A stretch of 50,786 bases of DNA from the NCBI GenBank assembly GCA_026702745.1, contig JAPPBT010000087.1, forward strand, positions 1 to 50,786, written 5' to 3'. Shown here one piece after another: positions 1 to 50,786 of the stretch. This stretch comes from Gemmatimonadota bacterium (GTDB taxonomy: Bacteria > JAAXHH01). How positions within the stretch are numbered: position 1 is the stretch's first letter; each line of letters opens with the position of its first letter. The notes under the pieces were generated by a model. It worked only from the letters and a program-made list of their open reading frames with translations. It had not been told where the DNA came from and did no database searches. Position numbers and translations under genes: made by a program.

Positions 1-637
1 CGTGGTCGAGGACGCCGACGGCGTGGAGGAGACGTTCGACGAGGTGATCTTCGCCTGCAACGCGAACCAGACCCTGATGCTGCTCGACCGGCCCACGTTC
101 CTGGAGCGCTACATACTGTCGTCGATTCGCTATGAGAGCGAACTCCACAACCACACGGTCGTGCACTCGGACGCATCCGTCCTTCCGGAGAACGAAGTCA
201 GACCGCTGGAAACGCGGAGCAATCATATCGAACAGTACGGCGCCAGGCCGGACAACTACGAGATCACCTACATCATGCACAACCAGCAACCGTGGGTCAG
301 TCGGTCCGACAAACCCTGCCTGGTGACCTACAACCCGGTCAGTCCGATCGATGCGCAGAAAATCGTCAAGAAGTGCTGGTTCCAGCACATCGTGCACGAC
401 GTGCGCCACGTCGCCTGGCTCATCCAACTGTTCCGATTCATCCAGGGCAGGCGGCGTACCTGGCACTGCGGCGCCCACACCCTGGTGAACAGCCAGGAGA
501 CCTGCTTCGTGACCGGCCTCGCCGCCGCCCGGCAGATCGGCGCAGACTATCCCTTCGACGACACCGAGGCCAGGCGGATGTTCAATTACTACGGACGGAT
601 ACTGCATGGCGGGCGATTCAGGAAGGCGAAGGGTTGA
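1..637 (+). CDS. NAD/FAD-binding flavin oxidoreductase, COG2907 type (3' fragment)
   Basis: C-terminal part of a flavin amine-oxidase-like protein; its start lies outside the window, and the visible 211 residues run to a TGA. The part seen resembles the substrate and FAD-cap half of COG2907 predicted NAD/FAD-binding proteins: a FACNANQTL segment after a strand, then VVHSDASVLP, TYNP, and a terminal WHCGAHTLVNSQETCFVTG segment followed by an AARQIG helix, as in amine oxidases where the last glycine-rich stretch closes over FAD. The Rossmann GxGxxG motif is not visible because the N-terminus is missing. COG2907 genes often sit near cyclopropane-fatty-acid-synthase-type methyltransferases. Here the nearest methyltransferase is the sterol-methyltransferase-like gene at 2982-4052, so a role in lipid desaturation or saturation is inferred, not shown. 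Family call good, substrate unknown. Confidence 0.75.
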   Translation, partial: VVEDADGVEETFDEVIFACNANQTLMLLDRPTFLERYILSSIRYESELHNHTVVHSDASVLPENEVRPLETRSNHIEQYGARPDNYEITYIMHNQQPWVSRSDKPCLVTYNPVSPIDAQKIVKKCWFQHIVHDVRHVAWLIQLFRFIQGRRRTWHCGAHTLVNSQETCFVTGLAAARQIGADYPFDDTEARRMFNYYGRILHGGRFRKAKG

Positions 638-653
638 GCACGGCCCGGTTTCG

Positions 654-668
654 ATTGGACCTTCCAAT
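654..668 (+). other. Small inverted repeat after the flavin oxidoreductase
   Basis: ATTGGA (654-659) and TCCAAT (663-668) are perfect inverted copies around a 3-base loop, 17 bases after the stop codon. No T-run follows, so a classical intrinsic terminator is not supported. Confidence 0.3.
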
Positions 669-705
669 GTCCTGTCGGCGCACGTCCGACCGGTGCGCGC
701 GGTAC

Positions 706-735
706 CACCGGAAGCCGGGCCACCGGAAGCCGGGC
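706..735 (+). repeat. Two perfect 15-bp direct repeats
   Basis: The 15-bp unit CACCGGAAGCCGGGC occurs at 706-720 and again at 721-735 with no mismatch, in the 3' flank of the flavin oxidoreductase. It is one of several short tandem arrays found just downstream of genes in this window. Confidence 0.8.
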
Positions 736-786
736 CTGATTTCGCCTGATCCAATCCTCTCGCCACCAGCTTCGGACAAATCCTGC

Positions 787-815
787 TTGTCGCGTTAACG
801 CCTTGTAGTTATAAT
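787..815 (+). promoter_or_regulatory. Sigma70-type promoter for the Rieske gene
   Basis: A perfect TATAAT at 810-815 is preceded, after exactly 17 bp, by TTGTCG at 787-792, which matches four of six bases of the -35 consensus. The start codon at 908 would lie behind a leader of about 85 nt. Spacing and the perfect -10 make this one of the clearest promoters in the window. Confidence 0.6.
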
Positions 816-907
816 ACTTACAGTCAAGACCGACGCCGCGCATCCTGACACGGCGATCCTTCGATCCGCCGACGAATGCCCTCGGACCGCGGTAGACCGC
901 TGGAGGA

Positions 908-1981
908 ATGGCCTTGCATTCATCCGAAACGATCGCAACGCTGACGGCCGACGCGGATACTGGGCTCAACGACAGCCAGGCCAATGATGGGCTTCATCCG
1001 TTCCCGGAAGGCTGGTACCTGGTCACGACCCGCGAAACGCTGCAGCGGGAAAACCTGATCGAGAAGCAGTGGATGGGGGAGGATATCGTCGCTTGGTGCG
1101 ACGAGGAAGGCCGGGTCTGCGTGGCCGAAGCCGTGTGTCCGCACCTGGGTTCCGACCTGGGGCCGAAGGTCGGCGGCAAGGTGTGCGACGGCCGCCTGGT
1201 CTGCCCGTTCCACGGATTCGAGTTCGATACGACCGGGCAATGCGTCGCGACGCCCAACGCTCCGGCGCCGAAAGCTGCTCGGTTGGCCGTGTACGAGACC
1301 CGGGAGATCCTCGGCATGGTCTTCGCCTGGTACGGACTCGGCGGACGGTCCGCGCACTGGTACCTGCCGGACGACCCGCCGACCGGCAGCGCGTGGGGCA
1401 AGTTGGGTTACCGAACCCTCCGGTTTCGCAGTCACCCCCAGGAAACCGCGGAGAACTCCGTGGACATCGGCCACCTGCGTTACGTGCACGGCTACGACAA
1501 CGTAAACCCGGTCGGATCAGTCACGGTGGAAGGCGCCTACCTGAAGAGTTGTTTCGACTTCAAGCGCGTCCGCAGCGTCCTGGGCGTTACGGACATGGTC
1601 TACGAGGTCTCGGCTGTCACGCACATCCACGGACTGGGATACTCCTACGTGGAGATCCATGAGAAGACCATCGATATGCACGCAAGGCTCTGGGTCCTCC
1701 CGACCCCGGTCGACGGCGAGTACATCGACCTCGTGCTGGTCAGCCAATTGCGGGAGATCCGGAAGCCGCGGCGGTTCGTCTCCGGCCTGGGATTCCTGCC
1801 GTCGAAGCTGCGCCGGCGACTGATGAACCAGATCCTTCTTTCGCAGCAGAAGCGGGATGTGCTGCAGGACGTGGTGATCTGGGAACGAAAGCAGTTTCGC
1901 ACGCCGCCCCGGCTGTGCAAGGCCGACGGCCCCATCGGCCTGTACCGGCGTTATTGCCGTCAGTTCTACGCTGCCCGATGA
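908..1981 (+). CDS. Rieske 2Fe-2S non-heme iron oxygenase
   Basis: Terminal oxygenase of about 357 residues. The Rieske cluster ligands are C77-x-H79 and C99-x2-H102 (VCPHLG ... CPFHGF). The mononuclear iron site is N183, D186-x2-H189-x4-H194 in NSVDIGHLRYVHG. This layout is that of the ring-hydroxylating/sterol-acting group that includes KshA, the DAF-36/Neverland cholesterol 7-desaturases and the bacterial sterol demethylase SdmA; which branch it belongs to cannot be settled here. No ferredoxin or reductase partner lies beside it. It converges on the minus-strand TPR gene, with one base between the two stop codons. Start: ATG 908 sits very close to GGAGG at 902-906, and the in-frame TTG at 914 has better spacing, so the true start may be 914. 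Polycyclic-lipid oxidation is inferred from the neighbouring methyltransferase and P450. Confidence 0.85.
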   Translation: MALHSSETIATLTADADTGLNDSQANDGLHPFPEGWYLVTTRETLQRENLIEKQWMGEDIVAWCDEEGRVCVAEAVCPHLGSDLGPKVGGKVCDGRLVCPFHGFEFDTTGQCVATPNAPAPKAARLAVYETREILGMVFAWYGLGGRSAHWYLPDDPPTGSAWGKLGYRTLRFRSHPQETAENSVDIGHLRYVHGYDNVNPVGSVTVEGAYLKSCFDFKRVRSVLGVTDMVYEVSAVTHIHGLGYSYVEIHEKTIDMHARLWVLPTPVDGEYIDLVLVSQLREIRKPRRFVSGLGFLPSKLRRRLMNQILLSQQKRDVLQDVVIWERKQFRTPPRLCKADGPIGLYRRYCRQFYAAR

Positions 1982-1982
1982 A

Positions 1983-2957
1983 CTACCGGCCGTTCTCGTG
2001 TACCGCCAGGGTCTCCAGCACATCCTGATGGATGAGCGCTTCGAAGGCGTCCCGCGCCGGGAGTCCGGCCGCCTTCGACAGCAATTCCCCGGCACGCTCC
2101 CGGCCGCCCTCGTTATCGAGTTCGGGTAACTTGAGCGCGTATTCCAGCAGGACGATCATCGAGTCCGGCGCGAGTTCCAGCGCCCGTTCGTAATGGATGA
2201 CCGCGCTCTCGCGGTTCCCCTTGTACAGGAACCGGGCTACGCGCCCGGCCCGGGCTATACCGGCATGCCAGCCCCCGAAGGCCATGTGCGCATCGGCGAA
2301 GTCGGGATCGATGGCAAGCGCGGATTCCAGCAGTCCACGGACCCTGCCCGCCAGGCCCCGGCGAAGCGCCGTAAACGTGCCGACGGTCAGCGCATACCGG
2401 CCAACGGCGTGCGCGGACTGGTAATACGCTTCTTTATTGGTCGAATCGGCGCGCACCGCCTCCTCGCCGAGTTTCATCGCACGTTCAAAGAACCCCTTCC
2501 GGTCATCACTGGCCGCAACGTAGTGGCCGTACACCGCGAGCGATTGCGCCGCCAGGGCGAATCCCACGGACGTCCCGACCGCTTCCGCCAGATCCGCGGC
2601 CTCGAGAAAACGGCCTTCCTCGAAAGCGGTTCGCGCGTTGTCGATCGGCTGCGCGTTCACGCTTGACTGGGCGGTTGCACCAAGCTGAGCGTTCACGTCG
2701 GGCTGGGCATCCCCACCGGACTGAGCGTTCACATCGGGCTGGGCGTCCGCACCGGACTCGGCATTCACGTCAGACTCGGCATCCGCACCGGGCTCGGCAT
2801 ACACGTCGGACTGGCCGTCCGCACCGGACTGAGCGTTCACGTCGGGCTGGGCATCCCCACCGGACTGAGCGTCTGCAGTGGCCACGACAGCAAGGCAGCA
2901 CACAAGAAGCACGAGCGCCCCGATCGTAGCGAGACGCGCAAATCGCGAAAGTGTCAT
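1983..2957 (-). CDS. Secreted TPR-like protein with N-terminal 12-residue repeats
   Basis: 324 residues: a hydrophobic signal peptide (about residues 8-30, cleavage plausible after ATADA), then about 70 residues of degenerate 12-residue repeats of the type DAQPDVNAQSGG, then a helical domain from about residue 108. Helix pairs such as ARTAFEEGRFLEAADLAEAV, SALAIDPDFADAHMAFGGW and HYERALELAPDSMIVLLEYAL are TPR-like. Predicted to be periplasmic or outer-membrane-associated. It is the last gene of the minus-strand train that starts with the efflux pump, 24 bp after the methyltransferase. TPR proteins are usually scaffolds, so a role in organising the lipid-handling complex is a guess from position. 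No enzymatic motif is visible. Confidence 0.7.
   Translation of the reverse strand: MTLSRFARLATIGALVLLVCCLAVVATADAQSGGDAQPDVNAQSGADGQSDVYAEPGADAESDVNAESGADAQPDVNAQSGGDAQPDVNAQLGATAQSSVNAQPIDNARTAFEEGRFLEAADLAEAVGTSVGFALAAQSLAVYGHYVAASDDRKGFFERAMKLGEEAVRADSTNKEAYYQSAHAVGRYALTVGTFTALRRGLAGRVRGLLESALAIDPDFADAHMAFGGWHAGIARAGRVARFLYKGNRESAVIHYERALELAPDSMIVLLEYALKLPELDNEGGRERAGELLSKAAGLPARDAFEALIHQDVLETLAVHENGR
2655..2880 (-). repeat. 36-bp coding minisatellite in the TPR gene
   Basis: Roughly six imperfect copies of a 36-bp unit encode 12-residue blocks alternating DAQPDVN/DAESDVN and AQSGG/AQSGAD. The changes keep the frame and keep the composition acidic and polar, between the signal peptide and the TPR-like domain. 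Confidence 0.75.
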
Positions 2958-2981
2958 CTTGCCATCTCTGTTTATTCGGGT

Positions 2982-4052
2982 CTAAAGAGGTTTGCGAGCC
3001 AGGAAACAGTACAGCGGTGTGAAGATACCTGTCTTGCCACCCGAAACATAGGCGTCCGCGGTGCGATCAAGGAGCCGGACGACTTCCGATGAACCCTTCG
3101 GTAGCAGACGCAGCATTTCGGCCATCTTCGATCCCGCGATGATGGCTTTACGGCCCCATGGAAGCCTGCGCAGCGTATTCCCCAACGTGCCGTGACGACT
3201 ATCCATGGTACGATACCAGGGCGTGGACGGTCCTTCCTGGATGTCCCGGTCCTTTCCTTCAATGACGTGGAATCCCGCCGCTTCAAGCGCGCGATTCACT
3301 TCTTCGAACGTCGCGATGTCGTTCAGTGCAATACCACGCCGGAGTTCCTGCTCAATAGCACGGTGGCTGGCGTCTTCCGGATCGAACTTGTCGGTCAGGC
3401 ACATTTCCTGGCCCCAGAACAGCGCGCCCGGTTTGAGTACGCGGTATATCTCCTCGAACGCGCGTACCTTGTCCGGCGCGTGGCACGTCGACTCGATGGC
3501 ATAGCCCCTGTCGAACGTCCCGTCCTCGATGCCGTCCATATTCATGAAGCTGCATGCCTCATAATCGACCATGTGGCCGATTCCCGCCTCGGCGTTCAAC
3601 TTCCTTGCCTGTTTGAGTTGGACTTCACTGATGTTGATACCGACGACCTTGACACCGGTCTCACGGACGACGCGGCGCATAGGGCCGCCGACCCCACAAC
3701 CAACGTCCACCACCGTCATGCCCGGCTTCAAGTCCAGCTTCGAGATCATCAACCGCTGATGACGGACGATGGATTCTTCCAGGCTCTCATCGGGTGTGAG
3801 TGGTACGAAATGCAGGGATTCGTTCCAACCCCACACCATGAATCCGCTGCAAAGATCATAGTACTCTTGCACCGTTGACGCATGGTCGTATCCGCCCGTG
3901 CCGTCGGATTCCGGCGCCGCCCGGGCCGACCGGGCCGACCGGGCCGACCGGGCCGACCGCGCGATCCAGCCGTCGAAGTGCCGGACACGACCCTTGACGC
4001 CCGTTCCCCGGTAAGCCTCACGCAGATCTCTGGACAGTTTACCCAGTTTCAA
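2982..4052 (-). CDS. Sterol 24-C-methyltransferase-like SAM-dependent methyltransferase
   Basis: About 356 residues aligning along their length with the Erg6/SMT family by eye. Landmarks: YYDLCSGFMVWGWNESLHF (64-82), matching the aromatic YY...YGWG.SFHF sterol-binding region; SAM motif I VVDVGCGVGGP (114-124); YAIESTCHAPD (184-194), nearly the SMT signature YAIEATCHAP; EIYRVLKPG; and a C-terminal segment with PWYRTM and GSSEVVRLLD...SGGKTGIFTPLY matching the sterol-methyltransferase C-terminal domain. The family transfers methyl from SAM to a C24(25) side-chain double bond. Residues 31-44 are an odd (A/S)AR repeat from a 9-bp array. The first in-frame start is TTG at 4052; an out-of-frame ATG at 4063 ends in a TGA overlapping that TTG. 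It lies 37 bp after the GPP34-P450. Bacterial SMTs are known but rare. The substrate could also be another polycyclic or isoprenoid lipid. Confidence 0.85.
   Translation of the reverse strand: MKLGKLSRDLREAYRGTGVKGRVRHFDGWIARSARSARSARSARAAPESDGTGGYDHASTVQEYYDLCSGFMVWGWNESLHFVPLTPDESLEESIVRHQRLMISKLDLKPGMTVVDVGCGVGGPMRRVVRETGVKVVGINISEVQLKQARKLNAEAGIGHMVDYEACSFMNMDGIEDGTFDRGYAIESTCHAPDKVRAFEEIYRVLKPGALFWGQEMCLTDKFDPEDASHRAIEQELRRGIALNDIATFEEVNRALEAAGFHVIEGKDRDIQEGPSTPWYRTMDSRHGTLGNTLRRLPWGRKAIIAGSKMAEMLRLLPKGSSEVVRLLDRTADAYVSGGKTGIFTPLYCFLARKPL
3922..3957 (-). repeat. Four perfect 9-bp repeats in the methyltransferase gene
   Basis: CGGGCCGAC (plus-strand reading) repeats four times without mismatch at 3922-3930, 3931-3939, 3940-3948 and 3949-3957. 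It encodes the Ser-Ala-Arg stretch near residue 40, upstream of the catalytic domain. The unit is a multiple of three, so copy changes would not break the frame. Confidence 0.9.
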
Positions 4053-4089
4053 TACGGTGACATCTCCCCTGGAATTCGTCTCAACGGCT

Positions 4090-6117
4090 TCAGACAGGCA
4101 ACTCGCGTCTCTGCTCGGTGATGACGAATTTCAGCTTCTTGCTCGGTTTCAAAGAGGGAAACGGATTGAACTTGAGCTTGAAGTTTGCGGGCGACATTTC
4201 GAGCCTGAAGTAATGCGCCAGCAACAGCAGGTTGACCGCCAGTTGCAGTTCCATCCAACGGGTGCCGAGGCACATGTGCGTGCCCAGTCCGTACGGAGCG
4301 TATCCGGGACTGCGATGTTCGTGGCGCGGCGGCAGATAGCGGTCGATGTCGAATTTGTACGGGTCGGGAAATATGTCGCGCATGTAATGCGTGGCGGTCG
4401 GCGCGATATGGAGCCGTTCTCCCAGGGGCAGTTCGTACCCGTCGAAAACACACACGTTCATTACGTTTCGAATTGACATGGGCACGATCGGGTACATGCG
4501 CATGCACTCCATGAGGAAGCGGTGCGTAACGTCGATCGCGGGTGGTGCGAGCGCCTCTGCTTCCGGATCGCCGTTCCCGAACAAGGCATCGGATTCCTCT
4601 CGGATTTTCTCGTAGAGCGCAGGCTGTGACACCATGGCGTATACCACAAGGCTATACATATCGCCCAGGTACACGCTGGCAATCAACGCCGCGGAAAAGG
4701 AAAACCGCAGGTTGGATTCAGGGAGAAACTGCGGGTCGCTTGCGTGGAGGCTGAGGTACTCGTCCACGAGGTCCCGCGGGCTGTCGGCCCGTTGGGCAGG
4801 GGTATGGACGCCTTCTATTCGTTCCATCAGCGTATCCAGGGCTTTCGCCCGCCGTTTCATGCCCGGGGTGTTCAGCGTGAATTTAGGCAGGATCCTGGCG
4901 ACGTGCACGCTGAGCGCCCGTTCCTTGAACTTCATCAGATCGTCCAGGACGTCCTGGGAATCGACGCCGATAAACAGGGGCGAAAGTTGTGAGTTGATCA
5001 TCCGGCGGCACATGGTCGAAGCGGTATAGGCGTCTCCGACGTTCCAGCTTGCCATGTGACGGCGCGCATGTTGGTAGAGCTGGCCCAACTGCCCTCCCAG
5101 TCTCCCGCGGGAATACGCTGGCGACAGGGACTTGCGAAGCCGGAAGTGATCGGCGCCGTCCAGGGAAGGCAAGAGGCCGGATGCCCCGTAGACCTTCTCG
5201 AATTCGCTGAAGTAATCCCTGGCCCTCAGGTACATGCGTCCGTGCTTGTGCACCCAGCGGTTTACCTCGAGTCCTGCCATAAAGACCATGGGCCTGGCGA
5301 ACGGAGGACGGATCTTGAACACCGGACCGTACTCCTCTGCCAGGCTCGCAAATAGCGCGTTGAGGTTGCCGTCTCGTACGTGCGGGTTTCGCAGCAGTTT
5401 ACGAAGCGAAACCATCGGGATCTTACGCGTAAAAGCGGCCCGGCGAAGCGTCGGGCTGGCCATTTTGTGTGAGACTGCTTCGGCGATTGACCGGCCGATT
5501 TCGTCCATCTTGCAGATGAACTCGATGCGCTGCTCCGACTCTTCGTCGAGTTGGAACATGAATCGAAAAACGTCACAGGTATTGACCAGGCATATGACGA
5601 TGACGTCTCTCGGGTCGGGTATCTCGTTCATGAAGATCGCCCGGCTGATCCGCGTTCTGATGAACTGATTCGCCGTGCCCTTTTCGTCCTCTTCGTACAA
5701 TCCCATCTTCCAGTCGACTCGGGCCAGCGTCCAGAACTCGCCGTCGTGGTGTTCCAGGACTTTCATTTCTACCAGGCGATCCAGCACCGAATCGATAATC
5801 GTCTCCGCCCGGGGAGCCAGCCGTTCGATCCAGTATTGCGTATTCTGCTGATTGGGCTCGCTCGCGATTTCCTCGAGTATGAAATCGATGGTGGAATTGC
5901 CCGTGGGCGTCTGGTCGAGGAGAAACAGGGACTCCACATCCGTGTCGATGCGGGACCTGAGTGAGAGTTCCGCAAGCACGGCACCGACCACGGCGCAATG
6001 CAAATGCCAACCGGGCACCTGGTGGAAGTAGCCGGTCTCCTCGTTGAGCAGCATCAGGATGAGTTCCTGAGTCAACGTAAGCGGTTGGGGCTTCGTGCCT
6101 TTATTGGTTTCAGTCAT
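4090..6117 (-). CDS. GPP34 (GOLPH3/Vps74-like)-cytochrome P450 fusion
   Basis: 675 residues with two domains. Residues about 12-216 resemble GPP34: LTLTQELILMLLNEETGYF, then VVGAVLAELSLRSRID, LLDQTPTGNSTIDFILEEIA, and RISRAIFMNEIPDPRDVIVI. Eukaryotic GPP34 proteins (GOLPH3, Vps74) bind phosphoinositide and retain Golgi enzymes; bacterial homologues are mostly uncharacterised. Residues about 230-670 are a P450: K-helix ExxR in FLMECMRMYP, FDIDRYLPPR, and the heme loop YGLGTHMCLG with cysteine ligand near residue 616. The I-helix lacks the usual (A/G)Gx(D/E)T; the aligned stretch reads IASVY, so the acid-alcohol pair is missing. The start ATG (6117) shares its A with the TGA of the RND gene, so translational coupling is likely. 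No redox partner is nearby. The domain calls are firm by motif; the function of the fusion is unknown. Confidence 0.82.
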   Translation of the reverse strand: MTETNKGTKPQPLTLTQELILMLLNEETGYFHQVPGWHLHCAVVGAVLAELSLRSRIDTDVESLFLLDQTPTGNSTIDFILEEIASEPNQQNTQYWIERLAPRAETIIDSVLDRLVEMKVLEHHDGEFWTLARVDWKMGLYEEDEKGTANQFIRTRISRAIFMNEIPDPRDVIVICLVNTCDVFRFMFQLDEESEQRIEFICKMDEIGRSIAEAVSHKMASPTLRRAAFTRKIPMVSLRKLLRNPHVRDGNLNALFASLAEEYGPVFKIRPPFARPMVFMAGLEVNRWVHKHGRMYLRARDYFSEFEKVYGASGLLPSLDGADHFRLRKSLSPAYSRGRLGGQLGQLYQHARRHMASWNVGDAYTASTMCRRMINSQLSPLFIGVDSQDVLDDLMKFKERALSVHVARILPKFTLNTPGMKRRAKALDTLMERIEGVHTPAQRADSPRDLVDEYLSLHASDPQFLPESNLRFSFSAALIASVYLGDMYSLVVYAMVSQPALYEKIREESDALFGNGDPEAEALAPPAIDVTHRFLMECMRMYPIVPMSIRNVMNVCVFDGYELPLGERLHIAPTATHYMRDIFPDPYKFDIDRYLPPRHEHRSPGYAPYGLGTHMCLGTRWMELQLAVNLLLLAHYFRLEMSPANFKLKFNPFPSLKPSKKLKFVITEQRRELPV

Positions 6118-9100
6118 CAGATCTGCCCTCCCTTCATCATACGCAGATGAATGGTGGAAAGCGCGGGAACGACCATCATGATTATAACCGTAACAAAGAG
6201 TATACCGCAACCGAGCGATGCGGCAAAGGGAACCAGAAACTGCGCCTGAATGGCGGTTTCCAGAATCAGCGGCGTAAAACCTAGAAACGTAGTCAGGGAA
6301 GTGAGCATAATCGGACGAAAACGACCCTTTGCGCCCTCGATGATCGCGGTCCGTATCGGGTCGCCCTCCTTGCGTTTCTGATCGATGAAATCAATCATGA
6401 CCAGGGAATCGTTCACGACCACGCCGCTCAGGCCGAAGATTCCCAGAAAGGACACGGCGCTCAGGGCTACGCCAAGGACCCAGTGGCCCAGGATCACTCC
6501 GATGAATCCGAAGGGGATCACCGCCATGATGATGAACGGCTTGGTATAGGATCGCAAGGGGATGGCGAGCAGTGCGAAAATCATGATCAGCGCGATCGCA
6601 AACCCGCGATACAGCGCATCCAGGGAATCGAGCTGCTGTTGTTGTTCACCTCCGAACGTGTAGGTCAGATCCGGGTACACGTCGGTCAATGCCGCAAGGA
6701 TCGAACCTTCCAGGATGTTGTTGGCCTGGTCGCCGGAGATGACCGCGGCGTCCACGTCCGCGGAGACCGTGACGACACGCTGGCCATCCTTCCGCCGTAT
6801 GGCCGGCGGCGAAACGCCCGGGTTCAGCGTGGCCACGCTGACGACCGGGACCTCGGCCCCGCCCGGCGTGCGGACCAGGTACCTTTCGATATCGGTGATG
6901 GAACTCCGCTCATCGGCGGGCAGGCGCACGTAGACGCGGACCTCTTCCCTGCCGCGTTGGACCCGGACGGCATCCGCGCCGAAAAACGCCGCGCGCGTCT
7001 GTCCGGCCAACGCTTCCAGCGTCAGATCCAGGGTACGCGCTTCCGGCCGTAGTTCAAGCTGCATTTCCGGAATGCCCGGGGTGTGATCCGACCGGATGTC
7101 GTGGACACCCGCCACTTCCCGGAGACCGTCGACCACGTCGTTCGCAATCCGGGCGAGCAGTTCAGGGTCCGGATGGGACAGTACGGCCTCGACCGGGTTG
7201 CCCAGGTCAAACACCGCGCCGCTGAAGGTGAGGCCGCGCACGTAGGGAAGTACGCCCACCTCTTCCCGCCATGCCTGCACGACCTCTCCGGATGAGATCT
7301 GCCTTTGCTGCGCACTCAGGAGTTTGAATTCAATGGTAGCGATGTTGGCCTGGGGATTGAGGGTGGGAGCCGGATTGAGTCCGCCTTCGAGTCTCGATCC
7401 CATACCGACGGTCACCGTAACGCCGCTCAGCAGCGGCGGCGCATCCTCGGGCCGGCCACTCGAGAGCCGTTCCATGACCCGATGACCCGCGGCCTCCAGT
7501 TCCTGTGCCACCTCGTATGTCCTCGGGGCGGTCGTCCCATCAGGCATCTCCAGGACGACTGTCGCGAAATCCCCCTCGATGTCAGCGGCCAGCGTAGTGG
7601 GTACGATGCCCGCCGGCAACAGCGAGATGCTGAGCACGAGCATGCCCACGGCGCCCCCCATCGTGATCGCGGGCTGATCCGTCGCGAACCGCAGCGCGCG
7701 GTCCAACAGACCCTGCACGAACCGGTTCAGCAACTCGTTTACCCGACCCTGGATTCGAGAGAAGAAACGTTCGAATACGTTTACCGGCACCCATTCCGGA
7801 CCCTTCAAATGGGACAGGTGGTTGGGTAACACCAGCAACGACTCGACCAGGGAGACCAATAGCATGGCGATGATGATGACCGGCAGAGCCCGCCATACGT
7901 CACCGATGCCGCCGGGGATGAACAGCAGCGGGACGAAAGCGACCACCGAAGTGAGCACCGCGAAAGTCAACGGCACCTTTATCCGTCGTACACCGCGGAT
8001 CGCGGCTGTAACGCCGGGCGTTCCCCGGCTGCGTTCGTATTGAATGTGCTCGGATACGACGATGGCGTCGTCGACGACGATCCCTATGGCGAGTACGAAG
8101 GAAAACAGGCTGATTTCGTTGATCGACACACCGAACGCATTCATGACGGCCAGCGCGCCGATACCCGAAACAGCGAGGCCGGCGGCGACCCATATCGCAA
8201 GCCGGATCTGGAGAAACAGGCTGAGCGCGATCAACACCAGCAACAGTCCCAGGATTCCATTCTTGATCAGGAGATCGGCGCGTTCCTCATAGACCTGGGA
8301 TTCGTCATTCCACATGGTAACGGCCACGCCGTCCGGCAGTGCCGGGATCACCTCGTTTTCCAGAAGTTCCCGGACGTTCGTCGCGACGTCCATCACCTGT
8401 TCTCCATCGGCCCGGTACACCTCGACGAATACAGCGGGATGGTTCTGATGCCGGACGATAAGGTCGGATTCCTGAAAACCGTCGCGGACCACGGCAATAT
8501 CCCCGAGACGAACGACGGTTCCGTCACGCCTGCTGAGCAGGACGATATCTTCGAAATCCTGCTGGTCGTAGTTCTGGCCCAAAGTCCGGATCCGCACCTG
8601 GGATTCCCGGGTATCGATACTGCCGGCGGACAGGTTCAATGAACTGCGACGGATGGTATCGGCGATGTCGTTGAGTGTCAGGCCAAAGGCGCTCAGCCGA
8701 TGGAGCGGTACCTCGATGGAGATTTCGTATTTCCGAACGCCGCTGACGTCGACCTGGGACACGGACGGAAGCACCGTGAGTTTATCCTCGATCTGATACG
8801 CCAATTCCTTCAGCGAGCGCTCGGACACGTCGCCGTAGACGATGAGCCGCATCAAGCTCATGCGGTTGTCCATCTCCCGGAAACTGGGACGATCGGCACC
8901 GGCCGGGAAAGACTGTATGCGATTGACCGCGGACTCGATATCGTTCAACGCCTGCGCCATGTCCGTACCGGAATCCATTTGAACCCGCACGGACGCGATT
9001 CCCGGGGCCGCCACGGACTTGACCGCCTTCACGTCATCCAGTCCGCTGACCTGATCCTCGATCTTGACGACGATCGACTCCTCGATCTCCTCCGGCGTGG

Positions 9101-9293
9101 CGCCTGGATAGGCCATCGACACTTCAATGTGGTAGAAGGGCGTGGTGGGCCACGCTTCACGGTCGATGCCGGTCAGCGAAACCAGGCCCGCGGCTACGAT
9201 GGCCCACATCAACAGATTGGCGGCTACGCTGTTGCCCGCCATGTAGGCGATCGGACCGGAAGGTTCTTTATGATTGCCGTTTTCCATGCTCAT
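6117..9293 (-). CDS. RND-family efflux transporter permease (AcrB/HAE1-like)
   Basis: 1058 residues, the normal length of an inner-membrane RND pump with 12 membrane segments and two large periplasmic loops. TM4 carries the proton-relay pair in GIVVDDAIVVSEH. The corresponding C-terminal repeat has GLSGVVVNDSLVMIDF, without the TM10 lysine seen in AcrB. PGATPEEIEESIVVKIEDQ near the N-terminus is the typical porter-domain opening. It overlaps the membrane-fusion gene by four bases (ATGA) and the P450 gene by one base. RND pumps export lipophilic compounds using proton motive force. The tight coupling to a P450 and a sterol-methyltransferase-like gene suggests that the cargo is the modified lipid or its precursor; that is inference. 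Confidence 0.93.
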   Translation of the reverse strand: MSMENGNHKEPSGPIAYMAGNSVAANLLMWAIVAAGLVSLTGIDREAWPTTPFYHIEVSMAYPGATPEEIEESIVVKIEDQVSGLDDVKAVKSVAAPGIASVRVQMDSGTDMAQALNDIESAVNRIQSFPAGADRPSFREMDNRMSLMRLIVYGDVSERSLKELAYQIEDKLTVLPSVSQVDVSGVRKYEISIEVPLHRLSAFGLTLNDIADTIRRSSLNLSAGSIDTRESQVRIRTLGQNYDQQDFEDIVLLSRRDGTVVRLGDIAVVRDGFQESDLIVRHQNHPAVFVEVYRADGEQVMDVATNVRELLENEVIPALPDGVAVTMWNDESQVYEERADLLIKNGILGLLLVLIALSLFLQIRLAIWVAAGLAVSGIGALAVMNAFGVSINEISLFSFVLAIGIVVDDAIVVSEHIQYERSRGTPGVTAAIRGVRRIKVPLTFAVLTSVVAFVPLLFIPGGIGDVWRALPVIIIAMLLVSLVESLLVLPNHLSHLKGPEWVPVNVFERFFSRIQGRVNELLNRFVQGLLDRALRFATDQPAITMGGAVGMLVLSISLLPAGIVPTTLAADIEGDFATVVLEMPDGTTAPRTYEVAQELEAAGHRVMERLSSGRPEDAPPLLSGVTVTVGMGSRLEGGLNPAPTLNPQANIATIEFKLLSAQQRQISSGEVVQAWREEVGVLPYVRGLTFSGAVFDLGNPVEAVLSHPDPELLARIANDVVDGLREVAGVHDIRSDHTPGIPEMQLELRPEARTLDLTLEALAGQTRAAFFGADAVRVQRGREEVRVYVRLPADERSSITDIERYLVRTPGGAEVPVVSVATLNPGVSPPAIRRKDGQRVVTVSADVDAAVISGDQANNILEGSILAALTDVYPDLTYTFGGEQQQQLDSLDALYRGFAIALIMIFALLAIPLRSYTKPFIIMAVIPFGFIGVILGHWVLGVALSAVSFLGIFGLSGVVVNDSLVMIDFIDQKRKEGDPIRTAIIEGAKGRFRPIMLTSLTTFLGFTPLILETAIQAQFLVPFAASLGCGILFVTVIIMMVVPALSTIHLRMMKGGQI

Positions 9294-10504
9294 GGGGTCT
9301 GGCCGGTCTCCGTCTGGACACGCATGCCTTCCGTCGTAAACCGGATCCCGCCGGTGACGGCGGCCTGGCCTTCTTCGAGGTCACCCGTCACATAGGCTAT
9401 ATCGCCGGTACGCTGAAGTACCTGCACTGGAACGATATGTACTGCGCCGCCATCACGGACGATCCAGACCTCGTTGCCGGATTGCAGCGCCGCTCGCGGA
9501 ACCAGGTAGTAATCATCCCGCTCAAGACCGTTGATTTCCACTTCGACGTACTTGCCGACCAGCAGGGGGGGATTGCCGCCAGGACGAGCCGTGCCGTCCA
9601 TGGGCTGTCCCGATCGAAAGGGATCCGGTACGCGTACGATTACGTCGATGGTGCGCGTTTGCCGGTCAACGTATGGCTCGCTTCGGTCCACGTAACCCGT
9701 CCAGGCATAGGATCCTTCACCGAAACGGGCGATTACGCGCGCACCGACGCTCCGGTTCCCGTCGCCCGCCGAAAGCGACCACAACCCAGGAATCAATGCG
9801 GCATCGGAATCGGATAGCGGCACGACGACTTCCACGGCATCGGCGGCGAAAACGCTTGCGACCGGCTGGCCGGCGGCAACGATCTGTCCCACATCCACGG
9901 ACTCTTCCTGTACGAAGCCGTCGAAAGGTGCGGTTATATGGGTTCTGGACAGGGCGAGATTGGCCTCGGCGAGACGTGCTTCATCGCGATCCAGTGCGGC
10001 CTGGGCCGCCTTCAGCTGTGGATCTCTCAACGCGAGTGGATTTGCGTTGTCTTCCGAAGAAGCATTCCCTTTGCGCGCAGTGTAGAGATCGTGCTGTGAA
10101 CGGGCAATCGACGCCTGTTCCTCCTCCCGCAGCAATGCCAGTTGACTGGCCGCGAGACCGGCCTCCGCTTCCCGCACCCGGTACCGGTAGTCGACATCCT
10201 CGATGCGGAAGAGCGTATCCCCCGCCGCGATCCGGCCGCCACTCAGGAACCCCGGGTCGACCCACGCGATTCTGCCGCCTACCTGCGAAACGACATCGAT
10301 CTCCGCACTCGGCCTTACCGTACCGGAACCGAACACCGGAACGGGTCCGGATCCCGCGGTGACCAGGCCCGTCTGAACGAAGGGTACCTGGGGCGGCTGT
10401 TCCGTGCGCGTCGGTTGCGGGGCCAGCGAAATCAACAGGGCGGCCAATGCCACGGAAACTCCGAGTATGCCGCCGGCAACGAGAAAACTGGTTAAACGCG
10501 ACAT
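9290..10504 (-). CDS. RND efflux periplasmic adaptor (membrane-fusion protein)
   Basis: 404 residues with one N-terminal membrane anchor (FLVAGGILGVSVALAALLI), then a split lipoyl/barrel-sandwich domain (GTVRPSAEIDVVSQVGGRI ... THITAPFDGFVQEESVDVG), an alpha-helical hairpin between them, and a beta-barrel/MP domain toward the C-terminus (YYLVPRAALQSGNEVWIV). The order is that of AcrA/MexA-type adaptors that bridge an RND pump to an outer-membrane factor. It starts 7 bp after the outer-membrane factor stop codon and overlaps the RND start by four bases, so the tripartite pump is co-translated. Confidence 0.92.
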   Translation of the reverse strand: MSRLTSFLVAGGILGVSVALAALLISLAPQPTRTEQPPQVPFVQTGLVTAGSGPVPVFGSGTVRPSAEIDVVSQVGGRIAWVDPGFLSGGRIAAGDTLFRIEDVDYRYRVREAEAGLAASQLALLREEEQASIARSQHDLYTARKGNASSEDNANPLALRDPQLKAAQAALDRDEARLAEANLALSRTHITAPFDGFVQEESVDVGQIVAAGQPVASVFAADAVEVVVPLSDSDAALIPGLWSLSAGDGNRSVGARVIARFGEGSYAWTGYVDRSEPYVDRQTRTIDVIVRVPDPFRSGQPMDGTARPGGNPPLLVGKYVEVEINGLERDDYYLVPRAALQSGNEVWIVRDGGAVHIVPVQVLQRTGDIAYVTGDLEEGQAAVTGGIRFTTEGMRVQTETGQTP

Positions 10505-10511
10505 GGCTTAT

Positions 10512-12041
10512 TCACTCCGTTGGAGGACGGGCAGAAAGACGACCGTCCGGCTGGGGCTGCCGCAGCATGAGACGCTCACGGTCGGTGGCGGTCCAGGTGC
10601 CGCCCAGTGCGCGATGGAGAGCGAGCCTGGCGTAACCCAGGTCCCGCGCCGCTGCCGCCAGTATCGACTGCGCCGCTAAATGGGTCTGTTCCGCCGCCAG
10701 GAACGCTTCGTATGCCCCCACGCCTGATACGTATCTTTGCTCCTGCAGCGCCGATTCGGACCGGGTTTCATCGGAGATGGCGGCCAGCAGCGCATGTCTG
10801 CGGCGACTGGCGTCGAGTCCCACCAGGGCCGATTCGACTTCGTTTACCGCGGTGACTACGGAGCGTCCATAGGCGGCAGCGGCCTCGTTCAGCCGCGCCT
10901 CCGCGATCGCTATACTGTTCCGAATCCGGGAACCCTGGAATACGGGACCCAGCAAATTCGCGGTGAGGTTCCTGAACCATTGATCGGGGTCGAACCATTC
11001 GCTCGAATCGGTGCTTTGCAGGCCGATCGCGCCCTGCAGAGACAACCTAGGCAGCAGGTCGGCGCGCCGCGCGCCGACGGAAAACCGCGCCGCTTCCACA
11101 CGCTGCATGGCCGCGAGGACATCGGGCCGCTGGACCATGAGATCGGCCGGGATGCCCGCGGGGACGGGATCGAGTGAAGGCGCAGGACCGGCGGAATCGG
11201 ACAGCGTATGTGCCAGGTCGGCCCGGAAGCCACCCATGAGTATCCAAAGGCGCCCCTCGGCGTCCGCACGCAGCGCTTCGATCTGCGGCAATTCAGCCTG
11301 GGCTTCGCGCAGTCTGCGCCGCGCTGTGTGGAGATCCTCCAATTCGATCAGTCCCCGTTCGTACCGGGACTCGGCAAGCGATTCCAGTTGTTGCAGGACG
11401 GCCACGATCTCGCCGGACAGCGCCTGCTGACGGCGCAAACTCGAAATCTCCAGATAGGTACGGACGGTCTCGGCCAGCACCCCCATGCGTGCGCTGAGAT
11501 AGTCCGCCTCCGTGGCCGCCAGTTCGGCCTCGGCGGATCGCGTATCGTTGCGGTTGCGGCCCCAGAAATCGAGTTCGTAGGCGAAGTCCATACTCAGGGT
11601 ATAGGTGGTGAGTCCCAGACGGTCGGGGATCTCCACGCCCGCCGCGCTCAGGGATTCCGGGTCCAGCCCGACTTCCTCCAGTTGCGCTCCGATGCCGGCG
11701 TTCGTCGGACCGTCGAAGTCGTTCACGCTTAACGAAGGCTGAAGCAGGGGAAACGCCGCAGCCCGGGCAACGCCCGCCCGGCTCCGGGCCTGCTGTACCC
11801 GGGCGACCGCTCCGGCCAGGTCGAAATTCGAAGAGAGCACTTCCTCGATTACCCGGTCGAGGACCGGATCTTCGAATGACTTCCACCACGCCAGGGGCCG
11901 GTACGCACCGGAATCCGCTACGCCGGCGGCAAACGCGCCGGGCGTTTCCGGTACCGATTCGAGCACCGGAAGGTTTCGGTTCGGCGCCAGGGAACAGGCC
12001 GAGAGGAGCAAAATGGAGAAAAGTACGGAATAACGTACCAT
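10512..12041 (-). CDS. Outer-membrane efflux lipoprotein, NodT/TolC family
   Basis: About 509 residues from ATG 12041, chosen because it opens with a lipoprotein signal: MVRYSVLFSILLLSAC with the lipobox LSAC. The rest has the duplicated TolC-fold layout, with the family opening WWKSFEDPVLDRVIEEVLSSNFDL, long helical stretches with VARVQQARSRAG and EAELAATEADYLSAR, and a second copy near QRPDVLAAMQRVEAARFSVGARRADLLPRLSL. It forms the outer-membrane channel of the tripartite pump and is the first gene of the train; a promoter should lie in 12042-12344. Confidence 0.92.
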   Translation of the reverse strand: MVRYSVLFSILLLSACSLAPNRNLPVLESVPETPGAFAAGVADSGAYRPLAWWKSFEDPVLDRVIEEVLSSNFDLAGAVARVQQARSRAGVARAAAFPLLQPSLSVNDFDGPTNAGIGAQLEEVGLDPESLSAAGVEIPDRLGLTTYTLSMDFAYELDFWGRNRNDTRSAEAELAATEADYLSARMGVLAETVRTYLEISSLRRQQALSGEIVAVLQQLESLAESRYERGLIELEDLHTARRRLREAQAELPQIEALRADAEGRLWILMGGFRADLAHTLSDSAGPAPSLDPVPAGIPADLMVQRPDVLAAMQRVEAARFSVGARRADLLPRLSLQGAIGLQSTDSSEWFDPDQWFRNLTANLLGPVFQGSRIRNSIAIAEARLNEAAAAYGRSVVTAVNEVESALVGLDASRRRHALLAAISDETRSESALQEQRYVSGVGAYEAFLAAEQTHLAAQSILAAAARDLGYARLALHRALGGTWTATDRERLMLRQPQPDGRLSARPPTE

Positions 12042-12344
12042 GTCGATTCCATGCCCGGGGCCGCGATCGACTGTCTGACCCTCTGCAATGAAAACCCGCA
12101 TGCACTGTTCGATTCAGTCCGACAGAACCTGGAAGCCCTGTTAACTTACTATATTGTAGCGATTTAACAAGAATAAAGGTTGGATCGCGCTATCACCAAT
12201 GGCGCTTCAATGACGCAGTCGATACGAGAATCGGCCTGCCCTTCGATTCCATGCCGTTATTGACAAACAGCCGAACATCCGCTAACATTCCGCGGTTTCC
12301 AAACACGGCCATACACGGTGTAATCCCACCATGAATCAAGTCTC
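12042..12344. other. Divergent intergenic region between the efflux train and the ECF operon
   Basis: 303 bp between two divergent genes, so it should hold both promoters. An AT-rich patch at about 12140-12180 (TTAACTTACTATATTGTAG) is the best candidate, but no pair of -35/-10 hexamers with good spacing stands out on either strand. A five-codon frame ATG-AAT-CAA-GTC-TCT-TGA at 12331-12348 ends on the TTG start of the next gene. No other gene is seen. Confidence 0.5.
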
Positions 12345-14144
12345 TTGAACCAGCCGATCCTCACGCTCAGCGACCTCGCGTTCACCTACCGGGACGCCGC
12401 GATACCCGCGCTCGACCAGATCAACTACCATCATCGCCGCGGCGAGTTTACCGTGATCGTCGGCGAGACCGGCGCGGGAAAATCCACCCTGTGCCGCTGC
12501 CTGAACGGGCTGATCCCCTCCTTTACAAAAGGCAGGCTCGACGGAAGCCTGCAGGTAGCCGGCCACCAGGCATCCGAACGACCCCAAGTCTACGAACTGG
12601 CACGGATCGTCGGCCTGGTCTTCCAGGATTTCGAGGCACAGTTGTTCTCCACCAACGTGGAACTCGAGACGGCTTTCGCGCTCGAGAACTTCGCCGTGGA
12701 CCGCGATCAGATGAAAACCCGCGTCAAAAAGGCGCTGAACCGGGTCGGCCTGTCGGGTTTCGAACAGCGGGACCCCTCCAGTCTGTCGGGGGGCGAGAAG
12801 CAGCGGCTGGCCATCGCCTCGGTGCTTGCGGGCAGTCCCTCAGTGCTTGTCATGGACGAACCGACGACCGATCTGGATCCTATCGGAAAACGAGGCATAT
12901 TCAAGCTCGCCCAGGTCCTGCGGAACGAGATTGAAGGCATCGTCCTGGTGGAGCACGAGACCGAACACGTCCTGAGCGCGGACCGGATCCTGTTGATGCA
13001 CGAAGGGCGTATCGTCCAGGAGGGACCGCCCGGCGAGATACTGGCCGATCCAAGGAACGTGGAACGGCATGGCGTACGGCCGCTCCAGACCACGGTGCTG
13101 CTGTCCGAACTGGGCCTGGAGACCGATGCCCTGACCATACCGGACGCGGCGGCACGAATCCGTTCGGCCGGATGGCGCGTCAAAAAGTCTGCCCAGGAGA
13201 GCCTGGAAGGCGCGCGGTGGCGTGACTCGTCGGTTGAACCACCGCAGGAACCGGCGCACGAAACAGCCGGTGAACGACCGGGAGCGATACAGGATGAAAC
13301 GCAGCGCGAACCGTCACGTGAACCACCGGTAGAACCGCGCCAGGCCGTCATACACATCGAAAACCTGGTCTTCAGATATGGCGAAGCCCTGCCGGCCGTG
13401 GACGGGGTCAGCCTGGACATCGCGGCCGGCGAATTCGTCGCGCTGGTCGGGCAGAACGGCTGCGGCAAGACGACGCTCGCCAAGCACCTCAACGGACTAC
13501 ACACCCCGACGGAGGGTAAGGTCCGGGTCCTGGGCAAATCCACCACCGACTGGACCCTGCCCGATCTGGGACGCCGCGTCGGATACGTGTTCCAGAATCC
13601 TGACCATCAGATCTTCGCCAATACCGTGCGGGACGAAGTCGCCTTCGGCGCGCGGAACTACGGGTTCTCGGAAGAAGAGGTCGGGGAGAAAGTAGACAAA
13701 GCCCTGGCAGAAACCGGCCTGCCCGGCCGGGACCTCGAGGACCCCTTCAACCTGACCCGGGGAGAAAGGCAGCAACTCGCCGTGGCATCGGTGCTGGCCA
13801 CAGACCCCGGGATCCTCGTCCTGGACGAACCGACCACCGGGCTGGACTATCACGGCCAGGTCGCCATACTGAACCTGGTCCGGCGGCTTAACGAATCCGG
13901 CCGTACCGTGGTCATGATCACCCATTCCATGTGGGTCGTCGCCGAATACGCCGACCGGTGTATCATCATGTCGGGAGGGCGCGTCGTCCAGGATGGAGAC
14001 GTGCGGACGTGTTTCAGCAATCCCGACTTGCTGGAATCGCTGTACCTTGAAGCGCCCGAGGCCGTGCGTCTCGGTTATGAATTCGGACTCGTGGCACGTT
14101 CCGTCAAAGAGATTGCCGACTGCCTGGAACGCGTGGAGGAATAG
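12345..14144 (+). CDS. ECF-type transporter ATPase, fused A-A' subunits
   Basis: 599 residues with two ABC ATPase domains. Domain 1 has Walker A GETGAGKST, signature LSGGEKQRLAIAS and Walker B VLVMDEPTTDLD. Domain 2 has Walker A GQNGCGKTT, a degenerate signature LTRGERQQLAVAS and Walker B ILVLDEPTTGLD. A Glu/Pro-rich linker of about 50 residues (EPPQEPAHE...) joins them at roughly residues 285-335. This is the EcfA1-EcfA2 arrangement of energy-coupling-factor importers for vitamins or metal ions, and the next gene is the EcfT partner. No S component is visible, so the substrate is unknown. The first in-frame start is TTG 12345, overlapping the stop of a five-codon mini-frame. No strong ribosome-binding site is seen. 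Confidence 0.88.
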   Translation: MNQPILTLSDLAFTYRDAAIPALDQINYHHRRGEFTVIVGETGAGKSTLCRCLNGLIPSFTKGRLDGSLQVAGHQASERPQVYELARIVGLVFQDFEAQLFSTNVELETAFALENFAVDRDQMKTRVKKALNRVGLSGFEQRDPSSLSGGEKQRLAIASVLAGSPSVLVMDEPTTDLDPIGKRGIFKLAQVLRNEIEGIVLVEHETEHVLSADRILLMHEGRIVQEGPPGEILADPRNVERHGVRPLQTTVLLSELGLETDALTIPDAAARIRSAGWRVKKSAQESLEGARWRDSSVEPPQEPAHETAGERPGAIQDETQREPSREPPVEPRQAVIHIENLVFRYGEALPAVDGVSLDIAAGEFVALVGQNGCGKTTLAKHLNGLHTPTEGKVRVLGKSTTDWTLPDLGRRVGYVFQNPDHQIFANTVRDEVAFGARNYGFSEEEVGEKVDKALAETGLPGRDLEDPFNLTRGERQQLAVASVLATDPGILVLDEPTTGLDYHGQVAILNLVRRLNESGRTVVMITHSMWVVAEYADRCIIMSGGRVVQDGDVRTCFSNPDLLESLYLEAPEAVRLGYEFGLVARSVKEIADCLERVEE

Positions 14145-14147
14145 ATC

Positions 14148-14171
14148 CCGGCCGCACAGGATCACGGCCGG
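14148..14171 (+). other. Intercistronic hairpin between ATPase and EcfT genes
   Basis: CCGGCCG (14148-14154) and CGGCCGG (14165-14171) form a perfect 7-bp stem around a 10-base loop just after the ATPase stop codon. No T-run follows, so it may affect transcript processing or stability rather than end transcription. Confidence 0.4.
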
Positions 14172-14219
14172 CGGGCAAGACTGCCTGTTCCGGCCATTCA
14201 CCGAACGCCCGGACTGCCC

Positions 14220-14975
14220 ATGGTGCTCTACATACCCTCTGATTCCCTGCTGCATCGGCTCCATCCCTCGACGAAGATCGTGGGACTGGCCCTGTTGCTG
14301 ATCCTCACGGTGGCCTTTCAGTCGCCCTGGTACCAGCTGGTCATCCTGGCAGGTGTCCTGTTGCTGGCGCGTTCGGCCGGCGCGTTCAGAAACCTCCGCC
14401 GGATCCTGCCGCTCATGATCACCGTGCTCGTGTTCAGCGTCGTATCCTGGTCGCTGTTCAGACGCGTCGGCGATCCGTTCTGGTCCTTCGGACTGTTCAC
14501 GCTCTCGACGGAGTCCATACGGTTCGGGTTCGCCATGGGATTCAGGCTCGAGGCCATGCTCGTTTCCGGCATGGTCTTCGTTTCCTGTACGAAAGTGGAG
14601 GAATTCGCCTACGGACTCCGGGCCATCGGGCTGCCCTTCGCCGTCAGTTTCGCGCTCTCCCTTGCCTTTCGGCTCGTTCCCCTGTTTTTTACGCGTATCG
14701 GTACGGTCGTCCAGGCCCAGCAGGCACGGGGCCTCGATCTCAAGAGCGGGAACGTTTTGCAGCGGGCCCGCAAGTACGTGCCGCTGCTGGTGCCCATATT
14801 CGTTTACGCGATCCGCGATACCGACCTGCTCTCCATGGCCCTCGAATCCAAGGGTTTCGGCATGCGGGGCAGGAGAACGGAGTACCTTGCTTTTCCCTTT
14901 GTCTGGCGTGACTATGCCATTCTGGGGTTGCTGTTGGTCCTGAATATCGCGGGCTGGCTGATGCCGGTCCAGTGA
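14220..14975 (+). CDS. ECF transporter transmembrane subunit EcfT (CbiQ family)
   Basis: 251 residues with about five membrane segments, the early one being IVGLALLLILTVAFQSPWYQ. The two cytoplasmic coupling helices of EcfT are recognisable: AQQARGLDLKSGN and LESKGFGMRGRR, corresponding to the paired A-R-G/S motifs that dock into the ATPases. It follows the fused ATPase by 75 bp and its TGA overlaps an upstream in-frame GTG of the Gfo/Idh gene. It couples ATP hydrolysis to a substrate-binding S component that is not encoded here and may be shared from elsewhere, as in group II ECF systems. Confidence 0.88.
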   Translation: MVLYIPSDSLLHRLHPSTKIVGLALLLILTVAFQSPWYQLVILAGVLLLARSAGAFRNLRRILPLMITVLVFSVVSWSLFRRVGDPFWSFGLFTLSTESIRFGFAMGFRLEAMLVSGMVFVSCTKVEEFAYGLRAIGLPFAVSFALSLAFRLVPLFFTRIGTVVQAQQARGLDLKSGNVLQRARKYVPLLVPIFVYAIRDTDLLSMALESKGFGMRGRRTEYLAFPFVWRDYAILGLLLVLNIAGWLMPVQ

Positions 14976-15031
14976 GCGATTCACAGGGAGAGGCTTCCGG
15001 AGAGGTGCCGCCGATACCGGAGGAGCATCAA

Positions 15032-16150
15032 ATGGACCGACGATACAGGGCAGGTGTGATCGGACGCACCGGCCGGGGCAACTACGGCCACGGCCTGGAC
15101 ACGGTGTACCTCGGCATGGAGGACGTGGACATCATCGCCGTGGCCGACGACGATCCGGACGGCCTGCGGGAAGCGGGCCGGCGGCTGGGCGTGCGGAACC
15201 TGTATACGGACTACCGGGAAATGCTGCGCAACGAGTGGTTCGATATCGTCAGCATATGTCCCCGCTGGCTCGACCAGCACGCCGCCATGACCCTGGCCGT
15301 CGCGGAAGCGGGCGCGTGTATTTTCCTCGAAAAACCGATGGCCCGCACGCTGTCCGAGGCCGACGCCATGATCGAGGCCTGCGAGAAGGCCGGGGTGATG
15401 ATGGGCATCGCCCACCAGGGCCGCATGCACGCGGCCGCGTGGCACGCCCGTCAACTGCTCGCCGACGGCGCCATCGGTGATATACTCCACGTCCGCATGA
15501 ACGGCAAGGAGGACCATCGCGGGGGCGGCGAGGACCTCATGGTACTGGGCACCCACCTTTTCGACATGCTCCGGTTCCTCCTGGGCAGAAACCCCGCCTG
15601 GGTGCAGGCGTCGGTGACCATGGCCGGCGGCCGGCCGGCGACCCTGGAAGACGCCGTGGAGGGTCCGGAGGAACTGGGCCTCATCGCGGGCGACGCCATC
15701 CACGCGATGTACGGTTTCGGCCACGGCGTGACGGCCACTTTCGAAACGCGCCGCCACCAGGCTCCCCACCCCCGGCGGTACGGGATGTGGGTGTACGGTT
15801 CAGAGGGCATCATGACCGTCCACGAATCGTCCCAGCAGATCAGGATCCACGAGTCGCCGGTCTGGCATCCGGACGACGACGCGGCGGTTCGCGACGTTAC
15901 CGCGGAAGCGCTGGAACTTGAGCCCCCCGAGCAGCCTTCAATGAGCGCGCTTCAGGCGGCGGCCAACGCCGCCATCGTCCGCGACGTGTTCGAGGCGAGA
16001 CGGGACGGGCGCAGGCCGGTGAACAGCGGATACGACGGTCGCTGGGCACTGGAAATGATCCACGGCGTCTTTGCCGCCCACCTGGCGGAAAGCCGTATCG
16101 CCCTGCCGCTGGAAAATCGGGACCACCCGTTGTTGCCGAACCTGATCTAG
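15032..16150 (+). CDS. Gfo/Idh/MocA-family oxidoreductase
   Basis: About 372 residues from ATG 15032, chosen because GGAGG lies 8 bases upstream; a longer frame from GTG 14972 has no such site. The N-terminal Rossmann domain opens GVIGRTGRGNYGHG and continues to the family motif FLEKPMA. The C-terminal alpha/beta domain follows from about residue 120 (KEDHRGGGEDLMVLGTHLFDMLRF, with the catalytic-region G.HLFD). Members reduce or oxidise sugars, inositols and related compounds with NAD(P). The substrate cannot be assigned; it follows the ECF genes closely and is probably in the same transcript. Confidence 0.85.
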   Translation: MDRRYRAGVIGRTGRGNYGHGLDTVYLGMEDVDIIAVADDDPDGLREAGRRLGVRNLYTDYREMLRNEWFDIVSICPRWLDQHAAMTLAVAEAGACIFLEKPMARTLSEADAMIEACEKAGVMMGIAHQGRMHAAAWHARQLLADGAIGDILHVRMNGKEDHRGGGEDLMVLGTHLFDMLRFLLGRNPAWVQASVTMAGGRPATLEDAVEGPEELGLIAGDAIHAMYGFGHGVTATFETRRHQAPHPRRYGMWVYGSEGIMTVHESSQQIRIHESPVWHPDDDAAVRDVTAEALELEPPEQPSMSALQAAANAAIVRDVFEARRDGRRPVNSGYDGRWALEMIHGVFAAHLAESRIALPLENRDHPLLPNLI

Positions 16151-16242
16151 CAAGGACGCCTACAGAGATCCGCCATGAAAACCACCCGCGTCCGTGTCAA
16201 GCCGGTCAATTTGAAGCGATTCACGTGGGACGGATGACCAAT

Positions 16243-17889
16243 ATGAGTACGCGCACCGTAAGTTCCGCTGCATCAATGTCCGCGGCGTCTTCGGCGCCGG
16301 ATGGGTCCTGCCGCGACAAAATGGGCCGCATCGGCCTGCCCGAACCCGTGTCCTCGCTCGCGAAACGCGACTGGGACGCGGTCGTCGTGGGCGCCGGGCA
16401 CAACGGCCTGGCCTGCGCGGCCTACCTCGCCCGCGCCGGGAAGCGGGTGCTGGTCCTTGAAGCCCGGGAACGCGTGGGCGGCGCCTGCACACTCGAAGAA
16501 ACCTGGCCGGGTTACCGCGTATCGCCCTGCGCCTACCTCGCCGGCCTGCTCCATCCCCAGGTGATCGAGGAATTGGATTTCGCACGCTACGGCTACCGAT
16601 GGACGCCGGCCGAAGCGGGCATGTTCGTACCCTTCGAGGACGGGTCGAGCGTACAGCTGTGGGAGGACGACGACCGCTGCCTGGAGGAGATCCGCCGCCT
16701 GTCGCCCCGGGACGTGGAGGGCTTCCAGGCCATGTACACGCCCATGCGGCGCATCCGGGAGGCCCTGCGCCCGCCGGGCGAGGAAGACATCTGGATCGGA
16801 CGGGCGCCGACCCGGGAGCAGATCGAAGAACGTCTCGAGGGCGACCAGGAAGCGATCGGTCTGCTCTTTGAATGGTCCATGGTCGAATACGTCGAGCGGT
16901 ATCTCGAAGACGAGCGACTGCGCATGGCCCTGACCGGCCAGGGCGTGATCGGGACGAATGCCAGCCCCTACGAACCCGGAACCGCCTCCGTGCACGTTTT
17001 CCACTCTACGGGAACGATGGCCGGCATGCCTGGCATGTGGGGGTACGTGCGAGGCGGCATGGGCATGGTGTCCTTCATGCTGTGCGACATCGCGCGAGAC
17101 TCGGGCGCCGTGGTGGCCGCGGGCGTGCCCGTTGCCCGCATCATGCCCGGCGAGGGCGTCGAACTGGAGGGCGGCGAGCGCGTCCGCACGAAGGCCGTGG
17201 TATCGAACGCCGATCCCCGGGTCACGCTGCGCCTCCTCGGCGACGCGGCCGACGGGACATGGAAGGCCCGCGTAGAATCGGTGCCCCAGACCGGCGCGAC
17301 CGTCAAGATCAACGTGGCCCTCGCCGAATTGCCGGATTTCACCAGCCGGCCGGGGACGGACGAAGACCACCACCGGGGGCAGGTCAACATCCCCCTTACC
17401 GCACAACAATGGCACGAATACCACGCCATCGCCGGAGAAGGCCGGTTGCCCCCGCGCCTCTGGGAGGAACTTTACTTCCATACCGCCCACGATCCGAGCG
17501 TGGCGCCGGCGGGCCGTCACACCATGAGCATCTTCGCCCAGTTCGTCCCCTACGCCTTCGCCGAGGGCGACTGGGATTCCCGGAGAGAGGAGGTGGGGAG
17601 GCTGGCCCTGGCATCACTCGGCCGCTTCTGCAGCAACATGCCCGATGCCGTCCTGCAAATGGACGTCATGGGACCGCCGGATATCGAAAAGAAGGTGGGG
17701 TTGACCGGCGGCCATATCTTCCAGGGCGAGATCCTGCCGGCCTACATGTGGGAGAAACGCCTCGAACCGAGGACACCCATGCCCGGGGTCTACCTGTGCG
17801 GGGCGTGCACCCATCCGGGCGGCAGCGTGATTGCCGTCAACGGGCGTAACGCGGCGATGGAAGTGCTGGGGATGTACGGGGATCAGTAG
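16243..17889 (+). CDS. FAD-dependent oxidoreductase, PYROXD2/phytoene desaturase-like
   Basis: About 548 residues. The FAD-binding motif [28 protein letters not shown] is followed by GGACTLEE, and the C-terminus has [29 protein letters not shown], the pair seen in COG1233 phytoene-dehydrogenase-like proteins. The family includes carotenoid desaturases and the poorly understood PYROXD2; the overall length fits the latter. The start is uncertain: GTG 16225, ATG 16234 and ATG 16243 are all in frame, and 16243 has GGGACGG at a reasonable distance. An unusual 45-residue Ser/Ala-rich stretch precedes the FAD motif. Its 3' end overlaps the convergent proS by 7 bp. Confidence 0.82.
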
Positions 17890-19310
17890 GCCTGGGCGTA
17901 GACGACCTTTCGTTCTGACGTCCGCCCGCAATACGCGCAGGCGCCCGGATCGGCCTCCCAGTCCATGGGGACGCACCGGATCGTGTTTCGGGTTTCGTCT
18001 TTTATCGCGGCTTCGCACGCCGGATCGCCGCACCAGTAGGCGTGGATGAACCCGCTGTCGCCGTTCGCGGCCGATACGAAGGCTTCCCGGTCCCGGATCT
18101 CCCGGGAACGGGTTTCGCGGAAATCCAGGGCGCGCTGGAACATTTCCCGCTGCACGGTCTCCAGCAGTTCACTAACCCGATTGCCCAGGGACTCGAGGGA
18201 AACGAACTCCTTCTCCCCCGTATCCCGGCGCACGACCACCGCCTGGCCGGACGCGATGTCCCGCGGACCGAGTTCCACGCGCAGCGGCACGCCCTTCGTT
18301 TCCCACTCGGTGAACTTCCAGCCCAGGCCGAACTGCTCGCGGTCGTCCACCTTCACCCGCACGCCTTCCAGCGACGCAACCAGCCTGTCGACGGCTTCTT
18401 TCACGACCGCCTGTTCCTCGTCGGACTTCGCGATGGGAATGACGACGACCTGGTGAGGCGCCAGGCGGGGAGGCAAGACCAGTCCCCGGTCGTCGCCATG
18501 GGCCATGATGATGGCGCCGACGGTCCGGGTGCTCATGCCCCAACTCGTCTGGTAGACGTGTTCGCGCGACCCGTCCCGCGTCTGAAAATCGATGTTGAAG
18601 GCCCGGGAGAAGTTCTGCCCCAGGTCGTGCGAAGTGCCCATCTGCAGGGCCCTGCCGTCCTTCATCATGCCTTCGATGGCGTAGGTCTGCAGCGCGCCGG
18701 GGAACTTCTCGGCGTCGGTTTTCGGACCGAACAATACCGGAATCGCCATGTAGTCTTCGGCGAAGGTGCGGTAAATGTCCAGGATGCGCAGGGTCTCTTC
18801 CTCGGCCTCCGCCGCCGTGGCGTGGGCCGTGTGACCTTCCTGCCAGAGGAATTCCGTCGTCCGCAGGAAGGCCCTCGGCCGCAGTTCCCACCGGAAGACG
18901 TTGGCCCACTGGTTGATCAGCAGCGGCAGGTCGCGATAGGACTGGATCCACCGGGCGTACATGTCCGCGATTATGGTCTCGGAGGTCGGGCGGACCATGA
19001 GGCTTTCTTCGAGTTTCTTTCCCCCGCCGTGCGTAACCACGGCGCATTCGGGCGAGAACCCCTCCACGTGCTCCGCTTCTTTCTGGAAGAAGCTGTCGGG
19101 AATCAACAGGGGGAAATAGGCGTTTACGTGACCGGTGTCCTTGAACATCCGGTCCAGCACCGCCACCATGTTCTCCCAGAGCGCGAAGCCGTATGGCCGG
19201 ATGACCATGCAGCCACGGGTCGGTGCGTTGTCGGCCAGTTCCGCTTTTGCGATCACTTCATTGTACCAGGCCGAGAAATCGTCTGACTGCGCGGTCAGTT
19301 TTTTTGCCAT
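17883..19310 (-). CDS. proS: Prolyl-tRNA synthetase (short, archaeal/eukaryote-like type)
   Basis: 475 residues, the length of the ProS type without the bacterial editing insertion. Class II motifs: [16 protein letters not shown] (motif 1 region), [23 protein letters not shown] (motif 2), and [32 protein letters not shown] (motif 3). An anticodon-binding domain follows, then the C-terminal zinc-type domain with Cys pairs in YWCGDPACE and CAYCGRTSE ending in Tyr, as in this clade. It charges tRNA-Pro. Its ATG lies inside apaG, overlapping it by 16 bp, so the two are probably co-translated. Confidence 0.95.
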
Positions 19311-19714
19311 GACTCCACCTTTTCGTCCGAAGATATCGCGAGATAGAACCGGCCGATCTCGACTTCGAAATTGCGGCCGTCCGCGTCCCGCATTTCATAT
19401 TCGCCTTCCATGGTGCCCCACTCCGTGTCCAGGGGGCAAAGGCTCTGGTATTCGTGGTTTTCCCCGGGCTCGAGTTCGGGCTGCAATCCCACGACGCCCG
19501 GTCCTCTGACTTCGCTACGCTTGCCGTCGGCGTTGATGATGACCCAGTGACGGTTGATCAGCTTCACCCACCGCTCGCTGCCATTGGTGATTACGATACG
19601 GTACGCGAACACGTACTGGCTCTGGCCGGGATCGGAATGATCGGGCAGATAGCCCGGATATACCTGGACCCGTATGCCATGGGTGACGGTGTCGGAATTC
19701 AGTGGTGTCGGCAT
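19295..19714 (-). CDS. apaG: ApaG-domain protein
   Basis: 139 residues from ATG 19714, chosen because AGGGAG lies just upstream and the protein then begins where the ApaG fold begins. Family features: [83 protein letters not shown]. ApaG is a single fibronectin-III/Ig-like beta-sandwich domain linked in enterobacteria to metal efflux and dinucleotide metabolism; its molecular role is not settled. It overlaps proS by 16 bp at its 3' end. Confidence 0.92.
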
Positions 19715-19756
19715 CGCGTTGCTCCCTGGAATCGACCCGATAAAACGAAGGTGTAT

Positions 19757-19785
19757 AAGATAAATACGGGGGGCTACATCGACAA
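19757..19785 (-). promoter_or_regulatory. Candidate promoter for apaG-proS
   Basis: On the minus strand TTGTCG (19785-19780) is followed after 17 bp by TATCTT (19762-19757). The -35 hexamer is identical to the one before the Rieske gene. The implied leader is about 35-40 nt. Four of six bases match in each box, so this is moderate evidence. Confidence 0.4.
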
Positions 19786-19787
19786 AT

Positions 19788-19816
19788 AAAAAACCGAGGG
19801 GAAACACCTTCCCCGG
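19788..19816 (-). terminator. Intrinsic-terminator-like hairpin on the minus strand
   Basis: On the minus strand GGGGAA (19814-19809) pairs with TTCCCC (19803-19798) around a 5-base loop, with partial outer pairing, and a run of six T follows at 19793-19788. No minus-strand gene lies immediately upstream; gltA is divergent. It may stop antisense transcription from the gltA side just before the apaG promoter, or act as an attenuator if an upstream minus promoter exists. Confidence 0.55.
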
Positions 19817-19841
19817 CGGCGAAATCCGGACTAAAAACACC

Positions 19842-19870
19842 TTGACACTCCGGGGCCGCATCCCTATCCT
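19842..19870 (+). promoter_or_regulatory. Strong sigma70-type promoter for citrate synthase
   Basis: Perfect TTGACA at 19842-19847, 17-bp spacer, then TATCCT at 19865-19870. The citrate synthase start at 19911 lies about 35 nt after the expected transcription start. Confidence 0.65.
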
Positions 19871-19910
19871 GTCCACGGCATAAAACCGTATCCACCGGGG
19901 AAGATTCGGT

Positions 19911-21032
19911 ATGGTCAATCCAGGTCTTGAAGGCGTCGTAGCCGCGCAGACGGCCATCTGTTTCATCGATGGCCTGCAGGGCAGGATGCTCTACCGGGGC
20001 CACGACATTCACGACCTCGCCGCCCATTCCAGTTTCGAGGAAACCGCCTGCCTGCTGTGGCATGGCGACCTGCCCGGGTCGGGACAGCTGACTGAACTCG
20101 GTGAGCAGCTCATCGCCGGCAGGACATTGCCTGCAGCAATCCTGGACTTGCTGCGGGCGATCCCGCGCCGCACGCCGTCCATGGACGTGCTCCGCTCTGT
20201 CGTGTCGTTCCTGTCCGCCTACGACCCGGATGCGGCGAACCACACCCGCGAAGCGAACCTGCGCAAAGCCGTCCGGCTGACCGCCCAGTTTGCGTCCGTT
20301 ACCGCCGCCTGGCACCGGATCTCCGGTGGCAGCGACCCCATCGCGCCGAGTCCGGACCTGGGCCACGCCGCAAATTTCCTGTACATGCTGAACGGAACGA
20401 TCCCGGACGCCGACCACGCGAAGGCCTTCGACATCGCCCTGATCCTGCATGCCGACCACGAATTGAACGCATCGACCTTCGCCGCCCGGGTCACCGCGGC
20501 CACGCTGTCGGACATGCACTCGGCGGTCACGTCGGCCGTCGGCACGCTTAAGGGACCGCTGCACGGCGGCGCCAACAAGGACGTGATGGACATGCTCAAC
20601 GAGATCGGGGAGAGCTCCCAGGCCGCGGACTATGTCAGGGAGAAGCTGGCCGCCGGGGTGAAGATTCCCGGATTCGGTCACCGCGTATACAAGACGGAGG
20701 ACCCCCGTGCGACGCACCTGCGCCGCCTCTCGGAGGAACTGGGCAGGATGGCGGGCGACCTGAAGTGGTATGATATGTCCCGAGTGATCGAACAAACCAT
20801 GATGGACCTGAAGGGAATCGCCTGCAACGTGGATTTCTACTCCGGCTCGGTCTACGCCAGCATGGGCATTCCGGCGAGGTTGTTCACACCGGTTTTCGCC
20901 TGCAGCCGGATCAGCGGGTGGACCGCCCATCTCCTCGAACAGTACGCCGACAACCGGATCATCCGCCCGGTGGGCGAGTATACCGGACCGACCGAAGCAC
21001 CGTACATACCTTTGGAAAGCCGCCCCGCCTGA
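19911..21032 (+). CDS. gltA: Citrate synthase (or 2-methylcitrate synthase)
   Basis: 373 residues, the short type I/CitZ-like length. Opening GLEGVVAAQTAICFIDGLQGRMLYRGHDIHDLA is typical. Catalytic elements: the histidine in GPLHGGANKDVMDML, the histidine in GFGHRVYKTEDPRATHLRR, and the aspartate in the NVDFYSGSVY segment. It condenses oxaloacetate and acetyl-CoA; the sequence alone does not exclude preference for propionyl-CoA. No prp genes lie nearby, which favours citrate synthase. A clear promoter lies at 19842-19870. The TGA falls at the edge of a downstream tandem repeat. Confidence 0.92.
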   Translation: MVNPGLEGVVAAQTAICFIDGLQGRMLYRGHDIHDLAAHSSFEETACLLWHGDLPGSGQLTELGEQLIAGRTLPAAILDLLRAIPRRTPSMDVLRSVVSFLSAYDPDAANHTREANLRKAVRLTAQFASVTAAWHRISGGSDPIAPSPDLGHAANFLYMLNGTIPDADHAKAFDIALILHADHELNASTFAARVTAATLSDMHSAVTSAVGTLKGPLHGGANKDVMDMLNEIGESSQAADYVREKLAAGVKIPGFGHRVYKTEDPRATHLRRLSEELGRMAGDLKWYDMSRVIEQTMMDLKGIACNVDFYSGSVYASMGIPARLFTPVFACSRISGWTAHLLEQYADNRIIRPVGEYTGPTEAPYIPLESRPA

Positions 21033-21043
21033 CCGGGGGCACC

Positions 21044-21145
21044 AGCCGCCTGACCACGGTACGCCCCGCGAGGCGGTGAAGTCGCCCGTGCACAAGCCGT
21101 CTGACCACGGTACGCCCGCGCGGCAGTGTAATCGGCCGGGTACCA
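21044..21145 (+). repeat. Two imperfect 51-bp direct repeats after gltA
   Basis: AGCCGCCTGACCACGGTACG begins at 21044 and AGCCGTCTGACCACGGTACG at 21095, period 51 bp, diverging toward the 3' side. A further partial copy (AGCCGCCCCGCCTGACC) spans the gltA stop codon. The array fills most of the gap to the next gene. Confidence 0.7.
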
Positions 21146-21179
21146 TTTGAACGACTAGACCGGATCGGGGACAGGTAAC

Positions 21180-21767
21180 ATGAGACAAGCCTTCCGTAAA
21201 TTGATCTTCGCGGCATCGATCAGTTTCTTCACGCTGCCGGCGTCCGGACAGTTCAATTTCAACCTGGGCGGCGAAGTGGCCCGCCCCGCCGCGGGTCTTG
21301 CCGGTCTCGTCGAAGAAGACTACGGTTACGGTGCCCATGCCGCCCTGACGTACTGGTTCAGCTATCGCGTCCAGCTGGTCTGCTCGGGCGGCTACGTCAC
21401 CTACGGTAGCGAGAAGATCAAGTCCCGCACCGAAGCGGAGGACCTGGTCGACCAGGGTCTCGACGCCATCGTCGACCGGATCGAGGGCAACTACTCCAGC
21501 ATACCGGTGACCGCCGGCCTGCGATTCTACCCGTTGGAACGGCTGTTCGTACAGGGCGCGGCCGGCGTGGTATACAAGCGAACGCGGCAAATGGGTAACG
21601 CCAACGCGAATGCGAAAGAACGCTTCGTCACGGAAAGAGACCTGGTCGTGTCCCCCGGCATCGGACTCCTGCTCGGCCGTTTCAGCCTCCAGGCGCAGTA
21701 CAACGTGTCCGGCGACGACTGGAAGTGGATGAGCCTGGGCGTGTCGATGATCTTCGGGAAGCTGTAG
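21180..21767 (+). CDS. Outer-membrane beta-barrel protein, porin-like
   Basis: 195 residues with a signal peptide (LIFAASISFFTLPASGQ, cleavage near residue 22), then alternating hydrophobic strands of a small barrel: FNFNLGGEVARPA, YGYGAHAALTYWFSYRVQLVCSGGYVTYG, IPVTAGLRFYPLERLFVQGAAGVVYKR, VVSPGIGLLLGRFSLQAQYNVS, and a final strand WKWMSLGVSMIFGKL ending in a leucine rather than the usual aromatic. The form is that of 8-stranded OmpA/OmpX-like or outer-membrane-beta-barrel-domain proteins. The function is unknown; it stands alone on the strand. Confidence 0.75.
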   Translation: MRQAFRKLIFAASISFFTLPASGQFNFNLGGEVARPAAGLAGLVEEDYGYGAHAALTYWFSYRVQLVCSGGYVTYGSEKIKSRTEAEDLVDQGLDAIVDRIEGNYSSIPVTAGLRFYPLERLFVQGAAGVVYKRTRQMGNANANAKERFVTERDLVVSPGIGLLLGRFSLQAQYNVSGDDWKWMSLGVSMIFGKL

Positions 21768-21781
21768 GTCGTCACTTCATT

Positions 21782-22024
21782 TCAGCGTGACAATGAGGTC
21801 TTTACATCATGCCTGTTTTCCCTTACATCGGCTCTCAGTTCCACGATATCTGCCATAGTCCTTTCCTGTAGTGTTCCGATCTCTCTTACCAGGTCGTTCT
21901 TGGCTGGATCCAATTCACGTTTTTCGACCATCTTGCCTCGCAGGAAGAAAATCCAACTGAAAATCCAAACTGACACCGCCACTAAAATCACGGCCGCCGG
22001 CATTAGATAGTCAACCATTGCCAT
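21782..22024 (-). CDS. Small single-pass membrane protein with coiled-coil tail
   Basis: 80 residues from ATG 22024, with GGGAG 8 bases upstream; TTG 22030 and ATG 22018 are alternatives. One membrane segment (LMPAAVILVAVSVWIFSWIFFL) is followed by a charged helical tail (LVREIGTLQERTMADIVELRADVRE) with heptad-like spacing. No family recognised. The region has lower GC than its neighbours, which hints at separate ancestry. Confidence 0.5.
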   Translation of the reverse strand: MAMVDYLMPAAVILVAVSVWIFSWIFFLRGKMVEKRELDPAKNDLVREIGTLQERTMADIVELRADVRENRHDVKTSLSR

Positions 22025-22146
22025 TTCCAATACTCCCTACCTGATTCATTGTCGTGCGCATTTGCTGGTATAATGATTGGTCGCGTTCCGAATTTGGATT
22101 CTCGACGTTTTTCAAACTGCAATGGTTTTTGACATGCACCATGCAG

Positions 22147-23022
22147 TCAAGGCAGGTACCCGCCGCGGTATTTATCGATCAGGCTCCAGAGAATGGCCGC
22201 GGTCTCAACGTCGGGCACTCCGCCATAGTCCGAGGGGCGAAAGTGCATTTGAAACGCGCGTACGGCGAAGCGCGTCTGGTGGTCCAGTTCGCCGGTTGGT
22301 TCGACAAGGTATCCGAGCCTGAGCAGCGCGGTCTGCACTCTTTCGACCGTAGGTAGCTGGACCTCGAATTGCGCCATGTAACGCAACCTGGTTTCCTCTT
22401 CATACCAGGCGCCAATGCCTTCGTCGTACAGCCGTCGCCAGGGAAAGAGGGGGCCCGGATCCGACCGGCGCCGGTGTGGGACCGCAATATCGGAGTGAGC
22501 GACGAAATTGAGCGGCCTTATGCGGGGGTGCCGTTGCTGAATGCCCCGAAGCAATTCGATCAACATCTCGATCTGCGCTTCACTGAACGGCGGGAAATCA
22601 CAGACGAACGCGTCCGGACCGCTATCCTCGACCGCTGACGTATCCGATACGCAACTAAACTCGTTTACGATCTCGATCCCGATGGATCGGGCATTAAGCC
22701 CCGTATCCCCGGCCCAGTAGCTGACACCGGCGTGCCATGCCCTTTGGCTTTCCTTCACGAATTGATGCAAACGCAACCGGCGATGTCCGTAGGTAGGGTC
22801 GTTTTCGTCGGGAATCAGATAATGTGCGCTGACCGGACGCCCGGTCCGGGTGGTGAGCAACCTTACAGACTCCGCGTAGTTCACCGAGGTGGCGTGAATT
22901 ACCACGTAATCGACCCGGCTGTTCTGGTTCGTCGACTCGATATAGATGACGTTCGAACAACCGGCCATAAACATCGAAAGCATCCACAACAGACCAAACC
23001 GCGTAACACGGGTAATCTTCAT
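22147..23022 (-). CDS. Lipoprotein N-acetylmuramoyl-L-alanine amidase with peptidoglycan-binding domain
   Basis: About 291 residues from ATG 23022, chosen because it opens with a lipoprotein signal: FGLLWMLSMFMAGC, lipobox MAGC. Amidase_2 (AmpD/T7 lysozyme) zinc-site features follow: VDYVVIHATSV, VSAHYLIPDENDPTYGHRRLRLHQFV, AWHAGVSYW, SIGIEIVNEF, and the later NFVAHSDIAVPHRRRSDPG with the third zinc-site histidine. The C-terminal 65 residues (VERVQTALLRLGYLVEPTGELDHQTRFAVRAFQMHF) are a PG_binding_1 domain. It cleaves the bond between N-acetylmuramate and the stem peptide at the envelope, in recycling or remodelling. Standalone gene. Confidence 0.9.
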   Translation of the reverse strand: MKITRVTRFGLLWMLSMFMAGCSNVIYIESTNQNSRVDYVVIHATSVNYAESVRLLTTRTGRPVSAHYLIPDENDPTYGHRRLRLHQFVKESQRAWHAGVSYWAGDTGLNARSIGIEIVNEFSCVSDTSAVEDSGPDAFVCDFPPFSEAQIEMLIELLRGIQQRHPRIRPLNFVAHSDIAVPHRRRSDPGPLFPWRRLYDEGIGAWYEEETRLRYMAQFEVQLPTVERVQTALLRLGYLVEPTGELDHQTRFAVRAFQMHFRPSDYGGVPDVETAAILWSLIDKYRGGYLP

Positions 23023-23270
23023 GTCAGGTTCCGTTCGCAACAAAGGTAGCGGCGCTTTTATTTGTGATTGAAACGCCGAGTGCGTTGGTGCACATTCATG
23101 GGGCGTATTGCCGCGTGACATTTCTAGCCAGGATTTACAATGTAATGGATCCGGTGTAGAATCCAATCAGGAAGCGGGTTCGGTTTAACTTAACGCGAAT
23201 CAATACGAATTTGTGAATGGGGACAGCCCCGATGGACTTGATCGTCAAACGCTCCTCTCCGGAGTATTGA
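23023..23270. other. Divergent intergenic region, 248 bp
   Basis: Lies between the amidase and the toroid-like gene. It contains TACAAT at 23136-23141 with a TTGCCG at 23108-23113, but the spacer of 22 bp is too long for a confident promoter. Nothing else recognised. Confidence 0.3.
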
Positions 23271-24254
23271 ATGAGCGCGTTCAGGGAAGCGAGAGACCGC
23301 GGCGGCCGCTACCTGCTTGGCCAATTACACGCGGACGGCAGTTTCGGCGATCCCCGTCTCGGCGTCACCGAGTACTACAAGGTACCCGCCGCGTTTCTCG
23401 TGTGCGGCCTGTCTCATGCGGCAAACCGCCTGGTCCGGTGGATCAGGCAGAATGGGTTCCTCCCCGACGGCGACTTCGGACCGCGTCCCGCCAACGAGCT
23501 CGACAGCTACTACTACACCTACCACAACGCCTGGGTGATCAAAGCTGCACACCGCATGGGCGCCTTCGACCTGGCCTGGCGCGGCATGGACTTCCTCATC
23601 GGGTTCCGCGACCACGCCAGCGGCGGCTTCTACTCCCATCCGACGGCTCGCGACGGCGGTACCAAACAGGATCTGTGGGTCGTGAGCGGCTGTGGCTGGT
23701 GCGCCGTATACACCGGCAGACTGGACGTGGCCAGGGGCGTAGGCGCCTGGATGCGGCGACTGATGGAGGAACAGCCCGATTTCCCGAACGCGCTGTGGAC
23801 GGTCTACAGCCGCGAACGCGGACTGATTACCGAGGTGATGGACGGCGACGACTTCAGGTACGTGTTGACGCGGGACGAGTCGCGGGACCAGTCCTTCTAC
23901 CATCCCGGTATCGCGGCGGGTTTCCTGTGCCGGCTGTACATGGCCACCGGCGAAGCGGAATGGCTGGACCTCGCGAAGGAGTACATGCGGTTCTGTGAGC
24001 ACGTGGGGGATTATCACTTCAGCCTGTTGCGTGCCGGCAAGGTCGGTTGGGCCGGCGCGATGCTCTACACACTCACCGGGGAAGCGAAGTATCGCGACAT
24101 GGCGATCAGGGTCGGAAACAATCTGGTCGAAGCCCAGCTGGGGAACGGAGCATGGGCCTGGCCTGAGATGGGCATTCCGGGCCCCCACAACGACATCACG
24201 GCCGAGATGGTCGTGTGGCTCGACGAGATATACCAGGCGATCGGCGAAGACTAG
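23271..24254 (+). CDS. Protein with alpha/alpha-toroid (terpene-cyclase/prenyltransferase-like) repeats
   Basis: 327 residues from ATG 23271, which has GGAG six bases upstream. Repeated helical units carry motifs like QLHADGSFGD near the start, SGGFYSHPTARDGGTKQDLW in the middle and AQLGNGAWAWPEMG near the end; these resemble the QxxDGSW/QW motifs of squalene-cyclase-like toroids. The catalytic DXDD of hopene cyclases is not present and the protein is about half their length, so it is not a complete cyclase. GH88/GH105-type alpha/alpha barrels are an alternative. Soluble, with no signal peptide. The stop codon overlaps the convergent cupin gene by four bases. Function unknown. Confidence 0.6.
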   Translation: MSAFREARDRGGRYLLGQLHADGSFGDPRLGVTEYYKVPAAFLVCGLSHAANRLVRWIRQNGFLPDGDFGPRPANELDSYYYTYHNAWVIKAAHRMGAFDLAWRGMDFLIGFRDHASGGFYSHPTARDGGTKQDLWVVSGCGWCAVYTGRLDVARGVGAWMRRLMEEQPDFPNALWTVYSRERGLITEVMDGDDFRYVLTRDESRDQSFYHPGIAAGFLCRLYMATGEAEWLDLAKEYMRFCEHVGDYHFSLLRAGKVGWAGAMLYTLTGEAKYRDMAIRVGNNLVEAQLGNGAWAWPEMGIPGPHNDITAEMVVWLDEIYQAIGED

Positions 24255-24940
24255 ACCGCATCTGTCGGATGCTCCCGCGCGACCACCGCCCGCGTGCTGC
24301 GGTCTTCCGCGGACAACCGGCGTGCGGTTCCTGCCCGGAGCAGCGCGATATCCCCCGGTTCGAGCGTAACGTCCCGACCGTCCAGCGCCAATCGCACCGC
24401 CCCGCTCAGTACCATCCAGTGCTCGTTCCGGTTCAGCACGGCGTCATGCTGAGCATTTACTTCTTCAAAATGCTGCAGCCGCCATTCGGAAATGGGGCAC
24501 CTTGGGACGGGATGTCGTATGGGGCCGGTATTCATGCCACCGGGAACGACGAAACCGGGCACGGTGGGCTCGGGCGGTCCATACTCCTCCACGGTGAGGT
24601 GCAGCGGCCTGCCCGCCCGCTCCAGGCGCGTCACGATGGCGTTGTTCTCGTAGGGTGTGAACATCTGGAACTGGTGCACGCAACCCATGGGCGTATAGAC
24701 CAGGGTATTGGGCGTGATCTCGTGCCTTACGCCGTCCAGCTTGACCTCCCCACGGCCTGTCGTGAACAGCCAGAGCTCGTCGTTGTCGTGGTAGTGCGGC
24801 TCCACGCCGGTCCCGGCCCCGCCGTCCGGAAAGTGCCGGTAACAGTTCAGGGCGGTCCATTCCGGGAATACACCCTGTTCCCAGTAGGTCTGGTTCGAAT
24901 TGAGCGAACGGATCATGTATCGGGCGTCTTCAATGACCAT
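24251..24940 (-). CDS. Bicupin-type cupin-domain protein
   Basis: About 229 residues from ATG 24940, which has GGAGG directly upstream; longer in-frame starts (25021, 25228) lack support. The first cupin has the metal motif HYHDNDELWLFTTGRGEVKLDG and the closing PMGCVHQFQ; a second, weaker cupin near the C-terminus has NRNEHWMVLSGAVRLALDGRDVTLEPGDIALL. The second motif has lost the first histidines, suggesting only the first domain binds metal. Possible roles are sugar isomerisation or dioxygenation; no substrate can be assigned. Divergent from the GH32 gene. Confidence 0.78.
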   Translation of the reverse strand: MVIEDARYMIRSLNSNQTYWEQGVFPEWTALNCYRHFPDGGAGTGVEPHYHDNDELWLFTTGRGEVKLDGVRHEITPNTLVYTPMGCVHQFQMFTPYENNAIVTRLERAGRPLHLTVEEYGPPEPTVPGFVVPGGMNTGPIRHPVPRCPISEWRLQHFEEVNAQHDAVLNRNEHWMVLSGAVRLALDGRDVTLEPGDIALLRAGTARRLSAEDRSTRAVVAREHPTDAV

Positions 24941-25152
24941 GGTTCCTCCACGATCGACGAACTGGCGGTACCTCGTTTTCGCATGTAGATTATGTCCAAA
25001 GGTCCTCTCTATACCAAGCATATCTTCACCGTTACCGCGAATTGCGCCCATTAATGGCCACTCGCCCGGGCCAGCTTGGCTGCGAATCGTGACCCAGGCC
25101 ATGCATCGGCCCGCAGTTTGAAACACCGGGCTGCCCACCCTCGAGAGAATAC

Positions 25153-26679
25153 ATGACGTACCACAACCAGAAAGAACAAATGGAAACCCATATTCGGCAT
25201 GCTGGCGATCTCGCTGCCGCGCTGGCACGCGACCCGCACCGGCCGGCCTACCACTTCACACCGCCCGCGGCCTGGATGAACGACATCAACGGAGCCCTGT
25301 TCTGGAAGGGCCGTTACCACATCTTCTACCAGTACAATCCGCACGGGGCCTACTGGCATCTTATCCAGTGGGGCCATGCCTCCAGCGTCGACCTCGTACA
25401 CTGGGTCCACCATCCTGTGGCGCTGAAACCGGATGCGGACGGACCGGACCGGAAGGGCTGCTTCAGTGGGGGCGCCCTGGTCAGCAAGGAAGGGGTGCCG
25501 GTCCTGATCTACTACGGCAACCCTGACGGCCTCTGTCTGGCCCGCAGCAGCGACGACCTGCTGATCGAGTGGACGAAGGACCCGGGCAATCCGGTGATCT
25601 CAGAACCGGAAGCGGGAAGCGCTGACTTCGGCCGCTACACCATGCACGACCCCTGTGGGTGGCTGGCGAACGGCCTTTATTACGCCGCCGTCAACAACCG
25701 GGACCCTCAAGGTCGGGGGGACGCCGCGTTCCTGTTTAAATCGGCGGACCTGCGCAACTGGGAGTACGTCGATGTGTTCTACCAGTCGAGGCGGGCGTGG
25801 ACCGAAGGCGGCGAAGACTGCGCCGTGCCCGATTTCTTCCCCTTCGGCGACCGGCACATGCTTCTCTTCTGCAGCCATCTGGTGGGAAGCCAGTACTACA
25901 TCGGAAAGGTCCGGAATGAACGGTTCTTACCCGAGATACACGGGCGCATGAGCTGGGAAGGGGGGCATCTCGGCGGTCCGCGGACTTTGCTTGACGCGAA
26001 CGGCCGGCGTGTCTTCTTCGACTGGATCCGCGAGCTGCGCGGAAACGATCGCGAACGCGAATCCGGATGGTCGGGCGCGATGACCGTTCCCCGCCTGTTG
26101 TCGCCGGGACCCGGCGGTCAGCTGCAGATCGATCCCGTACCCGAGCTTGAAGTGCTGCGGCTGGATGGCCGCCGGCGTGAGTCTATCGACGTCGCCGCCG
26201 ATGCTGACGTGGCACTCGAGGAAATCGGTGGGGACTGCCTGGAACTGGCCATCGAGATCGATCCCCGGGAGGCACGGGAGGTCGGCGTCAAAGTGCGGCG
26301 CTCCCCGGGAGGTGAGGAGGAAACGGCGGTCTCCTTCGACGTGGCGGCCGCCGTCCTGCGCGTCGACGTCAGCCGGTCGTCACTCGACCGCGAAATCAGA
26401 TACACCCGATACCGCAGCCTTCAGCCGCACCTGTCAGAAAGTGAGCAGTACGTCACCGCCCAGGAGGGGCCGTTCGAACTGGCGCCGGGCGAACCGCTGA
26501 CCCTGAGGATATTCCTGGACCGATCGATCCTCGAGGTCTTCGCCAACCGCCGGCAGTGCGTGACCCAGCGCATCTATCCGACGCAACCCGACAGCCTGGG
26601 CGTCAGCCTGTTCGCACGCGGAGGCGCGGCCAGGTTCAAGTCGCTGCAGGCCTGGAACCTGGCGCCGACGCGCATATGA
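25153..26679 (+). CDS. Glycoside hydrolase family 32 (beta-fructosidase-like)
   Basis: 508 residues, cytoplasmic (no signal peptide). N-terminal five-bladed propeller: nucleophile motif AAWMNDINGALFW (canonical WMNDPNG with Pro replaced by Ile), FYQYNPHGAYW, the stabiliser motif as MHDP instead of RDP, and the acid/base segment as GGEDCAVPDFFPF, where the usual ECPD is expanded. The C-terminal beta-sandwich has the family signature SILEVFANRRQCVTQRIYPT. GH32 enzymes release fructose from sucrose, inulin or levan. The motif changes point to a divergent branch, so the exact substrate is open. No sugar transporter is adjacent; an SDR follows downstream. Confidence 0.85.
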   Translation: MTYHNQKEQMETHIRHAGDLAAALARDPHRPAYHFTPPAAWMNDINGALFWKGRYHIFYQYNPHGAYWHLIQWGHASSVDLVHWVHHPVALKPDADGPDRKGCFSGGALVSKEGVPVLIYYGNPDGLCLARSSDDLLIEWTKDPGNPVISEPEAGSADFGRYTMHDPCGWLANGLYYAAVNNRDPQGRGDAAFLFKSADLRNWEYVDVFYQSRRAWTEGGEDCAVPDFFPFGDRHMLLFCSHLVGSQYYIGKVRNERFLPEIHGRMSWEGGHLGGPRTLLDANGRRVFFDWIRELRGNDRERESGWSGAMTVPRLLSPGPGGQLQIDPVPELEVLRLDGRRRESIDVAADADVALEEIGGDCLELAIEIDPREAREVGVKVRRSPGGEEETAVSFDVAAAVLRVDVSRSSLDREIRYTRYRSLQPHLSESEQYVTAQEGPFELAPGEPLTLRIFLDRSILEVFANRRQCVTQRIYPTQPDSLGVSLFARGGAARFKSLQAWNLAPTRI

Positions 26680-26877
26680 CGGCTTCACCGAAGAGTTCCT
26701 TGGGGCTCACCCCTCCCCCGCCCGCCCTACCCGTCTTTCATCCGCTCGTGGTGAAGACTGTCGATCTTACCCATTGTGTAAAATTTAGCAAAGGACTCGA
26801 GAACCCGTGGGCAGCCAATGACTAATTCAATAACACCAGCGGACTACGTTCCACCCACGCGGACCGGAGGTTGACCC
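26680..26877 (+). other. Intergenic region, 198 bp
   Basis: Holds a C-rich stretch and a TAAAAT at 26779-26784 without a matching -35. No gene, repeat or hairpin could be supported. Confidence 0.3.
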
Positions 26878-27093
26878 ATGACGGACCATCCAGGAGTTAA
26901 ACCGGCAGATTCGGTCGTTTCAGAAACGGACAGGCTCAATCTGCTTTTTTCGGAAGTGTACACGAAGGATCATAGCATCCGGGATCGGCTTAAATCCATA
27001 GAAGTCAAATTGAACCTGCTCATCGGTGCGATACCCATCATCACGATCATTCTCCTCAAGATCGTCGAGCACCTTTTCCCCGGTCTGAAATAG
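26878..27093 (+). CDS. Small membrane-associated protein, unknown
   Basis: 71 residues: a polar helical N-terminal half with heptad-like leucines (DRLNLLFSEVYTKDHSIRDRLKSIEVKLN) and one C-terminal membrane segment (LLIGAIPIITIILLKIVEHLF). The form is that of small holin-like or hemolysin-XhlA-like proteins, which have the same order of a coiled coil then a membrane helix, but there is no phage context. It is preceded by CGGAGG at 26865-26870, which supports the start. No family assigned. Confidence 0.5.
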   Translation: MTDHPGVKPADSVVSETDRLNLLFSEVYTKDHSIRDRLKSIEVKLNLLIGAIPIITIILLKIVEHLFPGLK

Positions 27094-27276
27094 CCGGCTG
27101 TTCACCTCTGCGAACGTGCTTCGACGCGCAGTGGGATCCGTCTACATCCGTTTCCCGGTTGACAAACCGCGCGTGCCTCAACTTTTTCTAATCGTCATTT
27201 AGCGGCCCCAGACCTCGTACCGGAACCTCTGCCCTCAACGGCTCGCGCTGTACTCACGCTGTAGAACGGAGAAATC

Positions 27277-28047
27277 ATGTCTATACTGGATGCATTCAGA
27301 CTGGACGGCAAAACGGCCCTCGTAACCGGCTGCCGCCGGGGGATCGGCCGGGGACTGGCCGAAGCGCTTGCCGAGGCTGGTGCCGACATCGTGGGCGTAA
27401 GCGCGTCGATGGAGTCGTCCGGCAGCGAGATCGAAGGTGCCGTCACGGCCCTGGGCCGCCGGTTTGCCGGTTACAGCGTCGACCTGAACGATCGGGACGC
27501 GCTGTACGGCTTCATTCACACGGTCAGGAACGATTTCCCGGTCATCGATATCCTCGTCAACAACGCCGGGCTCACGTTGCGGGCACCCGCCGCCGAACAT
27601 TCCGACGAATACTGGGACACGGTCATGAACGTCAACCTCAACGCGCCGTTCATCCTGAGCCGGGAAATCGGACGGGACATGGTCGCCCGCGGCCGCGGGA
27701 AGATCGTGTTCACCGCTTCCGTACTGTCCTTCCAGGGCGGCATCACCGTGCCCAGCTACGCGGCATCCAAGGGTGCGGTCGCGCAGTTGGTCATGGCCCT
27801 TTCAAACGAATGGGCCGCCAAAGGAGTCAACGTCAACGCCATCGCGCCGGGCTATATCGCCACCGACCTTACCTCCGCCCTGCAGCATGACCCGGAGCGT
27901 TCCAGGTCCATTTCCGAACGTATCCCCGCCGGCCGTTGGGGCGCGCCAAAAGACCTGGGCGGCGCCGTCGTCTACCTCAGTTCGGACGCTTCCAACTATG
28001 TCCACGGCGCGGTACTGGCCGTCGACGGTGGTTGGCTGGGCCGTTAG
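27277..28047 (+). CDS. Short-chain dehydrogenase/reductase (KduD/FabG-like)
   Basis: 256 residues. Cofactor motif TGCRRGIGRGLAEALAEAGA (classical TGxxxGxG), structural NNAG, and the catalytic YAASK. The C-terminal segment GRWGAPKDLGGAVVYLSSDASNYVHGAVLAVDGGWLGR is standard for classical SDRs. The opening LDAFRLDGKTALVTG is most like 2-deoxy-D-gluconate 3-dehydrogenases. It probably oxidises a sugar acid or alcohol with NAD(P). Upstream GGAGA at 27268-27272 serves as the ribosome-binding site. The next gene, a PhyH dioxygenase, starts 83 bp later in the same direction. Confidence 0.88.
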   Translation: MSILDAFRLDGKTALVTGCRRGIGRGLAEALAEAGADIVGVSASMESSGSEIEGAVTALGRRFAGYSVDLNDRDALYGFIHTVRNDFPVIDILVNNAGLTLRAPAAEHSDEYWDTVMNVNLNAPFILSREIGRDMVARGRGKIVFTASVLSFQGGITVPSYAASKGAVAQLVMALSNEWAAKGVNVNAIAPGYIATDLTSALQHDPERSRSISERIPAGRWGAPKDLGGAVVYLSSDASNYVHGAVLAVDGGWLGR

Positions 28048-28130
28048 GTACCCGGTCGGCAGGTAAATCGGAACCGAACGGTTCCCACACGCCTGCGGTA
28101 ATTGACGACTGAAACTACAGAGGACTGTAC

Positions 28131-28979
28131 ATGCCGTCGCAATATGCCCATCTGCTGACGGAAGAAGAGAAGTGGCATTTCGACCTGCATGGCTACCTGC
28201 ACCTGCGGGGCGTGATCGCGCCAAACCGCCTGGCGCACATCCTGGAGGTCGTCGGTCACTGGCTCTCCGTGGACGAATCCGCAATCCCCGCGCCGGTATT
28301 CAGGCACCGCCAGGAACCGTACAAGACGCACCTGGACCACATCCAGTACGGGCACCGGTTGTTCCAGGAACTGAACGCCGATCCGGCGATCATCCGCGTC
28401 GTCGCGGGGCTGACCATGGGCATGCCCCGGCTGTTTCACTGCAACTTCACGAAAATGGACCCGGCGGCGCCGGACGACGAGGACCACCAGGGCTACCACC
28501 GGGACGACAGCGGGTTCAAGTTCCCACCGGGATTCCGCAACCCTCACAACGATTACCAGGCGGCGGGCGGCGAGATCTACTGCAGCCACCTGGCCACCTG
28601 GGTCGCGCTGGCCGACGTGCCCGAGGGGACGGGGTTCAGCCTGGTGCCCGGCAGCCACAAGGCGGCCTTCGCCACGCCTGACGGGCTGAAGGTCGGCCAT
28701 AACCCTCCCGTCTCGATCACCGTGCCCATGGATGCCGGTGACGTCCTCGTGTTCTCGACGCACGTACTGCACGACGCGGCCGTCTGGACCCTGGACTATC
28801 CGAGAATGAACATCTTCCAGCGCTATCAGCTAAGCGCCTATTTTAACGAAACGGGCAAGGGCGGACTGCCCTTCGAGGAATACCGGGATCAGATCACTGA
28901 AGAGGAGTACGAACTGGAATCGTTGAGCAAAGAGGAAAAGGCCGCCGTGACCCGGATGCGGCGACACTTCGATCTGTAG
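28131..28979 (+). CDS. Phytanoyl-CoA dioxygenase (PhyH) family protein
   Basis: 282 residues of the Fe(II)/2-oxoglutarate cupin fold. The iron-binding HxD is in YHRDDSGFKF and the distal histidine in VLHDAAVWTLD; the arginine of YPRMNIFQRY may hold 2-oxoglutarate. It opens LTEEEKWHFDLHGYLHLRGVI as most members of this large environmental group do. The family hydroxylates diverse small molecules, so the substrate is unknown. It lies 19 bp before the AhpD-like gene, suggesting one transcript. Confidence 0.87.
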   Translation: MPSQYAHLLTEEEKWHFDLHGYLHLRGVIAPNRLAHILEVVGHWLSVDESAIPAPVFRHRQEPYKTHLDHIQYGHRLFQELNADPAIIRVVAGLTMGMPRLFHCNFTKMDPAAPDDEDHQGYHRDDSGFKFPPGFRNPHNDYQAAGGEIYCSHLATWVALADVPEGTGFSLVPGSHKAAFATPDGLKVGHNPPVSITVPMDAGDVLVFSTHVLHDAAVWTLDYPRMNIFQRYQLSAYFNETGKGGLPFEEYRDQITEEEYELESLSKEEKAAVTRMRRHFDL

Positions 28980-28998
28980 TCCAACCAGGGAGACCTTT

Positions 28999-29562
28999 AT
29001 GGCATGGATACGTACCATCGATGAATCGGAAGCGGAAGGACAGCTGGCCAGGATTTACCAGGGCTCGATGCGATCCTGGGGCGGTGTGGACAACATCATC
29101 AAGGCGCACAGCCTGAACGTCCATGCACTGCGGGCGGTGATGGCCTTCTACAAGGGCCTCATGCACGGGGACTGCGACCTGACGCTGGGACAGCGGGAGA
29201 TGATCGCGACGACGGTCTCTGCCCTGAACGAGTGCGAGTACTGAATCCGCCACCACGGGGAGGGGCTCCTCAGAGAGATCAATGACCGGGAACTGGTAGA
29301 CGCGATCAAGAAGGACTACCGCGAGGCAGACCTGGACGCCGCCGACCGCGCCATGCTGGACTACGTGCGCAAGCTGACCCTGGCGCCCACTGCGACTACC
29401 GAGTCCGACATCGAACAGTTGAGGGAGGCCGGGTTCGGCGACAAGGCGATCCTCGAGATCAACCAGATCACGGGTTTCTTCGCCTGGTGCAATCGTACGG
29501 TGGACGGGCTGGGCGTGGAACTGGAAGCGTTTTGGAATGACCCTGACGCGACGAATGTCTAG
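28999..29562 (+). CDS. AhpD-like/carboxymuconolactone-decarboxylase family selenoprotein candidate (in-frame TGA = Sec82)
   Basis: One frame of 187 residues interrupted by a single TGA at 29242-29244. The residues before it end NECEY and those after it begin IRHHGEG. In AhpD-like peroxidase-related proteins this is the redox motif CxxC followed by HHG, so the TGA replaces the second cysteine (CEYU). After the TGA the frame stays open for 105 codons to a TAG and keeps family features (LDAADRAMLDYVRKLT, ITGFFAWCNRTVDGLGV). A SECIS-like hairpin lies at 29257-29271. I read TGA as selenocysteine. The alternative is a TGC-to-TGA mutation or base error. Without readthrough the product is an 81-residue fragment. 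No sel genes lie in the window. It follows a PhyH dioxygenase by 19 bp and may act in peroxide or thiol redox chemistry. Confidence 0.75.
29245..29271 (+). promoter_or_regulatory. Bacterial SECIS-like hairpin
   Basis: Beginning 12 bases after the TGA, GGGGAG (29257-29262) pairs with CTCCTC (29266-29271) over six pairs (one G-T), closing a GGG loop at 29263-29265. Bacterial SECIS elements need a short apical stem and guanine in the loop at about this distance from UGA, as in fdhF. The fit is by eye. Confidence 0.65.
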
Positions 29563-29628
29563 TCATCTCGCATCGTGACAATTACGTAATATCGGGGTTG
29601 GATGCGGGATCTCCGATTTCGAGGCATG

Positions 29629-30432
29629 ATGGATTCGTTTGAAGTCTTACCGACCGGCGGCGCACTCGGCGCGGAAGTGCGCGGCCTGGATCTGCGTAAC
29701 AAGCTGGACGGAGAGACCGTACGTCTGCTGCGCGGCGCTTTTCTCGAACACGGCGTGCTGTTCTTTCGCGGCCAGGAGATCAGCCAGGAGGACCTGGTCC
29801 GCTTCACCCGGTACTTCGGAAGACCTGTACCCCACGTACGACCACAACCGGATCGTCCCATCGAGGAGATCTTCGTCATCTCGAACGTGACCGAGGACGG
29901 CAAGCCCATCGGAGCCCTCGGCAGCGAAGAAATCCCTTTCCATTCGGACCTGTCCTACCTGCCTGAACCGGGCACGATTTCATTGCTGTACGCGCTGGAG
30001 ATACCTGACGAGGGTGGTGAAACGATGTGGGCGAACGGATACGCGTCCTACGAAGCGCTGGACCCCGACGTGAAGGTCCACATCGACGGCCTGAATGCGG
30101 TCCACCGTCATCCCATCGACGCGCTGAATACCCCGGAACCCACGATGCATCCGGTCGTCCGCACCCACCCGGAAACGGGACGCAAGGTAATCTACGTCAG
30201 TCCCCACTTGACGCATCACATCGCGGAATTGGAGAGGGAAGGCGGCCAGGCCCTGCTGGACGAGCTGATCGCCCATGCCACCGACGCACAGTTCGTATGG
30301 AAACACCGCTGGCGGGTCGGAGACCTGGTCATGTGGGACAACCGCTGCACCATGCACCGACGCACGCCCTTCGACAACCGGCAGCGCCGGGTCATGTGGC
30401 GCACACAGGTGTTCGGCGCGGGTACGAGATAA
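29629..30432 (+). CDS. TauD/TfdA-family dioxygenase
   Basis: About 267 residues. Fe(II)/2-oxoglutarate dioxygenase: iron motif HSD in PFHSDLSYL, distal histidine in NRCTMHRRTPFD, and the following RRVMWRTQV arginine for 2-oxoglutarate. The opening FEVLPTGGALGAEVRGLDL is the family standard. Start is uncertain: ATG 29602, 29626 and 29629 are in frame, and GAGG at 29621-29624 fits the last best. Members act on taurine, alkyl sulfonates, chlorophenoxy acids or carnitine-type compounds; none can be chosen here. It lies 66 bp after the AhpD-like gene. Confidence 0.88.
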   Translation: MDSFEVLPTGGALGAEVRGLDLRNKLDGETVRLLRGAFLEHGVLFFRGQEISQEDLVRFTRYFGRPVPHVRPQPDRPIEEIFVISNVTEDGKPIGALGSEEIPFHSDLSYLPEPGTISLLYALEIPDEGGETMWANGYASYEALDPDVKVHIDGLNAVHRHPIDALNTPEPTMHPVVRTHPETGRKVIYVSPHLTHHIAELEREGGQALLDELIAHATDAQFVWKHRWRVGDLVMWDNRCTMHRRTPFDNRQRRVMWRTQVFGAGTR

Positions 30433-30540
30433 GCGGCGTGGCACTGTGCGCGACCCCCGGCCAGTATGTTGGCGGGCGGTTTCGGCGACCTGATGCCGCG
30501 TGGCCTGAATCAGCAGCGCCGCGGACGGCCACAGCCCGGG

Positions 30541-31380
30541 TCAAGCAGACTGCGGATCCAGCGCCACCGGTTCGATTACGTACCGGTCTTCACCCTCGCA
30601 CGAAATCCTGCCCGAAGCGACCTTCGCATCATGATCCAGGGCGATGATCCAGCCCTCGTCGGCGGCCTGCCGGAGCAGGCGCATCTTGGCGACCATGGTA
30701 TCGTAGGGGAACAGGTCGTAGGCCATGTTGTACGGTGCACGCAGGTGGGTCGTCATGGGCAGGATATCGCCTGAGTAGACCGCCCGGGTACCGCCGTAGT
30801 CCACCTTCACCAGCTGATGGTGGCGCGTATGGCCGCCGGTCACCTCTACGCGGATCCCTTCCTCGATCTCCACGTCCCCCTCCACGAGGGTCAGCACGCC
30901 CCGGTCCATCAGGGGCTGGTAGTTTTCGGGACGGTAGGTGGTCTTCATGGTGCCGTAGTCGTTCAGCGCGTCCTCCCACTCGCCTTTCTGCACCACGTAC
31001 CTCGCATTGGGAAAAGCGGGTAAGGCCCGGCCGTCCTCGTCCAACCGAGTCGCACCGCCTGCGTGGTCGAAATGGAGGTGGCTCAGGATGACAAGATCGA
31101 TGTCCTCCGCGGATACGCCCCGGTCCGACAAAGATCCCAGGATGGTGGAACCGGACATCCCGTAGATGCCCCGGTCCCGGTCGGTCATCTTGTCGCCGTA
31201 GCCCGTGTCGACCAGGATGAGCCGGCCATCCTTCCGGATCAGCAGGCAGTTCGTGTCGTTGGTGATCCGGTTTTTCTCGTCGGGGGGACAGATCTTCTCC
31301 CAGAGCGGCTTCGGAACGATCCCGAACATGCTCCCGCCGTCCAGTTTGAATACGCCGCCGCTGACGACAGACAGTTCCAC
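30541..31380 (-). CDS. MBL-fold metallo-hydrolase (lactonase/glyoxalase-like)
   Basis: 279 residues with a GTG start at 31380, preceded by AAGGAG at a 6-base gap. The metal motif is HLHFDHAGG, with additional ligands in GGHTRHHQLV and SGDILPMTTHL, and a final histidine in IALDHDAKV. The opening VFKLDGGSMFGIVPKPLWEKICPPDEKNRI resembles quorum-quenching-lactonase-like and related cytoplasmic MBL hydrolases. No signal peptide. It converges on the TauD gene, with a 108-bp gap in which nothing is recognised. Confidence 0.85.
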   Translation of the reverse strand: MELSVVSGGVFKLDGGSMFGIVPKPLWEKICPPDEKNRITNDTNCLLIRKDGRLILVDTGYGDKMTDRDRGIYGMSGSTILGSLSDRGVSAEDIDLVILSHLHFDHAGGATRLDEDGRALPAFPNARYVVQKGEWEDALNDYGTMKTTYRPENYQPLMDRGVLTLVEGDVEIEEGIRVEVTGGHTRHHQLVKVDYGGTRAVYSGDILPMTTHLRAPYNMAYDLFPYDTMVAKMRLLRQAADEGWIIALDHDAKVASGRISCEGEDRYVIEPVALDPQSA

Positions 31381-31597
31381 ATCGTACTCCTTTTTTTACG
31401 CCATTGAACCGATTTGTGTGCCCTCACAAAATAGTTGCCGGCCGGGTGATTGTCATGGCAAATGTGCTCGCGCTTTACGCTCCGCGGGATAAACGTTACA
31501 TTTATCTGGAAACGCAGATTCGCGAAGCCCCGCACCAAGTCGCGGGCCCTCTACAGGCAATACGTCCACAGCGGATCACCTGGTTAGGAGTCTACCC

Positions 31598-32173
31598 ATG
31601 CCCAACGGCGGTACGGACTGCTGCGGCACCTGCCGGTTTAATCGGGCCAATGCCGGTCGTCGGGACTTCATTCGCCTACCGGACGAGAACATCGCGGACT
31701 ACTGCGAGATCAGGGAACTGAAAATCGAAGTCCCGTTCTGGACCTATTGCGCGAATCATACGGATCTAAGTAAACGAAAGTACGCCGTACCGCTGGGCCC
31801 GGTCTACGTGCACGAGTCGGTTGTAGACTTGGTGAAACCCGGAACTGGCAAACGAGATCCTCATTCGGACCGGCAACCTTGGGTCGACGCCCCGGACACC
31901 GAGGAAGTTCGCACCCAGCTTCTTCGGTTTTTGGAAGAGCTCGAGCTTCTCTCCGACAGCTACCCCTGGCATGGGAAGCACCTGGGTCTCGAAGTGGTCA
32001 ACGAGCTTGAGCGGCTACGGGAATCCCGCGCCATCCCCATTCTGGAGAAAATTGCAAAGGACCTTCGCGAAAAGGGGGAAGAGCCGGACGGGATGCGGAA
32101 CGTTATCGAGCGCATCCGATTAGCCGTAGAATCTGATCGAAACGAGCAATCGAGTACACCTGAAACTTCGTGA
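31598..32173 (+). CDS. Cysteine-rich N-terminal protein, unknown
   Basis: 191 residues from ATG 31598 with GGAG 8 bases upstream. The N-terminal 60 residues carry a likely metal knuckle set: DCCGTCRFN, then DYCEIRELKIEV, then YCANHTD. The C-terminal two thirds are charged and helical (TQLLRFLEELELLSDSYPWHG, NELERLRESRAIPILEKIAKDLREKG). I recognise no enzyme motif. A zinc- or iron-binding fold is inferred from the cysteine spacing. Upstream is a 217-bp gap, somewhat richer in A/T, that should hold divergent promoters for this and the MBL gene. Confidence 0.55.
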   Translation: MPNGGTDCCGTCRFNRANAGRRDFIRLPDENIADYCEIRELKIEVPFWTYCANHTDLSKRKYAVPLGPVYVHESVVDLVKPGTGKRDPHSDRQPWVDAPDTEEVRTQLLRFLEELELLSDSYPWHGKHLGLEVVNELERLRESRAIPILEKIAKDLREKGEEPDGMRNVIERIRLAVESDRNEQSSTPETS

Positions 32174-32235
32174 ATTCTTCGACCGTTTCGTTCTAGAGCC
32201 AGCTGAAACGCAGATCGACTTCACAGACTTTCACC

Positions 32236-33273
32236 ATGTCCCTATACGACTACATCGCCGCCGTGCCGAAGGCGGACCTGCACGTGCACCTGGAAGGGTC
32301 CATTCAGCCGTCCACGCTGCTGATGCTGGCGGAACGGCACCACGTCGACCTGCCGGCGGACACGGAGGAGGGGCTGCGTAACTGGTACCGGTTCAGGGAC
32401 TTCCACCATTTCATCGAGGTCTACGTCGCCATCACGAAGTGCCTTCGCACTGTAGAGGATTTCGAGCTGATCGTGTACGAATTCGGCGCCGACATGGCCC
32501 GCCAGAACATACTGTACGCCGAAGTGACCTTTTCGCCGAGCACCCACCTCTGGATCAACCGGGTCGACCAGGACGTCTGGTTCACCGGGCTGACGGACGG
32601 ACGCCGCCAGGTAAAGGAAGCCTTCGGCTGCGAAATCAACTGGGTCTTCGACCTGGTGCGCAACGACTACCCCGAGCGGGGTCGGTTCGACTATACGACT
32701 GAGGTGGCCATCGAGGGGATGGAGGACGGGGTCGTCGCCCTGGGTCTTGGCGGGATGGAGGAAGGATACCCGCCCGCGCCTTTTGTTCCCTGGTTCGACC
32801 GGGCGAGATCCGCGGGGCTGCACAGCGCACCCCATGCCGGCGAGCACGCCGGTCCCGAGAGCGTCTGGAGCGCGATTCACGACCTGGGTGCCGAACGCAT
32901 CGGGCACGGGGTGCGGGCCATAGAGGACCCCGAACTCGTCGATTACCTGGCGGAACATCGGATACCGCTTGAAATCAGCCCCACGAGCAACATCAGCCTG
33001 GGGCTCTACCCCGACGCGGCGTCTCATCCCCTGAAAGCACTTCACGAGGCGGGCGTAACCGTCACCGTCAACTCCGACGATCCCCCTTTGTTCAACACCT
33101 CGCTGACCGACGAAGCCTGCCTGCTCGCCGACCCCTGGGGGTTTACCAGGGAGACCATCGACGAAATCCTGCTGAACGGGATCCGGTACAGTTTTCTGCC
33201 GGACGATCGGAAACAGTCCATGGAAACCGCATTTCGCAATGAAATGTGCGGATTGCGGAACCTGGCAGACTGA
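32236..33273 (+). CDS. add: Adenosine deaminase
   Basis: 345 residues of the amidohydrolase-type TIM barrel. Zinc ligands and catalytic residues are visible: HVHLEGS near residue 17, the HAGE motif (SAPHAGEHAGPESVW), GHGVRAIEDP, SPTSNISLGLYPDAASHP, and NSDDPPLFNTS near residue 275. It deaminates adenosine to inosine; adenine deaminase activity in the same family cannot be excluded. It sits upstream of, and convergent with, the peptide-importer ATPase gene. The TGA stop lies within a downstream 18-bp tandem array. Confidence 0.9.
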   Translation: MSLYDYIAAVPKADLHVHLEGSIQPSTLLMLAERHHVDLPADTEEGLRNWYRFRDFHHFIEVYVAITKCLRTVEDFELIVYEFGADMARQNILYAEVTFSPSTHLWINRVDQDVWFTGLTDGRRQVKEAFGCEINWVFDLVRNDYPERGRFDYTTEVAIEGMEDGVVALGLGGMEEGYPPAPFVPWFDRARSAGLHSAPHAGEHAGPESVWSAIHDLGAERIGHGVRAIEDPELVDYLAEHRIPLEISPTSNISLGLYPDAASHPLKALHEAGVTVTVNSDDPPLFNTSLTDEACLLADPWGFTRETIDEILLNGIRYSFLPDDRKQSMETAFRNEMCGLRNLAD

Positions 33274-33329
33274 CCGAACCAGGACGGCTGACCGAGCCAG
33301 GTAGGCTGACCGAACCAGGACGGCTGACC
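33268..33329 (+). repeat. 18-bp tandem repeats over the add stop codon
   Basis: Unit GACGGCTGACCGAACCAG: partial copy at 33268-33282, full copies at 33283-33300 and 33301-33318, partial at 33319-33329, with one to three mismatches. The stop TGA (33271-33273) is inside the first copy, so the array starts at the gene end. Confidence 0.85.
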
Positions 33330-33397
33330 TCGTGCCGACCCCAGCTTGCCTTCCGATCAGACCGGGCTCCTGTGCCGACCCGCACCTTGCTCGACCC

Positions 33398-34402
33398 TCA
33401 GACCAGGTGGCACGCCGCCTTATGTCCGTTGCCTTTGTCTTCCAGCACGGGGACTTCGGTCCTGCAACGGACCTCCGCCAGGGGGCACCGGGGATGGAAA
33501 GGACACCCCGGGGGCAGGTTCGCCGGGTTGGGGACGTCGCCCTTGAGGATGATCCGGTCGCGGCCGAGCGTGGGATCGGGAAGGGGCACGGCCGAGAGCA
33601 GGGCCCCGGTGTAGGGGTGCAGCGGCTTCGCATAAAGCTGGTCCCGCGTGGCGGTTTCGACGATCTTGCCGAGGTACATGACGGCCACCCGGTCGCTGAT
33701 GTGGCGTACCACGCGGAGGTCGTGGGAGATGAACAGGTAGCTCAGCCGGAACCGGTCCTGCAGCACCTTGAGCAGGTTGATGATCTGCGCCTGGATCGAT
33801 ACGTCGAGCGCCGAGACGGGTTCGTCGGCGATGATCAGCTCGGGCCGGACGGCCAGGGCCCGGGCAATGCCGATGCGCTGCCGCTGCCCGCCGCTGAACT
33901 CGTGGGGATACCGGCGGGCGTGGGCGGGATTCAGGCCCACCGTTTCGAGCAGTTCGGTCACGCGGTCGCCCGCTTCTCCCCGCGTGCTCAACCCATGCAC
34001 GGTCAGGGGTTCCCTGAGCAGGGCGCCGACGGTCATTCGCGGGTTGAGGGAGCCGTAGGGGTCCTGGAACACGATCTGCATCTGGCGCCGCAGCCGCCGG
34101 AGATCGCCCTTTTTCATGTCGAAGACCGCGTGCGGACTGCGCGCTTCCCCTTCTTCCAGGGCCGTATGGAACGTTGCCGTTCCCGCGGAGGGATCGACCA
34201 GGCGCAGGATCGCCCGTCCGATCGTGGTCTTTCCGCACCCGCTTTCGCCCACCAGGCCCAGCGTTTCGCCCCGTTCCAGGGTCAGGTCGACCCCGTCGAC
34301 GGCCTTGATGACCGCCCGGTGGCGCCGCAGCAGTCCGCCGCCCACGGGGAAGTGCTTCTTCAGTCCCCGGACCTGCAACAGCATTTCATTGCCATCTGCC
34401 AT
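33398..34402 (-). CDS. Oligopeptide ABC transporter ATP-binding protein (DppF/OppF-like)
   Basis: About 334 residues from ATG 34402. Walker [10 protein letters not shown], signature [15 protein letters not shown], Walker [13 protein letters not shown], and the C-terminal oligopeptide-transporter domain with [22 protein letters not shown], where the cysteines typical of this subfamily may hold an iron-sulfur cluster. It is the last gene of the five-gene importer, 13 bp after the first ATPase. It pairs with it to energise uptake of peptides or related solutes. Confidence 0.93.
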
Positions 34403-34415
34403 ACGTTCGTCTCCG

Positions 34416-35405
34416 CTATACCGTCTCCGCCTGCACGACCCGCTGCCATTCGCCGCAACGGACGAGGTGGCGGCCGCCCGCGTCCTCCAGCGCCTGCAGC
34501 CGGCCGCAGACTTCCACCGCGAAATCACAGCGCGGGGCGAAGCGGCATCCGGCCGGAAAGTCCACGGGGTCCGGCACCGTGCCCTCGATGGTCGAAAGCT
34601 CCTCCGCCCCCGAACTCATCGTCGGCACGGAGGCGAGCAATCCGCGGGTGTAGGGATGGCGGGGACTGCCGAAGAGTGTATTCACGTCGGCCCGCTCCAC
34701 GACCTGGCCCGCGTACATGACCAGTACCTCGTGGGCCATCTCGGCTACTATGCCCAGATCATGGGTAATCAGCATGAGACCCATGCCCCGTTCTTCCTGA
34801 AGTCGGCGCAGTACATCGAGAATCTGCGCCTGGATGGTAACGTCCAGCGCCGTGGTGGGTTCGTCGGCGATCAACAGCTTCGGGTCACAGGAAATGGCCA
34901 TGGCGATCATCGCGCGCTGTCGCATGCCGCCGCTGAGCTCGTGGGGATAACTTTCGGCCCGTTCTTCCGGCAGCGGGATGTCCACCAGGTCAAGCAGTTC
35001 AACAGCCCGCCGCCAGGCGTCCTTCCGGTCCGCGCCGCGGTGCAGGCGGACCGCCTCGGCGATCTGCTCACCGACGGTGAATACGGGGTTCAGGGACGTC
35101 ATGGGTTCCTGGAAGATCATGGCGATGTCGTTGCCCCGTATTGCCCGGATCTGCCGGGGAGAAAGTTTCAGCAGGTCCTTGTCCTCGAAGAATACCTCAC
35201 CTCCGGCAATGCGCCCGGGCGGTTGCGGGACCAGTCCCAGGATGGAGTAGGCGGTCATGCTCTTGCCGCAGCCAGACTCGCCCACGATGCCCAGCGTCCT
35301 GCCGGCCTCCACCTCGAAGCTGACGCCGTCGACAGCCCGCACCACGCCGCTCTCCGTATCGAAGTAAGTCTTCAGATCGTTTACGCGCAGGATCGTATTC
35401 GTCAT
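34416..35405 (-). CDS. Oligopeptide ABC transporter ATP-binding protein (DppD/OppD-like)
   Basis: 329 residues. Walker [10 protein letters not shown], signature [15 protein letters not shown], Walker [13 protein letters not shown], and the C-terminal peptide-transporter motif [23 protein letters not shown]. The start ATG 35405 follows the second permease gene by 25 bp and the stop is 13 bp before the next ATPase. It is one half of the ATPase heterodimer of the importer. Confidence 0.93.
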
Positions 35406-35430
35406 GCGTCTCTCATGCGTTATGCGTCAC

Positions 35431-36513
35431 TCAAGCAGTACCGCGCTGCCTGGGGTCCAGGGCGTCGCGCAGTCCGTCTCCAAGCAGGTTGTACAGGGTT
35501 ACCGTGATGAAAATAGCGAATCCGGGCACGATTACGAGCCACCAGGCCGCGATATTGCTGCGCGCGCCGGCCAGCAGCGATCCCCAGGTGATGACCTCGG
35601 CGGGTACCCCGATACCGAGGAAACTCAGCCCTGATTCGGCCAGGATGGCGCCGGCTACGCCGAAGGCCGCGGGGATCAGCACGGGCGCAATGGCGTTGGG
35701 CAGGATGTGCACGGCCATGATGCGCAGATTCGAACAACCCAGGGCCCGCGCGGCCGCGATGTAGTCGAAAGCCCGGACCTGGAGAAACTGGGAACGGGTC
35801 AGCCGGGCGATGCCCACCCATCCCGTGAACCCGATGATGATCATGATCCAGAAGAGGCTCGGCGGGAAGAAAGCCGCCGCCGTGATGATCAGGAAGAAGG
35901 GCGGGATCGCCGCCCAGAGTTCGAAAACACGGGACAGGATCAGATCCGTCCACCCGCCCAGGTATCCCGCCAGCGCGCCGAGTCCCACGCCGATGAGCAG
36001 GGAAATGCCCACCGATACCAGCCCGATGGTCAGCGAATACCGCGTGCCGTGAATGAGTCCGGACAGCACGTCGCGGCCCAGCCGGTCCGTACCGAACGGG
36101 TGGTCGCCTCCCGGCCGCTCGTAACGGGCGCCGAGGCGGATCTCGTCCGGCGCGTAGGGGATCAGGGGAAACACCGCTTCGCTGTATTCGTACCGCTTGA
36201 AGTTCCTCCGCGTCCGCAACTCCTCCGGCCAGTCCATCAGGCCGGTGTACACCGCGTATTGTCTGAACGCCGGGAAGTAGGTCTCTCCCTGGTAGACCAT
36301 GTAGTACGGCTTGTTGCCGGCGATCAGGTCCGCGGTCAGCGCGAGGAAGGCCATGGCCACGAGGACATAGAGACTGCAGAGCGCCGGGCGATTCTTGCGG
36401 AACTCCTTGCGCGTCAACCGCCAGAAGCTTTCGCCGCCCTCGTTCATCAAGGCGTCGGCCGGCGCACCATTCGCCGGGTCATGTCTGTTGCGGGTGGCCG
36501 GGTTCGAACCCAC
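35431..36513 (-). CDS. Oligopeptide ABC transporter permease (DppC/YejE-like)
   Basis: About 360 residues from GTG 36513, chosen for AAGGAG at a 7-base gap; TTG 36531 and ATG 36447 are alternatives. One N-terminal membrane helix (ALCSLYVLVAMAFLALTADLI) is followed by a roughly 90-residue periplasmic loop (NKPYYMVYQGETYFPAFRQY ... FPLIPYAPDEIRLG), then the transporter core with GTDRLGRDVLSGLIHGTRYS and the EAA loop AARALGCSNLRIMAVHILPNAIAP. The extra loop is typical of YejE-type permeases. Partner of the DppB-like permease. Confidence 0.9.
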   Translation of the reverse strand: MGSNPATRNRHDPANGAPADALMNEGGESFWRLTRKEFRKNRPALCSLYVLVAMAFLALTADLIAGNKPYYMVYQGETYFPAFRQYAVYTGLMDWPEELRTRRNFKRYEYSEAVFPLIPYAPDEIRLGARYERPGGDHPFGTDRLGRDVLSGLIHGTRYSLTIGLVSVGISLLIGVGLGALAGYLGGWTDLILSRVFELWAAIPPFFLIITAAAFFPPSLFWIMIIIGFTGWVGIARLTRSQFLQVRAFDYIAAARALGCSNLRIMAVHILPNAIAPVLIPAAFGVAGAILAESGLSFLGIGVPAEVITWGSLLAGARSNIAAWWLVIVPGFAIFITVTLYNLLGDGLRDALDPRQRGTA

Positions 36514-36541
36514 AGCCGGTCTCCTTCCCAATGCCCATCTC

Positions 36542-37843
36542 CTATCCCTGCAACTGGTCGAAGGTGATCCGCGGATCGACCACCTTGAGCAGGATGTCCG
36601 CGACCAGGATACCCAGCAGCGAAAGCAGGGAGCCTATGGTGAAAAGCGCCATGACCATGGGGTAATCCCGGGTCAGCACCGACTCGAATCCGAGCAGCCC
36701 CATGCCGGGGATGGTGAAAATCGTTTCGATGAACACGGATCCGGCGATCAGGGCCGGCAGCAACCCGGCGGACGTGGTCACGATCGGGATCAGCGAGTTG
36801 CGGTACACGTGCCGCAGGATGACGACTTTCTCCGACAACCCTTTGGCCCGGGCGGTCCGCACGTAGTCCTGCCGCAGATTCTCCAGCATGCTCGTTCGCA
36901 TGAACCGGGAGATCGTCGCGAAGCTGATATAGGCGGAGGCCAGCACGGGCAGGAACATGTGGTACAAGTGGTCCGTGAGCAGCCGCCAGAAACTCCAGTC
37001 GCTTGACGCTTCAAGCGACTGTATGCCCGAGGCCGGGAACCAGTAGAAGAACTCCCGGTTGCACAGGAAGATGATCAACAGCATGCCCACCCAGAAGGAA
37101 GGCATGGACCACAGGACGAAGGTTCCGGTGGTCAGCATCCGGTCCGTGAGGGTATTCTGCTTGACCGCGAGCCAGACGCCAAGGGGCAGGCCCACCAGGT
37201 AGGCAATGACGATCGCGATGATGTTGATCTCGAGCGTTACGGGCAACCGCTCCATGACCCGGGCGATGACGGGCTGGTTGTCCTTGAAGGAACGGCCGAA
37301 GTCCAGCGTGACGAAGCGGTATTCCGCGAGTGTCAGGAGTTCGATCCCCGCGCCCCGGTAGGTATAGTTGCCCTCGGCGCTGAAGGTCCTGCCTTCCCAG
37401 AAAGAAGATCGTTCCAGATCGCTCACTTCCCCTGGCGCGCGTTCGCGCACAAGGACAAGGAACCGTTCTTTCTGTGTCTCCCTGTCCAGCCCCGCCAGTG
37501 CCCGGCGTTCCGACGCATCGAGCCGTTCCAGCAACCCGTCCGCGAGCAGCGCGCTTCGGTCGAACGCGCTGATGGTCTCGACTTTCAGGAACAACGCCGT
37601 GACCCAGTTGAAGTACTGCACGTGGACCGGCCGGTCCAGGCCAAGTTGCCTGCGCAGTTCCTCGCGGGTCTTTTCGATGTCCTGTTGCCGGTCGGATGCC
37701 AGCCCCTCGCCGCCGGCCACGCCGCCGAGGAACAGGTCCACGGGATCGCCGGGGGCCAGGTGCATGATGAAGAAGGAGATCACCGTGATCCCGACGAGTG
37801 TGGGGACCATGAGGAGCGAGCGTTGAAGGATGTAACCGAGCAT
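36542..37843 (-). CDS. Oligopeptide ABC transporter permease (DppB/YejB-like) with large loop insertion
   Basis: 433 residues, about 100 more than ordinary DppB proteins. It opens with the family standard (MLGYILQRSLLMVPTLVGIT, then MHLAPGDPVD). The usual stretch between LGLDRPVHVQYFNWV and LDFGRSFKDNQPVIARVMERLP is split by about 90 extra polar residues (FLKVETISAFDRSALL ... EYRFVT), placed in the periplasm by topology. The remaining membrane helices and EAA loop (ARAKGLSEKVVILRHVYRNSLIPIVT) are intact, so it should be functional. The insertion may contact the long solute-binding protein. Confidence 0.9.
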   Translation of the reverse strand: MLGYILQRSLLMVPTLVGITVISFFIMHLAPGDPVDLFLGGVAGGEGLASDRQQDIEKTREELRRQLGLDRPVHVQYFNWVTALFLKVETISAFDRSALLADGLLERLDASERRALAGLDRETQKERFLVLVRERAPGEVSDLERSSFWEGRTFSAEGNYTYRGAGIELLTLAEYRFVTLDFGRSFKDNQPVIARVMERLPVTLEINIIAIVIAYLVGLPLGVWLAVKQNTLTDRMLTTGTFVLWSMPSFWVGMLLIIFLCNREFFYWFPASGIQSLEASSDWSFWRLLTDHLYHMFLPVLASAYISFATISRFMRTSMLENLRQDYVRTARAKGLSEKVVILRHVYRNSLIPIVTTSAGLLPALIAGSVFIETIFTIPGMGLLGFESVLTRDYPMVMALFTIGSLLSLLGILVADILLKVVDPRITFDQLQG

Positions 37844-37925
37844 AGGAGAACGTGGACTCCCGCCGGGTCATGGCCTGGTCTGGCGCGTCGTCACGGGTAC
37901 GGACAGGTGCCGGACACACGCTGCA

Positions 37926-39785
37926 TTACTGATACATCCGGTCGGCGGGCTCAACCCACCACTCCTGGTTCACGGCGCCGGCCGGATACCAGTTGACGCC
38001 GTGGAAGCGCCGGCTGTACGCACTGGCGACACGCGATTTCCAGAGGAAGGTATAGGGCTGTTCCTCGTGGAGGATCTCCTGGAAGCGTCGGTACAGTTCG
38101 ATCCGCCGATCCATGTCGAATTCCGTACGGTAGACCTCGAGGATCCCGTCGGATTCCGCGTTGCGGAAACTCACGAAGTTAGATCCGTTCCCTTCGATCT
38201 GCGACGAATGCCAGATCTGGAAGGCATCCGGCGGGAAACGCAGGCCCGTACCGCCGGTCCAGCCGAGGGTTACGGCCGCGAAATCCTTGTTCTTCACGCG
38301 TTCCAGGAAAATGGACCAGTCCAGTTCGCGGACCTGGCAGTCGATGCCGAGGTCCTCCAGGGCGCTCTGCAGCGTCAGCGCAATGTCCTTCCTGAGCTGA
38401 TTGCCCGAGTTGACGAGAAACTCGAACCGGAAGGGGGTTCGCACGCCGTCGATCTCGCTGTCGAGAATCCCGTCGTTGTCCGTATCCGACCATCCCGCTT
38501 CGTTCAACAGGGCCAGGGCCCGGTCCGGATCGAAGGTGTAGGGCTGCAGGTCATGGTTGTACTCGGGCCGGAACTTGTGAATGGGACTTTCGACCGTCTC
38601 CGCAAGTCCGAAAAGGAGGTTCCGCACCATGGACTCACGGTCGGTGAGGTGGGTCATCGCCTGCCGGACCCTCCGGTCCCGGAAAATGGGGTGTTCGTTG
38701 TTCCACCCGATATACGTGTACCCGCCCGCGTACTGTATACCTTTCATGAACCGGTCGACGAAGCCGGGAGACCAGCTCTTCTCCTTGAACTCGAGGGGTT
38801 TCATACTGTGAAGATCGAGGTTGCCGTTGGTCAGTTCGATAAAGGCGGCGTCCTGGTTGTTGATAACCTTGAAAACGACCTTGTCCACGTGTCCGGCGGC
38901 GGGGATTCCTTCCGCGTCCCGGCCCCAGTAGTTCTCGTTGCGGGTGAGCACGACCCGCTGTCCTGTGACCACGTCGTCCTCCCAGTCCGCCACGTAATAG
39001 GCCCCGCTTCCCATCATGCGCCGGTTGAAATCCTGGTTGAACCGTTCACCGAACTGCCGTACCCGGTCCGCGTGTTCCCCCGCTTCCCAACTGCCGTCGA
39101 TGAGGCTGCCGATGGGCACCGGATCGAGCAGTCCGTCCGGATCGTAGAAGTGCCGCGGGAGGATATCGAAGCCGCCGAGAAAGAGATCGTTCAGGATGTA
39201 GGGTTCCCGGCACTCGAAACTGATCTCGTATTCCCCGAGTTTTTTAACGTCCCGAATGGAGGAATAGTAGTTTCTCAAGTGAGGCGCCCGTACCGTGGGC
39301 GTCTGGATGACCTTCATGCTGAAGAGCACGTCGTCCGCCGTCAGGTGAACGCCGTCCGAGAATTGGACGTTCTCGCGAAGACGGAAGGTATAGGTCAGCT
39401 TGTCGTCCGATACGGTTGGATAGTCCGACGCGATGAAACCCCGTTGCGCGTAGGGCGGATCGTATTCCGGCTCCAACAGCGACTCGAAGACGTAGGCGTG
39501 AACCTGGGTAGCGCCCTGGTCGCTCGACGTGTAAGGGTTGAAGTTCTCGGGATCGGACAGCGCGTGGCGCACCATCCAGTCTCCGTACCGGGGTTCGTCT
39601 GCCCCCGCGTACTTCAGTGCCGCCTTCTCCGTCCCATCCAGTACGACCGTATCCCTCGATTCGGACAGGATCGCCTGTACTTTGTTCCAGGGATCTTCCG
39701 TCGTTTCGCCGCCGCCGCAGGCGATCTGGGTGGCCAGCAGACAAATGGCAGCGGTCTTTGCCGCAGTACCCATGGTCCTAAGCAT
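37926..39785 (-). CDS. Peptide ABC transporter solute-binding lipoprotein
   Basis: About 619 residues from ATG 39785, which has GGAGG upstream and opens with a lipoprotein signal (TAAICLLATQIAC). The SBP_bac_5 fold is evident: YTFRLRENVQFSDGVHLTADDVLFSM, DFNRRMMGSGAYYV, RDRRVRQAMTHLTDRESMVRNLLFG, PYTFDPDRALALLNEAGWSDTDNDGILD. The last motif resembles a calcium-binding DxDxDG loop. It is the first gene of the importer, upstream of the two permeases. Its 5' neighbour, an alcohol-dehydrogenase-like gene, ends 71 bp before it. Confidence 0.92.
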   Translation of the reverse strand: MLRTMGTAAKTAAICLLATQIACGGGETTEDPWNKVQAILSESRDTVVLDGTEKAALKYAGADEPRYGDWMVRHALSDPENFNPYTSSDQGATQVHAYVFESLLEPEYDPPYAQRGFIASDYPTVSDDKLTYTFRLRENVQFSDGVHLTADDVLFSMKVIQTPTVRAPHLRNYYSSIRDVKKLGEYEISFECREPYILNDLFLGGFDILPRHFYDPDGLLDPVPIGSLIDGSWEAGEHADRVRQFGERFNQDFNRRMMGSGAYYVADWEDDVVTGQRVVLTRNENYWGRDAEGIPAAGHVDKVVFKVINNQDAAFIELTNGNLDLHSMKPLEFKEKSWSPGFVDRFMKGIQYAGGYTYIGWNNEHPIFRDRRVRQAMTHLTDRESMVRNLLFGLAETVESPIHKFRPEYNHDLQPYTFDPDRALALLNEAGWSDTDNDGILDSEIDGVRTPFRFEFLVNSGNQLRKDIALTLQSALEDLGIDCQVRELDWSIFLERVKNKDFAAVTLGWTGGTGLRFPPDAFQIWHSSQIEGNGSNFVSFRNAESDGILEVYRTEFDMDRRIELYRRFQEILHEEQPYTFLWKSRVASAYSRRFHGVNWYPAGAVNQEWWVEPADRMYQ

Positions 39786-39856
39786 GACGTTATTCCTCCA
39801 GGCGTGTCCAGTGCGCGATGAACAGTCCGCACACGGTCCGGTGATCCTCCGGGCGG

Positions 39857-40846
39857 CTACCTGCCCAGGCCTTTCTCCTCGAAATCGATGACAATCTTGA
39901 TGCACTCTCCCTTGCGCCCGGTGGCCATTTCGAAACCGTCCTGGACCCTGGCGAAGGGCAGTTTATGGGAGATCATGGGCGAAACATCGACGCGGCCTTC
40001 GCCGATCATGCGCATGGCACTGGCGAAGTCGATCTGGATATCCGGGCCGACCGAAGTCGTCAACTGGATGTTCTTGCGAAATAGATCGAAGATGTCGGCC
40101 GTGTACTGCGGAGTTTTCGGGACACCGAAGTTGATGAACCGCGCATTGCGACGGGCCAGTTTGACGCACAGGTTGAAGGTCTCCTCGACGCCCACGACCT
40201 CGATCACCACGTCGGCCATCCGGCCGCCGGTAATCTCGTTCACGGCCTCCACCGGATCGGTACCTGCCGTATTCACCGTGTGGGTCGCTCCCATCTCCTT
40301 CGCGGCGGCCAACCTGTTGTCGTACTGATCGACACCGATGATCAGCGCCGCGCCAAGGTTGCGCATCATGGCCGTGAAGAGCAATCCCATGGGACCCTGG
40401 CCGACGATGGCGACCTCCGCGTTGAACCAGTGGCCCAGTTTACGAAGGCAATACAACACGGTACCCAGGGGCTGGGCCATCAAAAGCTGTTCCTGGGGCA
40501 GGCCCTCCGGAAGCGGCGTCACGGACGCGCCCACTCCGAGGAAATACTCGGCCATGGCGCTCGAGCCGGTTGGCAGGGCCAGGACGAGATCTCCTTCCCG
40601 ACATCCGTTCGACCACGACTTTTCAATGACGCCTATACTTTCATGCAGGGACACGCCCGGCGCCACGGGATAGTTCGCCGGACCGGTGAAAACCGGATGG
40701 TCGCTGCCGCAGATGGCGGCGTTTACGGTTCGAACGAGCACGAGGTCCTTCAACCCGTCCGGATCGGTTCGCTCCAGCGCGAGGTCCGGCCGTTCGGCTT
40801 CCACGATTTCGATGCGTTCCCGTGCGACGACTTGTCCTGCTTTCAT
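39857..40846 (-). CDS. Zinc-type alcohol dehydrogenase-like protein (MDR superfamily)
   Basis: About 329 residues from ATG 40846, preceded by AAGGA at a 7-base gap. Medium-chain dehydrogenase fold: CGSDHPVFTG near residue 45 (catalytic zinc cysteine), SLHESIG where GHE is usual, and the nucleotide motif IVGQGPMGLLFTAMMRNLG. The four-cysteine structural-zinc loop is missing. It is most like sorbitol/threonine dehydrogenase relatives common in environmental genomes. Substrate unknown. Same direction as the importer genes, so it may share their transcript. Confidence 0.85.
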   Translation of the reverse strand: MKAGQVVARERIEIVEAERPDLALERTDPDGLKDLVLVRTVNAAICGSDHPVFTGPANYPVAPGVSLHESIGVIEKSWSNGCREGDLVLALPTGSSAMAEYFLGVGASVTPLPEGLPQEQLLMAQPLGTVLYCLRKLGHWFNAEVAIVGQGPMGLLFTAMMRNLGAALIIGVDQYDNRLAAAKEMGATHTVNTAGTDPVEAVNEITGGRMADVVIEVVGVEETFNLCVKLARRNARFINFGVPKTPQYTADIFDLFRKNIQLTTSVGPDIQIDFASAMRMIGEGRVDVSPMISHKLPFARVQDGFEMATGRKGECIKIVIDFEEKGLGR

Positions 40847-40986
40847 CGGTATTCCTTTCTGGACTCCGGAATGGTGCGACCTTGTGGCGGACCGGTATGA
40901 CGGCGTACCCGGACGCATCTTCCTGAATGTACCCGACCGGCGGGTATTGTCAAACCGAAATGGACGGGGCGACGCTGGGTGACCCG

Positions 40987-42708
40987 CTATGGTTTCGCAT
41001 CGCCGATATAGATGTCGAAGTAACCCGTGTTATTGCCCCAGAAGGGGTATTCGCCGTCAAGATCGCGCTTGATGCCCTTGAGCCAGGGTTTCCGCAACGA
41101 AGCCTTCATGCCGTAGTAGAGAAACACGGCGCCCACGTCCTCGGCGAGAATCCGCTGGGCCTGGTCGTACAACCGGAACCGCCGGGCCGTGTCCATTTCC
41201 GATGCCGCCTCGTCGACCAGGCGGTCGAATTCGGCGTTTATCCAGGGATGGCGGCTGTAGCCGGCCGGTTGGGACCTCCATACCATGGCGAGCATGTTGT
41301 TCGGGTCGGGATAGTCGTAGTGGTACTGAATGAGGCTGAAGGGGATCTTCCGCTGGTACTGGGCGGTTCGGTAGGAGATGTTCTCCACGACGCGTAACGT
41401 CATATCGATTCCCAGGTGAGATTTGAGCATCTCCTGTATGGCCTGGCCGACCTGCTGCCGGGCCATGTTGTTGATCCACATCTCGATCCTGGGAAACCCG
41501 CGTCCCTCCGGATATCCCGCCTCGCGCAGGCGCTGTCTGGCCAGTTCCGGGTCGAAGCGCTGGATGTCCCGGAACTTTCCGTCCGCGTAGCCGGGGAACC
41601 CCGGCGGCAGCATCGACCAGGCCGGCATACCCATGCCCTGGAGCAGTACGCGGCAGATGGCCTCCCGGTCGATCGCGTGGCTGATTGCCTGGCGTACCTT
41701 CAGGTTGTCGAAAGGAGGGAAGTCCGCGTTGAAGAAGAGAAAATGGGTCATGAAATCCTTGCTGACGTGAAGTTCCCTTGAAAGCCCGGGATGGCTTCGG
41801 ATGCGCGGTAGGTCGATGGGGGTCACGTCCTGCTGGTCGATCTCGTCGTTTTCGTAGGACAGCGTGCCGCCGGCCATCATGCGGGTATCCAGGAATTTCC
41901 CGATGATCCGCTCCACGAATCCCTTGTGGGGGCCGTTGTAGTTCGGGTCCAGAACGAATTCGAAGCGGGCGCCGTGATCCCATGAATCCAGTTTGAAGGT
42001 GGAGTTGGTCACGAACCGGCCGGGTTCGGACCAGCCCGGACCGTATTTCTCCACCTGCCAGCGGGGTACCGGAACGGAGGTGGGGAAAGAGGCGATATAT
42101 GGGAGATAGGGACAGGGCAGCGTGGTCCGAATCTCCAGCGTATGGTCGTCGATGGCCCGGACGCCGACGGAATCCGCGTCCCGGGTCAGTCCCTGGTTGA
42201 AGGCCTTCGCGCCTTCGATTTCGTAGTAGAAGGAAGCGTTGCGGTTCGCGCTGGCCGGATCGACCATCCGCTTGAAGGCATACTCGAAATCGTGGGCCGT
42301 GACGGGCCGGCCGTCGCTCCACCTCGCGCCGCGTCGCAGGTGGAAGGTCCAGCGCGTGCCGTCGGGAGAAGCTTCCCATCGATCGGCTGCGGCCGGTGTG
42401 AGTTCGTTGTTGTGATCCAGCCGGGTGAGGCCTTCGAAGGAAAACACCGCGCCGGTCGCCTCGTAGACGGCGATACCGATATCGAGCGTCGTGGGTTCCG
42501 GCAGATGGAAGGAATACACCTGCCGCGCGAGGGGCGCCGCATCCGGGGGCATGGTCCGGCCCACCGTATTGACGGGCTGCGCCTTGGGTGCGGGCTGCAT
42601 CGTGGCCCCGGGCTGGCCTTCGGGTCCGGGCTGGCCTTGTGCGTCTCGAGCGACTTCAAAAATTGGAAGGAAGAGCAGTAGAAAATACAGCAGAAGGCCG
42701 GGATACAT
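40987..42708 (-). CDS. Second peptide-type ABC solute-binding protein
   Basis: 573 residues with an N-terminal hydrophobic signal (LLLYFLLLFLPIFEVA) but no lipobox cysteine at the expected place. It is followed by a Gln/Pro-rich stretch (AQGQPGPEGQPGATMQPAP) and then the SBP_bac_5 fold: LTPAAADRWEASPDGTRWTFHLRRGARWSDGRPVTAHDFEYAFKRM, VRQAISHAIDREAICRVLLQG, and DPNNMLAMVWRS near the end. It resembles OppA-like proteins. No permease of its own is present nearby, so it may feed the importer at 33.4-39.8 kb or one elsewhere. Confidence 0.9.
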   Translation of the reverse strand: MYPGLLLYFLLLFLPIFEVARDAQGQPGPEGQPGATMQPAPKAQPVNTVGRTMPPDAAPLARQVYSFHLPEPTTLDIGIAVYEATGAVFSFEGLTRLDHNNELTPAAADRWEASPDGTRWTFHLRRGARWSDGRPVTAHDFEYAFKRMVDPASANRNASFYYEIEGAKAFNQGLTRDADSVGVRAIDDHTLEIRTTLPCPYLPYIASFPTSVPVPRWQVEKYGPGWSEPGRFVTNSTFKLDSWDHGARFEFVLDPNYNGPHKGFVERIIGKFLDTRMMAGGTLSYENDEIDQQDVTPIDLPRIRSHPGLSRELHVSKDFMTHFLFFNADFPPFDNLKVRQAISHAIDREAICRVLLQGMGMPAWSMLPPGFPGYADGKFRDIQRFDPELARQRLREAGYPEGRGFPRIEMWINNMARQQVGQAIQEMLKSHLGIDMTLRVVENISYRTAQYQRKIPFSLIQYHYDYPDPNNMLAMVWRSQPAGYSRHPWINAEFDRLVDEAASEMDTARRFRLYDQAQRILAEDVGAVFLYYGMKASLRKPWLKGIKRDLDGEYPFWGNNTGYFDIYIGDAKP

Positions 42709-42734
42709 ACGTACCTCCCCGTGGCTTGGCGGGT

Positions 42735-42790
42735 CTGAAACACCACTCCCGGCCTGACGACGCCCGGCCTGACCGCTCCCGCTCCGACCA
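42735..42790 (-). repeat. Degenerate 15-bp repeats between SBP and RidA-like genes
   Basis: CCCGGCCTGACGACG and CCCGGCCTGACCGCT follow one another at about 42740-42769, with fainter copies (CCCGCTCCGACCA) after. The array lies in the 3' flank of the RidA-like gene. Confidence 0.55.
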
Positions 42791-42813
42791 TTTCCGATCC
42801 GGCCATTCCCGTG

Positions 42814-44010
42814 CTATCCGGCAAAAATGGCGCGGTTGGAGATGCCCGAGCGGTAAGACGCCTGTTGAACGCCGCCAATGAACTGCGCGGTGCGGCCCGC
42901 CGGCGCCGAACCCTCGTACCACGCGCTGAACGACGCGTTGAACTCCTGGATCCAGGCCCGGTTCGCTTCGGTATCGTCGCCGGCCACGACGTAGGCGTTG
43001 TTGAAGATGCCGTCCTCTTTGAGTCCGCTTCCGCCCGCCGCCTGGATGCGCGCGTCCAGCGTGGAAAGCTGAAGGCCGGCGTCATCTCCGCCCACGGCGC
43101 TGGCCATGACTTCGGTCACGCCCCCGTAATGGATCGCGGTCCATGTGTTGAATCCGTCCTCCAGATCCCCGGAACGCGTGATGCTCACGTCGCCCGAGAC
43201 CACTCGGGGCTGGGGTTCCACGATGCCGTCCAGGTTCGGGATGCGGGAGACCGGGTAGATCAGCCCGGCCGGCCGGTCGTCGCCGAAGTAGTCCTCGAAG
43301 ACCCGCCGTACCGTATCGATCCGCTCCCAGGTCTTGCCGGGCGCGTCGTCGACGGCGACCAGGATCTCCATCCATACGGTCTGCTTCCGGAAATCGACGC
43401 CGGCTTCAGCAAAGGGCTTCTCGTAATGCTCGTCCAGCACGAAGGCCGTTTCCTCCGCCAGGTCGGACCCGAGGGAGGTGATGACCTCGCCGTTCCGGGT
43501 GTGCATGACCGAAGCGCCGCTCGGTTGATGATCCTGCCAGTATCCGTAGTCTATCACGCCGTCGCCGATGGAGACGTGCTCGCCGCTGACGGCCTTGATC
43601 TGCACCTCGAACAGCGCCACGGGATCCGGGAAGCCCTCGGGGTGCGTAAACCGCGCCATGCGGTTGGAACGCAGCGGACCGCCGGTCACTGCCTCGATCA
43701 TTGGAGCGTACACGGCGTTGTAGTCGTCTTTGAGCCGGTCGCATTCATCACGGTCGCCGGATGGGGTCGTCCACAGTACGTCCGTCTTGTAGACGTCGGA
43801 CCAGTTCACGCCACAGATCGCCAGGTTCCTGTTCAGGTTTTCGATCGTTCCGAACCACTCGGAGCCCACGTCGTTGGGATATTGGGTGCCCACATTTCCG
43901 CTCGGTTCGACCAGGCGGAATACCTGGTTGCTATCGTCCTTGACGAGCACTTCCGTGGGATTGGAAAAGATGGCGATGGGATTATGCCTGACGATGCTGA
44001 CCTGTGCCAT
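42814..44010 (-). CDS. Two-domain RidA (YjgF)-like protein
   Basis: About 398 residues from ATG 44010, preceded by AAGGAAG 8 bases upstream. Two segments have the RidA-like ending of a beta-strand/helix unit: one around DPVALFEVQIKAV (about residue 160) and another at TVWMEILVAVDDAPGKTWERIDTVRRVFEDYFGDDRPAGLIYPVSRIPN, which strongly recalls the RidA ...FFGDDRPAR... stretch. RidA proteins hydrolyse reactive enamines and imines. The catalytic arginine could not be placed with confidence. The aminotransferase upstream in the same direction fits an enamine-handling role. The call rests on weak-to-moderate similarity. Confidence 0.55.
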   Translation of the reverse strand: MAQVSIVRHNPIAIFSNPTEVLVKDDSNQVFRLVEPSGNVGTQYPNDVGSEWFGTIENLNRNLAICGVNWSDVYKTDVLWTTPSGDRDECDRLKDDYNAVYAPMIEAVTGGPLRSNRMARFTHPEGFPDPVALFEVQIKAVSGEHVSIGDGVIDYGYWQDHQPSGASVMHTRNGEVITSLGSDLAEETAFVLDEHYEKPFAEAGVDFRKQTVWMEILVAVDDAPGKTWERIDTVRRVFEDYFGDDRPAGLIYPVSRIPNLDGIVEPQPRVVSGDVSITRSGDLEDGFNTWTAIHYGGVTEVMASAVGGDDAGLQLSTLDARIQAAGGSGLKEDGIFNNAYVVAGDDTEANRAWIQEFNASFSAWYEGSAPAGRTAQFIGGVQQASYRSGISNRAIFAG

Positions 44011-44124
44011 GCGGAGACTTCCTTTCGGATCGGATTGAATTGGCGAATATTCCAATGATTCAGGCCGTAGAAACTAAACGGTCGGACCGGTAAAAACAAG
44101 CGGGAAAAGAAATGGACAGCCATC

Positions 44125-45339
44125 CTATCCACGGCAAAACCGGGCGAAAACCTCCACGTGGCCACCGGCGATGTCTTCGTCCTCAGGAAGGCCCGTGATA
44201 TTGAGCCTGCAACGTCCGGGAGTGAAAACAGGATACAGATGGGCGTCGTAGATCGCCGCCGGGGCCTCGTCCTCGACGCGGGGATTGCGGAACAGACCGG
44301 CATAGCGGTCCGTGAACAGCTCGGAGAGCGGCGAACCGGCGCATTGGTCCTTCCAGGCTTTCTCCGCCGTGGCGACCCGCCGAAGTATGGCTGCGTGTTC
44401 ACGCTCCAGGGATTCCAGGTCGTTGACCAGCGCGGAGACGAATGCCCGCGTTACCGGATGTTCGAAAGACGAACCCCGGGCGCGCGTCACCGTATTGGCC
44501 AGTGCGGCCACTTCGTCGGACCGGGACGCGTCCGCCAGGTGCACCAGGAGCATCCCGCAGGGACGCAGAGCGAAGGTGCCGAAGGACTTGGTGGGGCTGA
44601 CGGAAACCCAGAAGGGCACGTCGTTCTCGATGAAGGGCCGGATCTGGTCGTCATAACTCATGGCCATGATCTCGTCGTACCCGCGGGACTCGAGGAGACG
44701 GGCATACTCGAATCCGGAATAGGCCCGGTCCAGCAGCACGGGGCGGCCCTTTGCCGCGGCGACACGTTCGCACATGGTCTCGAGGGACTGGACGCGGCCG
44801 GTCGTGTTCATCGGGCCAGCCTGGTAGATCCGCAGGAGGTCCGGGGCGTCCATCACGTCACCGATGGGAAACTCGCGGCAGGAGATCCGGCTCATCCGGG
44901 CGATCGCCTTGTATGCGGGCCAGGACAGTTCTTCCACGCCGATCGCCTGCAGGTCCGGATAGAGCTGCATGGCCATTTCAACCGCAGTCTTTACCGCGCC
45001 GGTGCCCGCGTCCGAGGGAATCAGCAGCGAGAAGCGGTCCCAGTAGTCCTCGGGGATGCGCTGCCAGCGCAGCACGGCTTCCTTGAGCGGTGCCGCGAGC
45101 GACGCGGTGCTCATATATTCACCGAGCAGGCTGTGGTCGATTTCGGCCCTGGCATGGTTGAGCAGCGTCTCGGAAGTCGGCCATGCCCGGCCCTTCCCGT
45201 CCACGACGATGCCGATGCCGTAGTTGTACCCTTCGGGGTCCTGGTCGCATACGATCTTCGCGATCTGGTTGGCATCGTTACCCTGGGCACCCAGCGCTTC
45301 CGCCGTTCGCTGTACGGCGGCGCCGAAGGACAGTTTCAT
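44125..45339 (-). CDS. Aspartate/aromatic-type aminotransferase (class I, fold type I)
   Basis: 404 residues. PLP lysine in SVSPTKSFGTFALRPCG, the aspartate contacting the pyridine ring in VLLDRAYSGFEY, MNTTG in place of the usual HNPTG, and the substrate arginine in RCRLNITGL. The order matches the AspC/TyrB (I-alpha) subgroup, though it is divergent at the N-terminus (NYGIGIVVDGKGRAWPTSE matches NLGVGaY...). It transfers amino groups between an amino acid and 2-oxoacid. Substrate unknown. It precedes the RidA-like gene by about 115 bp. Confidence 0.8.
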   Translation of the reverse strand: MKLSFGAAVQRTAEALGAQGNDANQIAKIVCDQDPEGYNYGIGIVVDGKGRAWPTSETLLNHARAEIDHSLLGEYMSTASLAAPLKEAVLRWQRIPEDYWDRFSLLIPSDAGTGAVKTAVEMAMQLYPDLQAIGVEELSWPAYKAIARMSRISCREFPIGDVMDAPDLLRIYQAGPMNTTGRVQSLETMCERVAAAKGRPVLLDRAYSGFEYARLLESRGYDEIMAMSYDDQIRPFIENDVPFWVSVSPTKSFGTFALRPCGMLLVHLADASRSDEVAALANTVTRARGSSFEHPVTRAFVSALVNDLESLEREHAAILRRVATAEKAWKDQCAGSPLSELFTDRYAGLFRNPRVEDEAPAAIYDAHLYPVFTPGRCRLNITGLPEDEDIAGGHVEVFARFCRG

Positions 45340-45387
45340 GCTCGCTCCGTTTCTACTTCAGGAAGGAAACGCTTAAGACGGAAAGAC

Positions 45388-46176
45388 TCACAGGAGGTAG
45401 ACGAAAACGAATAGAAAGGGCCAGACGAGCACGACGAATCCCCAGAACATCCCGCCCATGGTCAGGCCTTCGTGTGCTTCGCGGGAATATGCGCCTTTGC
45501 TGAACCTGCGCGACACGTAGAGCAACCCCAGGACGGCGATGAAAACGTGCAGCGCATGCATCCCGATCATTACGTAGAAAACCGCGCCGTATATATTCTG
45601 GGTGACGGTCAGGCCGAAATCGATCAGCCGGACCCATTCCACGCCCTGCACCACCAGGAAAAGGATGCCAAGTAGCGCGGCCGTGTTCAGCAAACGCCTG
45701 GAAGACGGCACAAGTCCGCGCTGGATGGACCGCCACGCACCGTACATGGCCGCGCCGCTGCCCAGCAGGACAAGGGTATTGAAGAGGGACATCATCACGG
45801 GGAGCCTGGGCTGGTCCGAAGGCGGCCATTCCGGGTAGCCCGTCCGTACAACGGCGAACGTGACGATCAGCGTCAGGAAGAGGACAGCCTCGCTGGCAAT
45901 GAACACGAGCATGCCCAGCACGTTGGTCCCCATGGCCGGCGGTGCCGCGGGAGGGGAACCGGGCGGTCCGTCGTCACCGCCGCCGCCACCCCGGCCGCCA
46001 CCTCCACGGTCGTCACCTTCCCGGCCGCCATCGCCGGTTCCGGTTTCGCGCCGTTCTGATCCGGTACGCCCGCCGCCGGAGCCGGGGACACGTACCCACT
46101 CACGGTCCCTGACTTCCGGTTCCAGCAGCTCAGTCTGCGTATCGGTTTGCGTACCGGGCTTCGTCACGACAGACAT
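45388..46176 (-). CDS. Heme-copper oxidase subunit III-like protein with Gly-rich N-terminus
   Basis: 262 residues. The N-terminal 75 are hydrophilic and very Gly/Arg/Asp-rich (GDDRGGGGRGGGGGDDGPPG). Five membrane segments follow, with the subunit III features VFIASEAVLFLTLIVTF, FNTLVLLGSGAAMYGAW, YVMIGMHALHVFIAVLG and FWGFVVLVWPFLFVFVYL. Subunit III normally partners subunits I and II; neither is in this window, so this copy is an orphan. It may serve an oxidase encoded elsewhere or a NorE-like role. The Gly-rich region is unusual for the family. Confidence 0.8.
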   Translation of the reverse strand: MSVVTKPGTQTDTQTELLEPEVRDREWVRVPGSGGGRTGSERRETGTGDGGREGDDRGGGGRGGGGGDDGPPGSPPAAPPAMGTNVLGMLVFIASEAVLFLTLIVTFAVVRTGYPEWPPSDQPRLPVMMSLFNTLVLLGSGAAMYGAWRSIQRGLVPSSRRLLNTAALLGILFLVVQGVEWVRLIDFGLTVTQNIYGAVFYVMIGMHALHVFIAVLGLLYVSRRFSKGAYSREAHEGLTMGGMFWGFVVLVWPFLFVFVYLL

Positions 46177-46207
46177 GTTCTGAGACTCCCGCCCTTCCCG
46201 GCGTCAT

Positions 46208-47050
46208 TCATCCCAGTCGGTAAAACTCCCGGGCATTATCGTGGAACAACTTGCGGCGGTCCTCCTCGGAGACGCCCGCCACCGCGGCAACGAGAGTTTC
46301 GAACCACGCCCGGTAGGTCGCCGCGAGCGTACAGACCGGCCAGTCGCTTCCGTACATCACCCGGTCGAACCCGAAGATATCGATCAGATGGTCGATGTAG
46401 GGTCTCAGGTCGTCCGCGGTCCAGTTCTCCTTCGCCCGGGTCACGAGCCCGGAAATCTTGCAGACCGTGTTGGGAAACCCGGCCAGCTGGTTCATGTAGT
46501 CCGCCCACGGCTCGAAGCCGCCCGCCGCGATATCCGGCCCCCCGCAGTGGTTGATGGCGTGGGTCACCTCGGGCGTCGCGCGAACAAGGGTCACCGCCGC
46601 GTCCAGCTGCGTGACGTTGGCGCATAGTTCAAAGGTGTACCCGTACTTCGGCAGCACCTTGACGCCTTCGATCAGGGACGGCCAGCTGTAGAACGCCGGG
46701 TCTTCGTGATGCCAGGCCATGCGGCGAATGCCGACCACCATGGGGTAGTCCGCGGCAAGCCGCTCCAGGGTCTCCTCGCGGTCCTCCGATTCCAGGGGCG
46801 CCGTGGGGACGATCGCGCCGATCATGCCGTCCTCGGCGGCTATGCGCACGAGCCGGTCCACCTCGGCCACCTCGGCGCCGGGGGCGGGGTCCGCTTCGAT
46901 ATGTACGGACCTGGTGATATCGATGCCTTCGAACGCAGCCCGGTAGTCCTCCGGTCCATACCGCTGCCGAAGGGCGTCGAATCCTTCCAGCCAGGGATAA
47001 CTCAGTTCGGCCGTATCCCAGAGATGCTGATGCGCATCGATGATCTGCAA
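46208..47050 (-). CDS. Amidohydrolase family protein (COG3618, fuconolactonase-like)
   Basis: 280 residues with a TTG start at 47050, chosen because GGAGG lies six bases upstream and translation then begins at the metal motif IIDAHQHLWD. The barrel continues through VHIEADP, AWHHEDPAFY, HAINHCGGPDI, VCKISGL and YGSDWPV near the end. This is the set of COG3618 metal-dependent lactonases and related decarboxylases. It opens a lactone such as L-fuconolactone, but the substrate is not determined. It starts 23 bp after the frame-corrected end of the MBL gene, suggesting one transcript. Confidence 0.85.
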   Translation of the reverse strand: MQIIDAHQHLWDTAELSYPWLEGFDALRQRYGPEDYRAAFEGIDITRSVHIEADPAPGAEVAEVDRLVRIAAEDGMIGAIVPTAPLESEDREETLERLAADYPMVVGIRRMAWHHEDPAFYSWPSLIEGVKVLPKYGYTFELCANVTQLDAAVTLVRATPEVTHAINHCGGPDIAAGGFEPWADYMNQLAGFPNTVCKISGLVTRAKENWTADDLRPYIDHLIDIFGFDRVMYGSDWPVCTLAATYRAWFETLVAAVAGVSEEDRRKLFHDNAREFYRLG

Positions 47051-47073
47051 AGAACACCTCCCGTTCTTGAACG

Positions 47074-47974
47074 TTATTCCGCCGAACCGTAACTGTTGAA
47101 TATTGTCTCGATCCAGCGAACTTCCGGGACGAAGTCGCTCGCGTAGCCGGACCACTCATCCGGCAGGCCAGCCGCCGTGATCTCGTCGAGGGTTTTCCCC
47201 TCCGTCATCATCGCACGGACAGCATCCGTAGTCGCTACGATCATGCCGTGGTAAGTCTGAAGGTCCGTCCGCCCGCCCGCCCAGATCGCCGTGTCCCGGT
47301 ATGACCCGGGTGTCCGGTCCGATGATATCCAGCACCTCGGCGATATTGCGGATCAGTCCGTCCACCGTACCACCGCTGCGCAGGTCCACAAAGGGGAACC
47401 GTCCATTGAAAAAGGTATCCCCCATGTGCACCACGTTCGATCCCGTGAAGTAAACGTAACTGTCGTTATCCGTGTGAGCGCCGGGCATATGCACCAGCCT
47501 GATCTCTTCACCATTGAAGTGGACCGAGACCTCATCGTCGAAGGTGATCACCGGCCAGCCGTCCTCCACCATGGCGGGGATGGTCTGGACGCCCCGCTGA
47601 TGTGGCGTGGAGAGCCGTTTGCGGACGTTTGTATGGGCGATGATGGTCGCCTCGAGGCCGAATATGGGGTTGCCGCCGACATGATCGCCGTGAAAATGGG
47701 TGTTCAGGACGAACTTGAGGGGGCCCGCGTGCAGGCCCCGGAGGGCCGACTTGATCTTGTCGGCCAGCGGCGCGTACTGGTCGTCGACGATCAATATGCC
47801 GTCTTCGCCGACCGAAACGCCGATGTTTCCACCGCTGCCGGTCAGCATGTAGATGTTTCCGACGACGGGATGGGCTTCGACGACCACCTCATCCCAATTC
47901 TGCTGTGCATCGGCCGGGCCGGACAAAGCCAAAACGACGAACAACACCGAAAAACACCCGCGTGCCGGATTCAT
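47074..47974 (-). pseudogene. Secreted MBL-fold hydrolase, frameshifted in a GGGC repeat
   Basis: The original frame gives a signal peptide (VLFVVLALSGPADAQ), the metal motif THFHGDHVGGNP, MPGAHTDNDSYV, VVHMGDTFF and IPGHGDLGG, then turns to low-similarity sequence. Near 47271 the coding strand reads a GGGC repeat (plus-strand GCCCGCCCGCCC). Removing one 4-bp unit restores DLQTYHGMIVATTDAVRAMM...GLPDEW...DFVPEVRWIETIF to a stop at 47074, matching the family's tail and landing 23 bp before the next gene. Either a true frameshift, a slipping repeat, or a sequence error. All metal ligands lie upstream of the shift. Confidence 0.75.
47271..47282 (-). repeat. (GCCC)3 tetranucleotide repeat at a frameshift
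   Basis: Three GCCC units in plus orientation sit inside the MBL gene. A change of one unit shifts the frame; loss of one unit restores the conserved C-terminus. Confidence 0.7.
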
Positions 47975-48116
47975 TTCCTTACTCCTTGTGAGCGCTCTCG
48001 AATAGCCCGGAAAGTGTCCGGCTCCATGCCGAATGGACGTCTGTTTTCGGACTCCATCTATTCGATCATAAGGGTAAGGGTTATCAGTCAGGTTGTCACG
48101 GAATTACGTGATCCCC
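47975..48116. other. Intergenic region, 142 bp
   Basis: Lies upstream of the MBL gene and downstream of the small membrane gene. No repeat, RNA or clear promoter recognised. Confidence 0.3.
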
Positions 48117-48422
48117 TCAGCCTGTCCCTCGGTAGAATGTCTCCGCGGTCTTACAGGTTACGAATAAGGCGCCCAGCATCAGGACAAGGAAGAGGTACAT
48201 CGGCCACGACGGAGCGTACCACCACGCCAGCGTGAAGAAGACGGCGCTTATGCATGTGCCGGGTAGCACCATCTTGTTGTACGCGACCTTGAACAGGACA
48301 AGGACGAACAACCCGAAGATACCCTTCAGGATCAGTCCCCAGAACGTCTCCGGCAGCGCCAGGATCACGACAATACAGAAGCAGATGAACAGGAGCAGTA
48401 CGACAGGGAGTAGACGGTTCAT
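48117..48422 (-). CDS. Small multi-pass membrane protein, unknown
   Basis: 101 residues, mostly hydrophobic: [53 protein letters not shown] and [15 protein letters not shown] suggest four membrane helices. Its ATG overlaps the stop codon of the collagen-trypsin gene by four bases (ATGA), so the two are translated together. A role beside that secreted protease (export, anchoring) is inferred from the coupling alone. Confidence 0.6.
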
Positions 48423-49627
48423 TGCGAAAGTATCAGGTCCGGACGGTAGTATCTGGCAGCGTCCAGCTGCAGTCCGGAAACATCGTCAAACCATGATGAA
48501 CTACTTTCCGCGATGGTCGCGGTCCGGTCCGCCTGATCCAACCAGTCGATGAATTCCCACACGGCCTGAACGTGGATTCCATAGTCTTCGTGCGTGTCGA
48601 TCCTTCCGATGACCACTTCGTCGTCCGCTATCTCTATCGTAATCCCCGCGTATTGCACGGCCACGATGTAGCCATGGTGGTCGAATACCGGACTGCCGCT
48701 CGTCCCACCGGTCAACGCCATGTTGTAATGAACGACACGGCCGGTGTTTTGAGGATCTCGGTCAAACGCGGCATCGTAGAAGGGCCGGAGCGAACTGAGG
48801 GTGCCTTCCCGGAAGGTTGCCAGCGGCAGTACGTCATTCTGCAAGGGGGAATAGCCCGGAAAGCCGAGTGATCCCAGAGGCTGGCCGATACGCAATCCTC
48901 CGGCCAGATCCCTCGGCAGAAACGCGGGGAGTGCATGGGGCAGTTCTTCTCCGAGGACGATCAACGCCACGTCGGGCGATTCGAGCGTACCGTCGTAATC
49001 CGGGTGGGTGAAGTACCGATTCCACGTGTAGGTTTCGCTTTCGCCGACCAGCGTACCGGTCCTGGTGGCGAAGGGCCTTGGATTGCGACTGCGCAGCCTG
49101 GGGTCGGACAGCAGCTCGTCGATCCGATCAGCCACGTGCGCGGCGGTCCACAGCCGGTCCGTGTAGTACGCGCGGAAGGCGGTTCCGAGCACCCTGTTGC
49201 CGTCGTTCATCATGATGCCGACGGCATAAATCGCGTCGTAGAGGTTACCCTCTTCGATCACGCCCGCCCAGTTGAGCGTCTCCCCCTGCGGGCCGACGGG
49301 ACCCTGTTCGCCCTGTTCGCCCTGTTCGCCCTGTTCGCCAGGATCGCCCTGCGGTCCGGCCGGGCCCGGACTGCCCGGTGGACCCGTTTCGCCGCGTTCT
49401 CCCTGGGGACCGGGAATACCCGGGTCGCCCTGGATGCCTGGTTCGCCCTGGATGCCTGGTTCGCCCTGGATGCCTGGTTCGCCCTGGGATCCCGCGATCC
49501 CCTGCGGACCCGAAATGCCTTGAGGCCCCGGTGGACCCTGGACGCCCGCCGGACCGACCGGACCCCGTTCGCCCTGACATGCAACGGCCAGCAGAAACGC
49601 CGTCAACAAAAACGCTCTAAGCGACAC
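48419..49627 (-). CDS. Collagen-like, trypsin-like serine protease lipoprotein
   Basis: 402 residues. Lipoprotein signal with LLAVAC, then about 32 Gly-X-Y triplets (residues about 19-114; for example [19 protein letters not shown] in three copies, [10 protein letters not shown]). A linker [20 protein letters not shown] leads to a chymotrypsin-fold domain: the catalytic histidine in LWTAAHVAD, aspartate in [10 protein letters not shown], serine in [13 protein letters not shown]. The fold resembles HtrA/V8-type proteases. It is tethered to a membrane with a rigid collagen stalk. The neighbour at 49661 is a paralogue with the same architecture. The substrate is unknown; a surface or host-contact role is a guess. 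Confidence 0.85.
49306..49491 (-). repeat. Collagen-coding short tandem repeats
   Basis: A 9-bp unit (CCCTGTTCG) is repeated about four times near 49310-49340, and an 18-bp unit (CCCTGGATGCCTGGTTCG) about three times near 49431-49490. All are multiples of nine, so repeat gain or loss changes the number of Gly-X-Y triplets without changing frame. Confidence 0.8.
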
Positions 49628-49660
49628 CCGATTTTCCTTGTTTCGTCCTGGTATACCGGG

Positions 49661-50785
49661 TTACGGAAGCCACGTTTCCCCGTTCCAGTTCTTGGGGAAG
49701 GCCTGGTACTCCGTAGTCTGTGACTGCGAGCCTGCTTCGACGGTATCGGTTTCGTTCAACCCGCCGTTGGTAACGGTAGCATCCACGCTGGCCAAAAAGT
49801 CCAGCAGATCCCACGCCAACGAGATGTTAATGCCGAAGTTATCGAGCGTACTTGTAGACGCAAGGTACCCGGGCTCCTCTTCCTCTTCTTCCTCGCCCTC
49901 ACCTTCTTCATCACCTTCGTCCGCCCCCCCGCCTTCATCTTCTTCCTCATCCTCATCCACTTCGCCTTCGTCTTCTTCTCCCTCACCTTCACCTTCATCC
50001 TCGCTTGGGTTTTCACCTTCTTCCTCTTCTTCTGGATAAGGTATTATTTCTCTGATCCCAGCGTGGTTAATCGCGATGATGAATCCCTGGTGATCGAAGA
50101 CCGGGCTGCCGCTCGTACCGCCGCGCGTCGCCAGGTTGTAGTGGACCAGATGGCCGGTATTTATGGGAAAATTGATAAACGATTCGTTGTATAACGGCCG
50201 AATCGCGCTGATTGTCCCATCCTTGAAACTGGCCTGAGGAAGGAGGGCGTCGAAAACCCTGGGCAATGCCGGAAAACCGAGCGTCCCCACAGGTTGACCG
50301 ACGCGCAGATCGTCGGTGAACTCCCGGGGCAGAAAAACCGGCATGGCATGATTGATCGTACCGTTGATTTCGATCAGTGCGACATCCGCGGACATGAGGG
50401 AACCGTCGTACTCGGGGTGAATAATGTATGGCCTCCAGATATAGGTTTCATCTCCGCCGATGAGCGTGCCCGTGCGGGTGACGAATGGGACCGGGTTCAG
50501 TTCCGCGAATTCCGGGTCATTGATGGCATCCACGATATCTGTGACCACGTGGGCATTCGTCCACAGCTTGTCGGTGAAATACGCACTGAAAGCGGTTCCA
50601 GCTGTAAGCGGTCCTTCGTCGGTCAACACGCCGACGATGTAAACGGCATCCTGCAGGTTGCCCGTTTCGATGACATCCGCCCAGTTGAGCGTCTCACCGG
50701 GTTCACCCTGTTCGCCCTGATCGCCCTGGGGTCCCTGCACACCCTGGACGCCCTGCACACCCTGGGCACCCTGAACGCCCTGGTC
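49661..50785 (-). CDS. Second collagen-like, trypsin-like protease (5' end outside window)
   Basis: About 374 visible residues; the N-terminus continues beyond the window, which ends in Gly-X-Y triplets (GVQGVQGPQGDQGEQGEPG). The ETLNWADVIETGNLQDAVYIVGV linker and protease domain match the neighbour closely: histidine in LWTNAHVV, aspartate in SADVALIEING, serine in [13 protein letters not shown]. After the serine a 50-residue nearly pure Glu/Asp/Gly loop (residues encoded at 49880-50035) is inserted, which the paralogue lacks. The close similarity indicates tandem duplication. The signal peptide and full collagen length cannot be seen. Confidence 0.85.
   Translation of the reverse strand, partial: DQGVQGAQGVQGVQGVQGPQGDQGEQGEPGETLNWADVIETGNLQDAVYIVGVLTDEGPLTAGTAFSAYFTDKLWTNAHVVTDIVDAINDPEFAELNPVPFVTRTGTLIGGDETYIWRPYIIHPEYDGSLMSADVALIEINGTINHAMPVFLPREFTDDLRVGQPVGTLGFPALPRVFDALLPQASFKDGTISAIRPLYNESFINFPINTGHLVHYNLATRGGTSGSPVFDHQGFIIAINHAGIREIIPYPEEEEEGENPSEDEGEGEGEEDEGEVDEDEEEDEGGGADEGDEEGEGEEEEEEEPGYLASTSTLDNFGINISLAWDLLDFLASVDATVTNGGLNETDTVEAGSQSQTTEYQAFPKNWNGETWLP
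49880..50035 (-). repeat. Acidic low-complexity loop in the second protease
   Basis: About 50 codons give almost only Glu, Asp and Gly, in EEEEEGENPSEDEGEGEG-like runs, from imperfect purine-rich (GAGGAAGAG-like, minus strand) repeats. It falls in a surface loop after the catalytic serine. Confidence 0.8.
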
Positions 50786-50786
50786 G

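Follow-up and report, generated by a model that had tools for sequence, protein, structure and literature searches.

Gene content and arrangement

The stretch of DNA analysed here (the window) is the whole of contig C87 (JAPPBT010000087.1, 50,786 nt) of a Gemmatimonadota bacterium (GCA_026702745.1), and it probably carries one copy of a laterally shared module for sterol tailoring and export that occurs in sponge-associated and probably coral-associated bacteria. Among the best 80 of 208 relatives of its methyltransferase, this gene set is common to bacteria of about 12 phylum labels, many of them apparently from sponges and corals. The carriers, mostly with no detected sterol cyclase, may rework sterols from a host or from neighbours.

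The minus strand carries, in this order, a NodT-type outer-membrane factor (OMF; 10512..12041, PF02321, TIGR01845 over cut-off; the mechanical open reading frame extends to 12101), a periplasmic adaptor (membrane fusion protein, MFP; 9290..10504, PF13437, TIGR01730 over cut-off), an AcrB-type RND permease (6117..9293, PF00873), a GPP34-P450 fusion (4090..6117, PF05719 and PF00067), a divergent member of the sterol methyltransferase family here called SMT-B (2982..4052, PF08241 and PF08498) and a TPR protein with a signal-peptide-like start (1983..2957, TPR families). The junctions are, in turn, a 7-bp gap, a 4-bp overlap, a 1-bp overlap and gaps of 37 and 24 bp, the overlap between permease and P450 being a stop-start TGATG. 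On the plus strand, the 3' part of a flavin oxidoreductase (2..637, 211 aa, truncated by the contig end) and a KshA-type Rieske non-haem iron oxygenase (908..1981, PF00355 and PF19298) converge on this train. The gene order, every junction and the convergent orientation described in the first-pass annotation were borne out by open reading frames and Pfam searches. The conservation in related genomes that it proposed to look for is also present, as the order is preserved in all eight of the 12 genus genomes that have SMT-B, with contig ends truncating two of the eight. We regard the arrangement as more than chance because of this preserved order, the dN/dS of 0.05–0.21 in six module genes compared with three congeners, and the recurrence across phylum labels, whereas strong matches of the flanking ecfAA gene are confined to the genus.

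Recurrence across loci and phylum labels

The best 80 of 208 SMT-B relatives were examined, and they carry 12 phylum labels. Among these best 80, the same locus holds a GPP34-P450 in 67, a Rieske oxygenase in 57, the flavoprotein in 42 and an RND-superfamily exporter in 62 cases, so that pump and lipid genes, linked in the window by the first-pass annotation, are linked in related loci as well. In the 45 of these loci with full flanks the counts are 36 for P450, 36 for Rieske, 26 for flavoprotein and 37 for exporter. Genome searches covered 79 carrier genomes of the best 80 (L115 was left out); a GPP34-P450 was found in 78 of them, including 11 of the 12 genomes with none at the locus. One of 103 out-of-genus relatives is a full-length GPP34-P450.

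Between Acidobacteriota and ten Gemmatimonadota loci, similarity is far higher for the permease (0.91, five pairs) and SMT-B (0.86) than for the P450 (0.62). Pairwise identities correlate with those of SMT-B at r = 0.76 for Rieske, 0.71 for permease, 0.46 for P450 and 0.43 for flavoprotein, the last two tracking SMT-B loosely.

Phylum labels are the submitters' bin titles and can err (L053, titled Latescibacterota, appears to be congener G007). Four "Plut" bins are presumably from the coral Porites lutea. By hand count, 34 names among the best 80 of 208 carry IRC, RHO, COS or APA, and we read these as sponge bins because the codes fit Ircinia ramosa, Rhopaloeides odorabile, Coscinoderma matthewsi and Aplysina aerophoba, sampled according to the available text of PMC8163846. 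The host reading covers these 34 and 4 bin names of the 80.

The exporter

The outer-membrane factor (OEP, 133 bits), adaptor (HlyD_3, 56 bits) and permease (ACR_tran, 537 bits) make up a tripartite RND pump in one operon. The closest solved relatives of the permease are multidrug pumps. Three RND-superfamily exporter types are found with the module, depending on the lineage: the AcrB-type pump in the window's lineage and Acidobacteriota, an MMPL protein in Chloroflexota, and a different MMPL protein in Alphaproteobacteria and Dadabacteria. Three congeners have the pump, TPR protein, Rieske and P450 genes without SMT-B. These observations would fit a sterol module whose AcrB-type pump is a general drug pump merely placed in the same operon, an alternative that we consider unlikely. 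Against it speak the stop-start overlap of permease and P450, an RND permease gene at the locus in 17 of 19 carriers labelled Gemmatimonadota and in all 6 labelled Acidobacteriota (best 80 of 208), the standing of pump and SMT-B as the best conserved pair between these two groups (five permease pairs only), and the MMPL exporter that lies near SMT-B in other lineages instead. We favour a pump that belongs to the sterol module. Its possible periplasmic partner is the TPR protein, whose relatives lie near exporters in 12 loci and whose best match to solved structures had an E value of 0.13.

Sterol synthesis genes and the P450

Model searches of the whole draft genome found neither squalene epoxidase nor oxidosqualene cyclase, the pair that defines a de novo sterol cluster, which extends to the entire genome what had been noticed in the window. 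Squalene/phytoene synthase genes are present, with no cyclase. Sterol synthesis encoded elsewhere in the genome is disfavoured, as the cyclase and epoxidase models match nothing. No such cyclase or epoxidase was found in 10 of 11 congeners either; in the eleventh (G011), a genome that may be contaminated, a 3.5-kb contig bears a partial epoxidase-cyclase gene. Judged by score and motif, a cyclase or epoxidase is present in about 6 of the 79 carrier genomes (best 80 of 208 relatives), absence from draft genomes not being proof and bins possibly being mixed.

On three contigs (L061, L067 and L075) the neighbours of SMT-B and the P450 include genes of de novo sterol synthesis, namely oxidosqualene cyclase (with the DCTAE motif on each), CYP51, ERG24, SdmA and a canonical SMT, and because of this adjacency we tie the module to sterols. 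Epoxidase and cyclase domains on the L061 contig were confirmed by Pfam; its SdmA (415 bits) and SdmB (303 bits) fall below the NCBIfam cut-offs (600 bits).

GPP34, best known from the Golgi, binds membrane lipid in eukaryotes. In the window's fusion protein the GPP34 domain (98 bits) lies at about 5473-6075 and the P450 domain (122 bits, both by Pfam) at about 4129-5376 on the minus strand. The predicted model (pLDDT 82.9) matches P450 folds, and the cysteine loop [FY]GLGxHxCLG, found in 60 of 63 aligned P450s (63 of 74 pieces taken in), completes the assignment to the P450s. The I helix is atypical: at the aligned positions 62 of 63 proteins have IASVYLGD or a similar sequence and one has IAGHYTAS, and the AGxDT-like pattern found in 35 of the 63 proteins lies away from these positions. 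Identity with CYP51 was considered and rejected, as the protein matches CYP51 chains but does not show the I helix typical of CYP51, which reads AGQHTS in the CYP51 homologues of this set; true CYP51 homologues sit on the three sterol contigs instead. Structural comparison, in which the GPP34 part was barely covered, ranked CYP46A1, a cholesterol side-chain hydroxylase, at the top (Z 34.5); with CYP184A1 and CYP120 (33) and CYP51 (32.8) close behind, we set this rank aside as functional proof.

A GPP34-P450 paralogue (35%) adjoins a hopene-type (DCDDTA) cyclase in L188, which speaks for wider triterpenoid use by a P450 family not limited to sterols. Together with the strong cyclase matches outside the six DCTAE genomes, which look hopene-type where a motif was seen (6 of 10 loci scanned), it would suit a non-sterol triterpenoid substrate such as a hopanoid. 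We hold this to be quite unlikely, given that none of the 19 Gemmatimonadota-labelled carriers among the best 80 of 208 has a cyclase match above 36 bits, so that a hopanoid would have to be imported, and given that sterols are indicated both by the Sterol_MT_C domain and by the sterol genes that adjoin the module on three contigs.

Rieske oxygenase, flavoprotein and reductase

The Rieske protein has the two domains of the KshA type (KshA_C 77 bits, Rieske 62 bits; Pfam), and iron-ligand motifs were listed over 59 relatives (59 of 65 pieces taken into the alignment). Its closest solved chains are the catabolic 3-ketosteroid 9alpha-hydroxylases, as would be expected if the Rieske enzyme started ring opening in a steroid breakdown or detoxification route and the pump removed the rest. 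Such a route is very improbable: the ring-cleavage dioxygenase TIGR03213, the one steroid catabolic gene searched, exceeds its cut-off in none of the 12 genus genomes, with weak matches in all 12 (≤66 vs 366 bits) and in 5 of 14 control genomes, and the methyltransferase and biosynthetic neighbours fit breakdown poorly.

The flavoprotein fragment is 94% identical to congeners. COG2907 is the label given in the first-pass annotation; the 211-aa fragment itself matched no Pfam family, and a full-length relative (L040) matches Amino_oxidase PF01593. An ERG4/ERG24-family reductase recurs with the gene set (one search took in 50 of the 79 carrier genomes) and lies on another contig in the window's genome; relatives over cut-off occur in 7 of the 8 SMT-B genomes of the genus and in 0 of the 4 others.

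The SMT-B methyltransferase

SMT-B matches Sterol_MT_C PF08498 at 62.5 bits (cut-off 21.7) and the methyltransferase domain PF08241 at 67 bits, and has motifs in common with canonical SMTs. The Sterol_MT_C domain occurs in 11 of 12 genus genomes vs 0 of 14 control genomes. In a quick tree (SH-aLRT only; 8 of 10 canonical and 81 of 82 SMT-B pieces aligned, no non-sterol methyltransferase rows) SMT-B forms a clade separate from canonical SMTs. Sterol C-24 methyltransferases (SMT/ERG6) have a Region I motif with an acidic residue. This residue is present in all eight canonical rows; at the same site the 81 SMT-B rows have V in 72 (including the window), E in three, other residues in five and one unread. 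We file SMT-B under the SMT family and not as a C-24 SMT. "Sterol-methyltransferase-like", as the protein was first called, therefore stands on the domain, and a standard SMT is contradicted by the separate clade and changed Region I. Clustering with non-sterol methyltransferases had been named as a counter-indication; the C-terminal domain supports the sterol family, the tree holding sterol-family rows only. An ordinary non-sterol methyltransferase acting on no triterpenoid at all is the least likely alternative, for although the closest solved relatives by sequence and fold (predicted model, pLDDT 82.6) are non-sterol natural-product methyltransferases and Region I is changed, the C-terminal sterol-methyltransferase domain, the motifs shared with canonical SMTs and the sterol-gene neighbours disfavour it.

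Possible mechanism and significance

The single pathway for modifying and exporting a sterol that was first proposed gains from the recurrent linkage and sterol-gene neighbours, which are observed as are the gene families; from these sequences we infer its substrate, step order and pump direction, export included. Because the window's bacterium appears unable to make sterols, it would take in a sterol from the sponge or from a symbiont that produces one. The GPP34 domain might dock the P450 on the membrane, and the Rieske enzyme, the P450 and the unlinked ERG4/ERG24-type reductase would oxidise, desaturate or reduce the sterol. SMT-B would add a methyl group, perhaps at a different position or to an already modified side chain. 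By analogy with UfaD in the furan fatty acid pathway, a desaturation by the flavoprotein may follow. The product would then leave the cell or reach the outer membrane through the RND pump, whose periplasmic partner would be the TPR protein.

Several observations count against a sterol-export module: among the best 80 of 208, no exporter is seen in 18 loci and none of the companions in 9. The multidrug-like permease, the three congeners without SMT-B, the loose covariation of P450 and flavoprotein, the L188 paralogue, the L061 SdmA and SdmB scores, the reliance on draft-genome absences and the possibly mixed bins belong here too.

The module bears on the question of which organism makes the odd side-chain-alkylated sterols of sponges. 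A bolder and doubtful version is that a pathway spread by lateral transfer is common to sponge symbionts from many phyla that are unable to make sterols; a GPP34-P450 docked on the membrane would oxidise sterols of the host or neighbours, which would then be alkylated where no SMT is known to act (e.g. C-26) and returned through a dedicated exporter. If true, C-26 alkylation would supply the missing step to 26-methyl sterols such as aplysterol and to the biomarker 26-methylstigmastane, and bacterial remodelling would account for some of the sterol chemistry now attributed to sponges and for some of their fossil sterane record. According to the available text of PMC10070321, 26-methylation enzymes are undiscovered and 24-isopropylcholestane may be the earliest animal evidence. 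The gene set is compact, recurs mostly in genomes with no detected sterol cyclase and lends itself to expression and assay; its exporter slot is filled by three RND-superfamily types, and it joins a P450 to a Golgi-associated domain in bacteria.

Comparison with known systems

Sterol clusters of sponge symbionts are already published; the module itself, with SMT-B, GPP34-P450, Rieske oxygenase and exporter, was not found in the literature searched. The available text of PMC10070321 describes SMT homologues in uncultured sponge symbionts, some clustered with sdmA and sdmB; 8 of 10 tested were active and two gave 24-isopropyl sterols. Its main text, as far as available, does not mention the P450, GPP34, Rieske, flavin, RND or transporter genes of the window's module. 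The sterol clusters (CSGs) of Ircinia symbionts in PMC9531527 span ten phyla, with signs of horizontal transfer and an SMT often near; their core of ERG24, CYP51 and lanosterol synthase is missing from the window's module, whose GPP34, Rieske and efflux (RND) genes go unmentioned in the portion of that paper available.

Methylococcus BstABC, in the accessible part of PMC10942540, resembles the module in its RND-superfamily inner-membrane protein and in the TPR-like substructure of BstC, but BstA is HpnN-like and the window has an AcrB-type permease along with an adaptor and a channel; against the BstA model, an MMPL exporter from other lineages scores a weak 30 bits. UfaM/UfaD, as described in the available text of PMC7380195, likewise pairs lipid methylation with a subsequent desaturase that has a predicted NAD-FAD domain, although the substrates are fatty acids and the window's flavoprotein is likened to it by description only. 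Among steroid-acting Rieske enzymes, the accessible descriptions of Neverland/DAF-36 offer a likeness by description only, and KshA is like the window's protein by sequence, a likeness from which we draw no reaction.

Organization and conservation of the window locus

The first 12 kb of the window (a contig of 50,786 bp taken in full, from a 3.88-Mb genome that is 96% complete) carry, on the minus strand, genes for an outer-membrane factor, an adaptor, an RND permease, a GPP34-P450 fusion, a sterol methyltransferase-like protein (SMT-B, 2982–4052) and a TPR protein, while a Rieske oxygenase gene and the end of a flavoprotein gene converge on them from the plus strand. The first-pass annotation had read these genes as one pathway joining sterol-like lipid tailoring to an RND pump, and its gene junctions were borne out, with a single-base overlap between the permease stop and the P450 start. 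A second flavin amine-oxidase-like protein (16225–17889, plus strand; stretch matching PF13450 and PF01593) is encoded 3' of the oxidoreductase gene, and a protein at 48419–49627 (minus strand) combines a trypsin-like peptidase domain with collagen triple-helix repeats, a host-interaction type.

A GPP34-P450 is present in all 12 genomes of the genus, and SMT-B occurs in the gene order of the first-pass annotation in 8 of 12, the window's included, with 2 cut by contig ends. Three congeners (G001, G003, G005) keep the pump, TPR and Rieske genes with no SMT in place; their P450, at 56–58% identity, is sited beyond the Rieske gene, and each has one canonical-type SMT elsewhere in the genome. A search of the fragmented genome of congener G009 found no SMT. 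Values of dN/dS against three congeners were 0.05–0.21 for six module genes and 0.04–0.11 for the neighbours ecfT and oxidoreductase. The translated TPR protein has DAQ/NAQ-rich near-repeats after a signal-like start (about 2680–2870, minus strand), and its alignment to congeners mostly begins only at residue 59–105. The window's genome also encodes a separate GPP34 protein without P450 (locus L046, contig C46), as do congeners.

An ERG4/ERG24-family sterol reductase, confirmed by Pfam, is encoded outside the window on contig C98 of its genome (7525–8664 of locus L157), adjoining phytanoyl-dioxygenase-like genes as judged by eye. Within the genus, 7 of 8 genomes with SMT-B and none of the 4 others have such a reductase above the cut-off; being related, these genomes do not represent independent events. 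Relatives of the gene occur in 32 of the 50 SMT-B carrier genomes covered (of 79), three at just 44–45% identity and some of them fragments. Four Chloroflexota loci (L086, L093, L101, L102) have ERG4/ERG24-type reductases as tandem pairs near the module.

Recurrence across phylum labels

Relatives of SMT-B were sought in one genome per species, and the best 80 of 208 loci (64–97% identical) were analysed. These 80 bear 12 phylum labels, which are bin titles with at least one wrong, and 6 have no label. Among the same best 80 of 208, the GPP34-P450 is found in 67, a Rieske gene in 57, a flavoprotein in 42 and an exporter in 62 (RND permease 28, one MMPL type 22, another 12); 9 have none of the four. 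The corresponding counts at the 45 loci with full 10-kb flanks are 36, 36, 26 and 37. A GPP34-P450 of 58–68% identity exists elsewhere in 11 of the 12 genomes whose SMT-B locus had none, bringing the total to 78 of 79 carrier genomes; of 103 genomes outside the genus, by comparison, one gave a match over the full length.

Order and strand vary among loci: pump-P450-SMT in the window, pump-SMT-P450 in six Acidobacteriota, and MMPL-SMT with the P450 on the opposite strand in most Chloroflexota loci. Outside the genus, TPR relatives were seen at five loci (L040, L062, L065, L124, L182), all of which also have an MMPL exporter. The six Acidobacteriota rows of the SMT tree group as a single clade inside a supported Gemmatimonadota set. 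Identity between these two groups of loci is 0.91 for the permease (only 5 pairs) and 0.86 for SMT-B (60 pairs), and far lower for the flavoprotein (0.74), Rieske protein (0.70) and P450 (0.62). Since permease and SMT-B are so much more alike than their companions, pump and methyltransferase look as if they had moved together between Acidobacteriota and Gemmatimonadota. Transfer is not demonstrated by finding more than a single change per phylum.

Sterol genes and cyclases

Homologues of SdmA, CYP51 and ERG24 lie within about 10 kb of SMT-B at three loci: L061 (titled Nitrospirales), L067 (titled Nitrospira) and L075. SdmB was detected at L061 and L075; in L061, SdmA (415 bits) and SdmB (303 bits) both fall below the NCBIfam cut-off of 600. 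All four module enzymes are seen in the L061 stretch, all except the flavoprotein in L067 and all except the Rieske gene in L075. A canonical SMT is present in the L061 and L067 loci, and on the L075 contig beyond the locus, together with a flavoprotein gene. Each of the three contigs continues into a 1206–1216-residue frame with the oxidosqualene cyclase motif DCTAE, and Pfam detects squalene epoxidase and both cyclase domains on that of L061.

By score (186–196 bits), such a cyclase occurs in 6 of the 79 carriers, with DCTAE in all six, and a GPP34-P450 adjoins it in two others of the six (L185, L187). A cyclase-model match exceeds the cut-off in 34 of 79 carriers (24 of 50 and 10 of 29 in two sets). 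Strong cyclases beyond the six appear hopene-type where DxDDTA was read (6 of 10 scanned), and none of the 19 Gemmatimonadota-labelled carriers scored above 36 bits in the cyclase-model search. At locus L188 (G143, contig C1) a GPP34-P450 paralogue, 35% identical, adjoins a hopene-type cyclase with DCDDTA; this speaks against a sterol-only role, and proteins of the fusion family may act on triterpenoids in general.

Enzyme features and comparison with known systems

In a quick tree SMT-B forms a separate, long-branched clade (SH-aLRT 100); it shares with canonical SMTs the SAM-binding, CHAP, PWY and C-terminal motifs. Region I has an acidic residue in all 8 canonical rows, whereas of the 81 SMT-B rows 72 have V at this position and 3 have E, so that another substrate or methylation position is plausible. 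The P450 retains the cysteine loop and ExxR, and its aligned I-helix stretch lacks the acid-alcohol pair usually found there; an AlphaFold2 model of the fusion has a pLDDT of 82.9. In the permease (6117–9293, minus strand), VVVNDSLVM (as read in three strings) stands at the position of the AcrB TM10 lysine, and the proton relay may therefore deviate from that of AcrB.

A pathway proposed from gene linkage, families and motifs only would lead from sterol uptake through oxidation, alkylation and desaturation to export, its step order and transport direction being guesses. A search of open-access papers found nothing on this gene set; an earlier description may exist elsewhere. Published work has already described sterol clusters and functional SMTs from sponge symbionts, and also the idea that bacteria may change host sterols (PMC10070321, PMC9531527); the main texts of these two papers make no mention of GPP34, Rieske or RND. 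The Rieske protein resembles KshA, and Neverland/DAF-36, reported as a cholesterol dehydrogenase, is a further candidate model for it.
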